64,000 nucleotides of DNA. Origin: Rathayibacter agropyri. Lineage in GTDB: Bacteria > Actinomycetota > Actinomycetes > Actinomycetales > Microbacteriaceae. This document shows positions 1 to 64,000 of the stretch, in pieces. Made by a program: the position numbers and the translations under genes. Position 1 is the stretch's first letter, and each line of letters begins with the position of its first letter. The notes beneath the pieces were generated by a model. That model saw only the letters and a list, made by a program, of their open reading frames with translations, was not told where the DNA came from and did not search any database. The stretch is taken from contig NZ_JABRPL010000005.1 in NCBI RefSeq assembly GCF_013249015.1, forward strand, positions 99,075 to 163,074, written 5' to 3'.

Positions 1-860
1 GGCTCGGCTCCTGGAAGCCCTCGCCTGCGCGAAGCTCGTCCACGCTGCACCTGCGCGGGCTCGACGATCGCGTCCGCCAGTTCATCGAGGCAGCGCAGTC
101 CTCACTGCGCTTCGAGCAGTTCGACCTGCTGCGTCGCTCCGCTCTCTCGGACCAGCTCGCCTGGGCGACCGAGTTCGGGGTGGTCACCGACATCTCGAAG
201 GTCGGTGTTGAGCGCAACCTGTTCCGCTACCTTCGGGTGCCGATCGCTCTGCGCCTGGCCGACGGCGGCGACCTCGGCGAGCTGCTCCGCGTCATTACGG
301 CGGGCCTGCTCACCCGCTCGCGGATGGACATCTCGACCTCGATCCCGCTACCCCCGCGGGTGCAGGAGGTGCTGAGCGGCGATGAACTCGCCGAAATGGC
401 CGGCCTTGTGCCGATCATCGTCGTGGAGTCGGACGCCCAGTGGCTCGAACGCGCGGCGGCCGGACGGATCACGGCCTCGCGCATCCGGATCATCGGCGAT
501 ATCGTCTCCGACCGCGTCGATGGCTTCGGTGCACCAGAGGCCGCAGCGGACGTGCCCGGGCAGCAGAGCGTCGTGCGGCGCTCGTCCGACTCGACCGGCT
601 CCTTCACCGACGTGGTCGCGGGCATGACACGTGGCAGTACAGGAGCGCCCGTACCGCTGACACGTCCGGACGGCTCCCGGGTCGCCCTCGCGACAGCGCT
701 CGCCGAAGCGCTCGGCGGCGCCCTCGACACCGCCATCTACGCCGACACGGTGACTCCGGCCGGGCGGGTGGAGTTGCTGCCGTTCCTCCGCGAACAGGCC
801 ATCTCGATCACCAATCATCGCTTCGGCGCCCCGATCAACCTGAGTGACGACGTGCTGTGA
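1..860 (+). CDS. putA: PutA-like proline dehydrogenase/ALDH, C-terminal part (5' end outside window)
   Basis: The reading frame is open from nucleotide 3, so this is the last ~285 codons of a gene that begins upstream. It matches the far C-terminal region of actinobacterial bifunctional PutA enzymes, which oxidise proline to glutamate: a FEQFDLLRRSALSD stretch, then GVERNLFRY, then a Rossmann-like tail (VVESDAQWL, RIRIIGD) seen after the aldehyde dehydrogenase domain. The catalytic Cys and FAD domains are not in the window. Identification is by recalled family resemblance of this tail. Stop codon TGA at 858-860. Confidence 0.65.
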   Translation, partial: LGSWKPSPARSSSTLHLRGLDDRVRQFIEAAQSSLRFEQFDLLRRSALSDQLAWATEFGVVTDISKVGVERNLFRYLRVPIALRLADGGDLGELLRVITAGLLTRSRMDISTSIPLPPRVQEVLSGDELAEMAGLVPIIVVESDAQWLERAAAGRITASRIRIIGDIVSDRVDGFGAPEAAADVPGQQSVVRRSSDSTGSFTDVVAGMTRGSTGAPVPLTRPDGSRVALATALAEALGGALDTAIYADTVTPAGRVELLPFLREQAISITNHRFGAPINLSDDVL

Positions 861-954
861 GGCCGCTCGGGGAACCCTGCACCGTTGAGGGAGCCGGGTG
901 GCACGGGTCCCCTCGACGGGTCGGGGTTCCCTCGGGCAGGAGGTTGTGCAGGGC

Positions 955-984
955 TTACTTGTCGCGGCAACCTCTCGGTAAGGT
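955..984 (+). promoter_or_regulatory. marR promoter with candidate autoregulatory operator
   Basis: TTACTT (955-960) and TAAGGT (979-984) are spaced 18 nt and act as plausible -35/-10 elements; the -10 ends 6 nt before the ATG at 991, the spacing of an actinobacterial leaderless transcript. Between them TTGTCGCGGCAA (959-970) is an imperfect palindrome (10 of 12 positions symmetric), well placed for repression by the MarR protein encoded immediately downstream. Inference from sequence symmetry and position only. Confidence 0.4.
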
Positions 985-990
985 TGGGGG

Positions 991-1515
991 ATGAGCGCGA
1001 CCGAGAACCGTTGGCTGACGCCCGACCAGCTCGACGCGTGGCTGCGCTTCATCGCGGTCGTCGAACTGCTGCCGGGCGCCCTCGACACGCAGTTGCAGCG
1101 GGATGCCGGGCTCACCCACTTCGAGTACCTGACGCTGGCGATGCTCTCGGAGGCGCCGGATCGCGCCCTGCGGATGACGACGCTCGCCGCACGCACCAAC
1201 GCGACTCTTCCGCGCCTGTCGCACGTGGTCACCCGCCTCGTCGGGCGCGGCTACCTGGAGCGGCGCCCGTGCGCCTCCGACGGCCGCGCCACGAACGCGG
1301 TGCTCACCGACGCGGGGCTGCAGAAGATCGTCGAGACCGCGCCCGGCCACGTGGCGACCGTGCTCGCCGACGTCATCGATCCGCTCGACGCCGAGCACAT
1401 CCCGCAACTGGCCGACATCATGGCCAGGATGCTCACGCGCCTGGATCCCGAGGGCAGGATGACAGTCGATGCCGTGCGCTCCTCGCTCGGTGAGCCCGAC
1501 GTCCGCGCCTGCTGA
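991..1515 (+). CDS. MarR-family transcriptional regulator
   Basis: 174 aa, the usual MarR length. The winged helix-turn-helix is recognisable in LRMTTLAARTNATLPRLSHVVTRLVGRGYLERR (written here as two parts: LRMTTLAARTNATL and RLSHVVTRLVGRGYLERR), followed by the wing (ASDGRATNAVLTDAG). Flanking helices would form the dimer. Likely represses its own gene through the palindrome at 959-970; the target besides itself is not evident, since the neighbours are the putA-like gene upstream and a convergent VOC gene 4 nt downstream. No clear Shine-Dalgarno, consistent with a leaderless mRNA. Confidence 0.85.
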   Translation: MSATENRWLTPDQLDAWLRFIAVVELLPGALDTQLQRDAGLTHFEYLTLAMLSEAPDRALRMTTLAARTNATLPRLSHVVTRLVGRGYLERRPCASDGRATNAVLTDAGLQKIVETAPGHVATVLADVIDPLDAEHIPQLADIMARMLTRLDPEGRMTVDAVRSSLGEPDVRAC

Positions 1516-1519
1516 GCGC

Positions 1520-1942
1520 TCAGGAGGCGGGCGGGCCGGCCTCGGCCACGGCCGGATCCATGTGCAGGAACTCCCAGATGTGCCCGTCCGGGTCCTCCAG
1601 GTCGCGGGAGTACATGAAGCCGAGGTCCTGCACCGGCACGGGTTCCGCGCCGCCCGCCGCAAGGCCTTTCGCGAGCAGCTCGTCCACTTCCTCGCGGCTT
1701 CCGACGCTCAGTGCGAGGAGGGCCTGCACCTGTTCCTTCGCGTCGATGATCGTCTTGGAGGTGAAGGTTGAGAAGAACGGGTGCAGGAGGAGCATTGCGT
1801 ACACGTGTTCGGACGCGACTATGCACGCGGCGTCCTCGTTGCTGAAGAGCGGATTCACGCTCCAGCCGAGCGCGGTGTAAAACGCCTTTGAGCGCTCCAG
1901 ATCGGTGACGGGGAGGTTCACGAAGATCGAGTCGACGGCCAT
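1520..1942 (-). CDS. VOC-family (glyoxalase/bleomycin resistance-like) protein
   Basis: 140 aa with the vicinal-oxygen-chelate fold: opening strand SIFVNLPVTDLERSKAFYTALG and closing strand RDLEDPDGHIWEFLHMDP, both diagnostic of the superfamily. The DPDGHxWEF end carries the usual metal-binding Glu. Members range from glyoxalases to antibiotic-binding proteins; the substrate cannot be told. Single gene, convergent with the MarR gene and divergent from the DUF1905/YdeI gene. Confidence 0.8.
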   Translation of the reverse strand: MAVDSIFVNLPVTDLERSKAFYTALGWSVNPLFSNEDAACIVASEHVYAMLLLHPFFSTFTSKTIIDAKEQVQALLALSVGSREEVDELLAKGLAAGGAEPVPVQDLGFMYSRDLEDPDGHIWEFLHMDPAVAEAGPPAS

Positions 1943-2000
1943 GGGCGTCAGTATGGCGACGGCCCGCGCGACATGCCAGAGTCCGTGCGATCATCGCCCT

Positions 2001-2432
2001 GTGCAGTTCGTGACGACGCTCTTCCAGACCGGTAACAACACCGGGATCGAGGTTCCTCCTGAGGTCCTCGAGGCCCTCGGTGGGGGCAAGCGGCCCGCAG
2101 TCGCCGTGACCGTGAATGGCTACCACTTCACCAGCACGGTCGGAGCGAGGGGAGGCCGCGCCCTGGTCCCCTTTTCGGCCGAGAAGCGCCGAGAGACGGG
2201 CCTTGGGGGCGGGGACCCGATCGAGGTCGAGATCGAGCTCGACACTGCGCCGCGGGAAGTGACCGTGCCCGCCGATCTCGCGGCGGCTCTCGCCGAGGCG
2301 GGTGTCGCGGAGCGGTTCGCCGCGCTGTCGCCGACCGCGCGGAAGGCGCACGTCACCGCAGTCGAGGGCACGAAGGCGGCCGAGACGCGGTCGCGCCGCA
2401 TCGCCGCGGTGGTCGCGGCTCTCGCCGGCTGA
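2001..2432 (+). CDS. YdeI/OmpD-associated, DUF1905-domain protein
   Basis: 143 aa from the GTG at 2001. The first ~95 residues form a DUF1905 beta-barrel (GIEVPPEVLEALGGGKRPAV, VPFSAEKRRETGLGGGD); the last ~45 are a YdeI-like helical segment (ALAEAGVAERFAALSPTARK, RSRRIAAVVAAL). An upstream in-frame start would add 32 residues overlapping the divergent VOC gene start and lacking family similarity, so GTG 2001 is preferred. Function of the family is not established. Confidence 0.75.
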   Translation: MQFVTTLFQTGNNTGIEVPPEVLEALGGGKRPAVAVTVNGYHFTSTVGARGGRALVPFSAEKRRETGLGGGDPIEVEIELDTAPREVTVPADLAAALAEAGVAERFAALSPTARKAHVTAVEGTKAAETRSRRIAAVVAALAG

Positions 2433-2440
2433 CGCACGCG

Positions 2441-2710
2441 ATGCCGCTACGAAGCCAGGCGGAGCGTTCGAGCGGTCGCCCGGCCAGTCTCTTCCTCTCG
2501 GCGTACACCGCCGACGACGGCACCGGTCAGGTGGATACGACTGCCCTGCAGGCGGCCTGGGAGAGCACCCTTGAGCGCTACTCCATCGACTCTGCGAGCC
2601 GGTCGACCTACGGTGGTGCCCGCGTGCAATTCCCCGACGGAGTCGTCGACGTCGGGGTCCAGGCCGTCGATCAGCCGTACGCCGAGATCCGTGAACGGTC
2701 GCCCTCGTGA
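2441..2710 (+). CDS. Hypothetical protein, 89 aa
   Basis: Short reading frame 8 nt after the DUF1905 gene. The product (…LFLSAYTADDGTGQVDTTAL…, …YGGARVQFPDGVVDVGVQAV…) has no recognised domain, no signal peptide and no membrane segment. An open frame exists on the opposite strand over the same bases, as is common at this G+C. Its stop overlaps a GTG that starts another short frame (GTGA), which mildly favours both being real. Confidence 0.35.
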   Translation: MPLRSQAERSSGRPASLFLSAYTADDGTGQVDTTALQAAWESTLERYSIDSASRSTYGGARVQFPDGVVDVGVQAVDQPYAEIRERSPS

Positions 2711-2859
2711 AGGACAACGGGATGAGCGATATCCCGTCGTTCCCGGTGGAGGCGGCACTGCTCGGGCTGGGATCCGCGAGGCTGGTCGGCGCGCTGGCGG
2801 GACTCGTCCCGGCGATCGTCGCCGTCCGCGTGAAGGTGATCGACGCGATCCGGTACTGA
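2707..2859 (+). CDS. Possible small hydrophobic protein, 50 aa
   Basis: GTG at 2707 overlaps the stop of the preceding frame (GTGA); an internal ATG at 2722 could also start it. The central stretch AALLGLGSARLVGALAGLVPAIVAV could form one membrane helix, followed by a basic tail ending IDAIRY. Ends 3 nt before the convergent HAD gene. No homologue is recognised; retained because of the coupled overlap and coherent hydrophobic core. Confidence 0.3.
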   Translation: MKDNGMSDIPSFPVEAALLGLGSARLVGALAGLVPAIVAVRVKVIDAIRY

Positions 2860-2862
2860 CGC

Positions 2863-3510
2863 TCAGCCGAGAGTGAGGACGAGTTCGTCGCCCTCGACCG
2901 CGGTGTGCGCGTCGGAGTAGTGCCTGATGCGTGGGAGGCCGTGCGTGCTCGGGCTCTCGTGGCCCCCGACAACCACGACGCGCATGCCCGCGTCGAGGCC
3001 CGCGCGGATGCCGGCCTCGGCGTCCTCGAACACGATCGCATCGGCCGGGGCGACGCCGAGGCGCGCCGCCGCGGCCAGATAGCAGTCCGGGGCCGGCTTC
3101 CCGTTCTCGACGTCGTGTGCCGTGACGACGGTATCGGGGGAGGGGACCCCCGCCGCGGCGAGGCGACCGGCCGCCAGCGCGGGGCTCGCGGAGGTGACCA
3201 GGGCGACGCGTTCGCGGGGCAGGGAGGCGAGGAAGGCGGTCGCACCGGGGATTTCGATGGTCCCTTCTGTGTGCTCGAGCTCGTAGGCGTCGAGCTCAGC
3301 GACGATTGCCGCGACATCGCTGCCCGCCGGCGCGAAGCGACGCACGCTGTCGGCAGCCCGGACGCCGTGGACCGCACCGAGGACCGTCGCGCGGTCGAGG
3401 CCGAAGCGCTCGGCGAAGGCGCTCCAGATCACCTCGACGACGGCCGTCGAGTCGACGAGGGTTCCATCCATGTCGAAGAGAGCTGCGCGGGCGCGGAGGG
3501 AGTGGGACAT
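2863..3510 (-). CDS. HAD-superfamily phosphatase (sugar-phosphatase-like)
   Basis: 215 aa from the ATG at 3510; a 9-codon upstream extension is less likely. All four HAD motifs are visible: motif I FDMDGTLVDS (nucleophile Asp plus Asp+2), motif II LVTSASPA, motif III Lys in NGKPAPDCY, motif IV IVFEDAEAGI. The helical cap between motifs I and II and the GKPAPDxY signature place it with beta-phosphoglucomutase/2-deoxyglucose-6-phosphatase-like enzymes that dephosphorylate small sugar phosphates in the cytoplasm. Exact substrate unknown. Convergent with the small genes to its left. Confidence 0.85.
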   Translation of the reverse strand: MSHSLRARAALFDMDGTLVDSTAVVEVIWSAFAERFGLDRATVLGAVHGVRAADSVRRFAPAGSDVAAIVAELDAYELEHTEGTIEIPGATAFLASLPRERVALVTSASPALAAGRLAAAGVPSPDTVVTAHDVENGKPAPDCYLAAAARLGVAPADAIVFEDAEAGIRAGLDAGMRVVVVGGHESPSTHGLPRIRHYSDAHTAVEGDELVLTLG

Positions 3511-3662
3511 GCGTCCATCCTGACGGACGAGGTCCACGGTGAGGGTGCGACCGCGTTCCGTGGACTGCGTGCGGTCAGCGACCCTTCATGCTTCACCCTG
3601 GGAGGCGGCACTACGGTGGGTCCTAAATGCGGGCAGAACGCCCGAGGGGAACGGAGGACGCG

Positions 3663-4610
3663 ATGACGGACCACAACGGAACCGACTCGGATCAGGGCGC
3701 GAGCACGGACGGCGAGGCCGCCGGACCCCGCGCGGGCTGGTACCCGGACCCGGCGGGCTCATCCCGCCAGCGCTGGTGGGACGGATCCGGCTGGACTGAA
3801 TCGCTGCGCGACGCCCCAGCGGCCACTCCGATGACTCCTCCGGTCGCTCCCGCGGCGGCGACCCCGGCACTGCCCCTCGCGTCCGTCCCGCCCGTGGCTC
3901 CGGTGCCGCCCGTCGCCCCCGCCTATGGCGAGACCTCCAGCGGAACGGCCACCGGCTACGGGCAGGCGGCGTCGGGTCAGTATCCGCAGCAGGCGACGCC
4001 TCCGCAGCCGAGCCCCGGGCAGCAGGCGTACGGGCAGCAGAGTCAGCAGCCCTCTGCCCAGCAGCCGCAGTACCAACAGCCGCCGTACCAGCAGCCGTAT
4101 GGCGGCGCACCCGCCGCGCCCGTCCAGCAGCGCGACCCCGGGATCGTCACCGCCACCCCGTGGATCTGGGTCGTCGTGCTCCTGCCGCTGCTCTCGGCGC
4201 TGTCGATGTTCCTGCTGCCGCCGAGCGTCATCATCGACTGGTCGATGGTGTCCACGTATGGTCCCCGCGCATCGACGGGCGGGTCGACCGCCTACCTCGT
4301 CGGCATGGGCGCCATCCAGCTCATCGGTGTCCTGATCTACGCTGCCGAGGTCGTCTTCGCGTTCCTCGACTGGCGCCAGCTCAAGCGGGCCGGGATCCAG
4401 CGTCCGTTCCACTGGGCGTGGGCGTTCCTGGCTGTTCCCTATGTCTACGTGATCGGCCGGAGTGTCGTCGTCAAGCGAGTGACCGGCGGCGGACTCTTGC
4501 CGCTGTGGATCTTCATCGGCGTGGCGGTCGTCTCGTTCATTATCGTGATCAGCTGGCTCGTGGCATTGGGCGCGGCGATGTCGGCAGCTTTCCCCCGGTC
4601 GGGCTACTGA
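3663..4610 (+). CDS. DUF2510-domain membrane protein with Pro/Gln-rich linker
   Basis: 315 aa; ATG 3663 follows a GGAGG-type ribosome site (GGAACGGAGGACGCG). Residues ~24-45 are the DUF2510 motif (GWYPDPAGSSRQRWWDG followed by SGWTE), typically a cytoplasmic actinobacterial module. Then comes a low-complexity Pro/Ala/Gln/Tyr linker (to ~160) and a C-terminal half with about four hydrophobic helices (IWVVVLLPLLSALSMFLLP; MGAIQLIGVLIYAAEVVFAF; WAFLAVPYVYVIG; LWIFIGVAVVSFIIVISWLV). Role unknown; such proteins are often of cell-envelope or septal context. Confidence 0.8.
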   Translation: MTDHNGTDSDQGASTDGEAAGPRAGWYPDPAGSSRQRWWDGSGWTESLRDAPAATPMTPPVAPAAATPALPLASVPPVAPVPPVAPAYGETSSGTATGYGQAASGQYPQQATPPQPSPGQQAYGQQSQQPSAQQPQYQQPPYQQPYGGAPAAPVQQRDPGIVTATPWIWVVVLLPLLSALSMFLLPPSVIIDWSMVSTYGPRASTGGSTAYLVGMGAIQLIGVLIYAAEVVFAFLDWRQLKRAGIQRPFHWAWAFLAVPYVYVIGRSVVVKRVTGGGLLPLWIFIGVAVVSFIIVISWLVALGAAMSAAFPRSGY

Positions 4611-4636
4611 CGCAGTCGCGCTTCTGACGCCGGAGG

Positions 4637-4695
4637 GTGTGGCCGCACCCGTATACGAGGCGGGCGTGTCCCGGATGCAGAGGACGCGGCCACAC
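4637..4695. repeat. Inverted repeat between convergent genes (possible terminator)
   Basis: GTGTGGCCGC (4637-4646) is repeated exactly inverted as GCGGCCACAC (4686-4695), with a 39-nt loop. It lies in the 123-nt gap between the DUF2510 gene and the convergent Lrp gene, where a two-way terminator would be expected. The loop is long and there is no T-run, so a transcription end is only one explanation. Confidence 0.4.
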
Positions 4696-4733
4696 GATGA
4701 GGAGCCGTCCGCGCTCGGCAGGCAGTCCGTCCG

Positions 4734-5171
4734 TCACGCCTCGCTGCGCTGGATGAGGCGGGAGAGCACGATCGCTGAGCGGGTGTGGTCGACGTTCGGC
4801 GCGATCCGCACCCGTTCAAGGGCGAGCTCGAGGCTCGGAATGTCTCGCGAGCGGATATGGACGATCGCGTCTGCCGAGCCGGTCACCGTCCCGGCGTCGA
4901 CGACCTCGGGGACCGCGGAAAGGATCCGGCGCAGCTCATCCGGGGCGACGGTGCCGCGGCAGAACAGCTCGACGTAGGCCTCTGTCGCCATGCCGTCGAC
5001 GGCGGGGTCGACCTTGATCGTGAAGCCCTGGATCACTCCGTCGGCCACGAGACGGTCGACGCGGCGCTTCACGGCGGAGGCGGACAGCCCGACAATGCCG
5101 CCGATCTCGCCGTACCCAGCGCGGGCGTTCTGGCGCAGCAGATCGAGGACCTTCCGATCGATGTTGTCCAT
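4734..5171 (-). CDS. Lrp/AsnC-family transcriptional regulator
   Basis: 145 aa. N-terminal HTH (IDRKVLDLLRQNARAGYGEI, then LSASAVKRRVDRLVADGVI) followed by the RAM ligand-binding domain (residues ~65-140; AYVELFCRG, VPEVVDAGTVTGSADAIVHI). These proteins are amino-acid-sensing global or local regulators forming octamers. It is transcribed away from the MFS exporter gene, with a 144-nt shared upstream region, so it could regulate that promoter too, although the half-sites there fit the downstream MarR protein better. Confidence 0.85.
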   Translation of the reverse strand: MDNIDRKVLDLLRQNARAGYGEIGGIVGLSASAVKRRVDRLVADGVIQGFTIKVDPAVDGMATEAYVELFCRGTVAPDELRRILSAVPEVVDAGTVTGSADAIVHIRSRDIPSLELALERVRIAPNVDHTRSAIVLSRLIQRSEA

Positions 5172-5261
5172 CTTCTGAGGATAGGCGCGGGTGCGAGCGC
5201 GCTCGGACGGACGCCGCCCGAGCGCTGGCTATTCATCACGCTCGGCTATATAGTTGCTTTC

Positions 5262-5287
5262 GGTCAATAGTTGACCATCGTCAACTA
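5262..5287. promoter_or_regulatory. Operator array of alternating GTCAA/TTGAC half-sites upstream of the MFS exporter
   Basis: Two overlapping perfect palindromes share the central half-site: GGTCAA-TAG-TTGACC (5262-5276) and TAGTTGAC-CATC-GTCAACTA (5268-5287). Three half-sites therefore alternate in orientation every 8-9 nt. The array ends 28 nt before the exporter ATG, and a TATAGT (5249-5254) that could be the -10 lies just upstream, so protein bound here would block transcription start. The MarR gene at the end of the same operon is the obvious candidate ligand. Confidence 0.55.
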
Positions 5288-5315
5288 GGGCCGCAGTCGT
5301 GCCGAAGAGGAGCCC

Positions 5316-7025
5316 ATGTCCCACCCCGAACACCGCGCCGCACCGCGCGGAACCGCCGCGCAACCCGCCCCCGCCGGGCCGGACGGCGCCATGTCGCACC
5401 GCCAGGTGCTCGAATCGCTCAGCGGCCTGCTGCTGGGCATGTTCGTCTCGATCCTCGCCGGAACGGTCGTGTCGACCTCTCTCCCGCGCATCATCTCGGA
5501 TCTCAACGGCGACCAGAACGCCTACACCTGGGTCGTCACCGCGACTCTGCTCGCGACGACGGTTTCGACTCCGCTGTGGGGAAAATTCGCCGACCTGTTC
5601 AACCGCAAGCTGCTCATCCAGCTCGCGCTGGGCCTCTTCGTCCTCGGGTCGGCGCTGGCTGGATTCTCGCAGGACACGAACATGCTGATCGTCTTCCGCG
5701 TGTTCCAGGGCCTCGGCGCGGGCGGGCTCGCCGCGCTGAGCCAGATCATCATGGCCGACATCATCAGCCCCCGTGAGCGCGGCAAGTACGCCGGCCTCTT
5801 CGGCGGAGTGATGGCCATCGGCACCGTCGGCGGCCCGCTCCTGGGCGGCGTTGTGACCGATGCGTTCGGCTGGCGCTGGAACTTCTTCATCGCGATGCCC
5901 GTCGCGATCGTCGCGATCATCCTGCTCCAGATGACGCTCCGCCTGCCCGCGCACCCCAAGCGCACGGTCCGGATCGACTACCTCGGCGCGGTCCTGATCG
6001 CCGGCGGCATCTCGCTCCTGCTGATCTGGGTCTCGCTCGCCGGAAAGAACTTTGACTGGGCCTCGTGGGAGACCGCGGTGATGGTCGGCGGAGCGGTTGT
6101 CCTGCTGGTCGCGGCCGTGATCACCGAGCTGACCGTCGCCGAGCCGATCATCCCAATGGGCATGTTTAAGAACCGGACCTTCAGCCTCGCGGTCGTCGCA
6201 AGCATCTCGGTGGGCGTCTCGATGTTCGGCGTCGCGGTCTTCCTCGCGCAGTACATGCAGCTCGCCCGCGGAGCCACCCCGACCCAGTCGGGCCTGCTCA
6301 CCATCCCGATGATGGCCGGCCTCCTGATCGCCTCGACGATCTTCGGCGGGATCATCTCGCGCACCGGCAAGTGGAAGGCGATCATGATCAGCGGCGGCGT
6401 GCTCGCCGTCATCGGGACCTTCCTCCTGAGCACGCTGCGCTACGACACGGACCTCGTGCTGGTCGGCGTCTACATGGCTGTACTTGGCGCGGGCCTCGGC
6501 ATGCTGATGCAGAACCTCGTTCTCGTGGTGCAGAACTCGATCGAGGTGAAAAACCTCGGTGTCGCGACCAGCGCGGTGACGTTCTTCCGCAGTCTCGGCG
6601 GCACCATCGGCGTCTCCGTGCTCGGCTCGATGCTCGGCACCGTCATCGCCGACCGCATCAGGACCGGCATTGCCGGTCTTGCTCCCGCTGACCAGGCCCT
6701 CGCGGCGCAGGCGCTCGGCAGCGGCACCATCCCGCAGCCGGCGACCCTGCCCGACGCTGTCCGCGTCGTGGTCGAGAGCGCTTATGGAATCGGCGTTGGC
6801 GACGTGTTCCTTTACAGCATTCCGCTGGCGATCATCACGCTGATCGCGGTGATCCTGCTGCCCAACGTCGACCTCGGCTCGAAGAACGCCGTGCAGTTGA
6901 AGGCCGCGCATCCGCTCGAAGACGCGGAGGACGCGCTCATCGCCACTTCCGACGGCCAGGCCGGGCTGCGCCCCGTCGGCCAGTCCCGCCCCACCGGCGC
7001 GATAGACGTGCTCGAGCGGCGCTGA
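5316..7025 (+). CDS. MFS drug exporter, DHA2 (EmrB/QacA) family
   Basis: 569 aa, the normal length for 14-helix proton-coupled DHA2 exporters. Visible family motifs: motif D1-like GMFVSILAGTVVSTSLPRI in helix 1, motif A GKFADLFNRK between helices 2 and 3, RVFQGLGAGGL in helix 4, and motif C-like GGVMAIGTVGGPLLGG in helix 5. An Ala/Pro-rich 30-residue cytoplasmic N-terminus precedes helix 1. It would extrude toxic organic compounds from the cytoplasm. Followed with a TGATG overlap by a MarR repressor, the standard inducible arrangement; substrate unknown. Confidence 0.9.
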   Translation: MSHPEHRAAPRGTAAQPAPAGPDGAMSHRQVLESLSGLLLGMFVSILAGTVVSTSLPRIISDLNGDQNAYTWVVTATLLATTVSTPLWGKFADLFNRKLLIQLALGLFVLGSALAGFSQDTNMLIVFRVFQGLGAGGLAALSQIIMADIISPRERGKYAGLFGGVMAIGTVGGPLLGGVVTDAFGWRWNFFIAMPVAIVAIILLQMTLRLPAHPKRTVRIDYLGAVLIAGGISLLLIWVSLAGKNFDWASWETAVMVGGAVVLLVAAVITELTVAEPIIPMGMFKNRTFSLAVVASISVGVSMFGVAVFLAQYMQLARGATPTQSGLLTIPMMAGLLIASTIFGGIISRTGKWKAIMISGGVLAVIGTFLLSTLRYDTDLVLVGVYMAVLGAGLGMLMQNLVLVVQNSIEVKNLGVATSAVTFFRSLGGTIGVSVLGSMLGTVIADRIRTGIAGLAPADQALAAQALGSGTIPQPATLPDAVRVVVESAYGIGVGDVFLYSIPLAIITLIAVILLPNVDLGSKNAVQLKAAHPLEDAEDALIATSDGQAGLRPVGQSRPTGAIDVLERR

Positions 7026-7468
7026 TGCCCAGCGTCACCTCCTCGGCCGAGGCGCTGCGCGAGGTGGAGGAGCGGATCACCGCGCTCGCCGTGCAGGTGC
7101 GTCTTGCGGTCCGGGATGCGGCGGCGTCGATTGATCCGGCGCTGCCGCCCTTCGGTCTGCGGCTGTTGCAGATGCTCGAGCGCTGCGGACCGGTCCACTC
7201 CGGTGCCGCGGCCGAGCGACTGGGCGTTGACCGCAGCGCGATCAGCAGGCAGGCCCGGCAGCTCGCGGAACTCGGCTTCGTCGAGATGACCGCCGATCCT
7301 GCGGACGGTCGCGCCCGGTTCCTCTCGCTCAGTGGCGTCGGTAGGGAGCGGATGCGGGACCTCGGTGGGCAGCAGCGTCAGCGGATGCGGGAGGCGTTGA
7401 GCGCGTGGCCTGAGGCGGATTTGCTCGCGTTTGCGGGGTATCTGGAGCGGCTGATTTCAGTGGGCTAA
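7025..7468 (+). CDS. MarR-family regulator of the adjacent exporter
   Basis: 147 aa. Its ATG overlaps the exporter stop (TGATG at 7023-7027), so the two are translationally coupled. HTH and wing are seen in GPVHSGAAAERLGVDRSAIS, RQARQLAELGFVEM and DPADGRARFLSLSGVG. Expected to repress the operon through the half-site array at 5262-5287 and to be released by exporter substrates. Inference from context and family. Confidence 0.85.
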   Translation: MPSVTSSAEALREVEERITALAVQVRLAVRDAAASIDPALPPFGLRLLQMLERCGPVHSGAAAERLGVDRSAISRQARQLAELGFVEMTADPADGRARFLSLSGVGRERMRDLGGQQRQRMREALSAWPEADLLAFAGYLERLISVG

Positions 7469-7554
7469 GGCGGTGTGTGATCTCGCGCCAGCGCGGCTTC
7501 TGTCTGCTGGCGTCTGACTAGTCTCCTGGAGCGAAGCTCACGTGGGAGGTGGTC

Positions 7555-9576
7555 ATGGAGACGTTTCGGTTTGATGACGAGGTGGCGGAACGGTTTGCGC
7601 GGAAGCTGGTGAAGGTGGCGGACGCGTTGAGGTCGCAGGTGGTGTTGCGTCGGGCGGCCGCTGAGCAGGCGATGCAGGATTTCAAGGGGCCTTATGCGCA
7701 GGTGTTTTGGTTCGCTCATCTGACGGAGACGACGAATCGGTCGCGGCTGGAAGCTGTGCTCTTCGATCTGTCGGAGGTGGTGCTCACCGCGATTTTGACG
7801 GCGCGGAAGGAGCGGGAGCGGCTGGAGGAGATGGCTGCGTGGGAGGCGCGTCAGGCTGAGCGGGAGCAGCGGCGGCGCATGGATCCGACGGCCGGTATGG
7901 GTTTTGATCCCGACGAGATTTTTGATCGGCGTCCGTCGGAGGATCGGATTGTTCCGCCGACGCTGTCGGTGTCGTATTCGCCGAATGAGCCGCCCCGTAC
8001 GACGGCCGCTGTCGGGATGACTCCGGCGGCCGGTTTTGGACAGACGTCTGCTGATCCTGATCGTTTGGATGTGTTCGTGTCGGATGCGCGGCAGGCGAAT
8101 ACGGCGTTGCGGGCGGAGCGGGAGGAGTTGCTGACAGCGTTTGCGACGTTCCAGGATGCGTGTGCGTGGGTGCCGTGGGAGTCGACGACGGCGTTGGGCG
8201 GGTTTGAGCGGTTGCTGACGATTAACCAGTCGCATGCGGACTGGGTCGAGCGGGTTTCTCTCGCGTTTACTGCGGCGGGCGGGGGGCTGTTGTCGACTCC
8301 GACTCTGGAGGTGGTGGCTACTGCGGGGCCGCCGAGGACTGATCAGAGCGTGCTGGATCTGCTGTCGACGGTGCCTGCGGATGAACTTGCGGTGCTGTTT
8401 AAGACCAGGCCGGAATTGGCTGCGCAACTGAAACGGATCCCGCCGACGGAGGTGAACGCGTGGTGGACGCGGCTCGGGCCGGCGGAGGATGGGGCCCGGT
8501 TCTCTGCGCGGCAGGAGGCGTTGATTGGTGGGCTGCCCGAGGTGATTGGGAATCTTGAGGGGGTGCCGTATGGGGCGCGGGCGGAGGCGAACGAGAGTGT
8601 GTTGACGGCACGGATTAAGGCGTTGAAGCAGCGGCAGCACGAGATGCTTTACGGTGTTCCGGACCTTGGTTCGGACGACTTCGTGGAGATGGCGAAGCAA
8701 CTTAAGGCGCTGGAGAACATCGCTGACTCTCTAAAGGTGCGCCCTGGTTTCGATGATCGGTTCCTTATCTCGTTGACGAACGATCATCCGCCCCTGGCGG
8801 CTGTGTCGATCGGTGATCTTGATACTGCGACGAATGTGACGTACGCGGTTCCGGGGATGGGGCAGACGACGGCGACCATGACGTCGTGGGCGAAGGCGTC
8901 GCAGAATGTGCAGTCGCTGTTGCCGCCGGGAAGTGCTGTGGTGGCGTGGATCGGTTATGAGACGCCTCCTTCGGCGGTCGAGAATCTCGACCCTTCGGTC
9001 TTAAGTATTGATGACGCTGTTGCGGGTGGTGCGGCTCTTGCCGTGTCTGTGCAGGGGCTTTCCGCTGTTCGAGGGGATTCGATTCCGAAGCCGGATGTCG
9101 TTGGGCATTCGTATGGGACGACGGTGATCGCTGTTGCTGCTTCGCGTTCTGATGTTGAATTTGGGACGTTTGTTGCTCTCGGGTCGGCGGGGTTGCCGGA
9201 TAGCGTTGATTCCGTGAGTGATCTGCATGTCGAGGGGATGTATGCGGTGCAGGCGCGGGACAGGTTTTCGACCGAGGAGGAGAGTGGCGATGAGGCGGCC
9301 TGGATCGGGCGTGAAAACAGCTTCGACCATCACGTGAATCCTGTTGATCTCGGCTTCGGTGCGCACGCGTTCGGTGTGGAGACCGGCGGGGATGCGGGGC
9401 GTGTCGTCACGAACCATGATGCTCTGAGGAGTGATGACGGTGATTCGGCGGGATACTTCGACATCAATACGGAAGCGCTCTTAAATACTGGACGTGCTCT
9501 TCGAGGTGAGACGGATCTCATTACGGAAAATAAGCCGCTCGGCCCTACCAAGTTTATGAAGTTTAGAAGGCGGTGA
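7555..9576 (+). CDS. Putative polymorphic toxin: WXG-like helical N-terminus plus DUF1023 alpha/beta-hydrolase
   Basis: 673 aa from ATG 7555, which follows a strong GGGAGGTGG ribosome site; an in-frame GTG at 7549 is an alternative. Residues ~1-110 are helical and charged with a FKGPYAQVFW turn resembling WXG100-type modules; ~110-165 is a Pro-rich linker; ~170-250 another helical segment; ~415-673 is an alpha/beta hydrolase of the DUF1023 type with nucleophile elbow VGHSYGTT (Ser519) and a likely catalytic His in TNHDAL. No signal peptide. The C-terminal third is duplicated downstream in truncated form, each copy followed by a lipoprotein gene as here. Codons ending in T/G without C (GTT, TTG, GCG) are far more common than in flanking genes, suggesting transfer. 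A contact-dependent lipase/esterase toxin is inferred; a housekeeping DUF1023 hydrolase is the alternative. Confidence 0.7.
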   Translation: METFRFDDEVAERFARKLVKVADALRSQVVLRRAAAEQAMQDFKGPYAQVFWFAHLTETTNRSRLEAVLFDLSEVVLTAILTARKERERLEEMAAWEARQAEREQRRRMDPTAGMGFDPDEIFDRRPSEDRIVPPTLSVSYSPNEPPRTTAAVGMTPAAGFGQTSADPDRLDVFVSDARQANTALRAEREELLTAFATFQDACAWVPWESTTALGGFERLLTINQSHADWVERVSLAFTAAGGGLLSTPTLEVVATAGPPRTDQSVLDLLSTVPADELAVLFKTRPELAAQLKRIPPTEVNAWWTRLGPAEDGARFSARQEALIGGLPEVIGNLEGVPYGARAEANESVLTARIKALKQRQHEMLYGVPDLGSDDFVEMAKQLKALENIADSLKVRPGFDDRFLISLTNDHPPLAAVSIGDLDTATNVTYAVPGMGQTTATMTSWAKASQNVQSLLPPGSAVVAWIGYETPPSAVENLDPSVLSIDDAVAGGAALAVSVQGLSAVRGDSIPKPDVVGHSYGTTVIAVAASRSDVEFGTFVALGSAGLPDSVDSVSDLHVEGMYAVQARDRFSTEEESGDEAAWIGRENSFDHHVNPVDLGFGAHAFGVETGGDAGRVVTNHDALRSDDGDSAGYFDINTEALLNTGRALRGETDLITENKPLGPTKFMKFRRR

Positions 9577-9582
9577 TCGGCG

Positions 9583-10206
9583 GTGCGAAAGACGTTTGGC
9601 CGTAGGCGTCGAGTCGGCCTGCACGTCGGCGCTTTGGTGATGATGGTGATGATGACAGGTTTGATGTCCGCGTGTGCGGAGAAAGGAGCGAATCCCGTGA
9701 ATACGATGAGTCCGCGGGAGGGACGCGACAAGGTGGTCGAATTGGTGGTGGGCACGACGAAGCAGCTTGATATTCAAGGCTGGTGGCCACGGACGGGTGC
9801 GGCAGTACCCGATGTGTGTTCTCTTGCCGGTGGTGCGGAGGGGGCGAGTTACAGTTACGCGCACGAGGCGCCGGAGGGGACAGATTTCTCTGGGGATGCG
9901 CGGAGGGTTGCGGCGTATTGGGAGTCGTTGGGGATGTCGGTTCGGGTTGCGGATTCGACTCGGCGACCGACTGTCTACGGTGAGGGTGGTCCCGTGTTGC
10001 GCGCCAGTTTCGATACGGGTGCGGCTGCCGGCACGTATCGGGTGGGCGCGGTCGCGCGGTGCGCTCCCGGGGATGCCGCCGGGCTCCTTGATGAGGATAA
10101 CGATCAGCGCGCAGCTGGCGTCGTTCTTCCTGGGGACGAGGGAATCGTCACGAAGTCGGATCGAGGGAAGAAGTCAGTGACACTTCCTGCGGAGCCGTCG
10201 GAGTGA
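9583..10206 (+). CDS. Lipoprotein 1, candidate immunity protein of the hydrolase
   Basis: 207 aa from GTG 9583, 6 nt after the hydrolase stop. Arg-rich n-region, hydrophobic stretch and lipobox LMSAC with lipidated Cys31, so it should sit on the outer face of the membrane. The mature part has conserved motifs shared with the two downstream paralogues (NPVNTMSPRE, LDIQGWWPR, DVCSL, YWESLGM, VARCAPG); two conserved cysteines (in DVCSL and ARCAP) may form a disulfide. Surface lipoproteins protecting against secreted lipases are known (TilA against TslA in Staphylococcus aureus), which is the model proposed here; no domain family was recognised. Confidence 0.65.
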   Translation: MRKTFGRRRRVGLHVGALVMMVMMTGLMSACAEKGANPVNTMSPREGRDKVVELVVGTTKQLDIQGWWPRTGAAVPDVCSLAGGAEGASYSYAHEAPEGTDFSGDARRVAAYWESLGMSVRVADSTRRPTVYGEGGPVLRASFDTGAAAGTYRVGAVARCAPGDAAGLLDEDNDQRAAGVVLPGDEGIVTKSDRGKKSVTLPAEPSE

Positions 10207-10254
10207 TCACTTGTTTGACCGACGACTTCCTCAGACCGACGAATTCCTCAATAG

Positions 10255-11082
10255 GGGTTACTCCGGGGCAGACGTCTGCTGATCCTGGGTGATCTTGATA
10301 CTGCGACGAATGTAACGTACGCGGTTCCGGGGATGGGGCAGACGGCGGCCACCATGGACTCGTGGACGAAGGCCTCACAGAATCTACAGTCGCTGTTGCC
10401 GCCGGGAAGTGCTGTGGTGGCGTGGATCGGTTATGAGACGTCTCCTCCGGCGGTCGAGAATGTCGACCCGTCGGTCTTCAACGTTGATGACGCTGTCGCG
10501 GGTGGCGCGGCTCTTGCCGTGTCCGTGCATGGGCTTTCCGCTGTTCGGGGGGATTCGATACCGAAGCCGAATGCGATCGGTCATTCGTATGGGACGACTA
10601 CTATCGCTGTTGCTGCTTCCCGTTCTGATGTTGAATTCGGGACGTTCGTGGCTCTCGGATCGGCGGGCCTGCCGGACAGCGCTGATTCCGTCAATGATCT
10701 TCATGTCGAGAGCATGTATGCCGGGCAAGCGCGGAGCAAGTTTCCGTTCGAGGAGGAGAGTGGCGATGAGGCGGCCTGGATCGGGCGCGAATACAGCGAT
10801 GACCACCACGTGAATCCTGTGGATCCTGGCTTCGGTGCTCGGGCATTCGGTGTGGAGACCGGCGGGGATGCGGGTCGTGTCGTCACGAATCATGACGCTT
10901 TGGAAAGTGATGACGGAGACCTCGTGGGGTACTTCGATGTCGGGTCTGAGGCGCTCCTGAATGCGGCAAACGCCCTCTCGGGAAAAACAGATTTACTGAC
11001 GGAATACAAGCCTCTAGGATTGACGGAGTTTCAGAATAACTCAATAAGGCGGCTGACGGGGGTGAATGTTGACTCTTGGTAG
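10255..11082 (+). pseudogene. Orphan C-terminal hydrolase cassette (copy 2, 5'-truncated)
   Basis: Reads in frame from 10255 but has no start codon with a ribosome site until ATG 10333, where it aligns with the middle of the full-length gene (VPGMGQT). From there ~249 residues follow the C-terminus of the full gene, including the nucleophile elbow IGHSYGTT and TNHDAL, so the hydrolase core could be active if fused to a delivery N-terminus. At 10268-10290 the copy joins sequence corresponding to 8040-8059 of the full gene directly to sequence corresponding to 8812 onward, an internal deletion scar. It has diverged more than copy 3 (own ending QNNSIRRLTGVNVDSW). Its end overlaps the next lipoprotein gene by 17 nt. 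Confidence 0.65.
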
Positions 11083-11677
11083 GCACAGAGGCGGCTTGGG
11101 TGTTTGTGGGCTGGTTGTGATGGTGGTGGGAATGATGTCCGGATGTGCGGAGAAAGGAGCGAATCCGGTGAACGCGATGAGTCCGCGGGAGGAACGAGAT
11201 AAGGTCGTGCAGTTGGTGGTTGAGACGACCAAGCAGCTGGACGTTCAAGGGTGGTGGCCGCGGAACGGTGCGGCGCGGCCGGATGTTTGTTCTCTTGCTG
11301 GTGGGGATACGGGTGCGAGTTACAGTTACTCGCACTGGGCGCCGGAAGGGACAGATTTTGCGGGGGATGCGAAGAAGGTGGCGGCGTATTGGGAGTCGCT
11401 GGGGATGGTGGTGCGGGTAGAGGATTCGATTCCGCGGCCGATGGTGTTCGGCTCAGGTGGGCCGGTGCTGAGGGCCGTGTTCGTGACCGGAGGGGTAGAG
11501 GACTCTTATCACGTCGATGCCGTGGCTCGTTGTGCCCCTGGGTACGCGGCGGGCATTCTCCGTGAGGACAATGCACAGCGGGAAGCGGGCGTAGTGCTTC
11601 CAGGAGATGAGGGCGTCGTGGAGAAGCCGAGTTCGCGGAAAAAGCCCGCGACACCCGCTCCGACTCCGGCGGAGTGA
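11066..11677 (+). CDS. Lipoprotein 2, candidate immunity paralogue
   Basis: 203 aa. ATG 11066 sits behind GGGGGTGA and overlaps the end of hydrolase copy 2. Signal peptide with lipobox MMSGC (lipidated Cys27). Same motifs as lipoprotein 1 (NPVNAMSPRE, LDVQGWWPR, DVCSL, YWESLGM, VARCAPG) but clearly diverged in the middle (PRPMVFGSGG, TGGVEDSYHVDA), as expected if it recognises the diverged hydrolase copy 2. Its TGA (11675-11677) is directly followed in the same frame by hydrolase copy 3. Confidence 0.65.
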   Translation: MLTLGRHRGGLGVCGLVVMVVGMMSGCAEKGANPVNAMSPREERDKVVQLVVETTKQLDVQGWWPRNGAARPDVCSLAGGDTGASYSYSHWAPEGTDFAGDAKKVAAYWESLGMVVRVEDSIPRPMVFGSGGPVLRAVFVTGGVEDSYHVDAVARCAPGYAAGILREDNAQREAGVVLPGDEGVVEKPSSRKKPATPAPTPAE

Positions 11678-12172
11678 TCGCCGTTCTCGGTCGTCGCCGT
11701 TGCTGCTTCGCGTTCTGATGTTGAATTTGGGACGTTTGTTGCTCTCGGGTCGGCGGGGTTGCCGGATAGCGTTGATTCTGTGAGTGATCTGCATGTCGAG
11801 GGGATGTATGCGGGGCAGGCGCGGGACAGGTTTCCGGCCGAGGAGGAGAGTGGCGATGAGGCGGCCTGGATCGGGCGTGAAAACAGCTTCGATCATCACA
11901 TGAATCCTGTTGATCCCGGCTTCGGTGCGCAGGCGTTCGGTGTGGAGACCGGCGGGGATGCAGGGCGTGTCGTCACGAACCATGACGCTCTGAGGAGTGA
12001 TGACGGTGATTCGGCGGGATACTTTGACATCGGCACGGAGTCGCTTGCGAATATTGGTCAAGCTCTTCGAGGCGAGGATAATGCCGTGACAGAAAATAAG
12101 CCGCTCGGCCCTACCGAGGGTATGAAGTTGAAGAAGGCGGTGATCGGTGGTGCGAAAGGCGTTTGGCCGTAG
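11678..12172 (+). pseudogene. Truncated hydrolase cassette (copy 3), nucleophile lost
   Basis: Open from the codon after the lipoprotein 2 stop, with homology to the full-length gene beginning near 11690, just downstream of the position of the GHSYGTT elbow, so the catalytic Ser is missing. From there to ~12120 the DNA is nearly identical to 9130-9570, marking a recent duplication. No ribosome site; only a TTG at 11759 is available. Relative to the full gene one extra base near 12125-12130 shifts the frame past the ancestral stop, so it now ends at 12172 inside the next lipoprotein gene. Best read as a non-functional remnant or recombination donor. Confidence 0.7.
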
Positions 12173-12776
12173 GCGTCGAGCTGGCTTGCGCGTCGGCGCG
12201 CTGGTGATGGTGATGATGATGATGACAGGTTTGATGTCCGCGTGTGCGGAGAAAGGAGCGAATCCCGTGAATACGATGAGCCCGCGGGAGGGACGCGACA
12301 AGGTGGTCGAGTTGGTGGTCGAGACAACGAAGCAGCTCGATATTCAAGGCTGGTGGCCGCGGGCCGGTGCTGCGAGTCCCGATGTGTGTTCTCTCGCTGA
12401 TGGGGCGGAGGGTGCGAGTTATAGCTACTCGCGTGAGGCGCCGGAGGGCACGGATTTCTTGGAAGATGCGCGAACGGTTGCGAAGTATTGGGAGTCGTTG
12501 GGGATGTCGGCGCGGGTCGTGGACTCGACTCCGCGACCGGCGGTCTACGGGGAGGGTGGTCCCGTGTTGCGCGCCAGTTTCGATACGGGTGCGGCTGCCG
12601 GTACGTATCGGGTTGACGCGGTCGCGAGGTGCGCTCCCGGGTATGCGGCGGGAATCCTTCGTGAGGACAACGCCCAGCGGGAAGCTGGTGCGGTGCTCCC
12701 GGGCGATGAGGGCGTCGTGCGGAAGCCGAGTTCGCGGCAAAAGTTCGCGACGCCTTCTCCGAGTCCGTCGGAGTGA
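12150..12776 (+). CDS. Lipoprotein 3, candidate immunity paralogue
   Basis: 208 aa from GTG 12150 (aligned with the start of lipoprotein 1; GTG 12147 would add one residue). Lipobox LMSAC, lipidated Cys32. Very close to lipoprotein 1 in the signal peptide and first half, while the second half (GYAAGILREDNAQREAGAVLPGDEGVVRKPSSR) is closer to lipoprotein 2, with REDNAQREAG and LPGDEGVV shared, suggesting a recombinant origin. Upstream neighbour is the broken hydrolase copy 3. Confidence 0.65.
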   Translation: MRKAFGRRRRAGLRVGALVMVMMMMTGLMSACAEKGANPVNTMSPREGRDKVVELVVETTKQLDIQGWWPRAGAASPDVCSLADGAEGASYSYSREAPEGTDFLEDARTVAKYWESLGMSARVVDSTPRPAVYGEGGPVLRASFDTGAAAGTYRVDAVARCAPGYAAGILREDNAQREAGAVLPGDEGVVRKPSSRQKFATPSPSPSE

Positions 12777-12802
12777 TCGCAGCGGATCTGCTGACCGAGA
12801 AG

Positions 12803-12879
12803 ACGTACGCGGTTCCGGGGATGGGGCAGACGACGGCGCCCCATGACCTCGTGGGCGAAGGCGTCGAAGAATGTGCAGT
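12803..12879 (+). pseudogene. Last scrap of the hydrolase gene (copy 4)
   Basis: About 77 bp almost identical to 8839-8915 of the full-length gene (begins ACGTACGCGGTTCCGGGG, ends AATGTGCAGT), with a small insertion near 12837 that breaks the frame. It is joined without gap to the FBP-domain remnant. This marks the right-hand limit of the repeated locus. Confidence 0.75.
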
Positions 12880-13093
12880 TACTGTCGGGGCGCGCAAGGC
12901 GGGAGCGGCGGGCCGGGCCGGCGACTCGATTGGCACGCTGGTCTGCTCGGAGTTCGAGTGCTCGGTGAACGTGCGTCAGCGCCCGCCGGTCGCGTACATC
13001 GGCTTCGATGTCGACGCGGCGCGGGCGGAGCGGATCGCGACGCTGTGGGAGCGCACGATCGGCTTCGTGCGCGAGGTGCTGGGCGTGGCGTGA
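12880..13093 (+). pseudogene. FBP-domain (EF-G-binding FusB-like) protein, C-terminal remnant
   Basis: The ~70 residues ARKAGAAGRAGDSIGTLVCS, EFECSVNVRQRPP… and the closing helices match the C-terminal treble-clef zinc finger of FBP/FusB-like proteins, which bind elongation factor G and can rescue ribosomes. Only the second cysteine pair (C-x4-C) remains; the first zinc-binding pair and the whole helical N-terminal domain are gone, replaced by the toxin-gene scrap at 12803-12879. G+C returns here to the chromosomal level. Likely inactivated when the toxin array expanded or inserted. Confidence 0.65.
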
Positions 13094-13099
13094 GGAGCG

Positions 13100-13693
13100 T
13101 CAGCGGCGGGTGGAAGCACGCACGTGCATCCGCTCGCCCTGCCTGCCGAAAAGGCTGAGGAATTCGACCGGCTGCTCATCGGCGCGGCCGAACCAGTGCG
13201 GGACGCGAGTGTCGAACTCGGCGGCCTCGCCCGCGGGCAGGACGAGGTCGTGCTCACCCAGGAGCAGACGCAATCGGCCACTGAGGATGTAGAGCCACTC
13301 GAAGCCCTCGTGGGTGCGTTGCTGGTCCGGCTCGGGCACCGGGCCGCCCGGGAAGGTGTGCTTGAAAGCTTGCAGTGCGCCCGCGTCGCGGCTGAGCGGC
13401 TGGATGATCATCCCGTCCCGCCGTATCGGGCGCCCGTGCACACGCGGGTCCTCGGGGGCGGCGCCGACGAGTTCATCGAGCGGCACTTTCAGGGCGCGAG
13501 CGATCGGGAGCAGCAGCTCGAGCGTCGCCCGTCGCCCGCCGCTCTCGAGCCGGGAGAGGGTGCTCGCGGAGATACCGGTCTCGGTGGAGAGGGAGGCGAG
13601 AGTGCGGTCGCGGCGGGCGCGGAGTCGGCGCAATCGGGGCCCGACGGCGGCCAGCACCTCGTCGTCGGCGGGGGCGGGAGTGTCATCGTGCAT
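13100..13693 (-). CDS. XRE-family regulator with cupin domain
   Basis: 197 aa from ATG 13693; longer in-frame starts run across the promoter of the divergent gene. Residues ~15-75 are an XRE helix-turn-helix (LRRLRARRDRTLASLSTETG, then ISASTLSRLESGGRR), and ~110-190 a cupin barrel (HEGFEWLYILSGRLRLLLGE, LPAGEAAEFDTRVPHWFG). This class senses a small ligand through the cupin. Divergent from the flavoprotein gene at 13782, whose promoter region contains repeated TCGTGC/GCACGA half-sites, so that gene is its probable target. Confidence 0.85.
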   Translation of the reverse strand: MHDDTPAPADDEVLAAVGPRLRRLRARRDRTLASLSTETGISASTLSRLESGGRRATLELLLPIARALKVPLDELVGAAPEDPRVHGRPIRRDGMIIQPLSRDAGALQAFKHTFPGGPVPEPDQQRTHEGFEWLYILSGRLRLLLGEHDLVLPAGEAAEFDTRVPHWFGRADEQPVEFLSLFGRQGERMHVRASTRR

Positions 13694-13776
13694 GCGGGAA
13701 GCCTGGCACGGGCGGTCCGCGATCGTGCTGGAACGGCACGAGTCCTGGCGGCCACCGGAGCATCGGCGCACGATCG
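13686..13776. promoter_or_regulatory. Cluster of TCGTGC/GCACGA half-sites between divergent genes
   Basis: TCGTGC occurs at 13686-13691 and 13723-13728, GCACGA at 13736-13741 and 13768-13773. The middle pair forms a hairpin-like inverted repeat with a 7-nt spacer, and CGATCGTGC (13720-13728) mirrors GCACGATCG (13768-13776). All lie at or between the start codons of the XRE/cupin regulator and the flavoprotein, as expected for binding sites of that regulator. Inference by symmetry only. Confidence 0.4.
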
Positions 13777-13781
13777 TCAGC

Positions 13782-14720
13782 ATGACCTCCACCGCAACCC
13801 ACGTCCCCGCCGATGTCCTCATCCTTGGCGCCTCCTTCGCCGGCCTCGCCGCCGCCACCGCGCTCGGCCGCAGCCTCCGCGACGTGCTCGTGGTCGACGG
13901 CGGCCCGCCCCGCAACGTGTCCTCGCCCGGGGCGCACAACGTCCTCACCCGCGACGGAACGCCGCCGACCGAGCTGCTGCGCCTCGCACGGACGGAGGCG
14001 GAGGGCTACGGTGCGCGGGTGGTCGCAGGCGAGGCGGTGTCCGCCTCCGCGACCGCCGACGGTGTCAGTGCGACGCTCGCCGACGGCACAGTGCTGCGGG
14101 CCCGCCGCCTCTTGCTCGCCACCGGCGTCCGCGACCTGCTGCCGTCCATCCCCGGTCTCGCCGAGCGCTGGGGCCGGGACGCGCTGCACTGCCCGTACTG
14201 CCACGGCTACGAAGTGCGCGGACAGCGGATTGGCGTGCTCGGCAGCTCGTTCGCCCCGCACCAGGCGCAGATGTTCCGGCAGCTCAGCGAGCGGACCTCG
14301 ATCCTCCTGAACGGGATAGCGGAGCCGACCGGGGACGAGGCGGTGGCCCTCGCCGCCCGCGGAATTGCGCTCGTGCCGGGTTTGGTCGAGGGGCTTCTCG
14401 TCGAGGACGACCGCGTGGTGGGCGTCACGATTGACGGCAGGCCGCATCCGCTCGACGCGGTGGTCGTCGGTCCGCGCATCGAGGGGCGGCTGCCGGCGGG
14501 GCTCGGGCTTGAGCTGGTCGAGCACGCGTCAGGAGTCGCACACCACCTCGCCGTGGATCCGATGGGGCGCGCCGGAGTGGCCGGGGTCTACGCCGCGGGC
14601 TCGCTGGTCGACCCGATGGCGCAGGTGCTGGCATCCGCCGCCGATGGGGTCCGCGTGGGAGCAGCGATCAATGCCGACCTGATCCAGGAGGAGATCGCGC
14701 GGGCTGTGGCCTCCTCCTGA
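13782..14720 (+). CDS. NAD(P)/FAD-dependent oxidoreductase, thioredoxin-reductase-like
   Basis: 312 aa from ATG 13782. FAD-binding Rossmann motif at the N-terminus (VLILGASFAGLAAATALGRS), redox pair CPYC in HCPYCHGYE near residue 138, and C-terminal FAD motif GVYAAGSLVDP. Lacks a strong second GxGxxA NADPH motif (GVLGSSFAPHQAQ is degenerate), as in many actinobacterial paralogues of TrxB that are not bona fide thioredoxin reductases. Cytoplasmic. Divergent from the XRE/cupin regulator that probably controls it. Confidence 0.8.
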   Translation: MTSTATHVPADVLILGASFAGLAAATALGRSLRDVLVVDGGPPRNVSSPGAHNVLTRDGTPPTELLRLARTEAEGYGARVVAGEAVSASATADGVSATLADGTVLRARRLLLATGVRDLLPSIPGLAERWGRDALHCPYCHGYEVRGQRIGVLGSSFAPHQAQMFRQLSERTSILLNGIAEPTGDEAVALAARGIALVPGLVEGLLVEDDRVVGVTIDGRPHPLDAVVVGPRIEGRLPAGLGLELVEHASGVAHHLAVDPMGRAGVAGVYAAGSLVDPMAQVLASAADGVRVGAAINADLIQEEIARAVASS

Positions 14721-14778
14721 CGCTGGGTAGCGCCGCGCAGACCGTGCGCTCCACGAAAGTCCGACGGTCGTTTGGCGC

Positions 14779-15444
14779 TCAGCGGCGGCGGTACTCCAGC
14801 TCGGGGCGACCGGGGGAGCCGTAGCGGGGCGCCCGGTCGGCGACTCCGGAGTCAGCGAGATGCTCGAGGTAGCGCCGCGCCGTCACGCGTGAGATGTCCA
14901 GGCGAGTCGCGAGTTCGGCGGCCGAGACTCCGACCGGGCCGAGCAGGGCGGTCACGGCGTCGAGAGTCTCGGCCGAGAGCCCCTTCGCCAGGCCGGGGGC
15001 GTTCGAGGTGCGCAGAGCGGCAAACGCGCCGTCCACTTCGTGCTGGCTAGCGACGACGGCTCCGTGCATCCGCTCGCGGAACGCCCGATAGCTGGCGAGC
15101 TTGTCGGCGAAGACGCTGAAGACGAATGGCTTGATGAGGTACTGCACGATCCCGGCGGCGACGGAAGCGCGCACAACGGCGGCATCGCGCACCGCGGTGA
15201 TTGCGATCACGTCGATCTCGAGACCGGCCGCGCGCACGGCCCGGCAAAGGTCGAGCCCGTCCATGTCCGGCAGGTTCATGTCGAGCAGGATGAGCGCGAT
15301 GCCCGGGTCTGCACGCAGAGCCCGGAATGCCTCCGCTCCGCTGCCGGCGACCGCGGCGACCTCGAAGCCCTCGACGCGACGCACGTAGTCGGCGTGCGCG
15401 CTCGCGGTCAACGGCTCGTCCTCGACGACGAGGACGCGGATCAC
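14779..15444 (-). CDS. Response regulator, CitB/DcuR type
   Basis: 221 aa. Receiver domain (residues 1-~125) with acidic pair VVEDEP, phospho-acceptor Asp in LILLDMNLPDMDGLD and conserved Lys in YLIKPF; C-terminal HTH (GVSAAELATRLDISRVTARR, then YLEHLADSGV). This is the layout of regulators of C4-dicarboxylate and citrate uptake. ATG at 15444 overlaps the kinase gene stop by 4 nt (ATGA), giving a coupled kinase-regulator operon, divergent from the dicarboxylate symporter it probably activates. Confidence 0.9.
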   Translation of the reverse strand: MIRVLVVEDEPLTASAHADYVRRVEGFEVAAVAGSGAEAFRALRADPGIALILLDMNLPDMDGLDLCRAVRAAGLEIDVIAITAVRDAAVVRASVAAGIVQYLIKPFVFSVFADKLASYRAFRERMHGAVVASQHEVDGAFAALRTSNAPGLAKGLSAETLDAVTALLGPVGVSAAELATRLDISRVTARRYLEHLADSGVADRAPRYGSPGRPELEYRRR

Positions 15445-17048
15445 GACGCCACCGGCGCCGGAAGCGGCAGCTGCACGGTGAACACCGCCCCGACGTGGCG
15501 CGAGATGTCGACCGTGCCCCCGAGTCGTTCCGCCACCTGCTGCACGAGCGCCAGGCCGATGCCCCGACCGAATGCGTCCGACTCCTTCGTTGAATAGCCG
15601 CGGGCGAACACGTCTGCCGCCTCCTCCACTCCGGGGCCACTGTCGGAGACCTGGACCACCAGCTCACCGTCGGCCAGCCCGAGATAGACCTCAACCCACG
15701 GCTCCCTTTCGGGGGCGGAGGAGGCGGCCGCGTCGAGAGCGTTGTCGATGAGGTTGCCGAGGACGGTCACCACGTCGCCCGGCTCGAGTCCCTGCGTGCC
15801 CGGCTCGAGGTGCGTCTCGAAATGCAACTGCACGCCGCGCTCCCTGGCCTGCGCGGCCTTGCCCAGCAGGAGCGCGGCGATCACCGGCTCCTGCACCGAG
15901 CCGAGCACGCGGTCGGCGAGCCGTTGGCTGAGGTTGAGCTCGCCTGCCGCGAAGGTGAGAGCCTCGTCTGGGCGGCCGAGCTCGATCAGTGACGCGATCG
16001 TGTGCAGGCGGTTCGAGAACTCGTGGGTTTGCGAGCGCAGGGCGTCCGACAGGGTACGCATCGACTCCAGCTCGCCGCTCACCCGTTGCAGCTCGGTGCG
16101 GTCGCGCAGCGTCGTCACCGTGCCCAGCGGGCGGGCGCCGGGGGAGGCGGCGGGCCGCTCGTTCACCACGAGGATCCGCTCGCGCGCCACGACCAGGCGA
16201 TCGGCGACCGGCCCGTCAGCCTGCAGCAGCTCACGCAGAGCGGGCGGAATGTCGAGTTCGGCGACGGGCACGGGCGTTTGCAGGCCCTCGAGCCCGAGCA
16301 GTTCGAGCGCGTGGTCATTGGCCAGCACCAGCCTGCCCCGCTCATCAACGAGCAGCAGGCCCTCGCGGACCGAGTGCAGAACCGACTCGTAGTACGCGAA
16401 CACTTGGCCCATCTGCTCCGGCCCGCGCCCACCCGTGACCCGGCGGAGGTACCGGGCGAGGAGCCACGAACCGAGCGCGCCGAGGGCCACGGCCGCCGCG
16501 GCACCCCAGGCCACGGCCCGCACGCGGGCGGCGAACGAGGCGTCGACCGCCGAGAGCGTGACTCCGGCCGACACCAGCGCGACGACCGAGCCGTCGGCGC
16601 TCTGGATCGGAGCGACCGCGCGCACCGAGGGGCCGAGAGTGCCCGTGTAGGTCTCGGTGAACGTCCGGCCGTTCAGCGCGGGCGCGATGGTGCCGCGGAA
16701 CGGCAGGCCGATCTGGTCACGGTCGCGGTGTGTGTAGCGGGTGCGGTCGGGGGCCATGATCGTGAGGAAGTCGACGCCAGTGTCGGCCATGACCTCCTCG
16801 GCGTAGGGCTGGAGGGATGCCGACGGGTCCGCTCCGGTCGCGGCCTCGAGCACGAACGGGTTGTCCGCGACGGTCCGCGTGACGACGAGGCTGCGCTGGG
16901 CCGCCTCCTCACTCGCCCGACCGCGAGCATCGATCGTGAGGGCAGCAACAGCCGTGGCGCCGAGCAGCAGGATGCAGAGCAGCTGCACGACGAACAGGCG
17001 GGCGGCGATGCTGCCGCGCGGGCCGCGAGCGGTCGGGGTCCTTCGCAT
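15441..17048 (-). CDS. Sensor histidine kinase, CitA/DcuS type
   Basis: 535 aa from ATG 17048, preceded by a GGAG ribosome site; a longer frame adds 30 residues without support. Order: membrane helix ~13-35, extracytoplasmic PDC/CACHE sensor with the signature TRYTHRDRDQIG and AIVPI-like VRAVAPIQSADGS, second helix (AVALGALGSWLLARYL), cytoplasmic PAS (~220-310), phospho-acceptor His in QTHEFSNRLHTI, and HATPase with N-box NLIDNALDAA and G-boxes SDSGPGV and GRGIGLALV. Senses extracellular di/tricarboxylates in related systems. Confidence 0.9.
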   Translation of the reverse strand: MRRTPTARGPRGSIAARLFVVQLLCILLLGATAVAALTIDARGRASEEAAQRSLVVTRTVADNPFVLEAATGADPSASLQPYAEEVMADTGVDFLTIMAPDRTRYTHRDRDQIGLPFRGTIAPALNGRTFTETYTGTLGPSVRAVAPIQSADGSVVALVSAGVTLSAVDASFAARVRAVAWGAAAAVALGALGSWLLARYLRRVTGGRGPEQMGQVFAYYESVLHSVREGLLLVDERGRLVLANDHALELLGLEGLQTPVPVAELDIPPALRELLQADGPVADRLVVARERILVVNERPAASPGARPLGTVTTLRDRTELQRVSGELESMRTLSDALRSQTHEFSNRLHTIASLIELGRPDEALTFAAGELNLSQRLADRVLGSVQEPVIAALLLGKAAQARERGVQLHFETHLEPGTQGLEPGDVVTVLGNLIDNALDAAASSAPEREPWVEVYLGLADGELVVQVSDSGPGVEEAADVFARGYSTKESDAFGRGIGLALVQQVAERLGGTVDISRHVGAVFTVQLPLPAPVAS

Positions 17049-17178
17049 CGGCACTCCCTCGGGGACGAGCGCTGGCGGGCGCCTGGCCGTGAACAGTATG
17101 TACGCAACGGCGTCGAGCGACGGCGGCGGGGTCACCATCGTTCTACCCCCTCACCTCGACGAAGAGAAGGACACGCTT

Positions 17179-18594
17179 ATGCCCACGACACCCGGTAGAC
17201 CGGCCGACCGGATGATCCCCGCGGTTACGCCTCCCAAGACCCGCAGGCGGATTGACCGCAACCACTGGCTCTACATCGCCGTGATTATCGCCGTGGTCGC
17301 AGGAGTGATCGTCGGCCTCATCGCCCCCGGGTTCGCGGCGACTCTGGAGCCGGTCGGCAAGGCCTTCGTCGGACTGATCAAGATGATGATCGCGCCGATC
17401 ATCTTCTGCACCATCGTGATCGGCATCGGCTCGATCGCGAAGGCGGCCACGGTCGGTAAGGTCGGCGGCCTGGCCCTCGGCTACTTCATCGTGATGTCGA
17501 CCTTTGCCCTGGCGATCGGCCTCGTCGTCGGCAACATCCTGCACCCGGGCGAGGGGCTGGACATCTCCAGCGCCACCTACGACACGACCGATCTCAAGGC
17601 CGAGAGCACCTCCGACTTCATCCTCGGCATCATCCCCGTCTCGCTGTTCTCGTCATTGGTGGACGGCAGCATCCTGCAGACGCTCTTCGTCGCCCTGCTG
17701 GTCGGCTTCGCTCTGCAAAAGATGGGGGCCAAGGGCCAGCCGATCCTCGGCGCGATCAAGCAGCTTCAGGTGCTGATCTTCCGCATCCTCTCGATGGTGC
17801 TCTGGGTCGCTCCGATCGGTGCGTTCGGCGCGATCGCGGCGGTCGTCGGCAAGACCGGTTGGGGCGCGGTCGTCGCACTCGCCACTCTGATGGTCGGTTT
17901 CTACCTGACCTGCGCGATCTTCGTGGTGGTGATCCTGGGCCTGCTGCTGCGTCTGGTGACCGGCGTGAGCATCTTCTCGCTGATGAAGTACCTGGCGCGC
18001 GAATACCTGCTGATCATTGGCACGTCGTCTTCGGAGGCGGCGCTGCCCCGCCTGATCGCGAAGATGGAGCACCTGGGTGTGTCCCAGCCCGTCGTCGGCA
18101 TTACGGTGCCGACCGGCTACTCCTTCAACCTCGACGGCACCGCGATCTACCTCACGATGGCCTCGCTGTTCATCGCCTCCGCGACCGGTGCGCCCATGTC
18201 GGTCCCGGAGCAGATTGGCCTGCTGGTGTTCATGATGATCGCCTCGAAGGGGGCGGCGGGCGTCACCGGTGCGGGCCTAGCCACCCTGGCCGGCGGTTTG
18301 CAGTCGTTCCGCCCCGATCTGGTCAACGGCGTCGGCGTGATCGTCGGCATCGACCGGTTCATGTCCGAGGCGCGCGCCGTCACGAACTTCACCGGCAACG
18401 CGGTCGCGACGCTGCTGGTCGGCACATGGACGAAGCAGGTTGACGTCGTGCAGCTGCGGGAGGTGCTCGCTGGGCGTCTGCCGTTCGATGAGAGCACCCT
18501 CGGCGCGGACGAACACGAGGCGCCGACCGCGGGGACCGCGATCACCGAGCCGGTCACCCCGGACGAGCGTGTGGACCTCCCCAGCCGCCGGTAA
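17179..18594 (+). CDS. dctA: Dicarboxylate/amino acid:cation symporter (DctA/GltP family)
   Basis: 471 aa from ATG 17179 behind GAAGAGAAGGA. Membrane protein with the family's hallmark hairpin and transport motifs: serine-rich HP1 (TSSSEAALPRLIAKMEHLG), TM7 motif GYSFNLDGTAIYLTMA and HP2 ASKGAAGVTGAG. Length and motifs fit DAACS carriers that take up C4-dicarboxylates or glutamate/aspartate with H+ or Na+. Position opposite a CitAB/DcuSR-type two-component system makes C4-dicarboxylates the likelier substrate. The ~20-residue C-terminal tail is acidic and poorly conserved. Confidence 0.9.
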   Translation: MPTTPGRPADRMIPAVTPPKTRRRIDRNHWLYIAVIIAVVAGVIVGLIAPGFAATLEPVGKAFVGLIKMMIAPIIFCTIVIGIGSIAKAATVGKVGGLALGYFIVMSTFALAIGLVVGNILHPGEGLDISSATYDTTDLKAESTSDFILGIIPVSLFSSLVDGSILQTLFVALLVGFALQKMGAKGQPILGAIKQLQVLIFRILSMVLWVAPIGAFGAIAAVVGKTGWGAVVALATLMVGFYLTCAIFVVVILGLLLRLVTGVSIFSLMKYLAREYLLIIGTSSSEAALPRLIAKMEHLGVSQPVVGITVPTGYSFNLDGTAIYLTMASLFIASATGAPMSVPEQIGLLVFMMIASKGAAGVTGAGLATLAGGLQSFRPDLVNGVGVIVGIDRFMSEARAVTNFTGNAVATLLVGTWTKQVDVVQLREVLAGRLPFDESTLGADEHEAPTAGTAITEPVTPDERVDLPSRR

Positions 18595-18621
18595 AGCGCG
18601 CTAGCTGGGGATTCCATCGAG

Positions 18622-18670
18622 TCGTCGCGAATGGCTGCATTGCCAGAAGAAGGGCAGCCATTCGCGACGA
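18622..18670. terminator. Perfect 17-bp-stem hairpin between convergent genes
   Basis: TCGTCGCGAATGGCTGC (18622-18638) and its exact inverse (18654-18670) flank a 15-nt loop. It lies between the symporter gene and the convergent yczE-like gene, so a two-way terminator is the simplest reading. There is no T-tract on either side. Confidence 0.6.
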
Positions 18671-18710
18671 GTCGGACCTCGTTTATGAGACAGGGCTCGG
18701 GGCTCAGGGC

Positions 18711-19349
18711 TCAGGAGCGACGGACTCCGAGCAGGGGGAGCGTGATCGAGCAGAGGGGGCCGATCAGCACTGCGAAGAGGAGGGTGCCGAGGCCCACGTC
18801 GCCGCCGAGCAGCCAGCCCAGGATGAGCACGGTCAGCTCGACGCCGGATCGGCCGACCCAGATCGGGAGGCCGGTGCGAGTGTGCAGGCCCAGCATCAGC
18901 CCGTCGCGCGGGCCAGGACCGAGGTGCGCGCCGATGTAAATGCCGCTCGCCACCGCGAGCAGCAGCAGCCCGCCGGCGAACAGGAGGCCGCGCGCCCACC
19001 ACTCCTCAGGTGTCGCGAGCACGTGCAGGCCGACGTCGATCATCGTCCCCACGACCAGCACGTTCAGCACCGTGCCGAGCCCGGGACGCTGCCGGAGCGG
19101 GATCCACAGCAGCAGCACGAGCAGGCCGATCGCGTTGGTGAGCAGGCCGATCCCGAGTCCGGTCTGGTGAGCGAGCCCCTGCGCGAAGACCGTCCAGGGG
19201 TCCACTCCGATGGCCGCTCGGATCATCATCGCGTCCGCGAATCCATAGAGGACCAGTCCGATCAGTAGCCTCGGCACGGGTCGGAGGCGCCACTGGCTCG
19301 CCGGAGGGGCGGCAGCAGCACCAGGAGCGGTGATCGTCATGAGAGACAT
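18711..19349 (-). CDS. yczE: YczE/YyaS-like integral membrane protein
   Basis: 212 aa with about five or six hydrophobic helices and the YczE signatures VLYGFADAMMIRAAIGVDPW near the start and GPGPRDGLMLGLHTRTGLP in the second half. Function unknown; in many actinobacteria and bacilli the gene is divergent from a MocR-type regulator (YczR), exactly as here, 53 nt away, and is taken to be its target. Confidence 0.85.
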   Translation of the reverse strand: MSLMTITAPGAAAAPPASQWRLRPVPRLLIGLVLYGFADAMMIRAAIGVDPWTVFAQGLAHQTGLGIGLLTNAIGLLVLLLWIPLRQRPGLGTVLNVLVVGTMIDVGLHVLATPEEWWARGLLFAGGLLLLAVASGIYIGAHLGPGPRDGLMLGLHTRTGLPIWVGRSGVELTVLILGWLLGGDVGLGTLLFAVLIGPLCSITLPLLGVRRS

Positions 19350-19402
19350 CCCACCGTGCCAGTGGCCTTCTTCGCGCGGTCCAATCCAGCTACCTTGGAC
19401 GC

Positions 19403-20839
19403 ATGGCTGATGTCCACTTCGGCGCTCGCGCCCTGCACACCCTCCTCGGCGACTGGCGTGAGCAGCGCGGCACCCGCCCCGCCTACCTCGCGTTAGCCGA
19501 CCGGATCCGACTCCTGGGCATCGACGGCCGCATCCCCGCGGGTAGCCGCCTTCCCGCCGAGCGCGAGCTCTCGGCCCGCCTCGGGCTCAGCCGCACGACC
19601 GTCGCCGCCGCGTACCGCGAGCTGCGCGACAGCGGCTACCTCGTGAGCGTCCGCGGCTCCGGGAGCGTGACCCGTCTCCCCGGAGCGGCCGTGCACGCCG
19701 TGCCCACGCTCGCGCCGGACTTCCTCGACTTCACCAGGGCGGCGCTGCCCGCCGTGCCCGAGCTGGCTGAGGCGTACGCCCGTGCGGCCCACCTTGCTCC
19801 CGAGCACTTCGACTCGGGCTCCTACGACACGGTCGGCCTGCCCGAACTGCGGCGAGCGATCGCCGAGCGCTACACGGGTCGGGGACTGCGCACCGAACCG
19901 GGGCAGATCATGGTGACGATCGGCGCCCAGCACGCGATCGCCCTCGTCGCGCGGACCCTCCTCGCGCGCGGCGACCGTGCGCTGATCGAGGCGCCGACCT
20001 ACCCGCACGCCTATGAGGCGCTGCGCCTAGCAGGCGCCCGGCTCGTGCCGGTCAACGTCGACGGCGCCGACGGCTGGGACGACGAGGGCCTGATCGCCGC
20101 GCTGCGGGGGACCAGCCCGAGCCTCGCCTACCTGATGCCCGACTTCCACAATCCGACCGGCCGCTCGATGGCGCCGGAGTTGCGCGAGCGTGCGATCGCG
20201 ACGGCGGCCCGGCAGGGCACGCTGATCATCGCCGACGAGACGACGGCCGAGCTCGACATCGACCGGCGGATGACTCCGCTGCCTTTCGCCGCGTATGGGC
20301 CGGAAGGGACGGTGCTCTCGATCGGCTCGGTCGGTAAGACGCTGTGGGGAGGCATCCGGATCGGCTGGATCCGCGCCGAGCGGGCGGTGATCCGCAAGCT
20401 CGCGCTGGCCCGCTCGGCGACCGATCTCGGCACCCCGATCCTGGAGCAGCTGCTCGTCGCCGACATGCTCCGGCGGATGGACGAGGTGCTCGAGCTGCGC
20501 CGTCTCCAGTTGCGGGCTGGCCGTGACCACCTCGAGGCGGCGCTGGCGCGTGCGATCCCGGAGTGGAGTGTGCCGCGGGTCTCGGGCGGCTTGTCGACGT
20601 GGGTCGGGCTAGGGCGGCCGGCGAGCTCGCAAGTGGCCCTCGCCGCGCGGACAGCGGGTTTGCTGATCACCGCGGGTCCCCGTTTCGGGATCGATGGCGC
20701 CTTCGAGCGCTTCCTCCGCATCCCGATCGGCTACACGCCGGAGGCGACCAACCGGGCTGTGGAGGCGCTGGCATCGGCCTGGGCGCAGGTCGCTCGGCAC
20801 CCGGCGGCCGACCCTGGGTACCTTGCCGACGTGGTCTGA
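19403..20839 (+). CDS. yczR: MocR/GntR-type regulator with aminotransferase domain (YczR-like)
   Basis: 478 aa. N-terminal GntR winged HTH (residues ~15-90; GRIPAGSRLPAERELSARLG, SRTTVAAAYRELRDSGYL) fused to a fold-type I aminotransferase domain with PLP Lys in SVGKTLWGG and the conserved DFHNPTG. Such MocR proteins bind PLP and act as regulators rather than enzymes. TACCTT (19391-19396) placed 6 nt before the ATG suggests a leaderless transcript. Regulates the divergent yczE-like gene in related genomes. Confidence 0.9.
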   Translation: MADVHFGARALHTLLGDWREQRGTRPAYLALADRIRLLGIDGRIPAGSRLPAERELSARLGLSRTTVAAAYRELRDSGYLVSVRGSGSVTRLPGAAVHAVPTLAPDFLDFTRAALPAVPELAEAYARAAHLAPEHFDSGSYDTVGLPELRRAIAERYTGRGLRTEPGQIMVTIGAQHAIALVARTLLARGDRALIEAPTYPHAYEALRLAGARLVPVNVDGADGWDDEGLIAALRGTSPSLAYLMPDFHNPTGRSMAPELRERAIATAARQGTLIIADETTAELDIDRRMTPLPFAAYGPEGTVLSIGSVGKTLWGGIRIGWIRAERAVIRKLALARSATDLGTPILEQLLVADMLRRMDEVLELRRLQLRAGRDHLEAALARAIPEWSVPRVSGGLSTWVGLGRPASSQVALAARTAGLLITAGPRFGIDGAFERFLRIPIGYTPEATNRAVEALASAWAQVARHPAADPGYLADVV

Positions 20840-20864
20840 TTCTCGCGGGTCGTCGGGGCCGGGC

Positions 20865-21470
20865 TCACTTGGCGCAGAATGTCTGCCAGGCGGTCTCGAC
20901 TGCGGATCGATGCAGAGCGTCGAGGCCCGCCTCATCGCGCTCGCGCTCGGCGGCGACGGTGCTCGGGCAATCGGGGCTCGCGGCGACGCTCTCGGCGTGT
21001 TGGAGGGCGGCCACGAGGGAGCCGCCAATGTCATCGAGTTCGGATCGGACGGCACCGAGGTCAGGGGCCGACGTGGGTGCGGCGTCGGGATGCTGCTTCC
21101 ACTCGTCGAGCAGGCCGCGCTGCACCGTCTTACTCGCCTCGATCTGCGCGCGGAAGACGCGGTGGACGAGCGCAGTGTCGGCGCCCTGCTCCTCGGCACG
21201 GCGAACGGCGTCGTCGATCACGACTTCCTCGCGGTGCGGATCGTCAACGGGCGTGCCGCTGAGCCACTTCGAGCGGGCCACCGGATCGGCCAGGGCGATC
21301 CGTCGAACGATCAGCGCCCCCGTGTCGCTGAGCCCGCCCCCGTCGTCGGGCGCTCCCGTGGCGTTGGCGGACTGGGAGAGAGCGAAGCCTGCGCCCACCG
21401 AGGCTGCGATCAGGAGGGCGGCGACGGCGATGATGAGCCGGCGGTGGCGGGGGATGGCAGTATCGCTCAC
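20865..21470 (-). CDS. Exported chorismate mutase, AroQ-gamma type
   Basis: 201 aa from GTG 21470, behind GAGGAG at 9 nt. Residues ~8-35 are a signal peptide or anchor (RRLIIAVAALLIAASVGAGFALSQ). The rest is all-helical with the secreted chorismate mutase signature: RRIALADPVARSKW, PVDDPHREEVVIDDA, then RVFRAQIEASKTVQRGLLDEW, where the Arg, Lys and Glu/Gln active-site residues of the *AroQ class are expected. A C-terminal Cys pair could form a disulfide. Converts chorismate to prephenate outside the cytoplasm; exported forms are linked to host interaction in some pathogens. Lone gene, convergent with yczR. Confidence 0.85.
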   Translation of the reverse strand: MSDTAIPRHRRLIIAVAALLIAASVGAGFALSQSANATGAPDDGGGLSDTGALIVRRIALADPVARSKWLSGTPVDDPHREEVVIDDAVRRAEEQGADTALVHRVFRAQIEASKTVQRGLLDEWKQHPDAAPTSAPDLGAVRSELDDIGGSLVAALQHAESVAASPDCPSTVAAERERDEAGLDALHRSAVETAWQTFCAK

Positions 21471-21681
21471 GGCGATCACTCCTCTCGAATGGCGACAAAC
21501 CATCATTGCCAGACGGCCGCCCCGCGTCGAGTGCGCGCCATCGCCGCACCGCGACTCGCGCCCCCGCAGCTCTGGCCGCCTCGCTCACGAGGTGTGCCCC
21601 CCGCGCCAAGGCGTGAGAGGGTTTTCTCCCGCGGCGCCGCGATCGGGCGGCGCGTACCGCCCCCTCCGGAAGGCCGCCGCC

Positions 21682-22896
21682 ATGACTCCCGACTCCCGCT
21701 TCGACTCCCGCCTGACCGACGCCGACGTCACCGTCCTCGCGCTCGACGGCAGCCCGCGTGCCGACGTCGAGGTGACAATAGCCCAGCGCCGCCACGCCTT
21801 CGCCTTCGGCTGCACGCCGCCCAGCATCGACCCCGCTCGGGCCGAGGAGCGCACGCTCTGGCTCGACCTCTTCGACACGGCGACCGTCCCCGTCTACTGG
21901 GGCCGCTTCGAGCCCGAGCGTGGGCACACCGAGAAGGAAGCGGTGCTCGCCGAGGCGCGCGCCCTCGCCGCCGAGGGCGTCCGACTCAAGGGCCACCCGC
22001 TGGTCTGGCACTTCGTGAAACCCGAGTGGCTCGACGCGTTGCCTCTGGAGGAGGCGGAGCGGCTTCTCCGCGCCCGCATCCGCCGCGAGGTCGGTGATTT
22101 CGCCGGGTTGATCGACACCTGGGACGCGATCAACGAGGTCGTGATCATGCCGCGCTTCGCGAACGAGCCGGACGGCGTGACCAACGCTGTGACGCGCCTC
22201 GCCCAGGAGAAGGGGCGCGTGGGGATGATCGAGCTCGCCCTGTCGGAGGCGCGCAGCCTCGGCACCGCGCCGCTGCTCGTGCTCAACGACTTCGATCTCG
22301 GGCCTGAGTACGAGCGGCTGATCGAGGACGTGCTGGAGGCCGGCATCCGCCCGGACGCCATTGGCCTGCAGTCCCACATGCACCAGGGGTTCCGCGGGGA
22401 AGAGCAGATCGCCGCGATCTGCGACCGGTTCGCGCGCTTCGGCCTGCCGCTGCACTGGACCGAGACAACTCTCGTCTCGGGCGAGCTGATGCCGCCCGAC
22501 ATCGAGGACCTCAACGACCACGTTGTCGAGGACTGGCCGAGCACCGCCGAGGGTGAGGCGCGGCAGGCGGACGAGATGGTGCGGCACTACGAGACGCTGG
22601 TCGCTCATCCGGCCGTCGAAGCGATCACCTACTGGGGGTTTGACGACGCGGGAGCCTGGCTCGGCGCGCCAGGCGGGTTCCTCCGTCGCGACGGTAGCCA
22701 GAAGCCCGCCTATGCGGCCCTGCGTTCGCGGATCCGTGGTGACTGGTGGCTCGAGCCGACCGCGCTGCGCACCGACGAGCAGGGGCGGATCGCAGTCCGG
22801 GCCTTCGCCGGCGACTTCACGCTGACGACCGGCGGAGCGAGCGCCGACGTGACGCTCCCGGCGGGACCGTCGACCGCAACTGTGCGCCTGGCCTGA
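21682..22896 (+). CDS. GH10-family glycoside hydrolase (endo-1,4-beta-xylanase-like), no signal peptide
   Basis: 404 aa from ATG 21682 behind GGAAGG. A short N-terminal beta segment leads into a (beta/alpha)8 barrel of GH10: KGHPLVWH, acid/base Glu152 in WDAINEVV, VLNDFDL, IGLQSHMH, nucleophile Glu261 in LHWTETTL, and AITYWGFDDAGAWL. The last ~70 residues form a small beta domain. There is no signal peptide, unlike classical secreted xylanases, so it may hydrolyse imported xylo-oligosaccharides in the cytoplasm, or act on another beta-glycan. No sugar transporter lies nearby. Confidence 0.8.
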   Translation: MTPDSRFDSRLTDADVTVLALDGSPRADVEVTIAQRRHAFAFGCTPPSIDPARAEERTLWLDLFDTATVPVYWGRFEPERGHTEKEAVLAEARALAAEGVRLKGHPLVWHFVKPEWLDALPLEEAERLLRARIRREVGDFAGLIDTWDAINEVVIMPRFANEPDGVTNAVTRLAQEKGRVGMIELALSEARSLGTAPLLVLNDFDLGPEYERLIEDVLEAGIRPDAIGLQSHMHQGFRGEEQIAAICDRFARFGLPLHWTETTLVSGELMPPDIEDLNDHVVEDWPSTAEGEARQADEMVRHYETLVAHPAVEAITYWGFDDAGAWLGAPGGFLRRDGSQKPAYAALRSRIRGDWWLEPTALRTDEQGRIAVRAFAGDFTLTTGGASADVTLPAGPSTATVRLA

Positions 22897-22945
22897 GACG
22901 CGGTGCCCCGTCCAACACTCAGTCGGCTGATGGAAGACTCCTAGG

Positions 22946-25900
22946 GTGCATCTCCTCGCGGTCCTCAGCATGAAGAACCGGGCCCTCATCGCGCTCGTCA
23001 CCGTCGTCATCGCCGTGTTCGGAGGCGTCGCCCTGACCGGGCTCAAGCAGGAGCTCGCTCCGTCGATCTCCTTTCCGCAGCTCGCCGTCGTCACCTCGTA
23101 TCCGGGAGCCGCTCCGGAGGTGGTCAACGACGACGTCTCGACGCCGATCGAGACCGCGATTCAGGGCGTGCCGGGACTCGAGACCACGAGCGCGACCTCG
23201 TCAACGAACTCGTCGCTGATCTCGGCCTCGTTCACCTACGGCACTGACCTGGCGACCGCCGAGCAAAAGATCCTGCAGGCGATCAACCGAATCAGGACTG
23301 CGCTCCCGGACGGTGTGGATCCGCAGGTGGTTACCGGCTCCTTCGATGACCTGCCGGTGCTCCAGCTTGCCGTCTCGAGTGACGGGGACGCGGATGCGCT
23401 CGCCGAGCGGCTGCGCACGAGCGTCATCCCCGATCTCGAGAAGGTCGACGGAGTGCGCGAGGTGGCCCTCGTCGGCGAGAGCGCCCAGCGCGTGACGATC
23501 ACCCCCGATGACGCGGCTCTCGCGGCGGCCGGAGTGTCGGTGAGCGACATCCGCACCGCTCTGCAACAGAACGGCGTGCTCGTCGCCGGCGGGCAGATCA
23601 CGCAGGACGGCTCGACCTTCTCGGTGCAATCGGGTGTGAAGCTCGACTCGACCGACGCGATCGCGGCGCTGCCGCTGCTGCGCTCGGGCGGAGGATCGGC
23701 GTCGGCCGGTGCCGCCGCCGTCGTCCCCACCCTGACCACGCTCGGCTCGGTCGCGAGCGTCGCCGTCACGGACGCCCCGGTCACCTCGATCTCGCGCGTG
23801 AACGGCCAGCTGGCGCTCACCCTCTCGATCACCAAGCTTCCCGCCGCCAATACGGTTGACGTCTCCACCGGCGTGAGGGCGCTGCTGCCCGACCTCGAGG
23901 CCTCGATCGGCGACAACGCGACCTTCACCTCGGTCTTCGACCAGGCGCCCTACATTCAGGAGTCGATCGCCTCCCTCGCGCAAGAGGGCGCCCTGGGCCT
24001 CGTCTTCGCCGTGCTGGTGATCCTCCTGTTCCTGCTGTCGGTGCGCTCGACGCTGGTCACCGCGATCTCGATCCCCACCTCGGTGCTCATCACGTTCATT
24101 GGCTTGCAGACTGCTGGCTACACGCTCAACATCCTCACCCTCGGCGCGCTGACCATTGCGATCGGCCGCGTCGTGGACGACTCCATCGTCGTGATCGAGA
24201 ACATCAAGCGGCACCTCGACGCGGGAGAGGAGCGGGCCGCCACCATCGTGACCGCCGTGCGCGAGGTCGCCGGAGCGATCACCGCCTCCACGATCACGAC
24301 GGTCGCGGTGTTCCTGCCGATCTCATTCGTCGGCGGCACCACGGGCGAGCTGTTCCGGCCGTTCGCGCTGACCGTGTCGATCGCGCTCCTCGCCTCGCTG
24401 GTTGTGGCGCTGACGATCGTGCCTGTGCTCGCCTACTGGTTCCTGCGCCCCTCGAAGCGGCCGGCGGTTCGCCAGGCTGCGCAGGCGGCGCTCGCCGAGG
24501 AGCGTTCGGCCGCGGGCGAGAGTGTCGCCCCGGTCGCCGAGGCCCCGCACCACGGCGCCCACGCCGGACCGCGCCGGGCCCGCGGGCTCCAGTCCGTGTA
24601 CGGACCGATCATCCACTGGACGCTGAAGCACTCGGTCGTGACCGTCCTGCTCGCGCTTCTCGTGCTCGTTGGGACCGGCGCGCTCTACCCGCTGATGAAG
24701 ACCAACTTTCTCGGCTCCAGCGGCCAGAACACCTTCACCGTGACCCAGACCGTCCCGGTCGGCCAGAGCCTCGATGCGCAGGACGCGACCGCCCAGCAGG
24801 CCAGTTCAGCGATTCTCGATGTGAGCGGAGTCGAGACGGTGCAGCTCACCATCGGCTCCGCCGGCGGGTTGCAGAGCGCGTTCGGTGGCGGCGGGGGAGG
24901 CGCGACCTCGATCCGCTACTCCGTCACCACCGACGAGTCGGCGGACCAGGAGGCGGTTCAGGCCGACGTGCGCGAGGCCCTTGAGGGCGTCGCCTCGGCC
25001 GACGACATCAGTGTCGCCGCCTCCTCCGGCTTCGGCGCCTCCTCCAACATCGAGGTCGACCTCACCACGGCGTCACAGAGTGACTTGCAGAGCGGGAACG
25101 ACCAGCTCCTCGCCGCGCTGCGCGGGACCGACGGGATCAGCCAGGCCGAAAGCAACCTCTCCTCCTCCCTGCCCTACATCGCGGTGCGCGTCGACCGCGA
25201 CGCGGCCGCCCGCGCCGGGCTCAGCGAGGTCGCCCTCGGCACCCTGGTAAGCCAGGCTCTCCAGCCGACCGAGGTCGGCAGCGTCGTGATCGACGATCGG
25301 ACGCTCTCGATTTACCTCGCCGACGCGCAGCCGCCCGCGACCGTCGACGAGCTTCGGGGCCTTGAGGTGCCGACCCTGGCCGGAACCGTGGCGCTCTCGA
25401 GTCTTGCCACCGTCGAGCAGACCGACGGGCCCGCGAGCATCACCACCGAGCGCGGCCAGCGTACGGCCACGATCACCGTCACTCCGGAGGGCGATGACCT
25501 GGCCTCGGCGAACGCAGCGGTGCAGAACGCGATCGACGCGACGTCGCTGCCGGCCGGCGTCGACGCCTCCCTCGGTGGAGTCACGGCGGACCAGGCCGAC
25601 GCGTTCTCGCAGCTCGGCATCGCCCTGCTGGTGGCGATCCTGATTGTCTACGTCGTGATGGTCGCGACCTTCCGCTCGCTGCTGCAGCCGCTGCTCCTGC
25701 TCGTCTCGGTGCCGTTCGCGGCGACCGGGGCCATCCTTCTGCAGGTTGTTACCGGTGTGCCGCTGGGCGTGCCCTCGCTGATCGGCGTGCTGATGCTGAT
25801 CGGCATTGTGGTGACGAATGCGATCGTGCTTGTCGACCTGGTGAACCAGTACCGCGACCGGGGGATGCCGGTGCGGGAGGCGTTGCTGCATGGCACCGAA

Positions 25901-26137
25901 CGGCGGCTTCGCCCCATCCTGATGACCGCCCTCGCGACGATCTTCGCGCTGCTGCCGATGGCACTCGGGATCACCGGCCACGGCGGCTTCATCTCGCAGC
26001 CGCTGGCCATCGTCGTGATCGGCGGCCTGGTGTCCTCGACGGTGCTGACGCTGGTCGTCCTGCCCGTCGTCTACAACCTGGTTGAGGGGTATCGTGAGCG
26101 GCGGCGTGCCGTCCGCGCCGGGAAGGCGTCGGCATGA
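22946..26137 (+). CDS. RND-superfamily efflux transporter permease
   Basis: 1063 aa; GTG 22946 gives the MHLLAVLSMKNRALIAL start typical of actinobacterial members. HAE1-like layout: TM1, a large extracytoplasmic loop, TM2-6 with the proton-relay Asp pair in GRVVDDSIVVIENI, a second large loop with a Gly-rich insert (FGGGGGG), then TM8-12 (GIVVTNAIVLVDLVNQYRDRG). No membrane-fusion or outer-membrane partner gene is adjacent, as expected in a monoderm. Exports hydrophobic compounds or lipids; substrate unknown. Starts an operon with ATGA overlap to the Dabb gene. Confidence 0.9.
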   Translation: MHLLAVLSMKNRALIALVTVVIAVFGGVALTGLKQELAPSISFPQLAVVTSYPGAAPEVVNDDVSTPIETAIQGVPGLETTSATSSTNSSLISASFTYGTDLATAEQKILQAINRIRTALPDGVDPQVVTGSFDDLPVLQLAVSSDGDADALAERLRTSVIPDLEKVDGVREVALVGESAQRVTITPDDAALAAAGVSVSDIRTALQQNGVLVAGGQITQDGSTFSVQSGVKLDSTDAIAALPLLRSGGGSASAGAAAVVPTLTTLGSVASVAVTDAPVTSISRVNGQLALTLSITKLPAANTVDVSTGVRALLPDLEASIGDNATFTSVFDQAPYIQESIASLAQEGALGLVFAVLVILLFLLSVRSTLVTAISIPTSVLITFIGLQTAGYTLNILTLGALTIAIGRVVDDSIVVIENIKRHLDAGEERAATIVTAVREVAGAITASTITTVAVFLPISFVGGTTGELFRPFALTVSIALLASLVVALTIVPVLAYWFLRPSKRPAVRQAAQAALAEERSAAGESVAPVAEAPHHGAHAGPRRARGLQSVYGPIIHWTLKHSVVTVLLALLVLVGTGALYPLMKTNFLGSSGQNTFTVTQTVPVGQSLDAQDATAQQASSAILDVSGVETVQLTIGSAGGLQSAFGGGGGGATSIRYSVTTDESADQEAVQADVREALEGVASADDISVAASSGFGASSNIEVDLTTASQSDLQSGNDQLLAALRGTDGISQAESNLSSSLPYIAVRVDRDAAARAGLSEVALGTLVSQALQPTEVGSVVIDDRTLSIYLADAQPPATVDELRGLEVPTLAGTVALSSLATVEQTDGPASITTERGQRTATITVTPEGDDLASANAAVQNAIDATSLPAGVDASLGGVTADQADAFSQLGIALLVAILIVYVVMVATFRSLLQPLLLLVSVPFAATGAILLQVVTGVPLGVPSLIGVLMLIGIVVTNAIVLVDLVNQYRDRGMPVREALLHGTERRLRPILMTALATIFALLPMALGITGHGGFISQPLAIVVIGGLVSSTVLTLVVLPVVYNLVEGYRERRRAVRAGKASA

Positions 26138-26616
26138 CGGACATCAGGGACTCGGTCGAGACGGTCGGCTCGCGCTGGCACAGCGGACCGGAGCGCGCCG
26201 CCGCGGTGCTCGCCGAGGTCGGCCCGGAGCGCTTCGTCGCCCGGGATCACCGGCCGGGGACGCTCCGGCACATCGTCCTGATCCGCTTCCGCCCGACCGC
26301 GCTGGTGGCTGAGGCCGACGAGGTCGTCCGACGCTTCCTCGCGCTCGCCCACGAGTGTGTGCGCGACGGCCATCCCTACATCGTGTCGATCGAGACCGGT
26401 CCGCAGCTGAGCACCGAGGGCGCTGGCGAGGGCTTCGACCGCGCATTCCTGCTGACCTTCACGTCAGAGGGCGACCTGAACTACTACCTCGGGCGACCTG
26501 CCGTCGAGGCTCCCGAGCTCTACGATCCCGCGCACGACGCGTTCAAGGAGTTCGTCGGACCGTTCGTCGACACCGCGGGCATCGTGGCGTTCGACTTCCG
26601 GCCAGAACCGCACTGA
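26134..26616 (+). CDS. Dabb (stress-responsive A/B barrel) family protein
   Basis: 160 aa; ATG overlaps the RND stop (ATGA). Core ferredoxin-like strand pattern of the Dabb family: RHIVLIRFRP near residue 45, then RAFLLTFTSEGDLNYYL, PAHDAFKEFVGPF and IVAFDF at the end. Small cytoplasmic barrel proteins; a few are enzymes, most uncharacterised. Coupled to the transporter upstream and to the NUDIX gene downstream (TGATG). Confidence 0.75.
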   Translation: MTDIRDSVETVGSRWHSGPERAAAVLAEVGPERFVARDHRPGTLRHIVLIRFRPTALVAEADEVVRRFLALAHECVRDGHPYIVSIETGPQLSTEGAGEGFDRAFLLTFTSEGDLNYYLGRPAVEAPELYDPAHDAFKEFVGPFVDTAGIVAFDFRPEPH

Positions 26617-27089
26617 TGGCGACGCCCGACTTCATCCTGCGTCTGCGCGAGCTGATCGGGACCGAGATGCTCTGGCTCACCGGCGTGACTGCCGTGATCG
26701 TCCGTGAGGTGCCGTCGCGACAGGTCCTGCTCGTGCGGCGCGCAGACACCGGTGCCTGGACCGCGGTGACGGGGATCATCGATCCGGGGGAGACGGTCGC
26801 GGGCACCGCTCGCCGCGAGGCGCAGGAGGAGGCAGGTGTCGAGATCGAGGTCGAGCGGCTCGTGCAGGTGCACACTCTCCCGACGATGCAGTACCCGAAC
26901 GGCGACCGCTGCCAGTTCCTCGACCATGTGGTCCTCTGTCGGTGGGTGTCGGGCGACGCTCACGTGGCCGACGACGAGTCGACCGAGGTTGGCTGGTTCA
27001 CTCCGGGCGCGCTGCCGCCGATGTCGGACGATCATCGGGCGCCGATCGAGCTGGCCCTCTCGGACGAGCCGGGCTGCTCGCTCGACTAA
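26616..27089 (+). CDS. NUDIX hydrolase
   Basis: 157 aa from ATG 26616, overlapping the preceding stop (TGATG). Complete NUDIX box GIIDPGETVAGTARREAQEE followed by AGVEIE (G-x5-E-x7-REx2EE). The N-terminus (LRELIGTEMLWLTGVTAVIV) and DDESTEVGWFTPGALP resemble actinobacterial ADP-ribose/nucleotide-sugar pyrophosphatase-like members. Cytoplasmic hydrolysis of a nucleoside diphosphate derivative; substrate not predictable. Last gene of the three-gene operon. Confidence 0.9.
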   Translation: MATPDFILRLRELIGTEMLWLTGVTAVIVREVPSRQVLLVRRADTGAWTAVTGIIDPGETVAGTARREAQEEAGVEIEVERLVQVHTLPTMQYPNGDRCQFLDHVVLCRWVSGDAHVADDESTEVGWFTPGALPPMSDDHRAPIELALSDEPGCSLD

Positions 27090-27098
27090 GCACCGCGA

Positions 27099-28064
27099 TC
27101 AGGGGGTGCGGGGCGCCTTCTGCAGCCGCACCAGGACCACGCCGGCGAGGATCAGCACACCGCCCGCGAACTGGATCGGCGCGGGCAGCTCTCCGAGGAG
27201 CAGCCACGCCGCGCACATCGAGAACAGCACCTCGGTCAGGCCGACGAAGGAGGCGATCCGGGTGCCCAGCCGAGTGCCGCCCGCGACTCCGAGCAAATAG
27301 GCCAGCACCGTCGACATGCCGAGGATGACCGCGGCGGGCAGCAGCCAGGGCACGTTGTTCCCCAGGAAGACGACCTGGTCGAACGTCGCGCGGAGCGGAG
27401 TGACTCCGACCGCGCCCAGGAGGGACAGGATCACGGCACCGACCGTCATCGCGCCCGCCGTCAACGCAATCGACGGCAACTCCGGATCGACGCGGCCCGC
27501 GACGACGTAGTAGACGCAGAGGCCGAGCGACGCGGTCAGCGCCCAGGCGATCCCGATGAGCTCGGGCGTCGACTCGCCGGCGAGATCCAGCACGAGCACC
27601 AGGCCGGCGAGTGCGAGCGCAGAGCCGGCGAGCGTGAAGCGGCCGGGGTGCCTCCGGGTACGCGCCCAGGAAAAGAGGACCAGGAAGACCGGCGCGAGAT
27701 ACTCGATCAGCAGCGCGATGCCCACAGACATGTGCTCGATCGCGCTGTAGAAGCAGAGCTGCACGGCAATCACGGCAAAGACTCCGTAGAGCCCGATCGT
27801 GCCGAGGTTGCGTCGCAGCACGTGCCAGCGTCCGCGGAGGGAGACGATGGCCGGGATCGCGAGGATGACGGCGGCCCCGCCCGTCCGCCAGAGCACCGCG
27901 GCCGCAGGAGTCCAGCCCGCCTCCAGCAGCGGCTTGACGAAGGGCCCGCCGAGGCCGAACGCGGCGGCGGCGGCCAGCGCGAGCAGCACGCCGGAGCCGA
28001 GTCGACGCGAGGGCTCGGGCGTGGTGGAAGGTAGCGTGACGGTGGCGGTGCTCTCGACGGTCAT
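27099..28064 (-). CDS. EamA/DMT-family transporter
   Basis: 321 aa from ATG 28064, behind AAGGAG; the longer frame extends into the divergent promoter. Ten hydrophobic helices in two EamA repeats (e.g. GLGGPFVKPLLEAGWTPAAA; FSMCAAWLLLGELPAPIQFA near the end). Family members export amino acids or other metabolites. Divergent from a CGNR zinc-finger regulator, a pairing often seen, which may control it. Confidence 0.85.
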   Translation of the reverse strand: MTVESTATVTLPSTTPEPSRRLGSGVLLALAAAAAFGLGGPFVKPLLEAGWTPAAAVLWRTGGAAVILAIPAIVSLRGRWHVLRRNLGTIGLYGVFAVIAVQLCFYSAIEHMSVGIALLIEYLAPVFLVLFSWARTRRHPGRFTLAGSALALAGLVLVLDLAGESTPELIGIAWALTASLGLCVYYVVAGRVDPELPSIALTAGAMTVGAVILSLLGAVGVTPLRATFDQVVFLGNNVPWLLPAAVILGMSTVLAYLLGVAGGTRLGTRIASFVGLTEVLFSMCAAWLLLGELPAPIQFAGGVLILAGVVLVRLQKAPRTP

Positions 28065-28148
28065 GACGGCTCCTTCAGGAGTCAAAACGATTACACTCGT
28101 GACGGCGAGCTGTTCGCACACTACCGAGCCGCACTGTCAGGAGTCAAT

Positions 28149-28706
28149 ATGGTGTTCGCCTATGACGTCGAGGCGTCGCTGACCTCGACCGCCATCCTCG
28201 TCAACACTCTGCCCGAGCTCTCCCCGTCCCGCGAGGACGAGATGGCCACCCTCGAACACCTCGACGATTTCCTGCTCGACAACCGCTACACCGGGAGCCG
28301 CGACGGGTCGCCCGCCGAACTGGAGGCGGTGCGGATGATTCGCTCCCCCCTCCGCGCCCTGTGGCTCACCCGGGCCGAGGAGGATCTGGTGCCGGTGGTC
28401 AACGGGATGCTGGAGACGGGTCGAGCGCTGCCGCAGCTTGTGCGACACGGCCCCTACGGCTGGCACCTGCATGCGACGCGCGACGAGAGCCCACTCGCGA
28501 CGCGCATTCTGGTGGAGGCGGCGATGGCATTCGTCGACGTGATCCGTGGGGACGAACGCGAGCGGATCCGGATCTGTGCGGCGGACGACTGCGAGGCAGT
28601 CCTCGTCGACTTCTCTCGCAACCGGTCCAAGCGGTACTGCGACACGGGCAACTGCGGCAACAGGGCGAACGTCGCGGCGTATCGGGCGCGGCGGGCTTCG
28701 GCCTGA
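28149..28706 (+). CDS. CGNR zinc-finger (ABATE-domain) transcriptional regulator
   Basis: 185 aa; ATG 28149 behind AGGAG. N-terminal ABATE-type helical domain and C-terminal treble zinc finger with the defining CGNR: ICAADDCEAVLVDFSRNRSK then RYCDTGNCGNRANVAAYRAR. Likely a DNA-binding regulator of the divergent EamA exporter. The sequence CAGGAGTCAA occurs both at 28077-28086 and 28138-28147 in the shared upstream region and may reflect the binding site or merely two ribosome sites. Confidence 0.85.
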   Translation: MVFAYDVEASLTSTAILVNTLPELSPSREDEMATLEHLDDFLLDNRYTGSRDGSPAELEAVRMIRSPLRALWLTRAEEDLVPVVNGMLETGRALPQLVRHGPYGWHLHATRDESPLATRILVEAAMAFVDVIRGDERERIRICAADDCEAVLVDFSRNRSKRYCDTGNCGNRANVAAYRARRASA

Positions 28707-28711
28707 CGCTG

Positions 28712-28732
28712 CCGCGGCCGGGAGCCGCGGCC
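28712..28732 (+). terminator. Hairpin after the CGNR gene
   Basis: GCCGCGGC (28712-28719) and GCCGCGGC (28725-28732) are self-complementary arms around a 5-nt loop, 6 nt after the CGNR stop codon. GC-only stem without a clear T-run, the common actinobacterial form. Confidence 0.5.
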
Positions 28733-28999
28733 CTAGCTATGGCCGATCGCCGCATGTAGACTCGCGCGGTCGGCTCTTGACACCGCACGTTCTCGTGTGG
28801 ATGGGTTTGTTAGTCAAGTGGGCCGAGTCTCCGACAGTCGTCGTGAGACGAATCACATGTGTGAATCGGCCCCGGTCAATGACTCGCCCGGGTTCTCCCC
28901 CCTGCTGCCTCCGCAGCAGTACAGCGTTCGGACCCCTCACCACGGGGCTTCTCGGATGTCGCCTTCCTCGCGCACGACCTGAACCCAGGAAGAACTGCC
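28733..28999 (+). promoter_or_regulatory. Long leader region of the DEAD-box helicase gene
   Basis: 267 nt without a gene. TTGACA at 28777-28782 is a good -35 hexamer, but no convincing -10 follows. Further on, CTGCTGC-CTCC-GCAGCAG (28902-28919) forms a compact hairpin and GTCTC/GAGAC another looser one. A long structured 5' leader is usual for cold-inducible DEAD-box helicases, which regulate themselves through it. Inference. Confidence 0.35.
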
Positions 29000-31051
29000 A
29001 TGCCCAAGAACAAGAAGCCCGCCGGCGGACGTCCGGCGAAGAACTTCGAGCCCAACCGCTTCGGCGCCTCAAGCGGCAAGTCCCAGCTCGGCGGCCGCTC
29101 ACGCGTCCCCGCCGCTAAGCCCGGCTCTCGTAGCGAAAGCCACCGCGGCTTCCGCCCCGTCGACGAGAACGCGCCCAAGAAGGCGCGCTGGAACGCCGAC
29201 GAGCGCGCCGCCCGTGCCGGTGAACGCAGCGAGCGCCCGGCCGGCGCATATGACCGGAACGAGCGGCCCTCCCGTGGGTACGACGGCAACGCACGTCCGG
29301 CACGGGGCTATGACCGGGATGCGCGGCCGGGTCGTTCGTACGATCGGGATGCGCGGCCTGCTCGCGGAGACGACCGAGACGCGCGTGCGGCCCGTTCCAG
29401 TGACCGCAACGACCGGCCTGCACGCTCGTACGATCGGAGCGAGCGCCCGGCCGATCGGCCGATGCGCTCCTACGACCGCAACGACCGGCCTGCGCGATCG
29501 TTCGATCGCAGCGACCGACCCGCCCGCACGTACGACCGCGGTGAGCGTCCTGCCCGCGGCTACGACCGTGACGCGCGTCCTGCTCGACAGGACGATCGCG
29601 GCGAGCGTCCCGCCCGTTCCTACGACCGTGACGCGCGTCCGGCTCGCTCTTCTGACCGCACCGTGCAGCCTGCTCGCTCGTACGACCGTGACTCCCGTCC
29701 CGCCCGCAGCCATGACCGCGGCGAGCGCCCCGCTCGCTCCTTCGATCGCGACTCGCGGCCCTCACGTCGCGACTCCGGTTCCGACTTCTTCCCGAGCCGC
29801 AACGCTCGCGCGCAGCACCAGGCCGACGACGTCGTGCTCGAGCGCCTGGAGGCGACGGCCACCCTCGCGGTCGACGTCGAGGGCGTCACCTTCGGCGATC
29901 TCGGACTGGGTGGAAACATCGTCCGCCAGCTGGCCGAGCTCGGAGCGGCGGCGCCCTTCCCGATCCAGGCCGCGACCATCCCCGAGGTGCTCGCAGGCAA
30001 GGATGTCCTCGGCCGCGGCAAGACCGGCTCCGGCAAGACGATCGCCTTCGGCGCTCCCGTTGTCGAGCGCCTGATGGAGAACAACGGAGCCAAGGGCCGC
30101 AAGCCCGGACGTGCACCGCGTGCGCTCATCCTGGCTCCGACGCGCGAGCTCGCCATGCAGATCGACCGGACGATCCAGCCGATCGCCCGCTCTGTGGGTC
30201 TGTTCACGACGACCATTTACGGCGGCGTTCCCCAGTACAAGCAGGTGGGTGCGCTCCAGCGTGGCGTCGACATCGTGATCGCCACGCCGGGCCGCCTCGA
30301 GGACCTCGTCGAGCAGGGCCGCCTCGATCTCTCGAACATCACCATCACGGTGCTGGATGAAGCCGACCACATGTGCGACCTGGGTTTCCTCGAGCCGGTG
30401 CAGCGGATCCTCCGCCAAACCGCCGACGGTGGCCAGCGCCTGCTGTTCTCGGCCACGCTCGATAAGGGCGTCGCGACGCTCGTCGACGAGTTCCTGGTCG
30501 ACCCGAGCGTGCATGAGGTCGCTGGCGAAGACCAGGCGTCCTCGACCATCGACCACCGCGTGCTCCTGATTGAGCACCGCGACAAGGCCGAGATCATCGA
30601 GCAGCTGGCTTCGCGTCGGGGCAAGACGCTGATCTTCGCCCGCACCCGCGCCTTCGCGGAGCAGCTCGCCGAGCAACTCGACCACGCGGACATCCCCGCG
30701 ACGAGCCTGCACGGCGACCTCAACCAGTCGCGCCGTACGCGGAACCTCGCTCTGCTGACCAGCGGACGGGTCGACGTGCTGGTGGCGACCGATGTCGCCG
30801 CGCGCGGCATCCATGTTGACGACATCGACCTGGTGATCCAGGCCGACGCGCCCGACGAATACAAGACGTACCTGCACCGCTCCGGCCGCACCGGTCGCGC
30901 CGGTAAGAAGGGCACGGTCGTCACGCTCATCACCCGCAACCGCCGCCGCCGGATGGAGGAGCTGCTCGACCGGGCCGAGATCGAGGCTGACATGGTCGAG
31001 GCGCGACCGGGCGACCGACTCCTGGATGACATCAGCGCTCCGGCCGAGTAG
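29000..31051 (+). CDS. DEAD-box RNA helicase with Arg/Asp-rich repeat N-terminus
   Basis: 683 aa; ATG 29000 behind AGGAAG. Residues ~70-265 are degenerate tandem copies of an 8-9-residue unit of the type RPARSYDRD, highly charged and probably disordered and RNA-binding. The helicase core occupies ~275-665: Q motif (FPIQAATIP), motif I GKTGSGKT, Ia PTRELA, Ib TPGRL, II DEAD, III SAT, IV-VI to HRSGRTGRAG. RhlE/DeaD-type enzymes unwind structured RNA in ribosome assembly and mRNA turnover, especially in the cold. Placing the RGG-like repeat before rather than after the core is the unusual point. No pore or signal sequences. Confidence 0.9.
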   Translation: MPKNKKPAGGRPAKNFEPNRFGASSGKSQLGGRSRVPAAKPGSRSESHRGFRPVDENAPKKARWNADERAARAGERSERPAGAYDRNERPSRGYDGNARPARGYDRDARPGRSYDRDARPARGDDRDARAARSSDRNDRPARSYDRSERPADRPMRSYDRNDRPARSFDRSDRPARTYDRGERPARGYDRDARPARQDDRGERPARSYDRDARPARSSDRTVQPARSYDRDSRPARSHDRGERPARSFDRDSRPSRRDSGSDFFPSRNARAQHQADDVVLERLEATATLAVDVEGVTFGDLGLGGNIVRQLAELGAAAPFPIQAATIPEVLAGKDVLGRGKTGSGKTIAFGAPVVERLMENNGAKGRKPGRAPRALILAPTRELAMQIDRTIQPIARSVGLFTTTIYGGVPQYKQVGALQRGVDIVIATPGRLEDLVEQGRLDLSNITITVLDEADHMCDLGFLEPVQRILRQTADGGQRLLFSATLDKGVATLVDEFLVDPSVHEVAGEDQASSTIDHRVLLIEHRDKAEIIEQLASRRGKTLIFARTRAFAEQLAEQLDHADIPATSLHGDLNQSRRTRNLALLTSGRVDVLVATDVAARGIHVDDIDLVIQADAPDEYKTYLHRSGRTGRAGKKGTVVTLITRNRRRRMEELLDRAEIEADMVEARPGDRLLDDISAPAE

Positions 31052-31063
31052 CCGACTCCCACA

Positions 31064-31108
31064 CGACGAGAGGCGCGAATCCCTTCCTGGGGTTCGCGCC
31101 TCTCGTCG
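31064..31108. terminator. Strong hairpin after the helicase gene
   Basis: A 20-bp stem with one wobble pair: CGACGAGAGGCGCGAATCCC (31064-31083) against 31089-31108, 5-nt loop, 12 nt after the helicase stop. Clear rho-independent-like structure for the helicase transcript, without T-tract. Confidence 0.75.
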
Positions 31109-31133
31109 GCCCCGGCGTCGCCCGCAGAGAAAC

Positions 31134-31171
31134 GCCACAGGGCGGACACCTCACGGTGCCCGCCCTGTGGC
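31134..31171. terminator. Hairpin after the fasciclin gene
   Basis: GCCACAGGGCGG (31134-31145) pairs exactly with CCGCCCTGTGGC (31160-31171); inside, CACC and GGTG extend the stem after one mismatch. It sits 17 nt beyond the stop of the minus-strand fasciclin gene and back-to-back with the helicase terminator. Confidence 0.7.
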
Positions 31172-31188
31172 GAGATCAGCAGCCGGTT

Positions 31189-31881
31189 TTAGCTGGCCGG
31201 GGGAGTCAGAACGGTGTCGATGAGGTACACGGTTGCGTTGGCGGTCTGAACGCCGCCACAGATGACGGACGCATCGTTGACCTTGAGGTCGTTGCCGGAA
31301 CCGGTGACGGTCAGGTTGCCGCCCTGGACTGTGGCGTGGTCGCCAGCGATCGCGTCAGGGGCGATCTGGCCGGGTACGACGTGGTAGGTCAGGATCGTGG
31401 ACAGCGTGGCCGCGCCCTCGGGCGTCTTCAGAGTCGCGACGGTTGCCGGGTCCAGCTTGGCGAATGCTTCGTCGACCGGCGCGAAGACCGTGAACTCGCC
31501 GCTGTTCAGAGTGTCGACAAGGTTGACGTCAGGGTTGAGGCCACCGGAGACGGCAGCGGTCAGGGTCTTGAGCAGTGGGTTGTTCGAGGCGGCCGTGGCA
31601 ACCGGGTCGAGGGCCATGCCGGCGACTGATCCGGAGCCCTCAGGAACCTGCTGGGCGTAGGTGGCGCAGCCGGGGCCCACGAGGTTCGCGGCGGGGTCCA
31701 TGGTCGACATGGGGGTCGAGGAGGCGGAAGACGACGAGGTGGCCATCGGCGTCGACATGCCAGTCGCTGCATCGCTAGGGGCAGTGGTCGAGCCACTGCC
31801 GCTAGAACAAGCAGTAAGGCCGAGGGCGGCGGTGCCCAGCAGGGCGAATGCGGCGAGAGCGGAGCGCTTGGTGGATCGCAT
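31189..31881 (-). CDS. Fasciclin (FAS1)-domain lipoprotein
   Basis: 230 aa. Lipobox LTAC (lipidated Cys25), then a Ser/Thr/Met-rich flexible linker (to ~60), then one FAS1 domain with box H1 [17 protein letters not shown] and H2 region YHVVPGQI, ending [12 protein letters not shown]. Close in layout to mycobacterial MPT70/MPT83-type surface proteins, which mediate adhesion. Anchored outside the membrane. Upstream on the minus strand a GTTAC direct repeat (complement of 32010-32025) may bear a regulator site. Confidence 0.9.
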
Positions 31882-32009
31882 GGGATATCTCCTTCATGAG
31901 ACGGCCCCCACGTGACGCGGAGGACCTGTTCTGTGTGGACCGTTTCGCGGCCGTTGGTATGTGTTCGGAGCCCTCCCTGAGAAGGTTTGGAAAACGTTCG
32001 GCAATCTCG

Positions 32010-32025
32010 GTAACAGCTTTGTAAC
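32010..32025 (-). promoter_or_regulatory. GTTAC direct repeat upstream of the fasciclin gene
   Basis: Read on the minus strand, GTTAC-AAAGCT-GTTAC: two direct GTTAC copies with 6-nt spacing, ~130 nt upstream of the fasciclin start. The pattern resembles MtrA-type direct-repeat boxes in actinobacteria, which govern cell-envelope genes. Weak inference, single site. Confidence 0.25.
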
Positions 32026-32169
32026 GGGGAGGAGCGGGGAGCTCTCGCCGCGCGGGGGCAGCTCGGCTGCGTCGATTACCCTGGGACGAGTCGCGCGCGC
32101 GAAGGCGAGCCAGACGCCCACAGGACGCCGAGTCGCCCGGATGCGTGATCAGGACGAGAGGATGAGCGA

Positions 32170-32790
32170 GTGCAGACGCGAGGCGCACGGGTGGCACGCG
32201 GAAGCGTCGCTGCACTTGCCGCGACGGCCACTGCCGCCGCCTCGCACACCCTCGCCGGCGCCGATGTGCCCGCACCCGCGATCCTCGCCCTGGCTGCGGC
32301 TTTCGCCGTCGTCGTCTGTGTCTTCCTCTCAGGGCGTCGACTGGCGTTGCCGCGCCTGACCGCATCCGTACTGCTCAGCCAGCTGGCCTACCACGCTCTC
32401 TTTCTGGTCGCGGGCAGCGGAGGAGGGGTGAGCGTCGTCGACACGTCCGGCGGCGGAGCGCACGTCCACGATGACTCTCCGGTCGGCTTGATGACGATGG
32501 GAGGCGCGCATGCCGCGCATGGACCAGCCATGCTCGTCGCTCACCTCGCCGCAGCGGTACTCACGATCGCGATGCTCCGACACGGCGAACAGGTTTTCTG
32601 GACGCTCGGCGCGACGCTCGAGCGGGTCGTGGTGCAGATCGTCGCAGGGGACTCGTCGCTGATCACGCCGAGGAGCCCAAGCGTCGCCGTCGTCGGAGCC
32701 CCGGCGCCCCGCACGCCGCGCACTCTCGACACTGTCCTCTCGGTCCTCCGGCACCGCGGGCCACCCGCACGCGCCACCCGCGCCCTCTGA
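32170..32790 (+). CDS. Membrane protein of the copper (ycn-like) locus, unknown function
   Basis: 206 aa from GTG 32170 behind GAGAGG. Three to four hydrophobic segments (ILALAAAFAVVVCVFLS; ASVLLSQLAYHALFLVAG; MLVAHLAAAVLTIAML) separated by a His-rich stretch (GGAHVHDDSPVGLMTMGGAH, then AAHGPAM) that could bind metal. Similar small membrane proteins precede ycnI/copC genes in other actinobacteria. 107 nt separate it from the DUF1775 gene; co-transcription likely. Membrane role in copper handling is inference. Confidence 0.7.
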   Translation: MQTRGARVARGSVAALAATATAAASHTLAGADVPAPAILALAAAFAVVVCVFLSGRRLALPRLTASVLLSQLAYHALFLVAGSGGGVSVVDTSGGGAHVHDDSPVGLMTMGGAHAAHGPAMLVAHLAAAVLTIAMLRHGEQVFWTLGATLERVVVQIVAGDSSLITPRSPSVAVVGAPAPRTPRTLDTVLSVLRHRGPPARATRAL

Positions 32791-32897
32791 CGTCGCTCCC
32801 GTGCGGGAACGGCGTTCGGCGCTCTCGCACGCACCGCAATCCCGCGCTGCGTTCTCATCATCGGCGCTCTGCCGACATCTCTGAGGACTCCATTCTC

Positions 32898-33656
32898 ATG
32901 ACCACCTCCGCTTCTCCTTCCTCCTCGCGCCGCAGACTCGCCGGGAGCGGTGCCCTCGTTGCCGCTGCGTCCATCGCCCTGGCACTCGCCGCCCCGTCCC
33001 CCGCAAGCGCCCACGTGACCGCAGCCGCGAGCAGTACAGCAGCCGGTTCCTACACTGTGGTGACTTTCTCTCTGGCACACGGCTGCAAGGGATCACCGAC
33101 GACCGGACTCACCATCACGATCCCGGAGGGCATCAACTCCGTCAGCCCGACCATCAATCCGAACTGGGAAGTCATGAAAAACGAGGTTGCGATCTCCGCG
33201 CCGGTGACTGATGCGCACGGGAACACGGCGACCAAGCGCGTCTCAGACGTCGTCTACACCGCCAAGACGCCGCTCGCCGATGGCTACCGCGACACCGTCG
33301 CACTACAGCTCCAGCTCCCGGAGGACGCGGCGGGCTCGACTCTCGCCTTCCCTGTGCTGCAGACGTGTGAAGTCGGCTCGACGTCGTGGGACCAGCCGAC
33401 CGTCGAAGGGCAGGACGAGCCGGAACTCCCCGCTCCGACCGTCGCGGTGACCGCGGCGGAAGAGGGAAAGGGCCACCACGGCGGACACGACGACAGCGAC
33501 GGAGCGGTGACAACCGCTGCCTCAGCCGGCACTCCCGCTGCGGGCGACGACGACGTCTTGGCGCGCGTGCTCGGCGTCGGCGGGCTCGTCGTCGGAGCAG
33601 TGGGAGTGGCCATCGGGCTCGCATCCCGTCGGCGCGCGCCCCGGGCGTCCGCGTGA
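32898..33656 (+). CDS. ycnI: YcnI-like DUF1775 protein, membrane-anchored
   Basis: 252 aa. Sec/Tat-type signal ending ASAHVTA; the mature protein begins with His, typical of copper-binding YcnI, where the N-terminal His and a conserved Trp (NPNWEV) coordinate Cu(II). DUF1775 domain to ~155, then an Ala/Glu/His-rich linker (KGHHGGHDDSD) and a C-terminal membrane helix (GVGGLVVGAVGVAIGLASRR). Works outside the membrane in copper acquisition or buffering together with the CopC product, whose GTG overlaps its stop. Confidence 0.9.
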   Translation: MTTSASPSSSRRRLAGSGALVAAASIALALAAPSPASAHVTAAASSTAAGSYTVVTFSLAHGCKGSPTTGLTITIPEGINSVSPTINPNWEVMKNEVAISAPVTDAHGNTATKRVSDVVYTAKTPLADGYRDTVALQLQLPEDAAGSTLAFPVLQTCEVGSTSWDQPTVEGQDEPELPAPTVAVTAAEEGKGHHGGHDDSDGAVTTAASAGTPAAGDDDVLARVLGVGGLVVGAVGVAIGLASRRRAPRASA

Positions 33657-34258
33657 CTCGTCGCAGTCTCCTGATGGCCGCCGCCGCGGTCGGCCTGCTC
33701 GGCTCAGCCGCGGTGGCGACGCCCGCTAGCGCACACAACTACCTTGTGTCGACGTCTCCCGCCGCTGACTCGACGGTGTCGGAGCAGCCCGGGACGCTCG
33801 TGCTGACCACGAACGACGACCTCCTGGTACTCGGGAACGACGGAGCCGCTGCGGCTCTGCGTGTCGTAGGACCCGACGGGCTCTACTACGGGGACGGCTG
33901 CGTGAGCGTCGTCGGTCCGGAGGCGACCATGCCGCTCGAACTGGGCCCGGCAGGCGCCTACGAAGTGACGTGGCAAGTGGTTTCGACGGACGGCCACCCA
34001 GTATCAGGGCAGTACGCGTTCGACTGGGCGCCGGCCGAGGGCGTGGCTCTCGCGAAAGGCTCGACCTCGAGACCGGATTGCAATGGGACCGTCGCTGTGT
34101 CGGATGCTCCGGGTGAGACCGCAGCGAGCGTCGAGAGCGAATCGGGAGCCGATTCCGCTCTGCTCGGCGATGTCATCTGGATCGGCGGGGCTCTCGCCGC
34201 AGTTGCTGCCGCGATAGGGGTAACGCTCGTCGTGTTGCGGAGGCGGCCGACAAGCTGA
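33653..34258 (+). CDS. copC: CopC-domain copper-binding protein, membrane-anchored
   Basis: 201 aa; GTG 33653 overlaps the ycnI stop (GTGA). Signal peptide ending ASAHN, with His as the first mature residue, as in CopC. CopC beta-barrel (residues ~27-125) with STDGHPVSGQYAFDW, including the copper-site Asp/His. C-terminal helix (IWIGGALAAVAAAIGVTLVVL) anchors it. No CopD permease is fused or adjacent. Periplasm-equivalent copper binding. Confidence 0.85.
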   Translation: MTRRSLLMAAAAVGLLGSAAVATPASAHNYLVSTSPAADSTVSEQPGTLVLTTNDDLLVLGNDGAAAALRVVGPDGLYYGDGCVSVVGPEATMPLELGPAGAYEVTWQVVSTDGHPVSGQYAFDWAPAEGVALAKGSTSRPDCNGTVAVSDAPGETAASVESESGADSALLGDVIWIGGALAAVAAAIGVTLVVLRRRPTS

Positions 34259-34266
34259 CGCTCGTT

Positions 34267-34303
34267 GGCCTCCTGAGCTCAGCGTGGCTCAGCTCAGGAG
34301 GCC
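34267..34303. terminator. Hairpin between copC and the convergent HAD gene
   Basis: GGCCTCCTGAGCT (34267-34279) pairs exactly with AGCTCAGGAGGCC (34291-34303), loop 11 nt, 8 nt after the copC stop. The right arm overlaps the last codons of the convergent HAD gene, so it could serve both. Confidence 0.7.
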
Positions 34304-34993
34304 CGCCAGCGGACCCTCGTGGAGACTCGTGAGGACGGCGGCGGCGTCCTCGTACACGGCTACTGCACCCGCCTCCAGGAGTTCGTGCTCGGAGGTGCCG
34401 CCCGAAAGTACTCCCACGGTCGCGAGCCCAGCTCGCTTGGCGGCCAGGACGTCCCAGGTCGCATCCCCCACCATGATCGCGTAATCAGCCGAGGTACCCG
34501 CGCGCTCCAGGGCGATGGAGATCAGATCAGGGGCAGGCTTCGCCGTTGAGACGTCCGCGCCGCTCGTCACTGCGTGGACTGAACCGCCGAAGTCGAGCAC
34601 GTTGAGCAGGATGTCGAGTTCGTTCTGGGGCGCCGATGTCGCCAGCACGACACGAACTCCGTGACCTACGAGAGTCGCAACCAATTCGTTAGCTCCGGGA
34701 AGGGACGTAATGCGAGCGGTGGTCTCGGCGTAGTTCTTGGAGTGCAGCGTCTTCACTTGCGTTCGCAACCCGTCCGACGCCTCATTCTCAAGAAGCAAAT
34801 CGAGCAATTCAGATGAGTCTGCTCCAATGGCGCGCTGAATCCGCCATGCCGGGACGTCGAGGTCGCACTGCCAGAATGCGCGCGACCACGCCTCGACGTG
34901 GAGAAAGTTCGTATCGGCGAGCGTCCCGTCAATGTCGAAGAGGACCGCCGTTGTTTCCCCCGTCGCCTTAGGCCGGTTCTTCCCTGCCGCCAT
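34289..34993 (-). CDS. HAD-superfamily phosphatase (Gph-like)
   Basis: 234 aa. Motif I VLFDIDGTLADT, motif II LATSAPQ, motif III Lys in STAKPAPDLI, motif IV MVGDATWDVLAA. The helical cap (AWSRAFWQCDLDVPAWRIQR) matches phosphoglycolate-phosphatase/beta-PGM-like enzymes. The N-terminal ~15 residues (MAAGKNRPKATGETT) are an unaligned extension. Cytoplasmic; substrate unknown. Not in an operon. Confidence 0.85.
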   Translation of the reverse strand: MAAGKNRPKATGETTAVLFDIDGTLADTNFLHVEAWSRAFWQCDLDVPAWRIQRAIGADSSELLDLLLENEASDGLRTQVKTLHSKNYAETTARITSLPGANELVATLVGHGVRVVLATSAPQNELDILLNVLDFGGSVHAVTSGADVSTAKPAPDLISIALERAGTSADYAIMVGDATWDVLAAKRAGLATVGVLSGGTSEHELLEAGAVAVYEDAAAVLTSLHEGPLAGLLS

Positions 34994-35114
34994 CCCGCCG
35001 CTCCTCCTGCTCGTTCCGTGCCCGCCCGCGTGACCCTTCCACGCTACGCGGGCGCGTTGAAGCGGACGCGCCCCTTGACGTCAGCCACTTCCGCAGAACC
35101 CGTCCGGTCACCTG

Positions 35115-36461
35115 TCACGGCTCGGCGTCAGCGTCTTGCCTGTCGTCCCGTTCTGTGCGCGCCGCGAGCTCTGGCGCCGCCGGAGTCGTCGTGTGCCGTC
35201 GTCCCGTGGGGCTGATCCAGTGCAGCGTCCCGTCTGCGTCTTGTCGGCTCGTCCAGCTAGTTGTGTGGCGGAGGCGGTGGTGGTGGCGGCAGAGGTGCGC
35301 GAGGTTGTCCGCTGAGGTGGTGCCTCCGTGCTGCCAGTCGGTCGTGTGGTCGAGGTCCGCGTGCCGAGTGCTGCGCGTGCAGCCGGGGAAACGGCAGGTT
35401 GCGTCTCGGTGCTGCAGGTGGCGTTTCAGGTCTGAGGGCACTCGATAGGAGTCGCGGCCGACGGACAGGACGGCGCCGTTCTCGGGGTGAGTCAGCAACC
35501 GGGTGAAGGACGGCGCTTCTGCCGCGAGTCGTCGCGCAGTCTCGGGGTCGAGCGGCCCGTAGCCGTCAAGTACTGCTGGCTGGTCTGAGCGTCCGAGGAG
35601 TGTCAGCGCCGGGACCGTGACGGCGATCTCTGGTCGGAGTCCGGCGGATACCTTCGTCGTGCCTTTGTGGTCGGTCGTCTCGCCGTCGAGCAGTAGTGCG
35701 GCTGCGACGTCGGCGCGCAGCTGTCCGAGGGTCCGTTCCTCCTCGGGAAGATCGGCGAGTGATCGCGCCGCCCGGTCGATCCGGTCGAGGGCGCCGACTA
35801 CGTCGGGCGCAGCGGCGTAGAGGTGGAGGATCGCCATGCCGTCGTCGAGTCCTTCTATCCACAGGGAGCGGCGGCGGGCGCAGTCCCGGTGCCGCTCCGT
35901 CAGTGTTTGCGGGTGGAGCTGTTCGCGCAGCGAGCGCAGCTGTCGGCGCAGTTGAGGAGGTGTGCAGGCGGCGGCCATGGTCGCCGCGTCCTCGTCGAAC
36001 CGTTTGCGAACTTCGGGTGGCACGTCTAGCACTGCTCGCACGATTATTCGCGTGTGCTCGGGAGAGAGCTGCCCGTCCGCTAGCGCCCGCAGAGTTGTGG
36101 GTAGCTCGTTGACCAGGAGGCGTGCTTCGTCGACGAGCGCGGTCGCGTGCGTCTCAGATACCCGCAGTCCGGTGGCGAGTTCGGCGATCAGCGCTCGGTG
36201 CGCCGCCTGCGCCCGATTCGCGTGCATCTGCGTGTGGGCGCCGACGAGTGCTTCCGGCGTCGCGATCGCCGAGCGGCGTGCTTCCTCGATGCTCACGTAC
36301 CGGGCTGCTTCCACCCGTGATCGTTCGGCGTGCAGCGTGCATACCCTGGTCACCGCCGCCGCAAGCGTGTCGTTGGATCCGCCGGGCCAGGTTGGCATCG
36401 TCGTTGTAGTCATAGACACAGCGAACCGCTGCTTGACCCCGGCTGCGCACGTTTCGTTCAT
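35115..36461 (-). CDS. DUF222-HNH endonuclease protein
   Basis: 448 aa from ATG 36461; TTG 36488 or ATG 36413 are alternatives and no ribosome site decides. DUF222 helical domain (~60-300) followed by an HNH nuclease domain (CRFPGCTRSTRHADLDHTTD, then NLAHLCRHHHRLRH) with zinc-binding CxxC and the catalytic DH. The family is abundant and multi-copy in actinobacteria; biological role undefined, possibly derived from mobile introns or defence. The first ~45 residues are not conserved. Confidence 0.9.
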   Translation of the reverse strand: MNETCAAGVKQRFAVSMTTTTMPTWPGGSNDTLAAAVTRVCTLHAERSRVEAARYVSIEEARRSAIATPEALVGAHTQMHANRAQAAHRALIAELATGLRVSETHATALVDEARLLVNELPTTLRALADGQLSPEHTRIIVRAVLDVPPEVRKRFDEDAATMAAACTPPQLRRQLRSLREQLHPQTLTERHRDCARRRSLWIEGLDDGMAILHLYAAAPDVVGALDRIDRAARSLADLPEEERTLGQLRADVAAALLLDGETTDHKGTTKVSAGLRPEIAVTVPALTLLGRSDQPAVLDGYGPLDPETARRLAAEAPSFTRLLTHPENGAVLSVGRDSYRVPSDLKRHLQHRDATCRFPGCTRSTRHADLDHTTDWQHGGTTSADNLAHLCRHHHRLRHTTSWTSRQDADGTLHWISPTGRRHTTTPAAPELAARTERDDRQDADAEP

Positions 36462-36521
36462 GCCCGTCAGACAACTCCAGAATGTCAACCCTGTGGAGGA
36501 GTCTTTCCCGTCGCCTGGGCG

Positions 36522-37613
36522 TCAGGCGTACGCGCGTACGGTCTCCCTGATGGTCTCGGCGTACGTGTAGATCTCGTCGAGCGCTGAAAGGGGGTGGCGC
36601 GTCTCGTTCTTCTCCGCGTCGAAGGTTCCGAGGTACTTCTGCTTCCGATTGAAGTGCAAGCGCGCGACGGGCTTTCGGTTGTTGTCGTCCAGAATCACGG
36701 CGAAATACGACTTGGCGTCCCGCTGTGCGATTCTGTTCACTTTCACTTCGCTGCAGGCGATCGCCTTGATAATTTGGTAGCCCTCCAGCTCTTCGAGCGT
36801 CGTTTCGAGATCGCTCTGCTCCTCAAGTTCTTCCTCGACCACTGCCTGGCTAGTCAGGGTCTGCTCGGCTGCGAGAGCTTCCGTTCGCGGGAAGTTCGGC
36901 GCTCCGAGAGCGGTCTTCAAGCGTTCGTTCACCTGTTCGTTGAGGAACTGCTTGGACGCCTTTGAGACCAGTGCCGAAAACTGCTCGCGCACCTTCTGTG
37001 TGTAGGCCCCTTCGTACACGCGGGTGGTGAAGAACTTGATCCACTCGTCGCTTGGGCTGGCGAATTGGGCGCCGAGTTCGCGTTTCAGCTGCCCAATGTA
37101 CTTCAGTTCACCGGCAGCATTGATAATCGAGTCGAGGTCGAATATCTCTTTCGTCAGCTTCATCAGCTCGGGGATCAGCGTCTCATCAATGTCCGTCACG
37201 TCCAAGACGAGGAATGGCTTCGCATCCATGCGATTTGGGGCGTCGAGGTCAGTGTAGAAGTGGTACTGCTCGCCGTTGGTGAGGATCGCTATGCGCGCAT
37301 TCGTGACTGCAAAGTACCGGAAGAGTTGCGAAGCGTGTTCGATCCGGAGGGGCTCTGAGGATTTCTTGCATTCGATCAGCATCTGTACGTCGCCGTGGTG
37401 GACGATCGCGTAGTCGATCTTCTCGCCCTTCTTCACGCCGACATCAGCGACGAATTCCGGAACCACCTCGAGCGGATTAAAGACGTCGTACCCGAGGATC
37501 GTCGAGATGAAGGGCATCACGAAGGCGTTCTTCGTCGCCTCCTCGGTCTGGATGATCTCGCGCTGCTGGTGGACCTTGGTCGCAAGAGCGATCAGCCGTT
37601 CAGTGAATTCCAC
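36522..37613 (-). CDS. Solitary restriction-endonuclease-like protein (type I HsdR N-terminal family)
   Basis: 363 aa. The first ~130 residues match the HsdR N-terminal nuclease module: EEATKNAFVMPFISTILGYD, then the PD-(D/E)XK core with Asp in GEKIDYAIV and Glu-x-Lys in MLIECKK. The middle is helical (an EELEEQSDLETTLEELEGYQ acidic stretch) and the C-terminus is a small alpha/beta segment ending in SALDEIYTYAETIRE. No helicase, methylase or specificity genes lie nearby, so it is not a classical restriction system; single-gene defence or DNA repair is possible. Base composition is lower in G+C than its neighbours. Confidence 0.8.
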   Translation of the reverse strand: MEFTERLIALATKVHQQREIIQTEEATKNAFVMPFISTILGYDVFNPLEVVPEFVADVGVKKGEKIDYAIVHHGDVQMLIECKKSSEPLRIEHASQLFRYFAVTNARIAILTNGEQYHFYTDLDAPNRMDAKPFLVLDVTDIDETLIPELMKLTKEIFDLDSIINAAGELKYIGQLKRELGAQFASPSDEWIKFFTTRVYEGAYTQKVREQFSALVSKASKQFLNEQVNERLKTALGAPNFPRTEALAAEQTLTSQAVVEEELEEQSDLETTLEELEGYQIIKAIACSEVKVNRIAQRDAKSYFAVILDDNNRKPVARLHFNRKQKYLGTFDAEKNETRHPLSALDEIYTYAETIRETVRAYA

Positions 37614-37702
37614 GGTTCTCCCCGATGATGCTGCGGTGTATACGAATCATCGAATAGTCTCCGATGCCCGTCGGACAGCGCCACCCCCCACCCGGGTCGC
37701 GC

Positions 37703-38431
37703 TCACACTCTTCGCGGCACCGTGAACACCGTTTCGACTCCCGGCGAGTACAGCACCGAGTCCGGAGCCCGCCCGGTCAGGCCAGGGAACCCCGCCAGGG
37801 TGAGGAGCCCGTCGTCCAGCGCCAACAGTTCCGCGCTCTGCAGTGGCCAGGGCCGATGCAGATTGCGCCCATACCAGGTGGATCCGAGGTGTCGCTGGTG
37901 ATACGCCCACCGCGATGTCAGGAACGAGGCGAGCGGATCGTCGACTGCCCCGGGTGTCGGCCGCACCACGATCCGCGAATGTGCCGCTGCGTCGACGTGC
38001 CGGGCGGTCTCGTAGATCACCGCACCGTGGCGCTGCTCGATACTCATCTGGCCCCAGCGGTAGGGAAGGCCGAACACTAACCGCGCCGTCAGCACCGCAA
38101 CGAGGTGCGAGGCCTCGAGCGAGACGAAGACGACTCCGCGGCACCCCTGCCGGTCGACCGAGTAGAGCCGCACGTTGACCTCGGGGAAGGTACCGAGCCA
38201 GGGCACTCGCGGGCCCCCGAGGAACGCTGTGCGCGAGAGTCTGAAGGGGATAAGGCCCACCCAGGACGACCCGTCATGCTCGTCGGGCCTGACTCCCGGC
38301 GGCAGGTGCGGCGCGACCAGAGCAGGGTCAACGCGCCAGTGCAAGAAGGTCGCCTCGGTCCAGCGCTGCTGAAGGATGCGCGGGCCGCCCAGCGGCGGCG
38401 CGGTACGGGTGACGGGTTCGACAGGGCTCAC
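37703..38431 (-). CDS. DUF2071 (YqjF-like) protein
   Basis: 242 aa from GTG 38431; further upstream codons overlap the divergent promoter region. DUF2071 features: WTEATFLHWRVDPALVAPHL near the start, WVGLIPFRL, FPEVNVRLY, GVVFVSLEASHLVAV and the closing YSPGVETVF. Function unknown; proteins of the family resemble acetoacetate decarboxylase-like folds. Divergent from the EamA gene at 38576. Confidence 0.85.
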   Translation of the reverse strand: MSPVEPVTRTAPPLGGPRILQQRWTEATFLHWRVDPALVAPHLPPGVRPDEHDGSSWVGLIPFRLSRTAFLGGPRVPWLGTFPEVNVRLYSVDRQGCRGVVFVSLEASHLVAVLTARLVFGLPYRWGQMSIEQRHGAVIYETARHVDAAAHSRIVVRPTPGAVDDPLASFLTSRWAYHQRHLGSTWYGRNLHRPWPLQSAELLALDDGLLTLAGFPGLTGRAPDSVLYSPGVETVFTVPRRV

Positions 38432-38575
38432 CCGTCCATCGTGCTCCCGTGCGCTGCGAGCTCGCCCGCTCGGGCCTACCTCGCGTGTCGGCGGCGCGTC
38501 GCGAGCGCCCGCAGCGGCCCGAGCATCAGCCGCGGAACCTGGTGCTGAACGGTCCGCGACCGCCACGATGGCCTG

Positions 38576-39523
38576 ATGACCAGTACCACCGCCTCCGCCC
38601 CACCCCGCAGGAAGGACGTCCTCCTGCTGTGGGGGGCCGTCGCGGTAACGGTCCTCCTGTGGGCCTCCGCGTTCGTCGGCATCCGCGCGACGACCGAGGA
38701 TTTCGGCCCCGGCGCCCTGACGCTTGGCCGCATCGTCGTCGGTTCGCTGGCGCTCACGGTCGTCCGTCTCGTCCTCTCCGCACGGAGGCGCCGCTCGGCT
38801 GCCGCTTCGGACCCGCGCACCGCGGTCCCACGCGGCCGGCTCCTCTTCCTTGTCCTCGGTTGGGGTGTGGCGTGGTTCGGCGTCTATAACCTGGCGCTCA
38901 ATGCGGCCGAGCGGCATGTCGACGCCGGCACCGCCGCCCTGCTCGTCAACATCGCGCCGATGATCACGGCGGTTCTGGCCGGGCTTTTGCTTGGTGAGGG
39001 TTTCCCGCGGCGGCTGATCGCCGGCATGCTCGTCGCTCTGACGGGTGTTGCGGTGATCGCGTTCTCGACGTCCACGGGGCAGTTCGACGTCATCGGAGTC
39101 GTGCTCGGCCTGGTCGCGGCCGTCGTCTACGGCAGCGCGGCGACTCTGCAGAAGCGCCTTCTCGGGCGGATCGACGCGCCAACGATGACCTGGCTCGGCT
39201 GCCTCGCTGGCACCGTCGCCTGCCTGCCGTTCGCGCCCGAGCTGGTGGGATCGCTCCAGACCGCGCCTGCCTCCTCGGTGCTCGCCGTCGTGTACCTTGG
39301 CGTGTTCCCGACGGCGGTGGCGTTCACTACCTGGGGGTACGTCCTGGCCCGCTCCAGCGCAGGCCGCACCGCCGCCTCCACCTATGCGGTCCCCGCGGTC
39401 GTGGTCCTGTTGTCGTGGCTCGTGCTCGGTGAGACGCCTCCGCTAGCCGCTCTGCTCGGAGGAGCTCTCGCGCTCGCCGGAGTGGCCGTGGCGACGCTGC
39501 GGAGGAGCCCCCGCGCGGCCTGA
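38576..39523 (+). CDS. EamA/DMT-family transporter
   Basis: 315 aa with ten predicted helices in two EamA halves: WASAFVGIRATTEDFGPGAL, AALLVNIAPMITAVLAGLLL in the first; YLGVFPTAVAFTTWGYVLAR and WLVLGETPPLAALLGGALAL in the second. Likely metabolite exporter. Stands alone between the DUF2071 gene and the TelA operon; the run LSARRRRSA between helices is cytoplasmic by the positive-inside rule. Confidence 0.85.
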   Translation: MTSTTASAPPRRKDVLLLWGAVAVTVLLWASAFVGIRATTEDFGPGALTLGRIVVGSLALTVVRLVLSARRRRSAAASDPRTAVPRGRLLFLVLGWGVAWFGVYNLALNAAERHVDAGTAALLVNIAPMITAVLAGLLLGEGFPRRLIAGMLVALTGVAVIAFSTSTGQFDVIGVVLGLVAAVVYGSAATLQKRLLGRIDAPTMTWLGCLAGTVACLPFAPELVGSLQTAPASSVLAVVYLGVFPTAVAFTTWGYVLARSSAGRTAASTYAVPAVVVLLSWLVLGETPPLAALLGGALALAGVAVATLRRSPRAA

Positions 39524-39667
39524 GGGGCGCAGGCTCCTCCACAGGGGCGCAATCCTGGCGAACTGTCCGTGTGCTCTCCTCCCAGGGCCTGCGCGGAAGG
39601 CCCCGGGATATGCTGGGCGGACGTTCATCCCAGTCGGCGCCGCGCGCCAGGAACGGTAAGGATCCCG

Positions 39668-40873
39668 ATGACCGAGGCCCTCCAGCAGCCCGTCCAGAAC
39701 GCTCTCTCGCTGACGCCGCCGGAGCCGGTGGCAGCAGTGCCGACGACCTCGGCGCCGTCGATCGCGCCGAAGGTGCCGGAGCAGGCGCTGCCCGGACTCG
39801 AGGCGAAGGTTGACGACTACCTCGAGACGCTCCTGGCCGCCGAGGCGCGCAGTCCCGAGTTCGCGACGAAGGCCAACGACATCCGCACGATGGGCGACGC
39901 CGACATCCGCTCGGCTGCCGACTCGTCGAACCGGTTGCTGAGCACGCCGGTACGGGCACTGAAGGAGGGTGGCCTCTCCGAAGGCTCGACGATCGGCAAG
40001 ACGCTGCTCGAGCTGCGCCGCACAGTGGAGGACCTCGATCCCTCCGAGGACAACGTCCAGAAGAAGATCCTCGGATTCATCCCCTTCGGCAACAAAATCA
40101 CCGACTACTTCCGCAGGTACGAGAGTGCGCAGTCGCATCTCAATGCGATCATCCAGGCGCTCTACGACGGCCAGGACGAGCTACGGAAGGACAACGCGGC
40201 GCTGAACCTCGAGAAGCAGAACCTCTGGGGGACGATGACGCGTCTCAACGAGTACATCTACGTCGCCGAACGGCTCGATGTGAAGCTTTCGGCGAAGATT
40301 GCCGAACTCGACAGCACCGATCCCGAACGGGCGCGGGCCCTCCGTGAAGACGTCCTCTTTTATGCGCGGCAGAAGCACCAGGACCTCCTGACCCAGCTCG
40401 CCGTCTCCATCCAGGGCTACCTGGCGATCGACGTTGTGATCAAGAACAACGTCGAGTTGATCAAGGGCGTTGACCGTGCAACGACCACGACGGTCTCCGC
40501 GCTGCGGACGGCGGTTATCGTCGCGCAGGCCCTCGCCAATCAGCGGCTCGTGCTCGATCAGATCACAGCGCTGAACACCACGACGTCGAACATGATCGAG
40601 TCCACCTCGCGGATGCTCGCCGAGCAGTCCGCATCGATCCAGTCGCAGGCCGCCTCCGCCACGGTGGGGCTGCCGCAGCTGCAAGCCGCGTTCGCGAACA
40701 TCTACCAGACGATGGATTCAATCTCGGACTTCAAGATCAAGGCGCTCGACAGCATGGCCCAGACCGTCGGCGTCCTCCAGTCCGAGACCGCCAAGGCTGG
40801 CGAATACGTGGAGCGCGCCCGCCGCAGCAACGCCGACATCGACGCGACCTCTTCGTTGGATCTCGGCCGCTAG
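39668..40873 (+). CDS. telA: TelA-family (toxic anion resistance) protein, first gene of the signalling operon
   Basis: 401 aa from ATG 39668 behind AAGGA. After a ~45-residue Pro-rich leader the protein is almost entirely alpha-helical, with the TelA signature NKITDYFRRYESAQSHLNAI, KDNAALNLEKQNLW and INNVELIKGVD-like VIKNNVELIKGVDRATTTTV. Named for tellurite resistance, but the family is widespread and probably cytoplasmic scaffold- or stress-related. TATGCT at 39609-39614 could be the promoter -10. Stop TAG is immediately followed by the next ATG. Confidence 0.9.
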   Translation: MTEALQQPVQNALSLTPPEPVAAVPTTSAPSIAPKVPEQALPGLEAKVDDYLETLLAAEARSPEFATKANDIRTMGDADIRSAADSSNRLLSTPVRALKEGGLSEGSTIGKTLLELRRTVEDLDPSEDNVQKKILGFIPFGNKITDYFRRYESAQSHLNAIIQALYDGQDELRKDNAALNLEKQNLWGTMTRLNEYIYVAERLDVKLSAKIAELDSTDPERARALREDVLFYARQKHQDLLTQLAVSIQGYLAIDVVIKNNVELIKGVDRATTTTVSALRTAVIVAQALANQRLVLDQITALNTTTSNMIESTSRMLAEQSASIQSQAASATVGLPQLQAAFANIYQTMDSISDFKIKALDSMAQTVGVLQSETAKAGEYVERARRSNADIDATSSLDLGR

Positions 40874-41440
40874 ATGGGCTGGTTCTCCCGCCTGTTCGGC
40901 GGCGCCCCGGCAGCGCCGGAGGAGACTGCGCCAGCACTGCCGCGTGTGCCGACGAGCGACGACATCCTCACCGCGCTCGATCGGGTGGCGAATTCCACGA
41001 AGGGGCGCGTCGACCGCAATGTGGCGTCTCGTATCCAGCGGATCGACGAGACCGTCCGGGAGATGGTGCCCCGGCTCGATCGTCTCGGCGGGATGAGTCG
41101 GCAGGGACACACTGTCGTCGCCACCGCGACCAGTTACCTGCCCGAGGCGGTCGAGGGGTACCTCCGCCTGCCCCGCGACTTCGCTGATCGTCGCGCTGTC
41201 TATAAGGGGAAGACCTCGCTGATGATCCTCTGCGACCAGCTCGACCTGCTCGGGGGCACGCTCGACCGGATCTCCGACGCCGTCTCGCGGCAGGACGCCA
41301 CAGCGCTCGTCGCGCACGGGCAGTTCCTGGCCGAGAAGTTCACCGAGTCCTCGCTCTCGCCGAGCGGACTCGACGCTCCGCCTGCGCCGGGCGCCACCGG
41401 CACTGCCCCGGGCTCGCTGACCCCGCCGAGTGCCTCGTGA
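40874..41440 (+). CDS. Unknown protein of the TelA-PknG operon
   Basis: 188 aa; ATG directly abuts the telA stop. N-terminus MGWFSRLFGG is amphipathic and could touch the membrane; residues ~30-155 are helical (DILTALDRVANSTKGRVDRN, DRRAVYKGKTSLMILCDQLD); the tail is Pro/Ala-rich. Not assigned to a named family. Position between TelA and the AAA+ ATPase, with a GTGA overlap to the latter, suggests a physical partner of one of them. Confidence 0.75.
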   Translation: MGWFSRLFGGAPAAPEETAPALPRVPTSDDILTALDRVANSTKGRVDRNVASRIQRIDETVREMVPRLDRLGGMSRQGHTVVATATSYLPEAVEGYLRLPRDFADRRAVYKGKTSLMILCDQLDLLGGTLDRISDAVSRQDATALVAHGQFLAEKFTESSLSPSGLDAPPAPGATGTAPGSLTPPSAS

Positions 41441-42912
41441 CGTCCCTTGCCCCGGCGCTCGACGCTCTCGTGCTCACGGGCACCGCCGCCGGACTCGACG
41501 CCGTCGCAGTCCGAGACGAGGGCGCGCGCCTGGCGGCTGCCGTCGCGGAGTCGATCAGAGGAGCGGGCGCCGAGTGGCTCGCCGCCACTGGCGCTTCCGG
41601 CGGGCTCGAGACCTTCTTCACCGCCGCCGCGAGCGGTCGCCGCTGGCGCTCCGGGCCCACCGATCAGCTCGCGGCGCTCGCCTCGGCCTCGTCGCCGCAC
41701 GCCTGCGCCTACGCCCGCGGCCTCACCGAGGTCATCTCGGCGGCGAGTGCGCTCGGCGACCCGGGCATCGGAGGCATCGCCTCTGCCTCCGCGGCCGCTG
41801 CGGCCCAGCTCGCCGCGGTCCCCGGAGCGAGGGGAGCGGCGCCGTCTCCCGACCCCGGTTCGAGTGCCGCTCGCTCGGCCGGCCTACCGGAGGGCGTTCC
41901 CGGCGTCGATGAGATCCTCGCGCGCCTGCGCCGCACGGAGCACGCGGGTCCGCAGGACGAGACGCAGCCGGCAGCGCCGATCGAGGCCGCCGCCGAGCAG
42001 GAGCCCCCTGAGCCGCCGGAGTCGATCGACGACCTGCTCGCCGAGCTCGATGCGCTCATCGGGCTCGAGCGGGTGAAGAGCGAGATCAAGCGACAAACCC
42101 AACTGCTCCGGATCGACACCCTCCGCCAGGCTGCCGGTCTCAGCACCCCCACCCTCACCCGGCACCTGGTCTTCACGGGCAATCCGGGCACGGGGAAGAC
42201 GACGGTCGCCCGCCTCGTCTCCCGCATCTACCGCTCGCTCGGCATCCTCTCGAAGGGCGTGCTCGTCGAGGTCGACCGGTCGGAGCTGGTAGCCGGCTAC
42301 CTGGGCCAGACGGCGACGAAGACCGCCGAGGTGATCGCGTCGGCCCGCGGCGGAGTCCTCTTCATCGATGAGGCTTACGCGCTCGCGCTCGATCAGTACG
42401 GGGCGGAGGCGGTGACCACTCTGGTCAAGGACATGGAGGACCACCGCGGCGACCTCGTGGTGATCGTCGCCGGTTACTCCGGTCCGATGCAGGGCTTCCT
42501 CGACACGAACCCCGGCCTCGCCAGCCGCTTCTCGACCACGATCGACTTCGCCGACTACAGCGACGACGAACTCTCGGCGATCTTCGGACGCCTCGCCGCT
42601 TCCGCCGATTTCGAGCCGACGGACGGGGCGCTCGCCGCGTTCGCAGAACTCGCCTCGGCGCAGCAGCGCACGGAGGCGTTCGGTAACGGCCGCTGGGTCC
42701 GCAACGTCCTCGATGCGGCGATCGCGCGCCATGCGTGGCGCTTGCGCGACGTGGAGGAGCCGACTCTGGATGAGCTGCGCATCCTTGTGCCCGAGGACAT
42801 CACGGAGAGCGAGGACATCACGGAGAGCGCCGACGGCGAGCAGAGCGCGGAGGACACCGCGGAGGACACCGCCGATGACGACGCAGGTCGGTTCGAGGAG
42901 GAGGCCCGATGA
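41437..42912 (+). CDS. AAA+ ATPase, CbbX/SpoVK type
   Basis: 491 aa; GTG overlaps the preceding stop (GTGA). Residues ~1-190 are Ala-rich helical with a Pro/Glu linker; the AAA+ module follows: DLLAELDALIGLERVKSEI, Walker A GNPGTGKTTVARLV, pore-like DRSELVAGYLGQTATKT, Walker B GGVLFIDEAYAL, sensor and Arg finger in NPGLASRF, then the lid (GRWVRNVLDAAIARHAWRL). CbbX-type ATPases remodel target proteins. The acidic C-terminus contains a short internal duplication EDITESEDITESAD. Overlaps the next ATG (ATGA). Confidence 0.9.
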   Translation: MTSLAPALDALVLTGTAAGLDAVAVRDEGARLAAAVAESIRGAGAEWLAATGASGGLETFFTAAASGRRWRSGPTDQLAALASASSPHACAYARGLTEVISAASALGDPGIGGIASASAAAAAQLAAVPGARGAAPSPDPGSSAARSAGLPEGVPGVDEILARLRRTEHAGPQDETQPAAPIEAAAEQEPPEPPESIDDLLAELDALIGLERVKSEIKRQTQLLRIDTLRQAAGLSTPTLTRHLVFTGNPGTGKTTVARLVSRIYRSLGILSKGVLVEVDRSELVAGYLGQTATKTAEVIASARGGVLFIDEAYALALDQYGAEAVTTLVKDMEDHRGDLVVIVAGYSGPMQGFLDTNPGLASRFSTTIDFADYSDDELSAIFGRLAASADFEPTDGALAAFAELASAQQRTEAFGNGRWVRNVLDAAIARHAWRLRDVEEPTLDELRILVPEDITESEDITESADGEQSAEDTAEDTADDDAGRFEEEAR

Positions 42913-44231
42913 GCACCGCGCCCGCACCGCCCGCACAGACGGCCCCCGCCCCGCCGCAGGTCGAGATCGCCAACCGGCCCGCTGCCCGCACGCCCTCGCT
43001 GCTTGCGCGGGCGACCGCGACCACTCCGGGTACGCTGCGGCTCCTGCTCGCCCTCACGGCCCTGGCCGCCGTGCTGTTCGGCGTCTTCGCGCAGCAGGCC
43101 GGCGCACTCCAGGCCCGAGCAGCGACGATGGCGCGGGAACAGTCGGCCCAGCTCCTCGGCGTACAGAATGTGCGCACTCTGCTCGTCGATGCCAATGCGA
43201 TCGCGGCGAACACTTTCCTGGTCGGTGGGCTCGAGCCAGCCGAACTGCGCGCCTCCTACGTCACGAGCCTCAGCGCCGCCGCGTCGGGAATCGCCGAACT
43301 CTCGGCATCCGACTCCGTCGACACCGGGGCTCTTGCCTCGGTGGCCAGCAGGATCACGACCTACAGCGGCCTGATCGAGCAGGCCCGTGCCAACAACCGG
43401 CAGGGCTTTCCCGTCGCCTCCGCCTACCTCGACCAGGCGTCCGCCGTCCTCTCTGGCAGCGACGGCATCCTCCGCGAACTCGACGGGCTGGTCACATCCG
43501 GAGCGGATCGGGTGGCCGCCGCCTACGACGCCGTGCGCTGGAGCATCCTGCTGCTGATCGGCTCGCTGGTGATGCTGCTGGTCCTGCTCGCGGCCCAGCT
43601 CTGGCTGGCTCGGCGCACCCACCGCTACCTCAACCGCCCGCTCGCGACGGGTACCGCGCTGCTGCTCGTGCTCGGCGTCGGCGGCGCGCTCGCCTACGGG
43701 TCCACTGCCGCGAATGCGGGGACGGCGCGAGTCGACTCCTATCGGGAGGCCCTCACTGTCTCGAACGCCCTGATCGCGGCCAATGACGCTAAGTCCCTCG
43801 AGAGCTTCACGCTGATCAAGCGCGGATCGGGTGCGGCACTGGAGGAGCGCTACCAGGAGGCGGTGGCCTCGGCCAGGCAGAAGCTCACCGACGAACTGCA
43901 GGACGCCCGCGCTCGGGATCGTCTCGTCACTGAGTTCGAGCAGTGGCACACGTTCCACCAGCAGATCCGTGATGAGGACAACGCGGGAAACTGGAACAAG
44001 GCGGTGAGCACCGCGACGGCGACAGGCGCAGACACGCCGAACGACTTCTTCACCACCTTCTCGGACGATGCTCGCAGTGTGGTGCAGGAGAAGGCCGACG
44101 GGGCCTCCTCGACCCTCGACTCCGGAGCGCAGTTTTCCTCCGTCGTCTCGTGGGTACTGCTCGTCGCGGGCCTCGCCGCGGCCGTGCTCGCCTGGCGCGG
44201 CGTCTCGCAGCGACTGGAGGAGTATCGATGA
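42909..44231 (+). CDS. glnX: GlnX-like multi-helix membrane sensor
   Basis: 440 aa; ATGA overlap upstream and downstream. Pro-rich cytoplasmic N-terminus, TM1 (LLLALTALAAVLFGVFA, ~45-62), an extracytoplasmic helical bundle (~65-205), TM2 (WSILLLIGSLVMLLVLLAA), TM3 (ATGTALLLVLGVGGALAYG), a second extracytoplasmic helical bundle (~260-405), TM4 (WVLLVAGLAAAVLAW). This is the architecture of mycobacterial GlnX, which relays amino-acid binding by the lipoprotein GlnH to the kinase PknG; glnH and pknG follow here. No cytoplasmic enzyme domain. Confidence 0.75.
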   Translation: MSTAPAPPAQTAPAPPQVEIANRPAARTPSLLARATATTPGTLRLLLALTALAAVLFGVFAQQAGALQARAATMAREQSAQLLGVQNVRTLLVDANAIAANTFLVGGLEPAELRASYVTSLSAAASGIAELSASDSVDTGALASVASRITTYSGLIEQARANNRQGFPVASAYLDQASAVLSGSDGILRELDGLVTSGADRVAAAYDAVRWSILLLIGSLVMLLVLLAAQLWLARRTHRYLNRPLATGTALLLVLGVGGALAYGSTAANAGTARVDSYREALTVSNALIAANDAKSLESFTLIKRGSGAALEERYQEAVASARQKLTDELQDARARDRLVTEFEQWHTFHQQIRDEDNAGNWNKAVSTATATGADTPNDFFTTFSDDARSVVQEKADGASSTLDSGAQFSSVVSWVLLVAGLAAAVLAWRGVSQRLEEYR

Positions 44232-45199
44232 ATCGTCTGCGCACGGCCGCACTCGCCCTGGTCACCGCGGCGGCGCTCGCTGTTGCGGGCTGCACGACCG
44301 GCGCCGACGACCTCGGTGCGCCCCTGGCCGCCGCGACACCGACCGCGAGTACGGCGCCGGGAGCGAGTGCGGCGCCTCCCGCCACGGACTGCTCGCCCGC
44401 TGCCGTCGCCTCCTACGCACCGACCGGCGTGACGGACAGCACCCGCCTGAAGACGATCCGCGACCGCGGGAACCTCCGCGTCGGCGTCTCAGCCGACACC
44501 CTGCTGATGAGCGCACGCAATCCGATCACCGGCACGATCGAGGGCTTCGACGTTGACATCGCCCGCGAGATCGCGCGCGCGATCCTGGGCAGCCCGGACG
44601 CAATCGACTACGTCGTCATCACCTCGGCGCAGCGCCTCCCCGCACTTACCGGTGGTGACGGTGCACCGCAGGTCGACATGGTCGCGCGCACTCTCACCAT
44701 GACCTGCGACCGCTGGAACACGATCGCGTTCTCGTCTGAGTACTACGACGCCGGTCTGAAAGTCCTCGTCTCAGACGACCCGAACGCCGTGCCGATCGCG
44801 AGCATCAACGACCTCGATGGCAAGCGGGTGTGCGCGCCGAGCGGCACCACCACGCTCAGTCGCCTGCAAAACGACTTCCCGGAGGTGACGGCGGTCGAGG
44901 CCGACACCCACTCTCAGTGCCTCGCGCGGTTCCAGGCGGGCGACGTCGACGCGATCGCGGGAGACGACACGATCCTCGCCGGCTTCGTCGCTCAGGACCC
45001 CTACGCAAAGGTCATCGGTGACGCGCTGAGTTCGGAGCCCTATGGCCTGGGCCTGCCCGCGGACGACCCCGACTTCGTGCGCTTCGTGAATGCGGCGCTC
45101 GAGGCGATGCGCAGCGACGGCCGCTGGCAGAGCATCCACGGGCGCTGGCTTGGGGTCCTCGGCGAAGCCTCGCCGCCGGCTCCGGTGTACGGACGATGA
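44228..45199 (+). CDS. glnH: GlnH-like substrate-binding lipoprotein (glutamate/aspartate sensing)
   Basis: 323 aa; ATGA overlap with glnX. Lipobox LAVAGC (lipidated Cys22), Ala/Pro/Thr-rich linker, then a family-3 solute-binding fold: RDRGNLRVGVSADTLLMSAR, GFDVDIAREIARAI, MVARTLTMTCDRWNTIAFSS, YYDAGLKVLV, GKRVCAPSGTT. No ABC permease or ATPase genes lie in the operon, so it is a sensor partner rather than a transporter part, as shown for mycobacterial GlnH, which binds Asp/Glu/Asn and signals to PknG. Confidence 0.9.
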   Translation: MNRLRTAALALVTAAALAVAGCTTGADDLGAPLAAATPTASTAPGASAAPPATDCSPAAVASYAPTGVTDSTRLKTIRDRGNLRVGVSADTLLMSARNPITGTIEGFDVDIAREIARAILGSPDAIDYVVITSAQRLPALTGGDGAPQVDMVARTLTMTCDRWNTIAFSSEYYDAGLKVLVSDDPNAVPIASINDLDGKRVCAPSGTTTLSRLQNDFPEVTAVEADTHSQCLARFQAGDVDAIAGDDTILAGFVAQDPYAKVIGDALSSEPYGLGLPADDPDFVRFVNAALEAMRSDGRWQSIHGRWLGVLGEASPPAPVYGR

Positions 45200-46338
45200 G
45201 CACCGGTCTCGCGGAGGGGACGCCCGTCGCGCCGGGCCGGCTGGGCGAGGCGGCCCCGCAGCGTGAACTCTTCGACTACTTGGCGGCGCTGACTCGGTGG
45301 CTCGACCGGACGACACGCGAGCTCTCCCGACTCGACGCCGCCGCGCTGGCCTCGCCCCAGTCCGAGACCTACACCGCCGACGTGGTGCTCGCCCAGTCGC
45401 TACGCGAGTCCGTCACCCGCCGCCTGGCCGAACTCGAGACCGTGTGGGACTCCGGTCGGGTCGACGTCGTCGCGCGCGAGCGGATGTCGCAGCTGATCTG
45501 GGGGCGCCTGGACGCCTCCGGGAGCGGTGCGGTCTCGCTCGTCGAGGCCGTGCGGCTCTGCGACGCGGTCGTCGGGCAGCTCCGGTCGCGGCTCGAGCTC
45601 GATCCCAGCGGCACCGATGTTGCGGGGCGAATCGTCGGCGTGCGCGCCGAGATCGAGCGCTGCCGTGATCTCACCCGCGACGGCGGCAGCACGGTCGACC
45701 GCGAGCGGGCCGAGCGCGTCGCCGTGCTGCGCTCGCGCCTTGACGCCCTGGCCGAGAAGGCGGGCCGAGGAGCCGACGTGTCGGGGCCGCTCGGGCAGCT
45801 CGAAAGCGACTCCGCCCGGCTGGAGCGGGACCTCATCATCGCCGCCTCGGAGCGCCGCGGCCTGGAGCGCGATCGCCGACGCGCGCGCGAGCTCGCCGAG
45901 ACCGCGGAGCGTCGGGAGGCGCCGCTGCGCGAACTGGTGGCCCGCTGCCGTCGCGAGATCGCCGACCCGCCGCGACTCGCCGTGCCCGACGTGTCGCGCC
46001 TGGGCGAGCCTCCGCTCGAGCGGGGAGCGCTCGACACGCACCTCGCCCGCCTCACCGCTGTGAGCCGCGCCTTCGACGCGGTCGAGGCCGCCTACACCTC
46101 GCCTCTGCGTGAGCGCGCGGCGCTCGGCTTCCGGCTTCGTGCCCTGCGCGAGCGCGCCGAGGCGAATGGTCGGGCCGCTACTGCGGTCGGCACCGCCGCC
46201 GACGAGGAGGTACGCGCCGCGCTCGACGCGGTGCCCTGCTCGGTCACGCTGGCACGGCACCTGGTCGAGCAGTACGACGTCGTCACTCGGGATCTCCCGT
46301 CCCCTGACCCTCAGCACCACCGGAAGGCCACTCGATGA
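45196..46338 (+). CDS. Helical/coiled-coil protein of unknown function in the PknG operon
   Basis: 380 aa; ATGA overlap with both neighbours. Arg/Glu/Ala-rich and almost wholly helical, with long heptad-like runs (AERRGLERDRRRARELAETA-type sequence around residues 210-245). No signal peptide, membrane segment or named domain was recognised. Fixed position between GlnH and PknG makes it a candidate adaptor or kinase substrate; that role is inference. Confidence 0.75.
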   Translation: MSTGLAEGTPVAPGRLGEAAPQRELFDYLAALTRWLDRTTRELSRLDAAALASPQSETYTADVVLAQSLRESVTRRLAELETVWDSGRVDVVARERMSQLIWGRLDASGSGAVSLVEAVRLCDAVVGQLRSRLELDPSGTDVAGRIVGVRAEIERCRDLTRDGGSTVDRERAERVAVLRSRLDALAEKAGRGADVSGPLGQLESDSARLERDLIIAASERRGLERDRRRARELAETAERREAPLRELVARCRREIADPPRLAVPDVSRLGEPPLERGALDTHLARLTAVSRAFDAVEAAYTSPLRERAALGFRLRALRERAEANGRAATAVGTAADEEVRAALDAVPCSVTLARHLVEQYDVVTRDLPSPDPQHHRKATR

Positions 46339-48668
46339 ACGGCGACCCCTGCACCTCGACTCCGGGCTGCACCGGGACGATCGAGGACGGCTACTGCAAC
46401 GTCTGCGGTCTCCCGCCTGCCGAGGGCGCAGCGGCATCGACGCCGACCGCGCGCCGCCCAGCGCCCGCTTCCGCCGCGCCGGCCACCGCCTCCGCCGCCT
46501 TCGGCACCGGCTTCGTCGAGGGCGCGCCCCGTGCTCCCGCCTCCGCGAGCGCCGAGGAGGCCGCGACCGCGCGCAGCGGCCGAACGTCCTCTGCACGCCT
46601 GGCCACCGCCGCCCTCGGCTCGGCGCGCACGGCGCAGACCGGCTCGAAGGTCACCCGACGCGTCGGAACCACGTCGACCCGCCTGCGCGGTCCACGCCTG
46701 GGCGCCGGGCTCACCACGGTGCCCTCGCGTCCCGCCGCCGATCCGCTGGCCGCACTGATGACGGAGGCTGTGCTCCCCGAGCGCAAGCGCTACTGCTCGC
46801 ACTGCGGCACCGCGGTCGGCCGCGGCCGCGATGGGCGTCCCGGCCGCACCGAGGGCTTCTGCCCCAACTGCCGCACGCCCTTCTCCTTCACGCCGCAGCT
46901 CACGCAGGGCGACGTCGTCGGCGGGCAGTACGAGGTGGTCGGCTGTCTCGCCTACGGTGGCCTCGGCTGGATCTACCTCGCTCGCGACCGCAACGTCTCG
47001 GGCCGCTGGGTGGTGCTCAAGGGCCTGCTCAACTCGGGGGATCCCGACGCGTACGCCGCCGCGGTCACCGAGCGCCGGTTCCTCGCCGAGGTCGAGCATC
47101 CGCTCATCGTCGAGATCTACAACTTCGTCCTCCATGACGGCGCCGGTTACATTGTGATGGAGTACGTCGGCGGGCCGAGCCTGAAGCAGATCCTCAAGGA
47201 GCGATTGGATGCCAACGGCGGCTCGGCCGATCCGTTGCCCGTTGACCAGGCCCTAGCCTTCGTACTCGAGGTCATGCCCGCGTTCGCCTACCTGCACGAC
47301 CACGGCCTGCTGTACTGCGACTTCAAGCCAGACAACATGATTCAGGTGGGCGACCAGGTCAAGCTGATCGATCTCGGTGGGGTGCGCCGGATCGACGACG
47401 AGGACTCGGCGATCTACGGCACGGTCGGGTACCAGGCGCCGGAGGTCCCCGAGGTGGGCCCCTCGATCGCCTCGGACGTCTACACCATCGGCCGCACCCT
47501 CGCTTCGCTGGTCCTCGACTTCCGCGGTAACCAGACCACCTACGTCGCCTCCCTGCCGCCCGTGTCCGAGACGCCGCTATTCCAGCGTTACGACTCCTTC
47601 TACCGACTGGTCGCAAAGGCCTGCGCCCCCGACCCGCAGGACCGCTTCGCGACCGTCGACGAGATGCGCGGCCAGTTGCTGGGTGTCCTCCGCGAAGTGG
47701 TCGCGACGGATCGCGGTCCCGGTCATCCGGCGTTGCACTCGACCGAGTCGGCCCTGTTCGAGGCGCCCGTCGCCGATGTGGTCGACCGCGTGCCGCCGTG
47801 GGACGCGCTCCCGACGCTTCGACGAGACGACTCCGACCCCGCAAAGGCCTGGCTCGCCGGGGTCAACGTCGCGGACCCGATCGTACGGCTGCGCGCGCTC
47901 GCGCTCGCTCCGACGCTGACCGTCGAGGTCCGGCTGGCCCGTGCCCGGGCGGCCATCGAAGCCCAGCGCTGGGAGGAGGTGTCCCGCGCGACCGGCGAGA
48001 TCCTCACCGAGGACCCGTGGGAGTGGCGGGCGGTGTGGATGAGCGGCCTCGCGCAGCTCGCGCGCGGCGATGCCAGCGGTGCCCGTGCCTCGTTCAACAC
48101 CGTCTACGGGCAGGTCCCCGGCGAGCTCGCCCCGAAGCTGGCGCTCGCCGCCGCCTGCGAGGCCAGCGGGGAGCCCGAGGTCGCGGAATCGCTCTACGTG
48201 ATCTGCGCTCGAGCCGACGCGAATTACACGGCACCCGCCGCGTTCGGCCTCGCCCGCGTGCGCCAGCTGCGCTCCGACCTCGACGGCGCCCTCGACGCGC
48301 TCGACATCGTGACCCCCACCCGCTCCTCCTACGTCGATGCCCGCCGCCGACGGGCCGAACTGCTCGCGGAGTCGGGGCGCGGCCTGCCCTCGCTCTCGGC
48401 CGCGCTCGCGAGCGTCGACTCCGTCGCGATCGACCAGCGCACCCGGCTGGAGTTGACGACGCAGGTGCTCACGTCGGCCCTGGAGCTGGTGCGCCGCGAC
48501 GGTCCGGCCGAGGGTGCGTCGCTCGGTGGAGTCGAGGCCAACGAGGCCGCGATCCGCGACGGCCTCGAGGCGTCCTACCGGGCTCTCGCAGCGTCCACCC
48601 GGGAGCGCGACCAGCGGCTGCACCTCGTCGACCGGGCCAACGAGGTCCGACGCTGGACGCTGACGTGA
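46335..48668 (+). CDS. pknG: PknG-type serine/threonine protein kinase
   Basis: 777 aa; ATGA overlap upstream. N-terminus holds a zinc-ribbon half (CTGTIEDGYCNVCG) and an Ala-rich region, then the rubredoxin-like pair YCSHCG…FCPNC (~155-185) that gates PknG. Kinase domain ~200-450: Gly loop CLAYGGLGWIY, Lys in WVVLKGL, catalytic loop LLYCDFKPDNM (no Arg before the Asp, as in PknG), LIDLGG in place of DFG. C-terminal ~300 residues are TPR-like helices. In corynebacteria and mycobacteria PknG phosphorylates OdhI/GarA to set 2-oxoglutarate flux in response to amino acids. Cytoplasmic. Confidence 0.93.
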   Translation: MNGDPCTSTPGCTGTIEDGYCNVCGLPPAEGAAASTPTARRPAPASAAPATASAAFGTGFVEGAPRAPASASAEEAATARSGRTSSARLATAALGSARTAQTGSKVTRRVGTTSTRLRGPRLGAGLTTVPSRPAADPLAALMTEAVLPERKRYCSHCGTAVGRGRDGRPGRTEGFCPNCRTPFSFTPQLTQGDVVGGQYEVVGCLAYGGLGWIYLARDRNVSGRWVVLKGLLNSGDPDAYAAAVTERRFLAEVEHPLIVEIYNFVLHDGAGYIVMEYVGGPSLKQILKERLDANGGSADPLPVDQALAFVLEVMPAFAYLHDHGLLYCDFKPDNMIQVGDQVKLIDLGGVRRIDDEDSAIYGTVGYQAPEVPEVGPSIASDVYTIGRTLASLVLDFRGNQTTYVASLPPVSETPLFQRYDSFYRLVAKACAPDPQDRFATVDEMRGQLLGVLREVVATDRGPGHPALHSTESALFEAPVADVVDRVPPWDALPTLRRDDSDPAKAWLAGVNVADPIVRLRALALAPTLTVEVRLARARAAIEAQRWEEVSRATGEILTEDPWEWRAVWMSGLAQLARGDASGARASFNTVYGQVPGELAPKLALAAACEASGEPEVAESLYVICARADANYTAPAAFGLARVRQLRSDLDGALDALDIVTPTRSSYVDARRRRAELLAESGRGLPSLSAALASVDSVAIDQRTRLELTTQVLTSALELVRRDGPAEGASLGGVEANEAAIRDGLEASYRALAASTRERDQRLHLVDRANEVRRWTLT

Positions 48669-49681
48669 GCGCCGAGCTCTCGACGCCGTGCCCGGTCTGC
48701 GGCGAGCCGGTGACCACGGGCGACGCGTTCTGCGAGGCCTGCGGCACTCCGCTGATCGTGGCGGCGGCTGCCTCCGCTCCGCCCGTCGCCGTCGAGGGGG
48801 CTGGCTCCTGCGTCTACTGCGGAGGCATCGTCGCCGACGACGGCTACTGCGAGCAGTGCGGCCGGCCCGCGCCGACCGAGCGCGAGCACTGGGCGGAGGC
48901 ACCGCATCCGCTCGTCGGCGGAGTCTGCGATCGCGGACTCCGGCACGCCGCCAATGAGGACGCGATGGCAATCGGGGCGAGCGCCTGCGAGGACGGCTCG
49001 CTGCGCGCGGCGCTCCTCGTGGTCTGCGACGGCGTCTCGTCGACTCCCGACTCCGATAAAGCGTCGCTCGCCGCCGCCCGCGCCGCGCTCAGCGCCCTGC
49101 AGGCCGATGTGGGCGACGAGGCCCTCGGAGCGGACCGCTGGGGCGCCCTGCTGCAGATGGCCACCGCGCGCGCCTCCGGAGCGATCGACGCCGCGGTGCC
49201 CGAGAAGCGTTCGAACCCGCCCTCGTGCACGTTCACGGCCGCAGTACTCGACGGCGCGCTGCTAGTCACCGGCAACGTGGGTGACAGCCGCAGCTACTGG
49301 ATGCCGGACGCCGGGACACCGCGGCAGTTGACGGTCGACGACTCGTGGGCGCACGAGCAGATCGCGGCGGGAGTCCCGCGGCAGACGGCCGAAACGGCGC
49401 CCGACGCGCATGCCATCACGCGCTGGCTGGGCGCTGACGCGTACGACGAGGAGCCGCGGGTGACCTCCGAGATTCTCGAGGAACCGGGCTGGGTGCTCGT
49501 GTGCTCGGACGGGCTTTGGAACTACGCATCGGCTGCCGAGGACCTTGCAACGGTGCTGCACGAGGCGCAGGAGCGGGTCGGGTCCGATCCCGTCACGCTG
49601 GCAGAGGCGCTGGTCGCCTGGGCGACCGAGCGCGGCGGCCACGACAACATCACGGCGGCGCTCGTCCGCTTCGAGCCGTAG
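48665..49681 (+). CDS. PP2C-type serine/threonine phosphatase with double zinc ribbon
   Basis: 338 aa; GTG 48665 overlaps the pknG stop (GTGA). Residues 1-65 contain two zinc-ribbon pairs (CPVCG…FCEACG and CVYCGG…YCEQCG). PP2C domain from ~85: RHAANEDAMAI, VVCDGVSS, GNVGDSRSYW, LVCSDGLWN and GGHDNIT supply the metal-binding aspartates. It should dephosphorylate targets of the neighbouring kinase. Last gene of the overlapping series before the 12-kb interruption. Confidence 0.92.
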   Translation: MSAELSTPCPVCGEPVTTGDAFCEACGTPLIVAAAASAPPVAVEGAGSCVYCGGIVADDGYCEQCGRPAPTEREHWAEAPHPLVGGVCDRGLRHAANEDAMAIGASACEDGSLRAALLVVCDGVSSTPDSDKASLAAARAALSALQADVGDEALGADRWGALLQMATARASGAIDAAVPEKRSNPPSCTFTAAVLDGALLVTGNVGDSRSYWMPDAGTPRQLTVDDSWAHEQIAAGVPRQTAETAPDAHAITRWLGADAYDEEPRVTSEILEEPGWVLVCSDGLWNYASAAEDLATVLHEAQERVGSDPVTLAEALVAWATERGGHDNITAALVRFEP

Positions 49682-49739
49682 AAGCCACGGGCGCGCGACA
49701 ACCTCACCGATTCGTCCACCCGTCCACCTCCACGCTGGA

Positions 49740-49747
49740 CGGATCCG
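49740..49747. promoter_or_regulatory. CGGATCCG palindrome upstream of mmsA
   Basis: CGGATCCG inside TGGACGGATCCGC, ending 38 nt before the mmsA ATG. The same palindrome lies 38 nt before the aminotransferase ATG (58434-58441) and 47 nt before the PucR-family gene (54118-54125). TACAGT at 49773-49778, 7 nt before the ATG, could be the -10 of a leaderless transcript, putting the palindrome in the -35 area. Candidate binding site of the PucR-family regulator. Confidence 0.55.
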
Positions 49748-49785
49748 CGGGCCGCCCTGCGACGACGCCCCTTACAGTCGTCGCT

Positions 49786-51303
49786 ATGAGCATCGCCGAG
49801 CCCGCCACCTCCCTGTCCGTCGTCGGCCACTGGATCGACGGCGCGCCCTCTGCCTCCGCCTCCGGACGCACCGCCCCGGTCTACGACCCGGCGCTCGGGA
49901 TCGTGAGTAAAGAGGTCGCGCTCGCCGACACCGCTGAGGTCGACGCGGCCGTCGCCTCCGCCAAGGCCGCTTTCCCGGCCTGGCGCGACACGTCGCTGGC
50001 GAAGCGGCAGCAGATCGTCTTCCGCTTCCGCGAGCTGCTCGAAGCGAAGAAGCAGGAGTTGGCCGAACTCATCACCTCCGAGCACGGCAAGGTCGTCTCC
50101 GACGCCCTCGGCGAGATTACGCGCGGCCAGGAGGTCGTGGAGTTTGCGACCGGCCTCGCGCACCACCTCAAAGGCGAGTATTCGGAGCAGGTCTCGACCG
50201 GCGTCGACGTCTATTCAACCAAGCAGCCGCTCGGCGTCGTCGGGATTATCAGCCCGTTCAATTTCCCGGCGATGGTGCCGATGTGGTTCTTCCCGATCGC
50301 CATTGCCGCAGGAAACACCGTGGTCGTGAAGCCGTCCGAGAAGGACCCGTCGCCCGCGATCTGGCTCGGCGCCCTGTGGAAGGAGGCCGGCCTCCCCGAC
50401 GGCGTCTACACCGTGCTGAACGGCGACAAGGTCGCGGTCGACGGCTTGCTCGAGCACCCTGACGTTCGCTCCATCTCGTTCGTGGGCTCCACGCCGATCG
50501 CGCAGTACGTCTACGAGACCGGCACCCGCAACGGTAAGCGTGTGCAAGCGCTCGGCGGAGCGAAGAATCACATGCTCGTGCTGCCCGACGCCGACCTTGA
50601 CCTCGTCGCCGACTCGGCCATCAACGCCGGCTTCGGCTCGGCGGGGGAGCGCTGCATGGCGATCAGCGTCGTCGTCGCCGTCGAGCCGGTCGCTGACGAG
50701 TTGATCTCCCGAATTCAGGATCGCGCGGCGAGGCTCCGCACGGGCGACGGCCGCCGCGGCTGCGACATGGGCCCGCTGATCACGAGGCAGCACCGCGATA
50801 AGGTCGCGTCCTACATCGAAATCGCCGAGCAGGATGGCGCGAGTGTCGTCGTCGACGGGCGTGACGTCGAGGCCGACGGCGCTCCCGAGGGCTTCTGGCT
50901 CGGTCCGACCCTGCTCGACCGCGTGCCGACGACCTCGCGCGCCTACACCGACGAAATCTTCGGCCCGGTCCTCTCGATCGTCCGCGTCGCCTCCTACGAG
51001 GAGGGCGTCGCGCTGATCAACGCCGGCGCCTTCGGCAACGGCACGGCGATCTTCACCAACGACGGAGGCGCGGCCCGCCGCTTCCAGAACGAGGTCGAGG
51101 TCGGGATGATCGGCATCAACGTGCCCATTCCGGTCCCTGTCGCAACGTTCTCGTTCGGCGGCTGGAAGGCGTCCCTCTTCGGCGATACGAAGGCGCACGG
51201 CGCCGAGGGCGTCCGCTTCTTCACCCAGCAGAAAGCGATCACCAGCCGCTGGCTCGACCCCTCCCACGGCGGCATCAACCTCGGCTTCCCACTCCACTCC
51301 TAG
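49786..51303 (+). CDS. mmsA: CoA-acylating methylmalonate-semialdehyde dehydrogenase
   Basis: 505 aa from ATG 49786. Aldehyde dehydrogenase fold with MmsA-type markers: GIISPFNFPAMVPMWFFPIA, VVKPSEKDPSPA, GGAKNHMLVLPDAD and catalytic Cys290 in SAGERCMAIS, lacking the usual general-base Glu as in CoA-acylating members. Converts methylmalonate or malonate semialdehyde with CoA and NAD+ to propionyl-CoA or acetyl-CoA. With the class III aminotransferase at 58480 and the PucR-family regulator at 52580 it forms a beta-alanine/omega-amino-acid catabolic set. No ribosome site; leaderless start probable. Confidence 0.9.
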   Translation: MSIAEPATSLSVVGHWIDGAPSASASGRTAPVYDPALGIVSKEVALADTAEVDAAVASAKAAFPAWRDTSLAKRQQIVFRFRELLEAKKQELAELITSEHGKVVSDALGEITRGQEVVEFATGLAHHLKGEYSEQVSTGVDVYSTKQPLGVVGIISPFNFPAMVPMWFFPIAIAAGNTVVVKPSEKDPSPAIWLGALWKEAGLPDGVYTVLNGDKVAVDGLLEHPDVRSISFVGSTPIAQYVYETGTRNGKRVQALGGAKNHMLVLPDADLDLVADSAINAGFGSAGERCMAISVVVAVEPVADELISRIQDRAARLRTGDGRRGCDMGPLITRQHRDKVASYIEIAEQDGASVVVDGRDVEADGAPEGFWLGPTLLDRVPTTSRAYTDEIFGPVLSIVRVASYEEGVALINAGAFGNGTAIFTNDGGAARRFQNEVEVGMIGINVPIPVPVATFSFGGWKASLFGDTKAHGAEGVRFFTQQKAITSRWLDPSHGGINLGFPLHS

Positions 51304-51361
51304 CGTCGGGCGCCTGGGCTCCTCTCGCGGAAGGGCGGAGGGGCGGGAGGCGTCAAGGGTT

Positions 51362-51425
51362 CACCGGCGAGCATCCAGAGGCCGAAGTTCGACTTGGCCA
51401 GCAGATCGTGGACGGTCGCGGGTAT
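51362..51425 (-). pseudogene. Remnant of the pucR-type 5' end (copy a)
   Basis: On the minus strand 51425-51362 encodes PATVHDLLAKS followed by FGLWMLAG, matching the first ~21 codons of the PucR-family gene (MPATVRDLLAEPAFRLRVLAG), but with ATA in place of the ATG. It lies 54 nt past the end of the first protease gene, the same side and order as intact pucR next to the second protease gene. The intervening bases also resemble the pucR promoter but have lost CGGATCCG. A duplication scar. Confidence 0.75.
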
Positions 51426-51479
51426 GCGGCTCCTTTCAACGGTCCGTCGATCGTAGGGCCACCGGGTCCGTGGGCCGGA

Positions 51480-52325
51480 TCAGCCGGGAGGCGCGAGCAC
51501 GTAGCCGGGCTGCTCCTCGAAGAGGCGGGAGATCGGGACGTACGTCATCAGATCTGGTCTCGTGCTGGTCGTCCGTGCGCCGTCGCTGATGATCCCGTAC
51601 AGCCGTCCGCCCCGGCTCGCCACCGGTCCGCCCGAGTCGCCGCGGGTGGTGGACGCCAGCCAGGTCGTCGCGCCTAACAGGTAGGGCGGGGCGTCTGGCG
51701 GAAGCGAGGCGATGCCCCAGGCGCAGTTCACCCCGGACACCGCTCCGCTGGTGCAGAAAACCTCGTTCTCGCCCGGGACTCCGGTGCCGTCGATGGGCAT
51801 GCTCACGATCCGGCCCGTGTGGTCAGGGAGGAAAATGCTGCCGTGCGCCCGGGGCGTGTAGCTGGTGAATGGGGTGCAGTGGCGGATCATCGAGCCTGTT
51901 CCGCAGTTAAAGTTGGCCCGGGCGAGCGGGTCGATCCTGGCGATCTCGAGATCGGAGAGCCCCGATTTCCAGATCACTCTGCCGACGATGCCGCGGTCGG
52001 CCACGCTCACGGATTCGCCCTCGTCGCCGCAGTGCCCCGCCAGCACGGCATACCGGGTGGCGCTCATCTGGGGTGATAGCGGGGCGTACCAGCTGGTCGA
52101 GCTGAGGACGGCGCCGACCGTGCAGTAGCCGTGCGGTAGCTCCACCCGAGTTCCGGCCCGGATGGGGGTCTGCTGGCGGAACTCCGAGATGGGGTAAGCG
52201 GGCGCTGCGCCGGTGAGGAGCAGCGCGACGCAGGCGGAGAGCGCCGCAAGTGCGCCGAGGATCCGCCTGCTAACTCCGGGCGCTCGGCGTTCGGGCCGGG
52301 TGTGATGGGGGAAATCTGCGGTCAT
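51480..52325 (-). CDS. Secreted Chp/Pat-1-like serine protease A
   Basis: 281 aa. Signal peptide (~1-44, ILGALAALSACVALLLTGAA) after a basic n-region; chymotrypsin-like protease with catalytic His98 (LAGHCG), Asp132 (ARIDP) and Ser231 (TRGDSGGPV). Six cysteines (68, 99, 141, 150, 191, 201) are shared with the two paralogues. Ends LFEEQPGYVLAPPG like them. This is the family of Pat-1 and Chp, virulence and host-recognition proteases of Clavibacter. ATG behind AAAGGA. The most diverged of the three copies (Pro/Ser substitutions in the first half), and the only one without an SGNH gene in front. Confidence 0.85.
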   Translation of the reverse strand: MTADFPHHTRPERRAPGVSRRILGALAALSACVALLLTGAAPAYPISEFRQQTPIRAGTRVELPHGYCTVGAVLSSTSWYAPLSPQMSATRYAVLAGHCGDEGESVSVADRGIVGRVIWKSGLSDLEIARIDPLARANFNCGTGSMIRHCTPFTSYTPRAHGSIFLPDHTGRIVSMPIDGTGVPGENEVFCTSGAVSGVNCAWGIASLPPDAPPYLLGATTWLASTTRGDSGGPVASRGGRLYGIISDGARTTSTRPDLMTYVPISRLFEEQPGYVLAPPG

Positions 52326-52455
52326 GCGTGTGTCCTTTCTGAGGAGTGGGCAGGTAATGAGAGTATGTCAGGTCATCGGCATGTCGTGTACTCCGGAGGC
52401 ATCTCGCCCCGTCCCCGCAGACGCACACCCGCGCACGAAAGGTCAGAGCGTCACC

Positions 52456-52481
52456 GGCGATCCGCGTGCGAGCGGATCGCC
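52456..52481. terminator. Hairpin between the pucR-type gene and protease A
   Basis: GGCGATCCGC (52456-52465) pairs exactly with GCGGATCGCC (52472-52481) around a 6-nt loop, in the 254-nt gap downstream of the regulator gene and upstream of protease A. Could end the regulator transcript or act in the protease A promoter; nothing else was recognised in the gap. Confidence 0.5.
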
Positions 52482-52579
52482 GTGCGCGGACGTTAGACGC
52501 TCTCTGAAACGCGCCCATCCCTGTGTGCCAACCGCGGCCGATCGACGACGAAGGAGGAGAGAGGCGAACAAGCACCGCC

Positions 52580-54070
52580 TCACAGCAGCCGCAGTGCCGT
52601 CCACAGCTCCGTTCGGGCGTCCACGTCCTCGAGGTCGATGTCGAGCGCGCGTTCGACGGCCGTGATCCTGTTGCGCAGGGTGTGTCGGTGCACGCCGAGC
52701 TCTCGCGCTGCCGGTTCCCAGGCGCCGTTGCGGCGCAGCCACACCCGGGTGCTCTCCAGCAGTACCGCGCCCTCGGGTGTCAGGAGCGGCGCCAGGATCC
52801 GCCGCGCGAGCGGCCCTGCGCCCGAGGCGGCCAGAGCCCCGAGCAGCCCTTCGGCGGCGACATCCTCAAAGCGAGGCAGCGGGTGGGCGGCGCTCGCCCG
52901 GTCACCCGCCCGCCGCGCCTCCTGCACGCCGCGCTCCAGTTCACCCCAGCCGAGCGGAGCGGATACTCCGGCCCGCAGGCTGTGCCTCGTGAGCACTGCG
53001 GCGAGCGGATTCACGCCGTCGGCCTCGGTGATCATGACCAGCACTGAGTCCCGTTCGGCGAAGAACAGTCGCGCGTCGTCCTCCTCCGCCACGACTTCGA
53101 GCTCGTCGAGCAGGGAGTCGCCCCGCACCGGCTCGCTCAGCACGATCACCCGTACGGGCTCGGGCGGAAGGGGACTGCCGAGGCGCCGCGCGGTGCTCTC
53201 GGCGACGTCGAAGGCTCCTGCGGCGAGCAGTTCAAGCAGCCCTGAGCGCAACTGACGGCGCGAGGCGTCGAGCGCGCGCCGCTGCTCGAGCGCGATGCTC
53301 GCCAGCGCGATGACGCTCGCGACGAGGTCGCTGCCCGCCGGGTCCAGCGGAGTGCCCGTCCCGACCGCGAGCACTCCACGCAGGTGGTCTCGCCGCCCGA
53401 TCGTCTGCAGCGTCACGCCGCCGTCCAAGCGCAGCCCTGCGCGACGACCGCGAGAGAGGGCCTGCCGCACGGCCGCAGAGACGGACGTCTCCGCCGGCAC
53501 ATCGAGCCGGGTGGGCAGGTGCACGCGCTGCCCGGCCGCGTCGAAGAGCGCGACCCAGCAGTTCAGCTGCCGCTCCAGTTCGATGAGGATCGCCGCGAGC
53601 CCGTCCGGGCGCAGCGCCGCCCGCGCGACCCGCCGCTGCGCCTCCAGCGACCACTCCAGCCGCTCGCGCTGCTCCCGCGAGATGACATCGGCGACGAAGC
53701 GGATGATCCCCATGAACGGGGTGCGATCGGCCACCTCCAGCAGCGGAAGCCCCTGCCGCTCACAGGCGGCGACGAGCGCCTCCGGAACCCTGTCGTGCAC
53801 GATCCGGGTCGCGAAGCCGAGCGCGCGGATGCCGCGATCGCGGAGCCTGGCCACGTACTCCTCGGAGAACTCGGCGCTGTCGCGTCCTGTGAAGTGCACG
53901 CCGTCGGTCAGCAGCAGTTGCCCCGGTTCAAGCCAGGGCGTCGGATCGACGAGATCGGACGAGTGTGCCCACACCAGTGGAGCATCCAGGGCCGCCTCGT
54001 CGTGCACCCCGGCGAGCACTCGGAGGCGGAAGGCCGGCTCGGCGAGCAGATCGCGGACGGTCGCGGGCAT
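52580..54070 (-). CDS. PucR-family transcriptional regulator
   Basis: 496 aa. N-terminal PucR domain (WAHSSDLVDPTPWLEPGQLL and the following ~110 residues), a GGDEF-like/GAF-type middle, and C-terminal HTH_30 (LGVHRHTLRNRITAVERALD, then IDLEDVDARTELWTALRLL). These regulators control purine, beta-alanine, GABA or proline catabolism in actinobacteria. It sits between mmsA and the aminotransferase, and all three share a CGGATCCG promoter palindrome, so it probably regulates all of them including itself. Starts of this gene have been copied twice as remnants (51362-51425 and 56320-56355). Confidence 0.88.
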   Translation of the reverse strand: MPATVRDLLAEPAFRLRVLAGVHDEAALDAPLVWAHSSDLVDPTPWLEPGQLLLTDGVHFTGRDSAEFSEEYVARLRDRGIRALGFATRIVHDRVPEALVAACERQGLPLLEVADRTPFMGIIRFVADVISREQRERLEWSLEAQRRVARAALRPDGLAAILIELERQLNCWVALFDAAGQRVHLPTRLDVPAETSVSAAVRQALSRGRRAGLRLDGGVTLQTIGRRDHLRGVLAVGTGTPLDPAGSDLVASVIALASIALEQRRALDASRRQLRSGLLELLAAGAFDVAESTARRLGSPLPPEPVRVIVLSEPVRGDSLLDELEVVAEEDDARLFFAERDSVLVMITEADGVNPLAAVLTRHSLRAGVSAPLGWGELERGVQEARRAGDRASAAHPLPRFEDVAAEGLLGALAASGAGPLARRILAPLLTPEGAVLLESTRVWLRRNGAWEPAARELGVHRHTLRNRITAVERALDIDLEDVDARTELWTALRLL

Positions 54071-54117
54071 CTTCGGCTCCCTTCGACGTATGGTCCATCG
54101 TAGAGTCGGCGGTTGGA

Positions 54118-54125
54118 CGGATCCG
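54118..54125. promoter_or_regulatory. CGGATCCG palindrome upstream of the pucR-type gene
   Basis: Lies 47 nt before the regulator ATG, within TGGACGGATCCGC, the same 13 bases as in front of mmsA. Candidate autoregulatory site. Confidence 0.5.
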
Positions 54126-54164
54126 CCCTCGGGGCGGCGCTGTGGGCCGGGTCGCCCCGGAGAT

Positions 54165-55010
54165 TCAGCCGGGAGGCGCGAGCTGGTAGCCCGGCTGCTC
54201 CTCGAAGAGGCGGGCGATAGGGACGAAGCTCATGAAGTCAGGAATATTGCCCCACGCGTCTCCGCCCTGGCTAATGGTTCCGTACAGTTGTCCGCTGCGG
54301 CTCACGACGGGGCCGCCTGAATCCCCTGGTGAACCGACGTTTCGCCAGGTCGTCGCTCCCAGGATGAAGGGCGGAGCGCCATGCGGGAGCGCCTGGAGGC
54401 CCCAGGAGCAGTTCACGCCGGATATCGCGCCGCTCGTGCAGAAAATTTCATTGACTCCGGGAGTTCCCGAGCCTGTGACGGGCACGCTCGCGTAGCGGCC
54501 CGCCTGATCGAAGAGGAAGACGTTGCCGACGGCACGTGGTGTGTAGGTCGTGATCGGCATGCAACGGTGTAGCGACGTGCTGCCATCGCAGCCCCAGTTA
54601 GTCCTGGCGAGCGGATCGATCCTCGCGATCATGATGTCCGCGGCCCTGGCTTTCCAAATCACCTTGCCGACGTTGGCCTGAGAGCCCACGCTGATGGAAT
54701 CTCCGACCTCGCCGCAATGTCCTGCCAGGACGATATACCGGACCGCCTTCAATCGGGCCGACAGTTGGAGATACCAACTCCTGGAACTCAGAACGGCGCC
54801 CGTCGTACATCCCCACTCGCCCAGTCGGACAAAGGTCCCTGCATTGATGGGAAGCTGAAGCCGGAAACCTGAGACGGCACTCGCGGGCGGTGCACTCGCG
54901 CTGAGCATTCCGAGCGAGACGGCTAGTGCAGTGAGGGACAGAGCCACTCGTCTACGACGAGCGGCTTTCCGTCGGTCGCGCTTGTGCTGCTTCGCCACAT
55001 CTGCTTGCAT
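54165..55010 (-). CDS. Secreted Chp/Pat-1-like serine protease B
   Basis: 281 aa, collinear with protease A: signal peptide ending PPASA, His98 (LAGHCG), Asp132 (ARIDP), Ser231 (SPGDSGGPV), all six conserved cysteines, C-terminus LFEEQPGYQLAPPG. Downstream partner of the SGNH gene at 55059 with a 48-nt gap, so the two are probably one operon. An Arg/Lys-rich 20-residue n-region (KQHKRDRRKAARRRR) suggests Tat-like or strongly basic Sec export. Substrate unknown; Clavibacter homologues act in the plant apoplast. Confidence 0.87.
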   Translation of the reverse strand: MQADVAKQHKRDRRKAARRRRVALSLTALAVSLGMLSASAPPASAVSGFRLQLPINAGTFVRLGEWGCTTGAVLSSRSWYLQLSARLKAVRYIVLAGHCGEVGDSISVGSQANVGKVIWKARAADIMIARIDPLARTNWGCDGSTSLHRCMPITTYTPRAVGNVFLFDQAGRYASVPVTGSGTPGVNEIFCTSGAISGVNCSWGLQALPHGAPPFILGATTWRNVGSPGDSGGPVVSRSGQLYGTISQGGDAWGNIPDFMSFVPIARLFEEQPGYQLAPPG

Positions 55011-55058
55011 CTCTGGTCTTCTTTCAGTGGAGATCGGGTAAGAGGTAACACGGCTGCG

Positions 55059-55943
55059 CTAGTTGCTACTGTGCGAAAAGGAGGATGCTCTCCATTCGAC
55101 TTCGGCGATCGCGGCCTGTCCGGCGATGTTCGGATGGAAGTGGTCGACGGTACTGATGAGGTCCGGGGTGAAGTCGAGCCGGGTGAGTGCGCCGCCGTCC
55201 CAGTGGCAGAGCGGACCTGCCGCCGAGCACGTCCGTTCCAGCGCGGCGTTGAAGTCCTGAACCCGCTTTTTCGCGGCGGCGACGGAGGCGGTTGCGGCCG
55301 ATGGACTGAGGGGTGCCCCGCTCGTGCTGACGCCGCGGGTGGCGCGGCAGAGGCCGCCCGAACTCCACAGGCGAGCGCCGGCGAAGCGTTCCGACCTCCA
55401 CTGCGAAGCATTGTCTGGCACCGATGAGAGTTCGATCTGTGCCGAGGGCCACGTGCTCCGGATTGTGCTGATCGCCGCCTCTACGCCGGAGCGGAAAGTG
55501 CTCACCGGAGTCATGGTGTAACCATCGCTTGCCACCACATTCCTCGGGCTGCAAAGGTCGTTTCCGCCGATGAGAAGGGTGATGACATCAGGATGCACGC
55601 CCGCGGCGACGGCGGCCCGAATGCGCGCCGGGACCTGAGCGACGGTGTTGCCACTCTGCGCGAAGTTGTCGGTGGTGACCGTTGTGCCGGGCCGCGACTT
55701 CTGCAAACGCTGGGCGAAGGAGTTCACGGCGGGTGCGCCGCCGGTTGACCAACTGAAGTCAGGGCAGTCGGTGAACGAGCCGCACGCGGCGAAAGCTCGG
55801 GTGGTCGAGTCGCCGAGGCTGAGAAGGGAGAGGTGCGAGGGAGTTGCCGCCGAGGCGATTCCGGCAGGCGCGAGCGCGCTGACCGCGGCGAGGGCGACTC
55901 CGATCGCGAGGGTGCGGGCGCGGGTGAGGGGAGACAGAGTCAT
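55059..55943 (-). CDS. Secreted SGNH-family hydrolase 1
   Basis: 294 aa from ATG 55943; upstream in-frame codons read through the aminotransferase remnant. Signal peptide (LAIGVALAAVSALAPAGIASA). Block I SLGDSTT (catalytic Ser), block III GGNDLC, block V DHFHP (Asp/His). Three disulfide-prone cysteine pairs. Resembles exported GDSL lipases/esterases of the SEST-like class that cleave plant or host acyl esters. Operon head for protease B. Paralogue of 57265-58242. Confidence 0.87.
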   Translation of the reverse strand: MTLSPLTRARTLAIGVALAAVSALAPAGIASAATPSHLSLLSLGDSTTRAFAACGSFTDCPDFSWSTGGAPAVNSFAQRLQKSRPGTTVTTDNFAQSGNTVAQVPARIRAAVAAGVHPDVITLLIGGNDLCSPRNVVASDGYTMTPVSTFRSGVEAAISTIRSTWPSAQIELSSVPDNASQWRSERFAGARLWSSGGLCRATRGVSTSGAPLSPSAATASVAAAKKRVQDFNAALERTCSAAGPLCHWDGGALTRLDFTPDLISTVDHFHPNIAGQAAIAEVEWRASSFSHSSN

Positions 55944-56085
55944 AACATTCCGATCCTCGAAGGGGGTGTGGCGGAGTGAGAGTCGCAGCGGTTGCCGTGA
56001 GCGCGGCGACGTCCTGATGAGGAAGCTCCCACTCGGGTGCCCGCCGAGGAGGGTGCACGGCGCAGGGCGCGGTGGTGTCCCGCTT

Positions 56086-56270
56086 CGACGTTCCGTCCCT
56101 CCGAGACGCGACGGTTCGACAGATCCGCCCGCGCGAGTCGCTCGCGGGCGGGGCACGATGGACGCCACGACGTCCTCGGCTGCTCCCACTGCCCGCGACA
56201 ACGCCTCGGTCACCGCCGCCGACCGCTCCCAGGTTTTTCACTCCTGGTCGGCCCAGGGTGCGCTCACCGC
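56086..56270 (+). pseudogene. Remnant of the aminotransferase promoter and 5' end
   Basis: Closely matches 58403-58575, the promoter and start of the intact aminotransferase gene. From ATG 56158 it reads DATTSSAAPTARDNASVTAA, then DRSQVFHSWSAQGALT, against TSSTASTVRDNASVTAADRS… in the intact gene, and stops matching near 56270. The promoter palindrome has decayed to CAGATCCG (56120-56127). It lies upstream of SGNH 1 exactly as the intact gene lies upstream of SGNH 2, giving the right boundary of the duplicated unit. The gap 55944-56085 serves as SGNH 1 promoter region; nothing else was recognised there. Confidence 0.85.
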
Positions 56271-56319
56271 GCCCGCCGTGCAGTACCCACGGTCAGTCGG
56301 AGGCGAGTACCGGCGGGTT

Positions 56320-56355
56320 GAAAGCCGACTCGGCGAGCAGATGTGCGGACCGTCG
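56320..56355 (-). pseudogene. Remnant of the pucR-type 5' end (copy b)
   Basis: The minus strand contains CTGCTCGCCGAG with flanks matching codons 3-14 of the PucR-family gene (TVRDLLAEPAF), with one inserted base. It abuts the end of protease gene C and follows the aminotransferase remnant, so it is the junction between two tandem copies of the unit pucR 5' end - protease - SGNH - aminotransferase 5' end. Confidence 0.7.
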
Positions 56356-56357
56356 AC

Positions 56358-57203
56358 TCAGCCGGGAGGCGCGAGTTCGTAGCCGCGCTGCTCTTCGAAA
56401 AGACGGGAGATGGGGACGAAGGTCATGAAGCCGATGAGCTGGCTGCCCGGCTTGCCGCCCTTACTGATGAATCCGTAAAGCTGTCCGCCTTGACTCAGGA
56501 CAGGCCCACCCGAATCGCCGTCCAGGATCCCCTTGCGCTTCGTACTCGCACCGAGGACGAGGGGCTGGTAAAACGGTACATCCGGATCCAGGAACCACGT
56601 ACAGTTCACGCCGCTCACGGCGCCGCTCGTGCAGAACTTCTCGTTGGGTTCGGGCGCTCCGGAGCCGGCGACGGGCACGCTCGCGTATTCTCCAGTGTGA
56701 TCGTAGAGAAAGACGTTGCCAATTGCTCGCGGTGTGAAAGTCGTTATCGGCGAGCAGTTGTGTAGCCTCGAGTCGCCGGTGCAGTGGTAGGTGGTTCTGG
56801 GGTGCGGATCGATCCTCGCGATCATAAGGTCCGCGACCCGGGCTTTCCAAATTACCTTGCCGACGGTGCCGACCTGCCTCACGGAGATGTCGTCTCCGAC
56901 GCTTCCGCAGTGTCCTGCGGTGGCGACGTATCGGGTCGCCTTTAGGCGGGCCGATAATTGCATATACCAACTCTTCGAAGACAAGACCGCGCCCACCGTA
57001 CAGTTCCCACGGGGTGTTTCGATGCGAGTGCCGGCGTTGATGGGAACCTCCATGCGGAACTCGGACACGGCATTGGCGGGAACCGCGCCCGAACTGATAA
57101 CACCGCCGGCGACGCTGACGGCAGCGATGGCGAGAAAGAGTCGCCTGAAGCGTCCGCGTCTGTTTCGGCCGTGCGTGCGCCTCCGCAGGGAATCTGTGTT
57201 CAT
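56358..57203 (-). CDS. Secreted Chp/Pat-1-like serine protease C
   Basis: 281 aa from ATG 57203 behind GAGAAG. Same layout as A and B: signal peptide ending VPANA, His98 (TAGHCG), Asp132 (ARIDP), Ser231 (LDGDSGGPV), six conserved cysteines, end LFEEQRGYELAPPG. Differs from B mainly around residues 203-228 (FLDPDVPFYQPLVLGASTKR), next to the active-site Ser, where substrate choice may be set. Follows SGNH 2 with a 61-nt gap, same operon order as B. Confidence 0.87.
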   Translation of the reverse strand: MNTDSLRRRTHGRNRRGRFRRLFLAIAAVSVAGGVISSGAVPANAVSEFRMEVPINAGTRIETPRGNCTVGAVLSSKSWYMQLSARLKATRYVATAGHCGSVGDDISVRQVGTVGKVIWKARVADLMIARIDPHPRTTYHCTGDSRLHNCSPITTFTPRAIGNVFLYDHTGEYASVPVAGSGAPEPNEKFCTSGAVSGVNCTWFLDPDVPFYQPLVLGASTKRKGILDGDSGGPVLSQGGQLYGFISKGGKPGSQLIGFMTFVPISRLFEEQRGYELAPPG

Positions 57204-57264
57204 CGAAGGTCTTCTCTGACGAGAGAGTGGTCGCTGAAGAGTGGGGTGCTGCGCAGACAACGCG

Positions 57265-58242
57265 TTACTTCCAGCCCGCGGCGAAGGACGAAGCGTTCCA
57301 CTCGACTTCGGCAATCTTCGCCTGGCCGGCGGCACTGGGGTGGAAGTGGTCGACTGAACTGATCAGGTCCGGAGTGAACCGCATGCGGGTCAGCGCGCCA
57401 CCGTCCCAATTGCACAGTGGGCCATCCGCCGAGCAGGCCTGCTCGAGCACGGCGTTGAAGTCGACGACCCGCTTCGCCGCCGCTGCGACGGAAGCAGACG
57501 CGGCTGCCGGGCTCAGCGGCACCTCGGTCATGCTGACGCCGCGGGTAGCACGGCAGAAGCCGGCCGAACTCCAGCGGAACTGGCCTTCTGGTCCGCGTGA
57601 CGCCTCCCACTGGGTGGCGTTGTCCGGCACTGACGAGAGCTCGAGCTTCGCGGACGGCCAGGCGCTTCTGATCATTCTGATCGCCGTCTCCACGCCGGTG
57701 CGGAAGGTGCTCACCGGAGTCATGTTGTAGCCGTCGCTCGCCACTGGGATGCCTGGGCCGCACAGGTCATTGCCGCCGATGAGCAGGGTGATGACGTCGG
57801 GTTTTTCCCCCGCGTCGACCGCGTCCTGGACGCGCGCCGGAACCCCGTCGACGGTGCTGCCGCTCTTGGAGAAGTTCGCGGTGCTGACCCTCGTATCGGG
57901 CAGCAACTTCTGCAGACGCTGGGCGATGGAGTTGACGACCGGAGCGCTCCCGGTCGACCAGCTGAAGTCGGGGCAGTCCGTCCAGGTGTCGCAGGCGGAG
58001 TTTGCCTGGGTGGTCGAGTCGCCGAGGCTGAGAAGCGAGAGGTGCGAGGGAGTATTCGCGGAGGGGGTCGCCACGGAAGGGGTCGCCACGGAGGGGGTCG
58101 CGGTAGAGGAGGTCGCCGCTGAGGCGATCCCGGCGGGCGCGAGTGCGCTCACGGTGGCGAGGACGGCTCCGATTGTGAGGGTCCGGGCGATGAAGTGTGC
58201 CCGGGTCGAGGGGTGTGCTGGGGTGTGGGTAAAGGGTTTCAT
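57265..58242 (-). CDS. Secreted SGNH-family hydrolase 2
   Basis: 325 aa. Signal peptide (ARTLTIGAVLATVSALAPAG), then a short TPSVA-type repeat linker absent from paralogue 1, then the SGNH core with SLGDSTT, GGNDLC and DHFHP. Most of the core is collinear with SGNH 1. Gene head of an SGNH-protease operon. The linker is encoded by 15-bp tandem repeats that may vary in number. Confidence 0.87.
   Translation of the reverse strand: MKPFTHTPAHPSTRAHFIARTLTIGAVLATVSALAPAGIASAATSSTATPSVATPSVATPSANTPSHLSLLSLGDSTTQANSACDTWTDCPDFSWSTGSAPVVNSIAQRLQKLLPDTRVSTANFSKSGSTVDGVPARVQDAVDAGEKPDVITLLIGGNDLCGPGIPVASDGYNMTPVSTFRTGVETAIRMIRSAWPSAKLELSSVPDNATQWEASRGPEGQFRWSSAGFCRATRGVSMTEVPLSPAAASASVAAAAKRVVDFNAVLEQACSADGPLCNWDGGALTRMRFTPDLISSVDHFHPSAAGQAKIAEVEWNASSFAAGWK
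58046..58120. repeat. 15-bp tandem repeat in the SGNH 2 linker
   Basis: Units GAGGGGGTCGCCACG (58061-58075), GAAGGGGTCGCCACG (58076-58090), GAGGGGGTCGCGGTA (58091-58105) and GAGGAGGTCGCCGCT (58106-58120), with a degenerate copy from 58046. In frame: each unit encodes five residues of the type TPSVA. Confidence 0.85.
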
Positions 58243-58433
58243 GACATTCCGATCATCGATAATTCGCGGATGATTGGCGGGTGCCTGACAGTTGCAGCTG
58301 ACTCCGAGAGGGCGGCGCTGCCCTCATGAGCAAACTCGAATTGTGGCGAGAAACTCGCGACTGCGTGGCGCGCGGTCGCCCTCGAGTGCGCGCCGCACTC
58401 GACGTTCCGTCCCGCCCAGACGCGACGGCTCGA

Positions 58434-58441
58434 CGGATCCG
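58434..58441. promoter_or_regulatory. CGGATCCG palindrome upstream of the aminotransferase
   Basis: Ends 38 nt before the aminotransferase ATG, the identical distance found at mmsA. The three shared sites upstream of mmsA, the PucR-family gene and this gene are best explained as one regulon. Confidence 0.55.
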
Positions 58442-58479
58442 CGCGCGCTCATCCCCCCGGACGGAGGATCCTGGATCTC

Positions 58480-59805
58480 ATGACGTCCTCGACCGCCTCC
58501 ACTGTCCGCGACAACGCCTCTGTCACCGCCGCCGACCGCTCTCGGGTGTTCCACTCCTGGTCGGCTCAGGGTGCGCTCACTCCCTTGCCGATCGCCGGCG
58601 GCCTCGGCGCAGAGGTCTGGGATGTCGACGGCACCCGCTACCTCGACTTCTCGAGCCAGCTTGTCAACGTCACCATCGGCTACCAGCATCCGAAGGTCGT
58701 CGCCGCGATCCAGAAGCAGGCCGGCATCCTCGCCACCATCGGCCCGGCCGCCGCGAACGAGACGCGGGCGGAGGCGGCGCGCCTGATCACCGACCGGGCG
58801 CCGGAGGGCTTCGAGAAGGTCTTCTTCACCAACGGCGGAGCGGATGCGAACGAGAACGCGATCCGGATGGCGCGCCTGTTCACCGGCCGCGACAAGGTCG
58901 TCTCGCTCTACCGCTCGTACCACGGCAACACCGGCGCGGCCATCGTCTCCACCGGTGACTGGCGCCGCATCCCCAACGAGTACGCCCGCGGCCACGTGCA
59001 CGCCTTCGGCCCGTACCTCTACCGCAGTGAGTTCTGGGCCGAGACGCTCGAGCAGGAGTGCGAGCGCGCGCTGCACCACCTCGAGCGCGTCGTCCAGGCG
59101 GAGGGGCCGGAGTCGATCGCCGCGTTCCTCCTCGAGACCATCCCTGGAACCGCCGGCGTCCTCACTCCACCGCCCGGCTATCTCGCCGGCGTGCGCGAGA
59201 TCGCCGACCGCTACGGGATCCAACTGATCCTCGACGAGGTTATGGCCGGCTTCGGCCGCACGGGGGAGTGGTTCGCCTTCGACGCGTTCAACGTGCGTCC
59301 CGATCTGATCACCTTCGCGAAGGGCGTCAACTCGGGCTACGTGCCGATCGGTGGCGTCGTCATCTCGGATCCGATCGCGCATCACTTCGACGAGCGTGTC
59401 TTCCCTGGCGGTCTGACCTACTCCGGGCACCCCCTCGCCGCGGCCAGTGTCGTGGCGGCACTCGAGGCGATGGCGGAGGAGGGCATCGTCGAGAACGCGC
59501 GGACCATCGGCTCCGAGCACCTCGCTCCGGGCCTCGCGGCTCTCGAGGCCAAGCACGAGCTGATCGGTGAGGTCCGCGGCTCCGGCGTGTTCTGGGCGCT
59601 CGAACTCGTCTCGGACCGTGCGGCGCGTACCCCGCTGCCGGCCGCCTCCGTCGCCCGGCTCAAGGCCGACCTGCTCGCCCGGGGCCTCCTGCCCTTCACC
59701 GCCGACAACCGGATCCACGTGGTCCCGCCCGCCGTGATCACCCCCGCCGAGGTCGCCCGCGGCCTCGCCATCCTCGACGCCGCCCTCACCGCTTGTGGCG
59801 GCTGA
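58480..59805 (+). CDS. Class III PLP-dependent aminotransferase (beta-alanine/omega-amino acid type)
   Basis: 441 aa from ATG 58480. Fold-type I class III enzyme: VFFTNGGADANENAIRMAR, SYHGNTGAA, LILDEVMAGFGRTG, PLP Lys281 in ITFAKGVNSGY, and GLTYSGHPLAAA. Would transfer the amino group of beta-alanine or a related omega-amino acid to pyruvate, giving the semialdehyde that MmsA oxidises. Its promoter and first ~37 codons have been duplicated at 56086-56270. Confidence 0.88.
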   Translation: MTSSTASTVRDNASVTAADRSRVFHSWSAQGALTPLPIAGGLGAEVWDVDGTRYLDFSSQLVNVTIGYQHPKVVAAIQKQAGILATIGPAAANETRAEAARLITDRAPEGFEKVFFTNGGADANENAIRMARLFTGRDKVVSLYRSYHGNTGAAIVSTGDWRRIPNEYARGHVHAFGPYLYRSEFWAETLEQECERALHHLERVVQAEGPESIAAFLLETIPGTAGVLTPPPGYLAGVREIADRYGIQLILDEVMAGFGRTGEWFAFDAFNVRPDLITFAKGVNSGYVPIGGVVISDPIAHHFDERVFPGGLTYSGHPLAAASVVAALEAMAEEGIVENARTIGSEHLAPGLAALEAKHELIGEVRGSGVFWALELVSDRAARTPLPAASVARLKADLLARGLLPFTADNRIHVVPPAVITPAEVARGLAILDAALTACGG

Positions 59806-59839
59806 CCTCGCCACGCCCGTTCCAGGAGGGGACACGTGC

Positions 59840-59918
59840 GATTTGCAGGGGATTCGCGCGGGAGAGCGCTCTCCCGCGCGTCCCCGGTCCGCGAATCGGC
59901 GGATCCCCTGCAAATCGA
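59840..59918. repeat. Nested palindromic element between convergent genes
   Basis: Outer arms CGATTTGCAGGGGAT (59840-59854) and exact inverse (59904-59918); inner perfect 26-bp palindrome at 59856-59881 (CGCGCGGGAGAGC and its inverse). It lies between the aminotransferase and the convergent ZIP gene. May simply terminate both, but size and order suggest a REP/small mobile-type element; a related arm (CGATCTGCAGGCGATTC) occurs at 63883-63899. Confidence 0.6.
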
Positions 59919-59964
59919 ACTAGCCGCCGACCACAGGACGCACTGCACCGCAGGGAGCGGCGTC

Positions 59965-60708
59965 CTAGGAAACGGAGTGCAGCGCGAAGGCGGTGACGAA
60001 GCCCAGCACCGCATACAGTCCCGTCAGCACGTTGTCGCGGTCGAACGCTTCAGGGATCATCGTGTTCGAGATCATCGCGAGGATCGCGCCCGCCGCGACG
60101 GTCGTCACGAAGGCGACCAGCGCTCCCGGGGCGGACGCGAATACCAGGAAGCCGACGAGTGCGGCGATCGCCGAGATTCCCGCGATTGCGCCCCAGACGG
60201 TGAACACGTAGCGGGCCGTGCGTCCGTCGGCCTTCATTCCCACGGTCGAGGACAGCCCTTCTGGCAAATTCGAGATCGCCACGGCCGCGACAATGGGCAC
60301 GCTGATCGCGGCTCCCGCGCCGCCCTGGGCAACCGACAGGCCGAGCACGATCGACTCCGGGATGCCGTCGATGAGCGCGCCGGCCGCGATGACCGCGCCT
60401 CCGCCTCCGCCCGAGCCTTTCGCGCTCTTGCGGTTGCCTGCTCCGGCGCGGGTGAGGAGGGCGTCGGCGCCGACGAAGACGACGGCGCCCGCGAGCGTCC
60501 CGAGCACGGTCGGCACGAGTCCGCCGTCGTCGGCCGCCTCCTGCACCAGCTCATAGGCGAGCGCCGAGATCAGCACACCCGCGCCAAACGCCGAGATCGC
60601 GGCGGTCAACTTCGCGGGCACGTGCAGGAACCAGGCGAGCGCTGCGCCGATCAGGAGGGTTGCGCCGCCGATGGCGCCGCTGACGAGGGCGAGGGTCCAG
60701 GAGGGCAC
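59965..60708 (-). CDS. ZIP-family divalent metal transporter
   Basis: 247 aa from GTG 60708; the longer frame runs over the neighbouring gene. Seven to eight hydrophobic helices; metal-site helices are visible as AGALIDGIPESIVLG (His usually present is replaced by Asp) and AVAISNLPEGLSSTVGM. The loop RAGAGNRKSAKGSGGGGGA is Gly/Lys-rich rather than His-rich. Imports Zn2+ or another divalent ion in related proteins; some members with this site work as exporters. 13 nt after the DUF817 gene on the same strand, probably co-transcribed. Confidence 0.8.
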   Translation of the reverse strand: MPSWTLALVSGAIGGATLLIGAALAWFLHVPAKLTAAISAFGAGVLISALAYELVQEAADDGGLVPTVLGTLAGAVVFVGADALLTRAGAGNRKSAKGSGGGGGAVIAAGALIDGIPESIVLGLSVAQGGAGAAISVPIVAAVAISNLPEGLSSTVGMKADGRTARYVFTVWGAIAGISAIAALVGFLVFASAPGALVAFVTTVAAGAILAMISNTMIPEAFDRDNVLTGLYAVLGFVTAFALHSVS

Positions 60709-60721
60709 GGCGTCCAGCCTG

Positions 60722-61522
60722 TCAGCCCGGGGCGCTGTTCGCGGCGGGCTTGACGAGAGGCGACCCGTCGGGTGTTCGCGGTGGGTACACAAGGGTCACC
60801 AGCACCACCGACACGATCATCAGGAGGAGCCACGAGACGAGCTTCGAGACGGAGACAAGGTGCCAGCCGTGGAGCTGATCGGGGTATAGCCAGGCGCCGG
60901 CCGATGTCGCAATGTTCTCGGCCAGCCAGATGAAGAACGCAACGAGCGCGAACGCCACCGGTACGGGCATCCGATGGACACCGCGGTGCACGCGGTAGGC
61001 CATCGTGCTTCGCAGCCAGAGGGCGGCGACCGCGGCGACGAGCAGCCAGCGCGCGTCGGGCAGGTAGTGGTGGCTGAAGAAGTTGATGTAGATCAGCACG
61101 GCGACCACGGCGGTCGCCCAGCGCGGCGGCCACCGTTCGAAGCGCACGTCGAAGAGGCGGTGGATCCGCACCATGTAGGAGCCGACGGAGGCGTAGAGGA
61201 ACCCGCTGAACAGCGGCACCGCGCCGATCCGCAGGATGCCGTCGGCCGCGTAGCTCCAGGAGCCGACGTCGGTCTTGAACAGCTCCATCCCCGTGCCGAC
61301 GACGTGGAACAGCACGACCACCCACAGTTCGCGCCCGGTCTCGAGGCGCGAGGTGATCATCACGACCTGGAGGGTGACGGCGGCGAGTGTCAGGAGGTCG
61401 TTCCGAGCGAGGACCGCCTCGTCCGGGTACCAGAGCCGGGCGGCGACGATCAGTGCGAGCAGCGCGGCGCCGAAAACGCACGCCCACGCCTGCTTGGCCC
61501 CGAAGACCAGGAACTCGATCAC
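60722..61522 (-). CDS. DUF817 membrane protein (main part)
   Basis: 266 aa from GTG 61522. DUF817 hallmarks IEFLVFGAKQAWACVFGAAL, ETGRELWVVVLFHVVGTGME, FLYASVGSYMVR, FFIWLAENIATSAGAWLYP; about eight helices. Function unknown. The family's N-terminal segment is missing from this frame but present in the overlapping short frame 61519-61611, so the gene is probably broken by a one-base shift, or is read as two coupled pieces (GTGA). Confidence 0.8.
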   Translation of the reverse strand: MIEFLVFGAKQAWACVFGAALLALIVAARLWYPDEAVLARNDLLTLAAVTLQVVMITSRLETGRELWVVVLFHVVGTGMELFKTDVGSWSYAADGILRIGAVPLFSGFLYASVGSYMVRIHRLFDVRFERWPPRWATAVVAVLIYINFFSHHYLPDARWLLVAAVAALWLRSTMAYRVHRGVHRMPVPVAFALVAFFIWLAENIATSAGAWLYPDQLHGWHLVSVSKLVSWLLLMIVSVVLVTLVYPPRTPDGSPLVKPAANSAPG

Positions 61523-61611
61523 TGCCCGCGCACTCCGGAGGAGGGACCGCGGGCGAGCAGCCGGTGCGCCGCGTCGTCGATCCGCTGCTCGACCGGGGTG
61601 AAGGATCGCAT
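61519..61611 (-). pseudogene. N-terminal segment of the DUF817 gene, out of frame
   Basis: ATG 61611 opens 30 codons (MRSFTPVEQRIDDAAHRLLA then RGPSSGVRGQ) ending in a TGA that overlaps the GTG at 61522. The sequence looks like the cytoplasmic start of DUF817 proteins and would run straight into IEFLVFG if one base were added near 61521. Frameshift, sequencing error or programmed coupling cannot be separated here. Confidence 0.55.
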
Positions 61612-61661
61612 CCGTGCCCCTTCTACTGCAGCGGTCGATGCTACCGGGTCGGCGCTCCCCA

Positions 61662-61667
61662 TAAACT
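61662..61667 (+). promoter_or_regulatory. Leaderless promoter of the VWA-FHA pair
   Basis: TAAACT, 6 nt before the ATG at 61674, with no ribosome site between: the spacing of actinobacterial leaderless transcripts. Shows the VWA-FHA pair is transcribed independently here. Confidence 0.45.
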
Positions 61668-61673
61668 GGCGCA

Positions 61674-62948
61674 ATGGCGGAGTTCAGCGCGAGTGTTTTC
61701 CAGAACGAGTTCCTCTCGGATGGCGCCACCGACGTGCATGCGATCGTCACCGTCACCGCGTCGGGCACCGGAGCCGCCGGCTCTGACGGCGCCGCGGCCG
61801 AAATTATCATTGTCGACTGCTCCGGATCGATGACCGGCGAGAACATGACCGCCGCCAAGCGCGCCGCCGCCGTCGCCGTCGACCAGATCCTCGACGGCAC
61901 GTTTTTTGCCGTGGTGGCGGGCTCGGAGCGCGCCGACCGCGCCTTCCCCTACCCCAACGCCTCCGTCTCGATGGTGCGCATGGAGCCGGGAGCGCGTACC
62001 GCGGCGAAGGAGGCGATCGGGTTCCTCCAGGCCGACGGCGGCACGGCGATGGGCAGCTGGCTGACCCTCGCGCGGCAGCTCTTCGCGACCGTCCCCGAGG
62101 CGACGCAGCGGCACGCGATCCTCCTCACCGACGGGAAGAACGAGCACGAGTCGCGGATGCAGCTCGACGCCGCCATCCGGGCGGCGGGCGGCGTGTTCCA
62201 GTGCGACGTGCGCGGCGTCGGCTCCCGCTGGATCGTTGAGGAGGCACGCACCATCGCGAGTGCGCTGCTGGGCACCGTCGGCCTCATCGCGAAGCCGGCC
62301 GACCTGGCCGCCGACTTCGAGTCGCTGATGCAGGCGTCGATGGGGCGTGGAGTCGCCAACGGCGACCTGCGCGTGTGGACGCCGCAGGGGGCCCAGCTGC
62401 TCTTCGTGCGCCAGGTCGCGCCGACGCTCGAGGACCTCAGCTCGCGGCGCACCACCGTGAATTCGCTCACCGGCTCATACCCCACCGGTGCCTGGGGGGA
62501 CGAGTCCCGCGAGTACCACGTGGCAGTGCGGGTCGCGTCGAAGCCGGTGGGCTCGGAGCAGCTCGCCGCGCGGGTCCAACTCAGCGTGCGCGACGAGGTG
62601 GTCGCCTCCGCCCTGGTGAAGGCCCGCTGGACCGACGACTCCGCCCTGACCGCTCGCATTGACCCCGCCGTCGCGCACTACACGGGGCAGACCGAGTTGG
62701 CGTCGGCGATCCAGGATGGTCTGGCAGCGAAGGCCGTCGGCGACGATGCGACTGCCACCGTCAAGCTCGGCCGGGCGGTACAACTCGCCGCCGTCACCGG
62801 CAACGATGAGGCGACGGCGAAGCTGCGCAAGGTTGTCGAGATCGACGATCCTGACGAGGGGACGGTCCGACTCAAGCGCGGCGTCGACCGCCTCGATGAG
62901 ATGGCTCTCGACACCGCCTCGACCAAGACCACGCGGGTGCGCAAGTGA
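61674..62948 (+). CDS. VWA-domain protein, outlying member of the PknG signalling cluster
   Basis: 424 aa. VWA domain (~35-220) with the MIDAS motif DCSGSM, Thr in GGTAMGSWL and Asp in ILLTDGKNEHE, so it should bind a metal ion and a partner protein. Residues ~225-340 form a beta-rich domain (REYHVAVRVASKPVGSEQLA); the C-terminus is helical. No signal peptide or membrane segment: cytoplasmic. GTGA overlap with the FHA gene. Such VWA-FHA pairs accompany PknG/PP2C operons; here they lie 12 kb from them. Confidence 0.88.
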   Translation: MAEFSASVFQNEFLSDGATDVHAIVTVTASGTGAAGSDGAAAEIIIVDCSGSMTGENMTAAKRAAAVAVDQILDGTFFAVVAGSERADRAFPYPNASVSMVRMEPGARTAAKEAIGFLQADGGTAMGSWLTLARQLFATVPEATQRHAILLTDGKNEHESRMQLDAAIRAAGGVFQCDVRGVGSRWIVEEARTIASALLGTVGLIAKPADLAADFESLMQASMGRGVANGDLRVWTPQGAQLLFVRQVAPTLEDLSSRRTTVNSLTGSYPTGAWGDESREYHVAVRVASKPVGSEQLAARVQLSVRDEVVASALVKARWTDDSALTARIDPAVAHYTGQTELASAIQDGLAAKAVGDDATATVKLGRAVQLAAVTGNDEATAKLRKVVEIDDPDEGTVRLKRGVDRLDEMALDTASTKTTRVRK

Positions 62949-63853
62949 GCTTCCGCTGCCCCGAGGGGCATACGTCAGCGTCCGGCGACTACTGCGACGT
63001 CTGCGGAACTCCGATCGCGGCGGCCCCGGCGCCCGCGCCGTCCGCTGCCGCGCCGACCACGGCGATCCCCACCGGGCCGTCGGTCTGCCCGCACTGCTCG
63101 TTCCCGAACGAGGCCGCTGCGCTGTTCTGCGAGAACTGCGGCTACGACTTCACCACCGGCTCGCTGCCCGAGGCTGACCCCTTCACGGAGTCGGGCGCCG
63201 TGCGCGCTCCGGCGGAGGTTGGCGGCTCGGCCTCGCCCGCGGGAGACCCGGCCGCGCACCTCGGCGAGGCGCCGGACCCGAGGGCCGATCCCGCCGCTCC
63301 GACCGCGTTCGTGCCAGAGCAGGAGGCGGGCTTCGACGCGCCCGTCGCCACAGCGCCCCCGACGGAGGTGATCCCGGTGGCGCCGGTTGCGTCCTCTGGT
63401 GCTGCGTCCTCTGGTGCCGTGTCATCGCTCGCCGCTGAGCCCGACTCCGACCGCCCGTGGATCGCCGAGCTCTGGGTCGACCCCGAGTGGTATGCCGAGC
63501 AGCGGGCGGACGATCCGATGCCGTCGCCTGGTCCGCCCGCGACCGTCGTGCTGCGCGAGCGCTCGCTGCTTGTCGGACGCCCTTCCGTCTCGCGCGGCAT
63601 CTCGCCGCAGATCGACTGCGGCTCCGACTCCGGAGTCTCGCGCCGCCACTGCGAGCTGAGCACCGATGGTTACCGCTGGTGGGTCGAGGATCTTCAGTCG
63701 GCGAACGGCACCTACGTCGCGCCGGCGGGTGCTCCGCTCCCGCAGAAGCCGATCGCCGGGGGACAGCGCCGAGAGATCGAGGAGGGTGACCGGATTTATG
63801 TGGGCGCCTGGACGCGTCTGGTGCTGCGTCCGGCTTTGCCGGGGGAGGCGTAG
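62945..63853 (+). CDS. FHA-domain protein with double zinc ribbon
   Basis: 302 aa; GTG 62945 overlaps the VWA stop. N-terminus has two zinc-ribbon pairs (CPEGHTSASGDYCDVCG; CPHCSFPNEAAALFCENCG), an Ala/Pro-rich linker with a SSGAASSGA repeat, and a C-terminal FHA domain (~200-300): LLVGRPS, SGVSRRHCEL, SANGTYV. FHA domains bind phosphothreonine, so this is a plausible reader of PknG phosphorylation and a functional analogue of OdhI/GarA; that role is inference. Confidence 0.9.
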   Translation: MSFRCPEGHTSASGDYCDVCGTPIAAAPAPAPSAAAPTTAIPTGPSVCPHCSFPNEAAALFCENCGYDFTTGSLPEADPFTESGAVRAPAEVGGSASPAGDPAAHLGEAPDPRADPAAPTAFVPEQEAGFDAPVATAPPTEVIPVAPVASSGAASSGAVSSLAAEPDSDRPWIAELWVDPEWYAEQRADDPMPSPGPPATVVLRERSLLVGRPSVSRGISPQIDCGSDSGVSRRHCELSTDGYRWWVEDLQSANGTYVAPAGAPLPQKPIAGGQRREIEEGDRIYVGAWTRLVLRPALPGEA

Positions 63854-64000
63854 AGTTCGGGTCCCTTTGGGGTCGGGCCGTACGATCTGCAGGCGATTCC
63901 GACACGCGACGACGCGTCAAGCGTGGGGTGACCCAGGGATTCCGGACGGTCCTCCTGAACTGATTGGATGACGTATGCAACAACGCAGTCATCGGGGTGT
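63854..64000. other. Intergenic tail of the window
   Basis: 147 nt after the FHA gene. Contains CGATCTGCAGGCGATTC (63883-63899), similar in 15 of 17 positions to the outer arm of the element at 59840. Short open frames begin at ATG 63968 and 63974 but are cut by the window edge; neither has a convincing ribosome site, so no gene is called. Confidence 0.4.

What the first reader, a model, noticed from the sequence alone, without database searches (positions are those of the whole stretch)
7549..13093. Candidate undescribed polymorphic toxin-immunity array: DUF1023 hydrolase with lipoprotein immunity and orphan toxin-tip cassettes
Seen: one full-length gene with a helical WXG-like N-terminus and a C-terminal DUF1023 alpha/beta-hydrolase (VGHSYGTT), followed by repeats of only its C-terminal part, each followed by a paralogous lipoprotein gene; base composition is lower in G+C than both flanks. 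Known: polymorphic toxin loci carry a full toxin plus promoterless C-terminal cassettes with cognate immunity genes, and S. aureus T7-secreted lipase TslA is neutralised by the surface lipoprotein TilA. Inference: this is a lipase/esterase toxin acting at the membrane or envelope, with lipoproteins as immunity and cassettes as a store for switching specificity.
Basis: partly seen in the sequence, partly recalled or inferred. Interest (0 to 1): 0.88.

Follow-up and report, generated by a model that had tools for sequence, protein, structure and literature searches.

The report
Hydrolase toxin with tandem lipoprotein immunity array
A plant-associated bacterium carries a probable secreted fat-cleaving toxin followed by three probable protective surface lipoproteins and leftover toxin ends, a gene set that recurs in related bacteria and whose pieces have recombined with one another.

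Summary
A 673-aa DUF1023 (PF06259) alpha/beta-hydrolase gene is followed by three paralogous lipoprotein genes and three truncated pieces of the hydrolase gene. R. iranicus has the same array at the same site, truncated differently. The lipoprotein family matches no Pfam model. In 70 Microbacteriaceae genomes 46 of 49 lipoprotein matches lie within 6 kb behind a DUF1023 gene, up to six in a row. Export: the first ~250 residues are shared with RHS toxins near an EccC-like ATPase; one genome has WXG100, EccC-like ATPase, hydrolase and a distant lipoprotein in a row; in Rathayibacter, DUF1023 genes and one type VII-like locus occur in the same 3 of 15 genomes. New here: between window and R. iranicus the hydrolase core of full gene and cassette 3 groups by species, while the last ~40 residues plus lipoprotein group by unit (break 9432-9459; 0 of 20000 permutations). 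So full gene and cassette recombine while tail and lipoprotein stay together. Best reading: a type VII-exported envelope esterase/lipase toxin with lipoprotein immunity, working like TslA-TilA but not homologous to it. Toxicity, substrate and binding are untested; whether cassettes are switching donors or debris is open.

The parts
7555..9576 (+). Full-length DUF1023 hydrolase, 673 aa: two helical hairpins, helical linker, alpha/beta-hydrolase, variable tail
   Evidence: AlphaFold mean pLDDT 90.9
7555..8319 (+). N-terminal export-type module (aa 2-255), shared with RHS toxins near an EccC-like ATPase
   Evidence: profile E 2e-24 and 2.9e-22; direct BLASTP E 5.5e-12, 29% over 247 columns
8791..9456 (+). 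Alpha/beta-hydrolase core, Ser519 and His621
9459..9576 (+). Variable C-terminal tail (from aa 635) that groups by unit with the lipoprotein
9583..10206 (+). Lipoprotein 1 (207 aa, lipobox Cys31), proposed immunity
10266..10287 (+). 22-nt scrap of the toxin's N-terminal linker in front of remnant 2
10288..11082 (+). Toxin remnant/cassette 2 (aa ~420 to end; Ser and His kept)
11066..11677 (+). Lipoprotein 2 (203 aa)
11688..12172 (+). Toxin remnant/cassette 3 (aa ~523 to end; no catalytic Ser); core recombined with the full gene
12147..12776 (+). Lipoprotein 3 (209 aa)
12802..12898 (+). Toxin remnant 4 (scrap, aa ~429-456), inside the FBP ORF
12773..13093 (+). 5'-truncated FBP_C gene at the right edge of the array

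Best explanation
The first gene makes an antibacterial toxin: an N-terminal pair of helical hairpins directs export by a type VII-like system, and a C-terminal serine hydrolase (esterase/lipase fold) attacks an envelope substrate, probably a lipid ester. The lipoproteins sit on the outside of the membrane and bind the hydrolase to protect the producer and its kin. Tandem duplication of the toxin-lipoprotein pair gave an array in which extra toxin copies lost their 5' parts while the lipoproteins stayed intact, so the cell keeps immunity to several variants. The hydrolase core recombines between cassette and full gene; tail and lipoprotein stay together as one linked module. Shown: anatomy, conserved linkage, shared N-terminal domain, type VII-like co-occurrence, recombination breakpoint. 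Inferred: toxicity, lipid substrate, binding, export.
For: 46 of 49 lipoprotein matches in 70 genomes lie 3' of a DUF1023 gene on the same strand within 6 kb; 12 of the 23 such loci have 2 or more. N-terminal module (aa 2-255) shared with two RHS toxins, each behind a small gene of which the one tested is WXG100-like. WXG100 (E 1.2e-14) - FtsK/FHA ATPase - DUF1023 - distant lipoprotein (E 7.5e-4) in a row in L124; ATPase next to DUF1023 in L123. In 15 Rathayibacter genomes, DUF1023 genes at E below 1e-12 and a 434-aa neighbour of the ATPase occur in the same 3. All 14 genomes with a long (600 aa or more) DUF1023 ORF have an EccC-like ATPase ORF of 1300 aa or more, against 31 of 56 others (counted by eye, cut-offs chosen after seeing the data). 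Ser519 is invariant in 25 aligned relatives and His621 in 90% or more. Esterases lead the fold matches, with cutinases and lipoprotein-associated PLA2 among the best. All 6 lipoprotein genes of the window and R. iranicus arrays are open, dN/dS 0.17 and 0.22 for the two orthologous pairs, while 2 of the 6 lipoprotein-bearing units have a full toxin. Toxin core and adjacent lipoprotein distances correlate, r 0.94, 18 units; common descent alone could give this.
Against: No test of toxicity, secretion or binding. No WXG100/LXG Pfam match in the N-terminus. The ATPases are EccC-like only: none of 15 Rathayibacter genomes and 13 of 70 family genomes pass the curated TIGR03925 cut-off, and the WXG100 match beside the RHS toxin is below Pfam's cut-off. 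No whole genome is held for the window, so a type VII system there is not shown. 36 of 59 DUF1023 loci have no linked match at the survey threshold; 29 of these are ORFs under 600 aa, perhaps another class. 6 of 49 lipoprotein matches have a stop inside the matched frame. 3 of 49 are not linked.
Confidence: 0.7

Rival explanations
1. Same toxin-immunity system, but the toxin pieces are only debris of tandem duplications; selection keeps the lipoprotein genes and the pieces ride along. They are not donors for switching.
For: 6 of 8 pieces in the window and two R. iranicus arrays lack the catalytic serine: window pieces 3 and 4, the R. iranicus unit-2 piece (aa 629-685), and all three of its second array (start at aa 542, 550, 577; nucleophile 530). 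Scraps of N-terminal linker next to pieces fit internal deletions. Only 5 of 50 lipoprotein-bearing toxins show pieces. Unit 1 tail and lipoprotein did not switch since the two species split.
Against: 8 of 10 pieces found keep the toxin's 3' end in front of a lipoprotein (exceptions: window piece 4 and the L091 piece). Three (window 2 and 3, R. iranicus 3) are open to the end, and the orthologous cassette 3 pair has dN/dS 0.15. The site pattern implies recombination of cassette and full gene in both lineages.
Confidence: 0.5
2. A housekeeping envelope enzyme with a lipoprotein partner (foldase, anchor or regulator), not a toxin.
For: DUF1023 genes are found in 39 of 70 family genomes, and shorter ones mostly lack the lipoprotein (29 of 33). 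No toxicity data.
Against: Patchy: 3 of 15 Rathayibacter genomes, with 4-6 copies each; tandem, unequal lipoprotein numbers up to six; N-terminal domain shared with RHS toxins; low G+C at a site where relatives have an intact FBP gene.
Confidence: 0.14
3. A secreted effector aimed at a plant or nematode host, with lipoproteins serving secretion or folding.
For: Rathayibacter are plant-associated (recalled, general knowledge); type VII systems can carry host-directed effectors (recalled).
Against: The same pair occurs in Leucobacter, Klugiella, Leifsonia, Agromyces and Microbacterium, not all plant-associated (recalled); variable immunity-like arrays are not expected for host effectors.
Confidence: 0.08

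Closest known systems
TslA-TilA of Staphylococcus aureus (PMC10730906; passages read)
   Same: Type VII-linked serine lipase toxin; immunity is a lipoprotein; immunity gene next to the toxin-domain end; variable numbers of tandem immunity lipoproteins; helical export part
   Different: TslA has the lipase at the N-terminus; immunity there is DUF576, here a family without Pfam match; TslA needs small partners TlaA1/2, and no such gene was seen beside the window gene (by eye); no toxin-tail cassettes in the passages read
EsaD-EsaG, TspA-TsaI, TelC-TipC immunity arrays (PMC9484751; passages read)
   Same: Strings of non-identical immunity paralogues behind or near a type VII toxin; homologous recombination shapes EsaG and TipC arrays; a small pseudogene with part of the toxin lies at the tsaI locus
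   Different: Other toxins and families, Bacillota; there the recombination described is between immunity genes, here the toxin core recombines while tail plus lipoprotein stay together
Polymorphic toxin systems of Zhang et al. 2012 (PMC3482391; passages read), incl. Tox-ABhydrolase1-3 and Imm65 (lipobox)
   Same: Shared N-terminal trafficking domain, C-terminal toxin, adjacent immunity gene, 3' cassettes; alpha/beta-hydrolase toxins and a lipobox immunity family both have precedents
   Different: DUF1023 is not in the passages read, and the paper is not among the four that hold the word (part of its text is not held); cassettes here carry the same toxin domain, not new ones
DUF4853 (PDB 4mjg, Actinomyces)
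   Different: No sequence match; no held paper names it

Membership tests
DUF1023 / Abhydrolase_8 (PF06259) | Profile match over curated cut-off | tested here: met
   54.7 bits against cut-off 20.5
DUF1023 / Abhydrolase_8 (PF06259) | Serine nucleophile motif and catalytic His | tested here: met
   Ser519 invariant in 25 aligned sequences, His621 in 90% or more
Polymorphic toxin system | N-terminal trafficking domain shared by toxins with different C-terminal domains | tested here: met
   aa 2-255 shared with RHS/DUF6531 proteins; that it traffics is inferred
Polymorphic toxin system | Putative immunity gene 3' of the toxin | tested here: met
   Linkage 46 of 49; protection itself not tested
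Polymorphic toxin system | 3' cassettes encoding alternative toxin domains | tested here: not met
   Cassettes encode the same hydrolase C-terminus
Type VII (WXG100/LXG) substrate | WXG100 or LXG domain by profile | tested here: not met
   No Pfam match at E up to 0.1
Type VII (WXG100/LXG) substrate | WXG-like helical hairpin N-terminus | tested here: inconclusive
   Model has hairpins H8-40/H46-109 and H168-202/H213-240; N-terminus not searched alone
Type VII (WXG100/LXG) substrate | Export depends on EccC/EssC | not testable with these tools
   Only linkage and co-occurrence
TslA-TilA | N-terminal lipase, C-terminal helical domain | tested here: not met
   Order is the other way round
TslA-TilA | DUF576 immunity lipoprotein | tested here: not met
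   0 of 48 family members match any Pfam model at E up to 0.01
DUF4853 | Profile match | tested here: not met
   fold resemblance only

The most novel reading that the evidence does not exclude
Long DUF1023 hydrolases are a large unrecognised class of type VII-exported antibacterial lipases in Actinobacteria with a new lipoprotein immunity family, and the unit of specificity is a ~40-residue toxin tail plus its lipoprotein: cassettes carrying this module recombine with the full gene inside the constant hydrolase core, so a cell can change immunity group without changing its enzyme.
Probability: 0.3. Interest if true: 0.8.

Novelty: new variant of a known kind. Interest (0 to 1): 0.62.

Why it matters
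DUF1023 proteins are common in this family (39 of 70 genomes) and I found no paper giving them a function. This gives many of them a testable role and names a lipoprotein family as likely immunity. It would extend lipoprotein-protected type VII lipase toxins from Bacillota to Actinobacteria by a non-homologous route. The recombination breakpoint suggests which short part of the toxin the lipoprotein may recognise.

Tried and rejected
Partial Mantel test for tail-specific co-divergence with the lipoprotein across 18 units (a 19th was dropped for lack of a tail anchor): partial r 0.18, 367 of 5000 permutations as high, so not significant; the core-lipoprotein correlation is far stronger. The tail-as-specificity idea therefore rests on the four-sequence breakpoint and on the fall of identity in the tail.

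DUF4853 in 246 genomes of the phylum: no match, and no control rang, so inconclusive. PADLOC: no match. NCBIfam: nothing near a cut-off. Plasmids: 16 records, all under 60% identity, none with one place covering 80% of the query. Rfam and tRNA: nothing in the window. Promoter/terminator scan uninformative. A strict lipobox pattern found adjacent lipoproteins for only 22 of 51 DUF1023 genes; it misses overlapping starts and membrane-anchored members, so the profile search replaced it. One search failed to detect cassettes because of a wrong BLAST option; one search replaces it. The counts 45 of 70 (EccC-like ATPase ORF of 1300 aa or more) and 26 long DUF1023 ORFs were read by eye; the listing was cut at its weak end.

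I lowered the main confidence from 0.72 to 0.70 because the ATPases mostly fall below the curated type VII cut-off.
Full report
What is there. The window is from a Rathayibacter: its hydrolase is 89% identical to that of R. iranicus at the same locus, and the flanks are about 90% identical in DNA. The array holds one full DUF1023 hydrolase gene, three lipoprotein genes and three truncated hydrolase pieces. It has G+C 0.613 between flanks of 0.69. Its left neighbours are an MFS transporter and a MarR regulator; its right end cuts into an FBP_C gene. Among 15 Rathayibacter genomes 13 have a full-length FBP_C match, 11 of these with the same right-hand neighbours; the two without a full match (G001 = R. 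iranicus, none at E 0.001; G019, positions 52-155) are those with an array at this site (L001, L097). So the array looks like an accessory insertion at one place, shared by the window, R. iranicus and G019.

Conservation of the pair. From 22 loci found by sequence and further ones taken by profile, 50 of 68 distinct DUF1023 toxins, the window's included, have at least one lipoprotein of this family behind them and 28 have two or more; 18 have none at E 1e-4, two of these at contig ends. That set is enriched, because the 20 loci were picked largely for lipoprotein or type VII matches. The unselected figure comes from 70 genomes drawn evenly from the family: 59 DUF1023 loci in 39 genomes, 49 lipoprotein matches in 15, 46 of these within 6 kb 3' on the same strand; 23 of 59 DUF1023 loci linked, 12 with two or more, up to six. 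Long DUF1023 ORFs (600 aa or more) are linked in 19 of 26, shorter ones in 4 of 33 (Fisher p 2e-6; counts by eye). Five of the seven unlinked long ones have a weaker relative behind them when read (L087, L088, L124, L130, L141). The family reaches Kitasatospora (L018, L019).

Export. Residues 2-255 align with the N-termini of two proteins with RHS repeats in R. tanaceti (L101) and G019 (L102): profile E 2e-24 and 2.9e-22, direct BLASTP E 5.5e-12 and 4.8e-11. RHS and DUF6531 were confirmed for the G019 one. Each lies directly behind a small gene; the one tested matches WXG100 at E 7e-4, below Pfam's cut-off. Both stand a few kb from an EccC-like FHA/FtsK ATPase (in R. tanaceti its ORF runs into the contig end). 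Sharing one N-terminus among unrelated toxin bodies is the mark of a trafficking domain. In L124 a WXG100 protein (E 1.2e-14), such an ATPase, a DUF1023 toxin and a distant lipoprotein (E 7.5e-4) follow each other on one strand. In the genus, DUF1023 genes at E below 1e-12 occur in 3 of 15 genomes and the 434-aa neighbour of the ATPase in the same 3 (1 in 455 by chance). Other type VII-like loci occur in Rathayibacter genomes without DUF1023, so the co-occurrence concerns this locus type. None of these Rathayibacter ATPases passes the TIGR03925 cut-off. R. toxicus is reported to have type VII proteins and many YD/RHS proteins in variable regions (PMC5552033, one passage). The window's own genome is not held.

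Array dynamics. Units 1 and 3 of the window and of R. iranicus were compared site by site. Of 97 informative sites, those from 9122 to 9432 (hydrolase core) read 21 by species, 0 by unit, 1 other; from 9459 through the tail and lipoprotein they read 7 by species, 65 by unit, 3 other. The break statistic is reached in 0 of 20000 permutations. Identities say the same: core 95.8% (window 1 vs 3) and 93.2% (R. iranicus 1 vs 3) against 87.5-88.1% across species; tail 90.7% and 89.9% between same-numbered units across species against 72-76% within species; lipoprotein 89.4% and 90.2% against 82-84%. Recombination between full gene and cassette after the species split, at least once in each lineage, explains this best; its direction is unknown. 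Unit 2 lipoproteins of the two species are not orthologous (dS about 1), so units turn over. Identity falls over the last ~120 nt of the toxin in the three comparisons made (window cassettes 2 and 3, R. iranicus cassette 3), though the final bin recovers to 0.87-0.89 in the two cassette-3 comparisons. A second R. iranicus array (L143) has five lipoproteins, one full toxin and three pieces, all without the nucleophile. R. iranicus unit 2 and a Leifsonia locus (L116) keep little more than the tail in front of the lipoprotein.

Mechanism. Because the proposed immunity protein is a lipoprotein, expected outside the membrane, the toxin should act there; an esterase fold makes a lipid ester the likeliest target. 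This is inference. The layout is that of S. aureus TslA-TilA, where a lipase toxin is bound by a lipoprotein with Kd 14.2 nM (PMC10730906, passages), but order of domains and both families differ.

Literature. Four papers of the held library hold 'DUF1023'. Two were opened at the word: PMC8467076 lists a gene in a table of a transformation screen, PMC11878206 only cites a 2005 paper that assigned DUF1023 to the alpha/beta hydrolases, and elsewhere names Abhydrolase_8 for its lid position. The other two were seen only in the listing. No paper holds Microbacteriaceae, type VII secretion, toxin and immunity together. 'Abhydrolase_8' gave two listed works, neither on toxins by title. Most subscription journals are not held, so prior description there cannot be excluded.

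Noticed in passing
12773-13093; L158; L145-L155: The FBP_C gene is full-length in 13 of 15 Rathayibacter genomes and truncated or undetected in the two where the array sits; the site looks like an insertion point.
   Followed up: partly
L104 (G019), L103 (R. iranicus): A second, Bacillota-like type VII locus (WXG100, YukD, YukC, EssC-size ATPase, an LXG protein with a GH-E nuclease tip); in R. iranicus the ATPase appears as two ORFs.
   Followed up: no
L126 (G034:C2:773000-784000): One DUF1023 toxin followed by six tandem immunity-like domains, some two per protein and, by eye, with a membrane anchor instead of a lipobox.
   Followed up: partly
L088, L096, L087, L105: A second, more distant lipoprotein subfamily (DAAG motif) behind DUF1023 genes, in tandem at several.
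   Followed up: no
L100, L102: The EccC-like ATPase is preceded by two proteins (about 940-950 aa and 434 aa); those of L102 have no clear Pfam match. Possible new parts of this type VII-like locus.
   Followed up: partly
7500-13500: Positive GC skew (+0.15 to +0.32 per kb window) over the array, higher than most of the flanking windows profiled.
   Followed up: no
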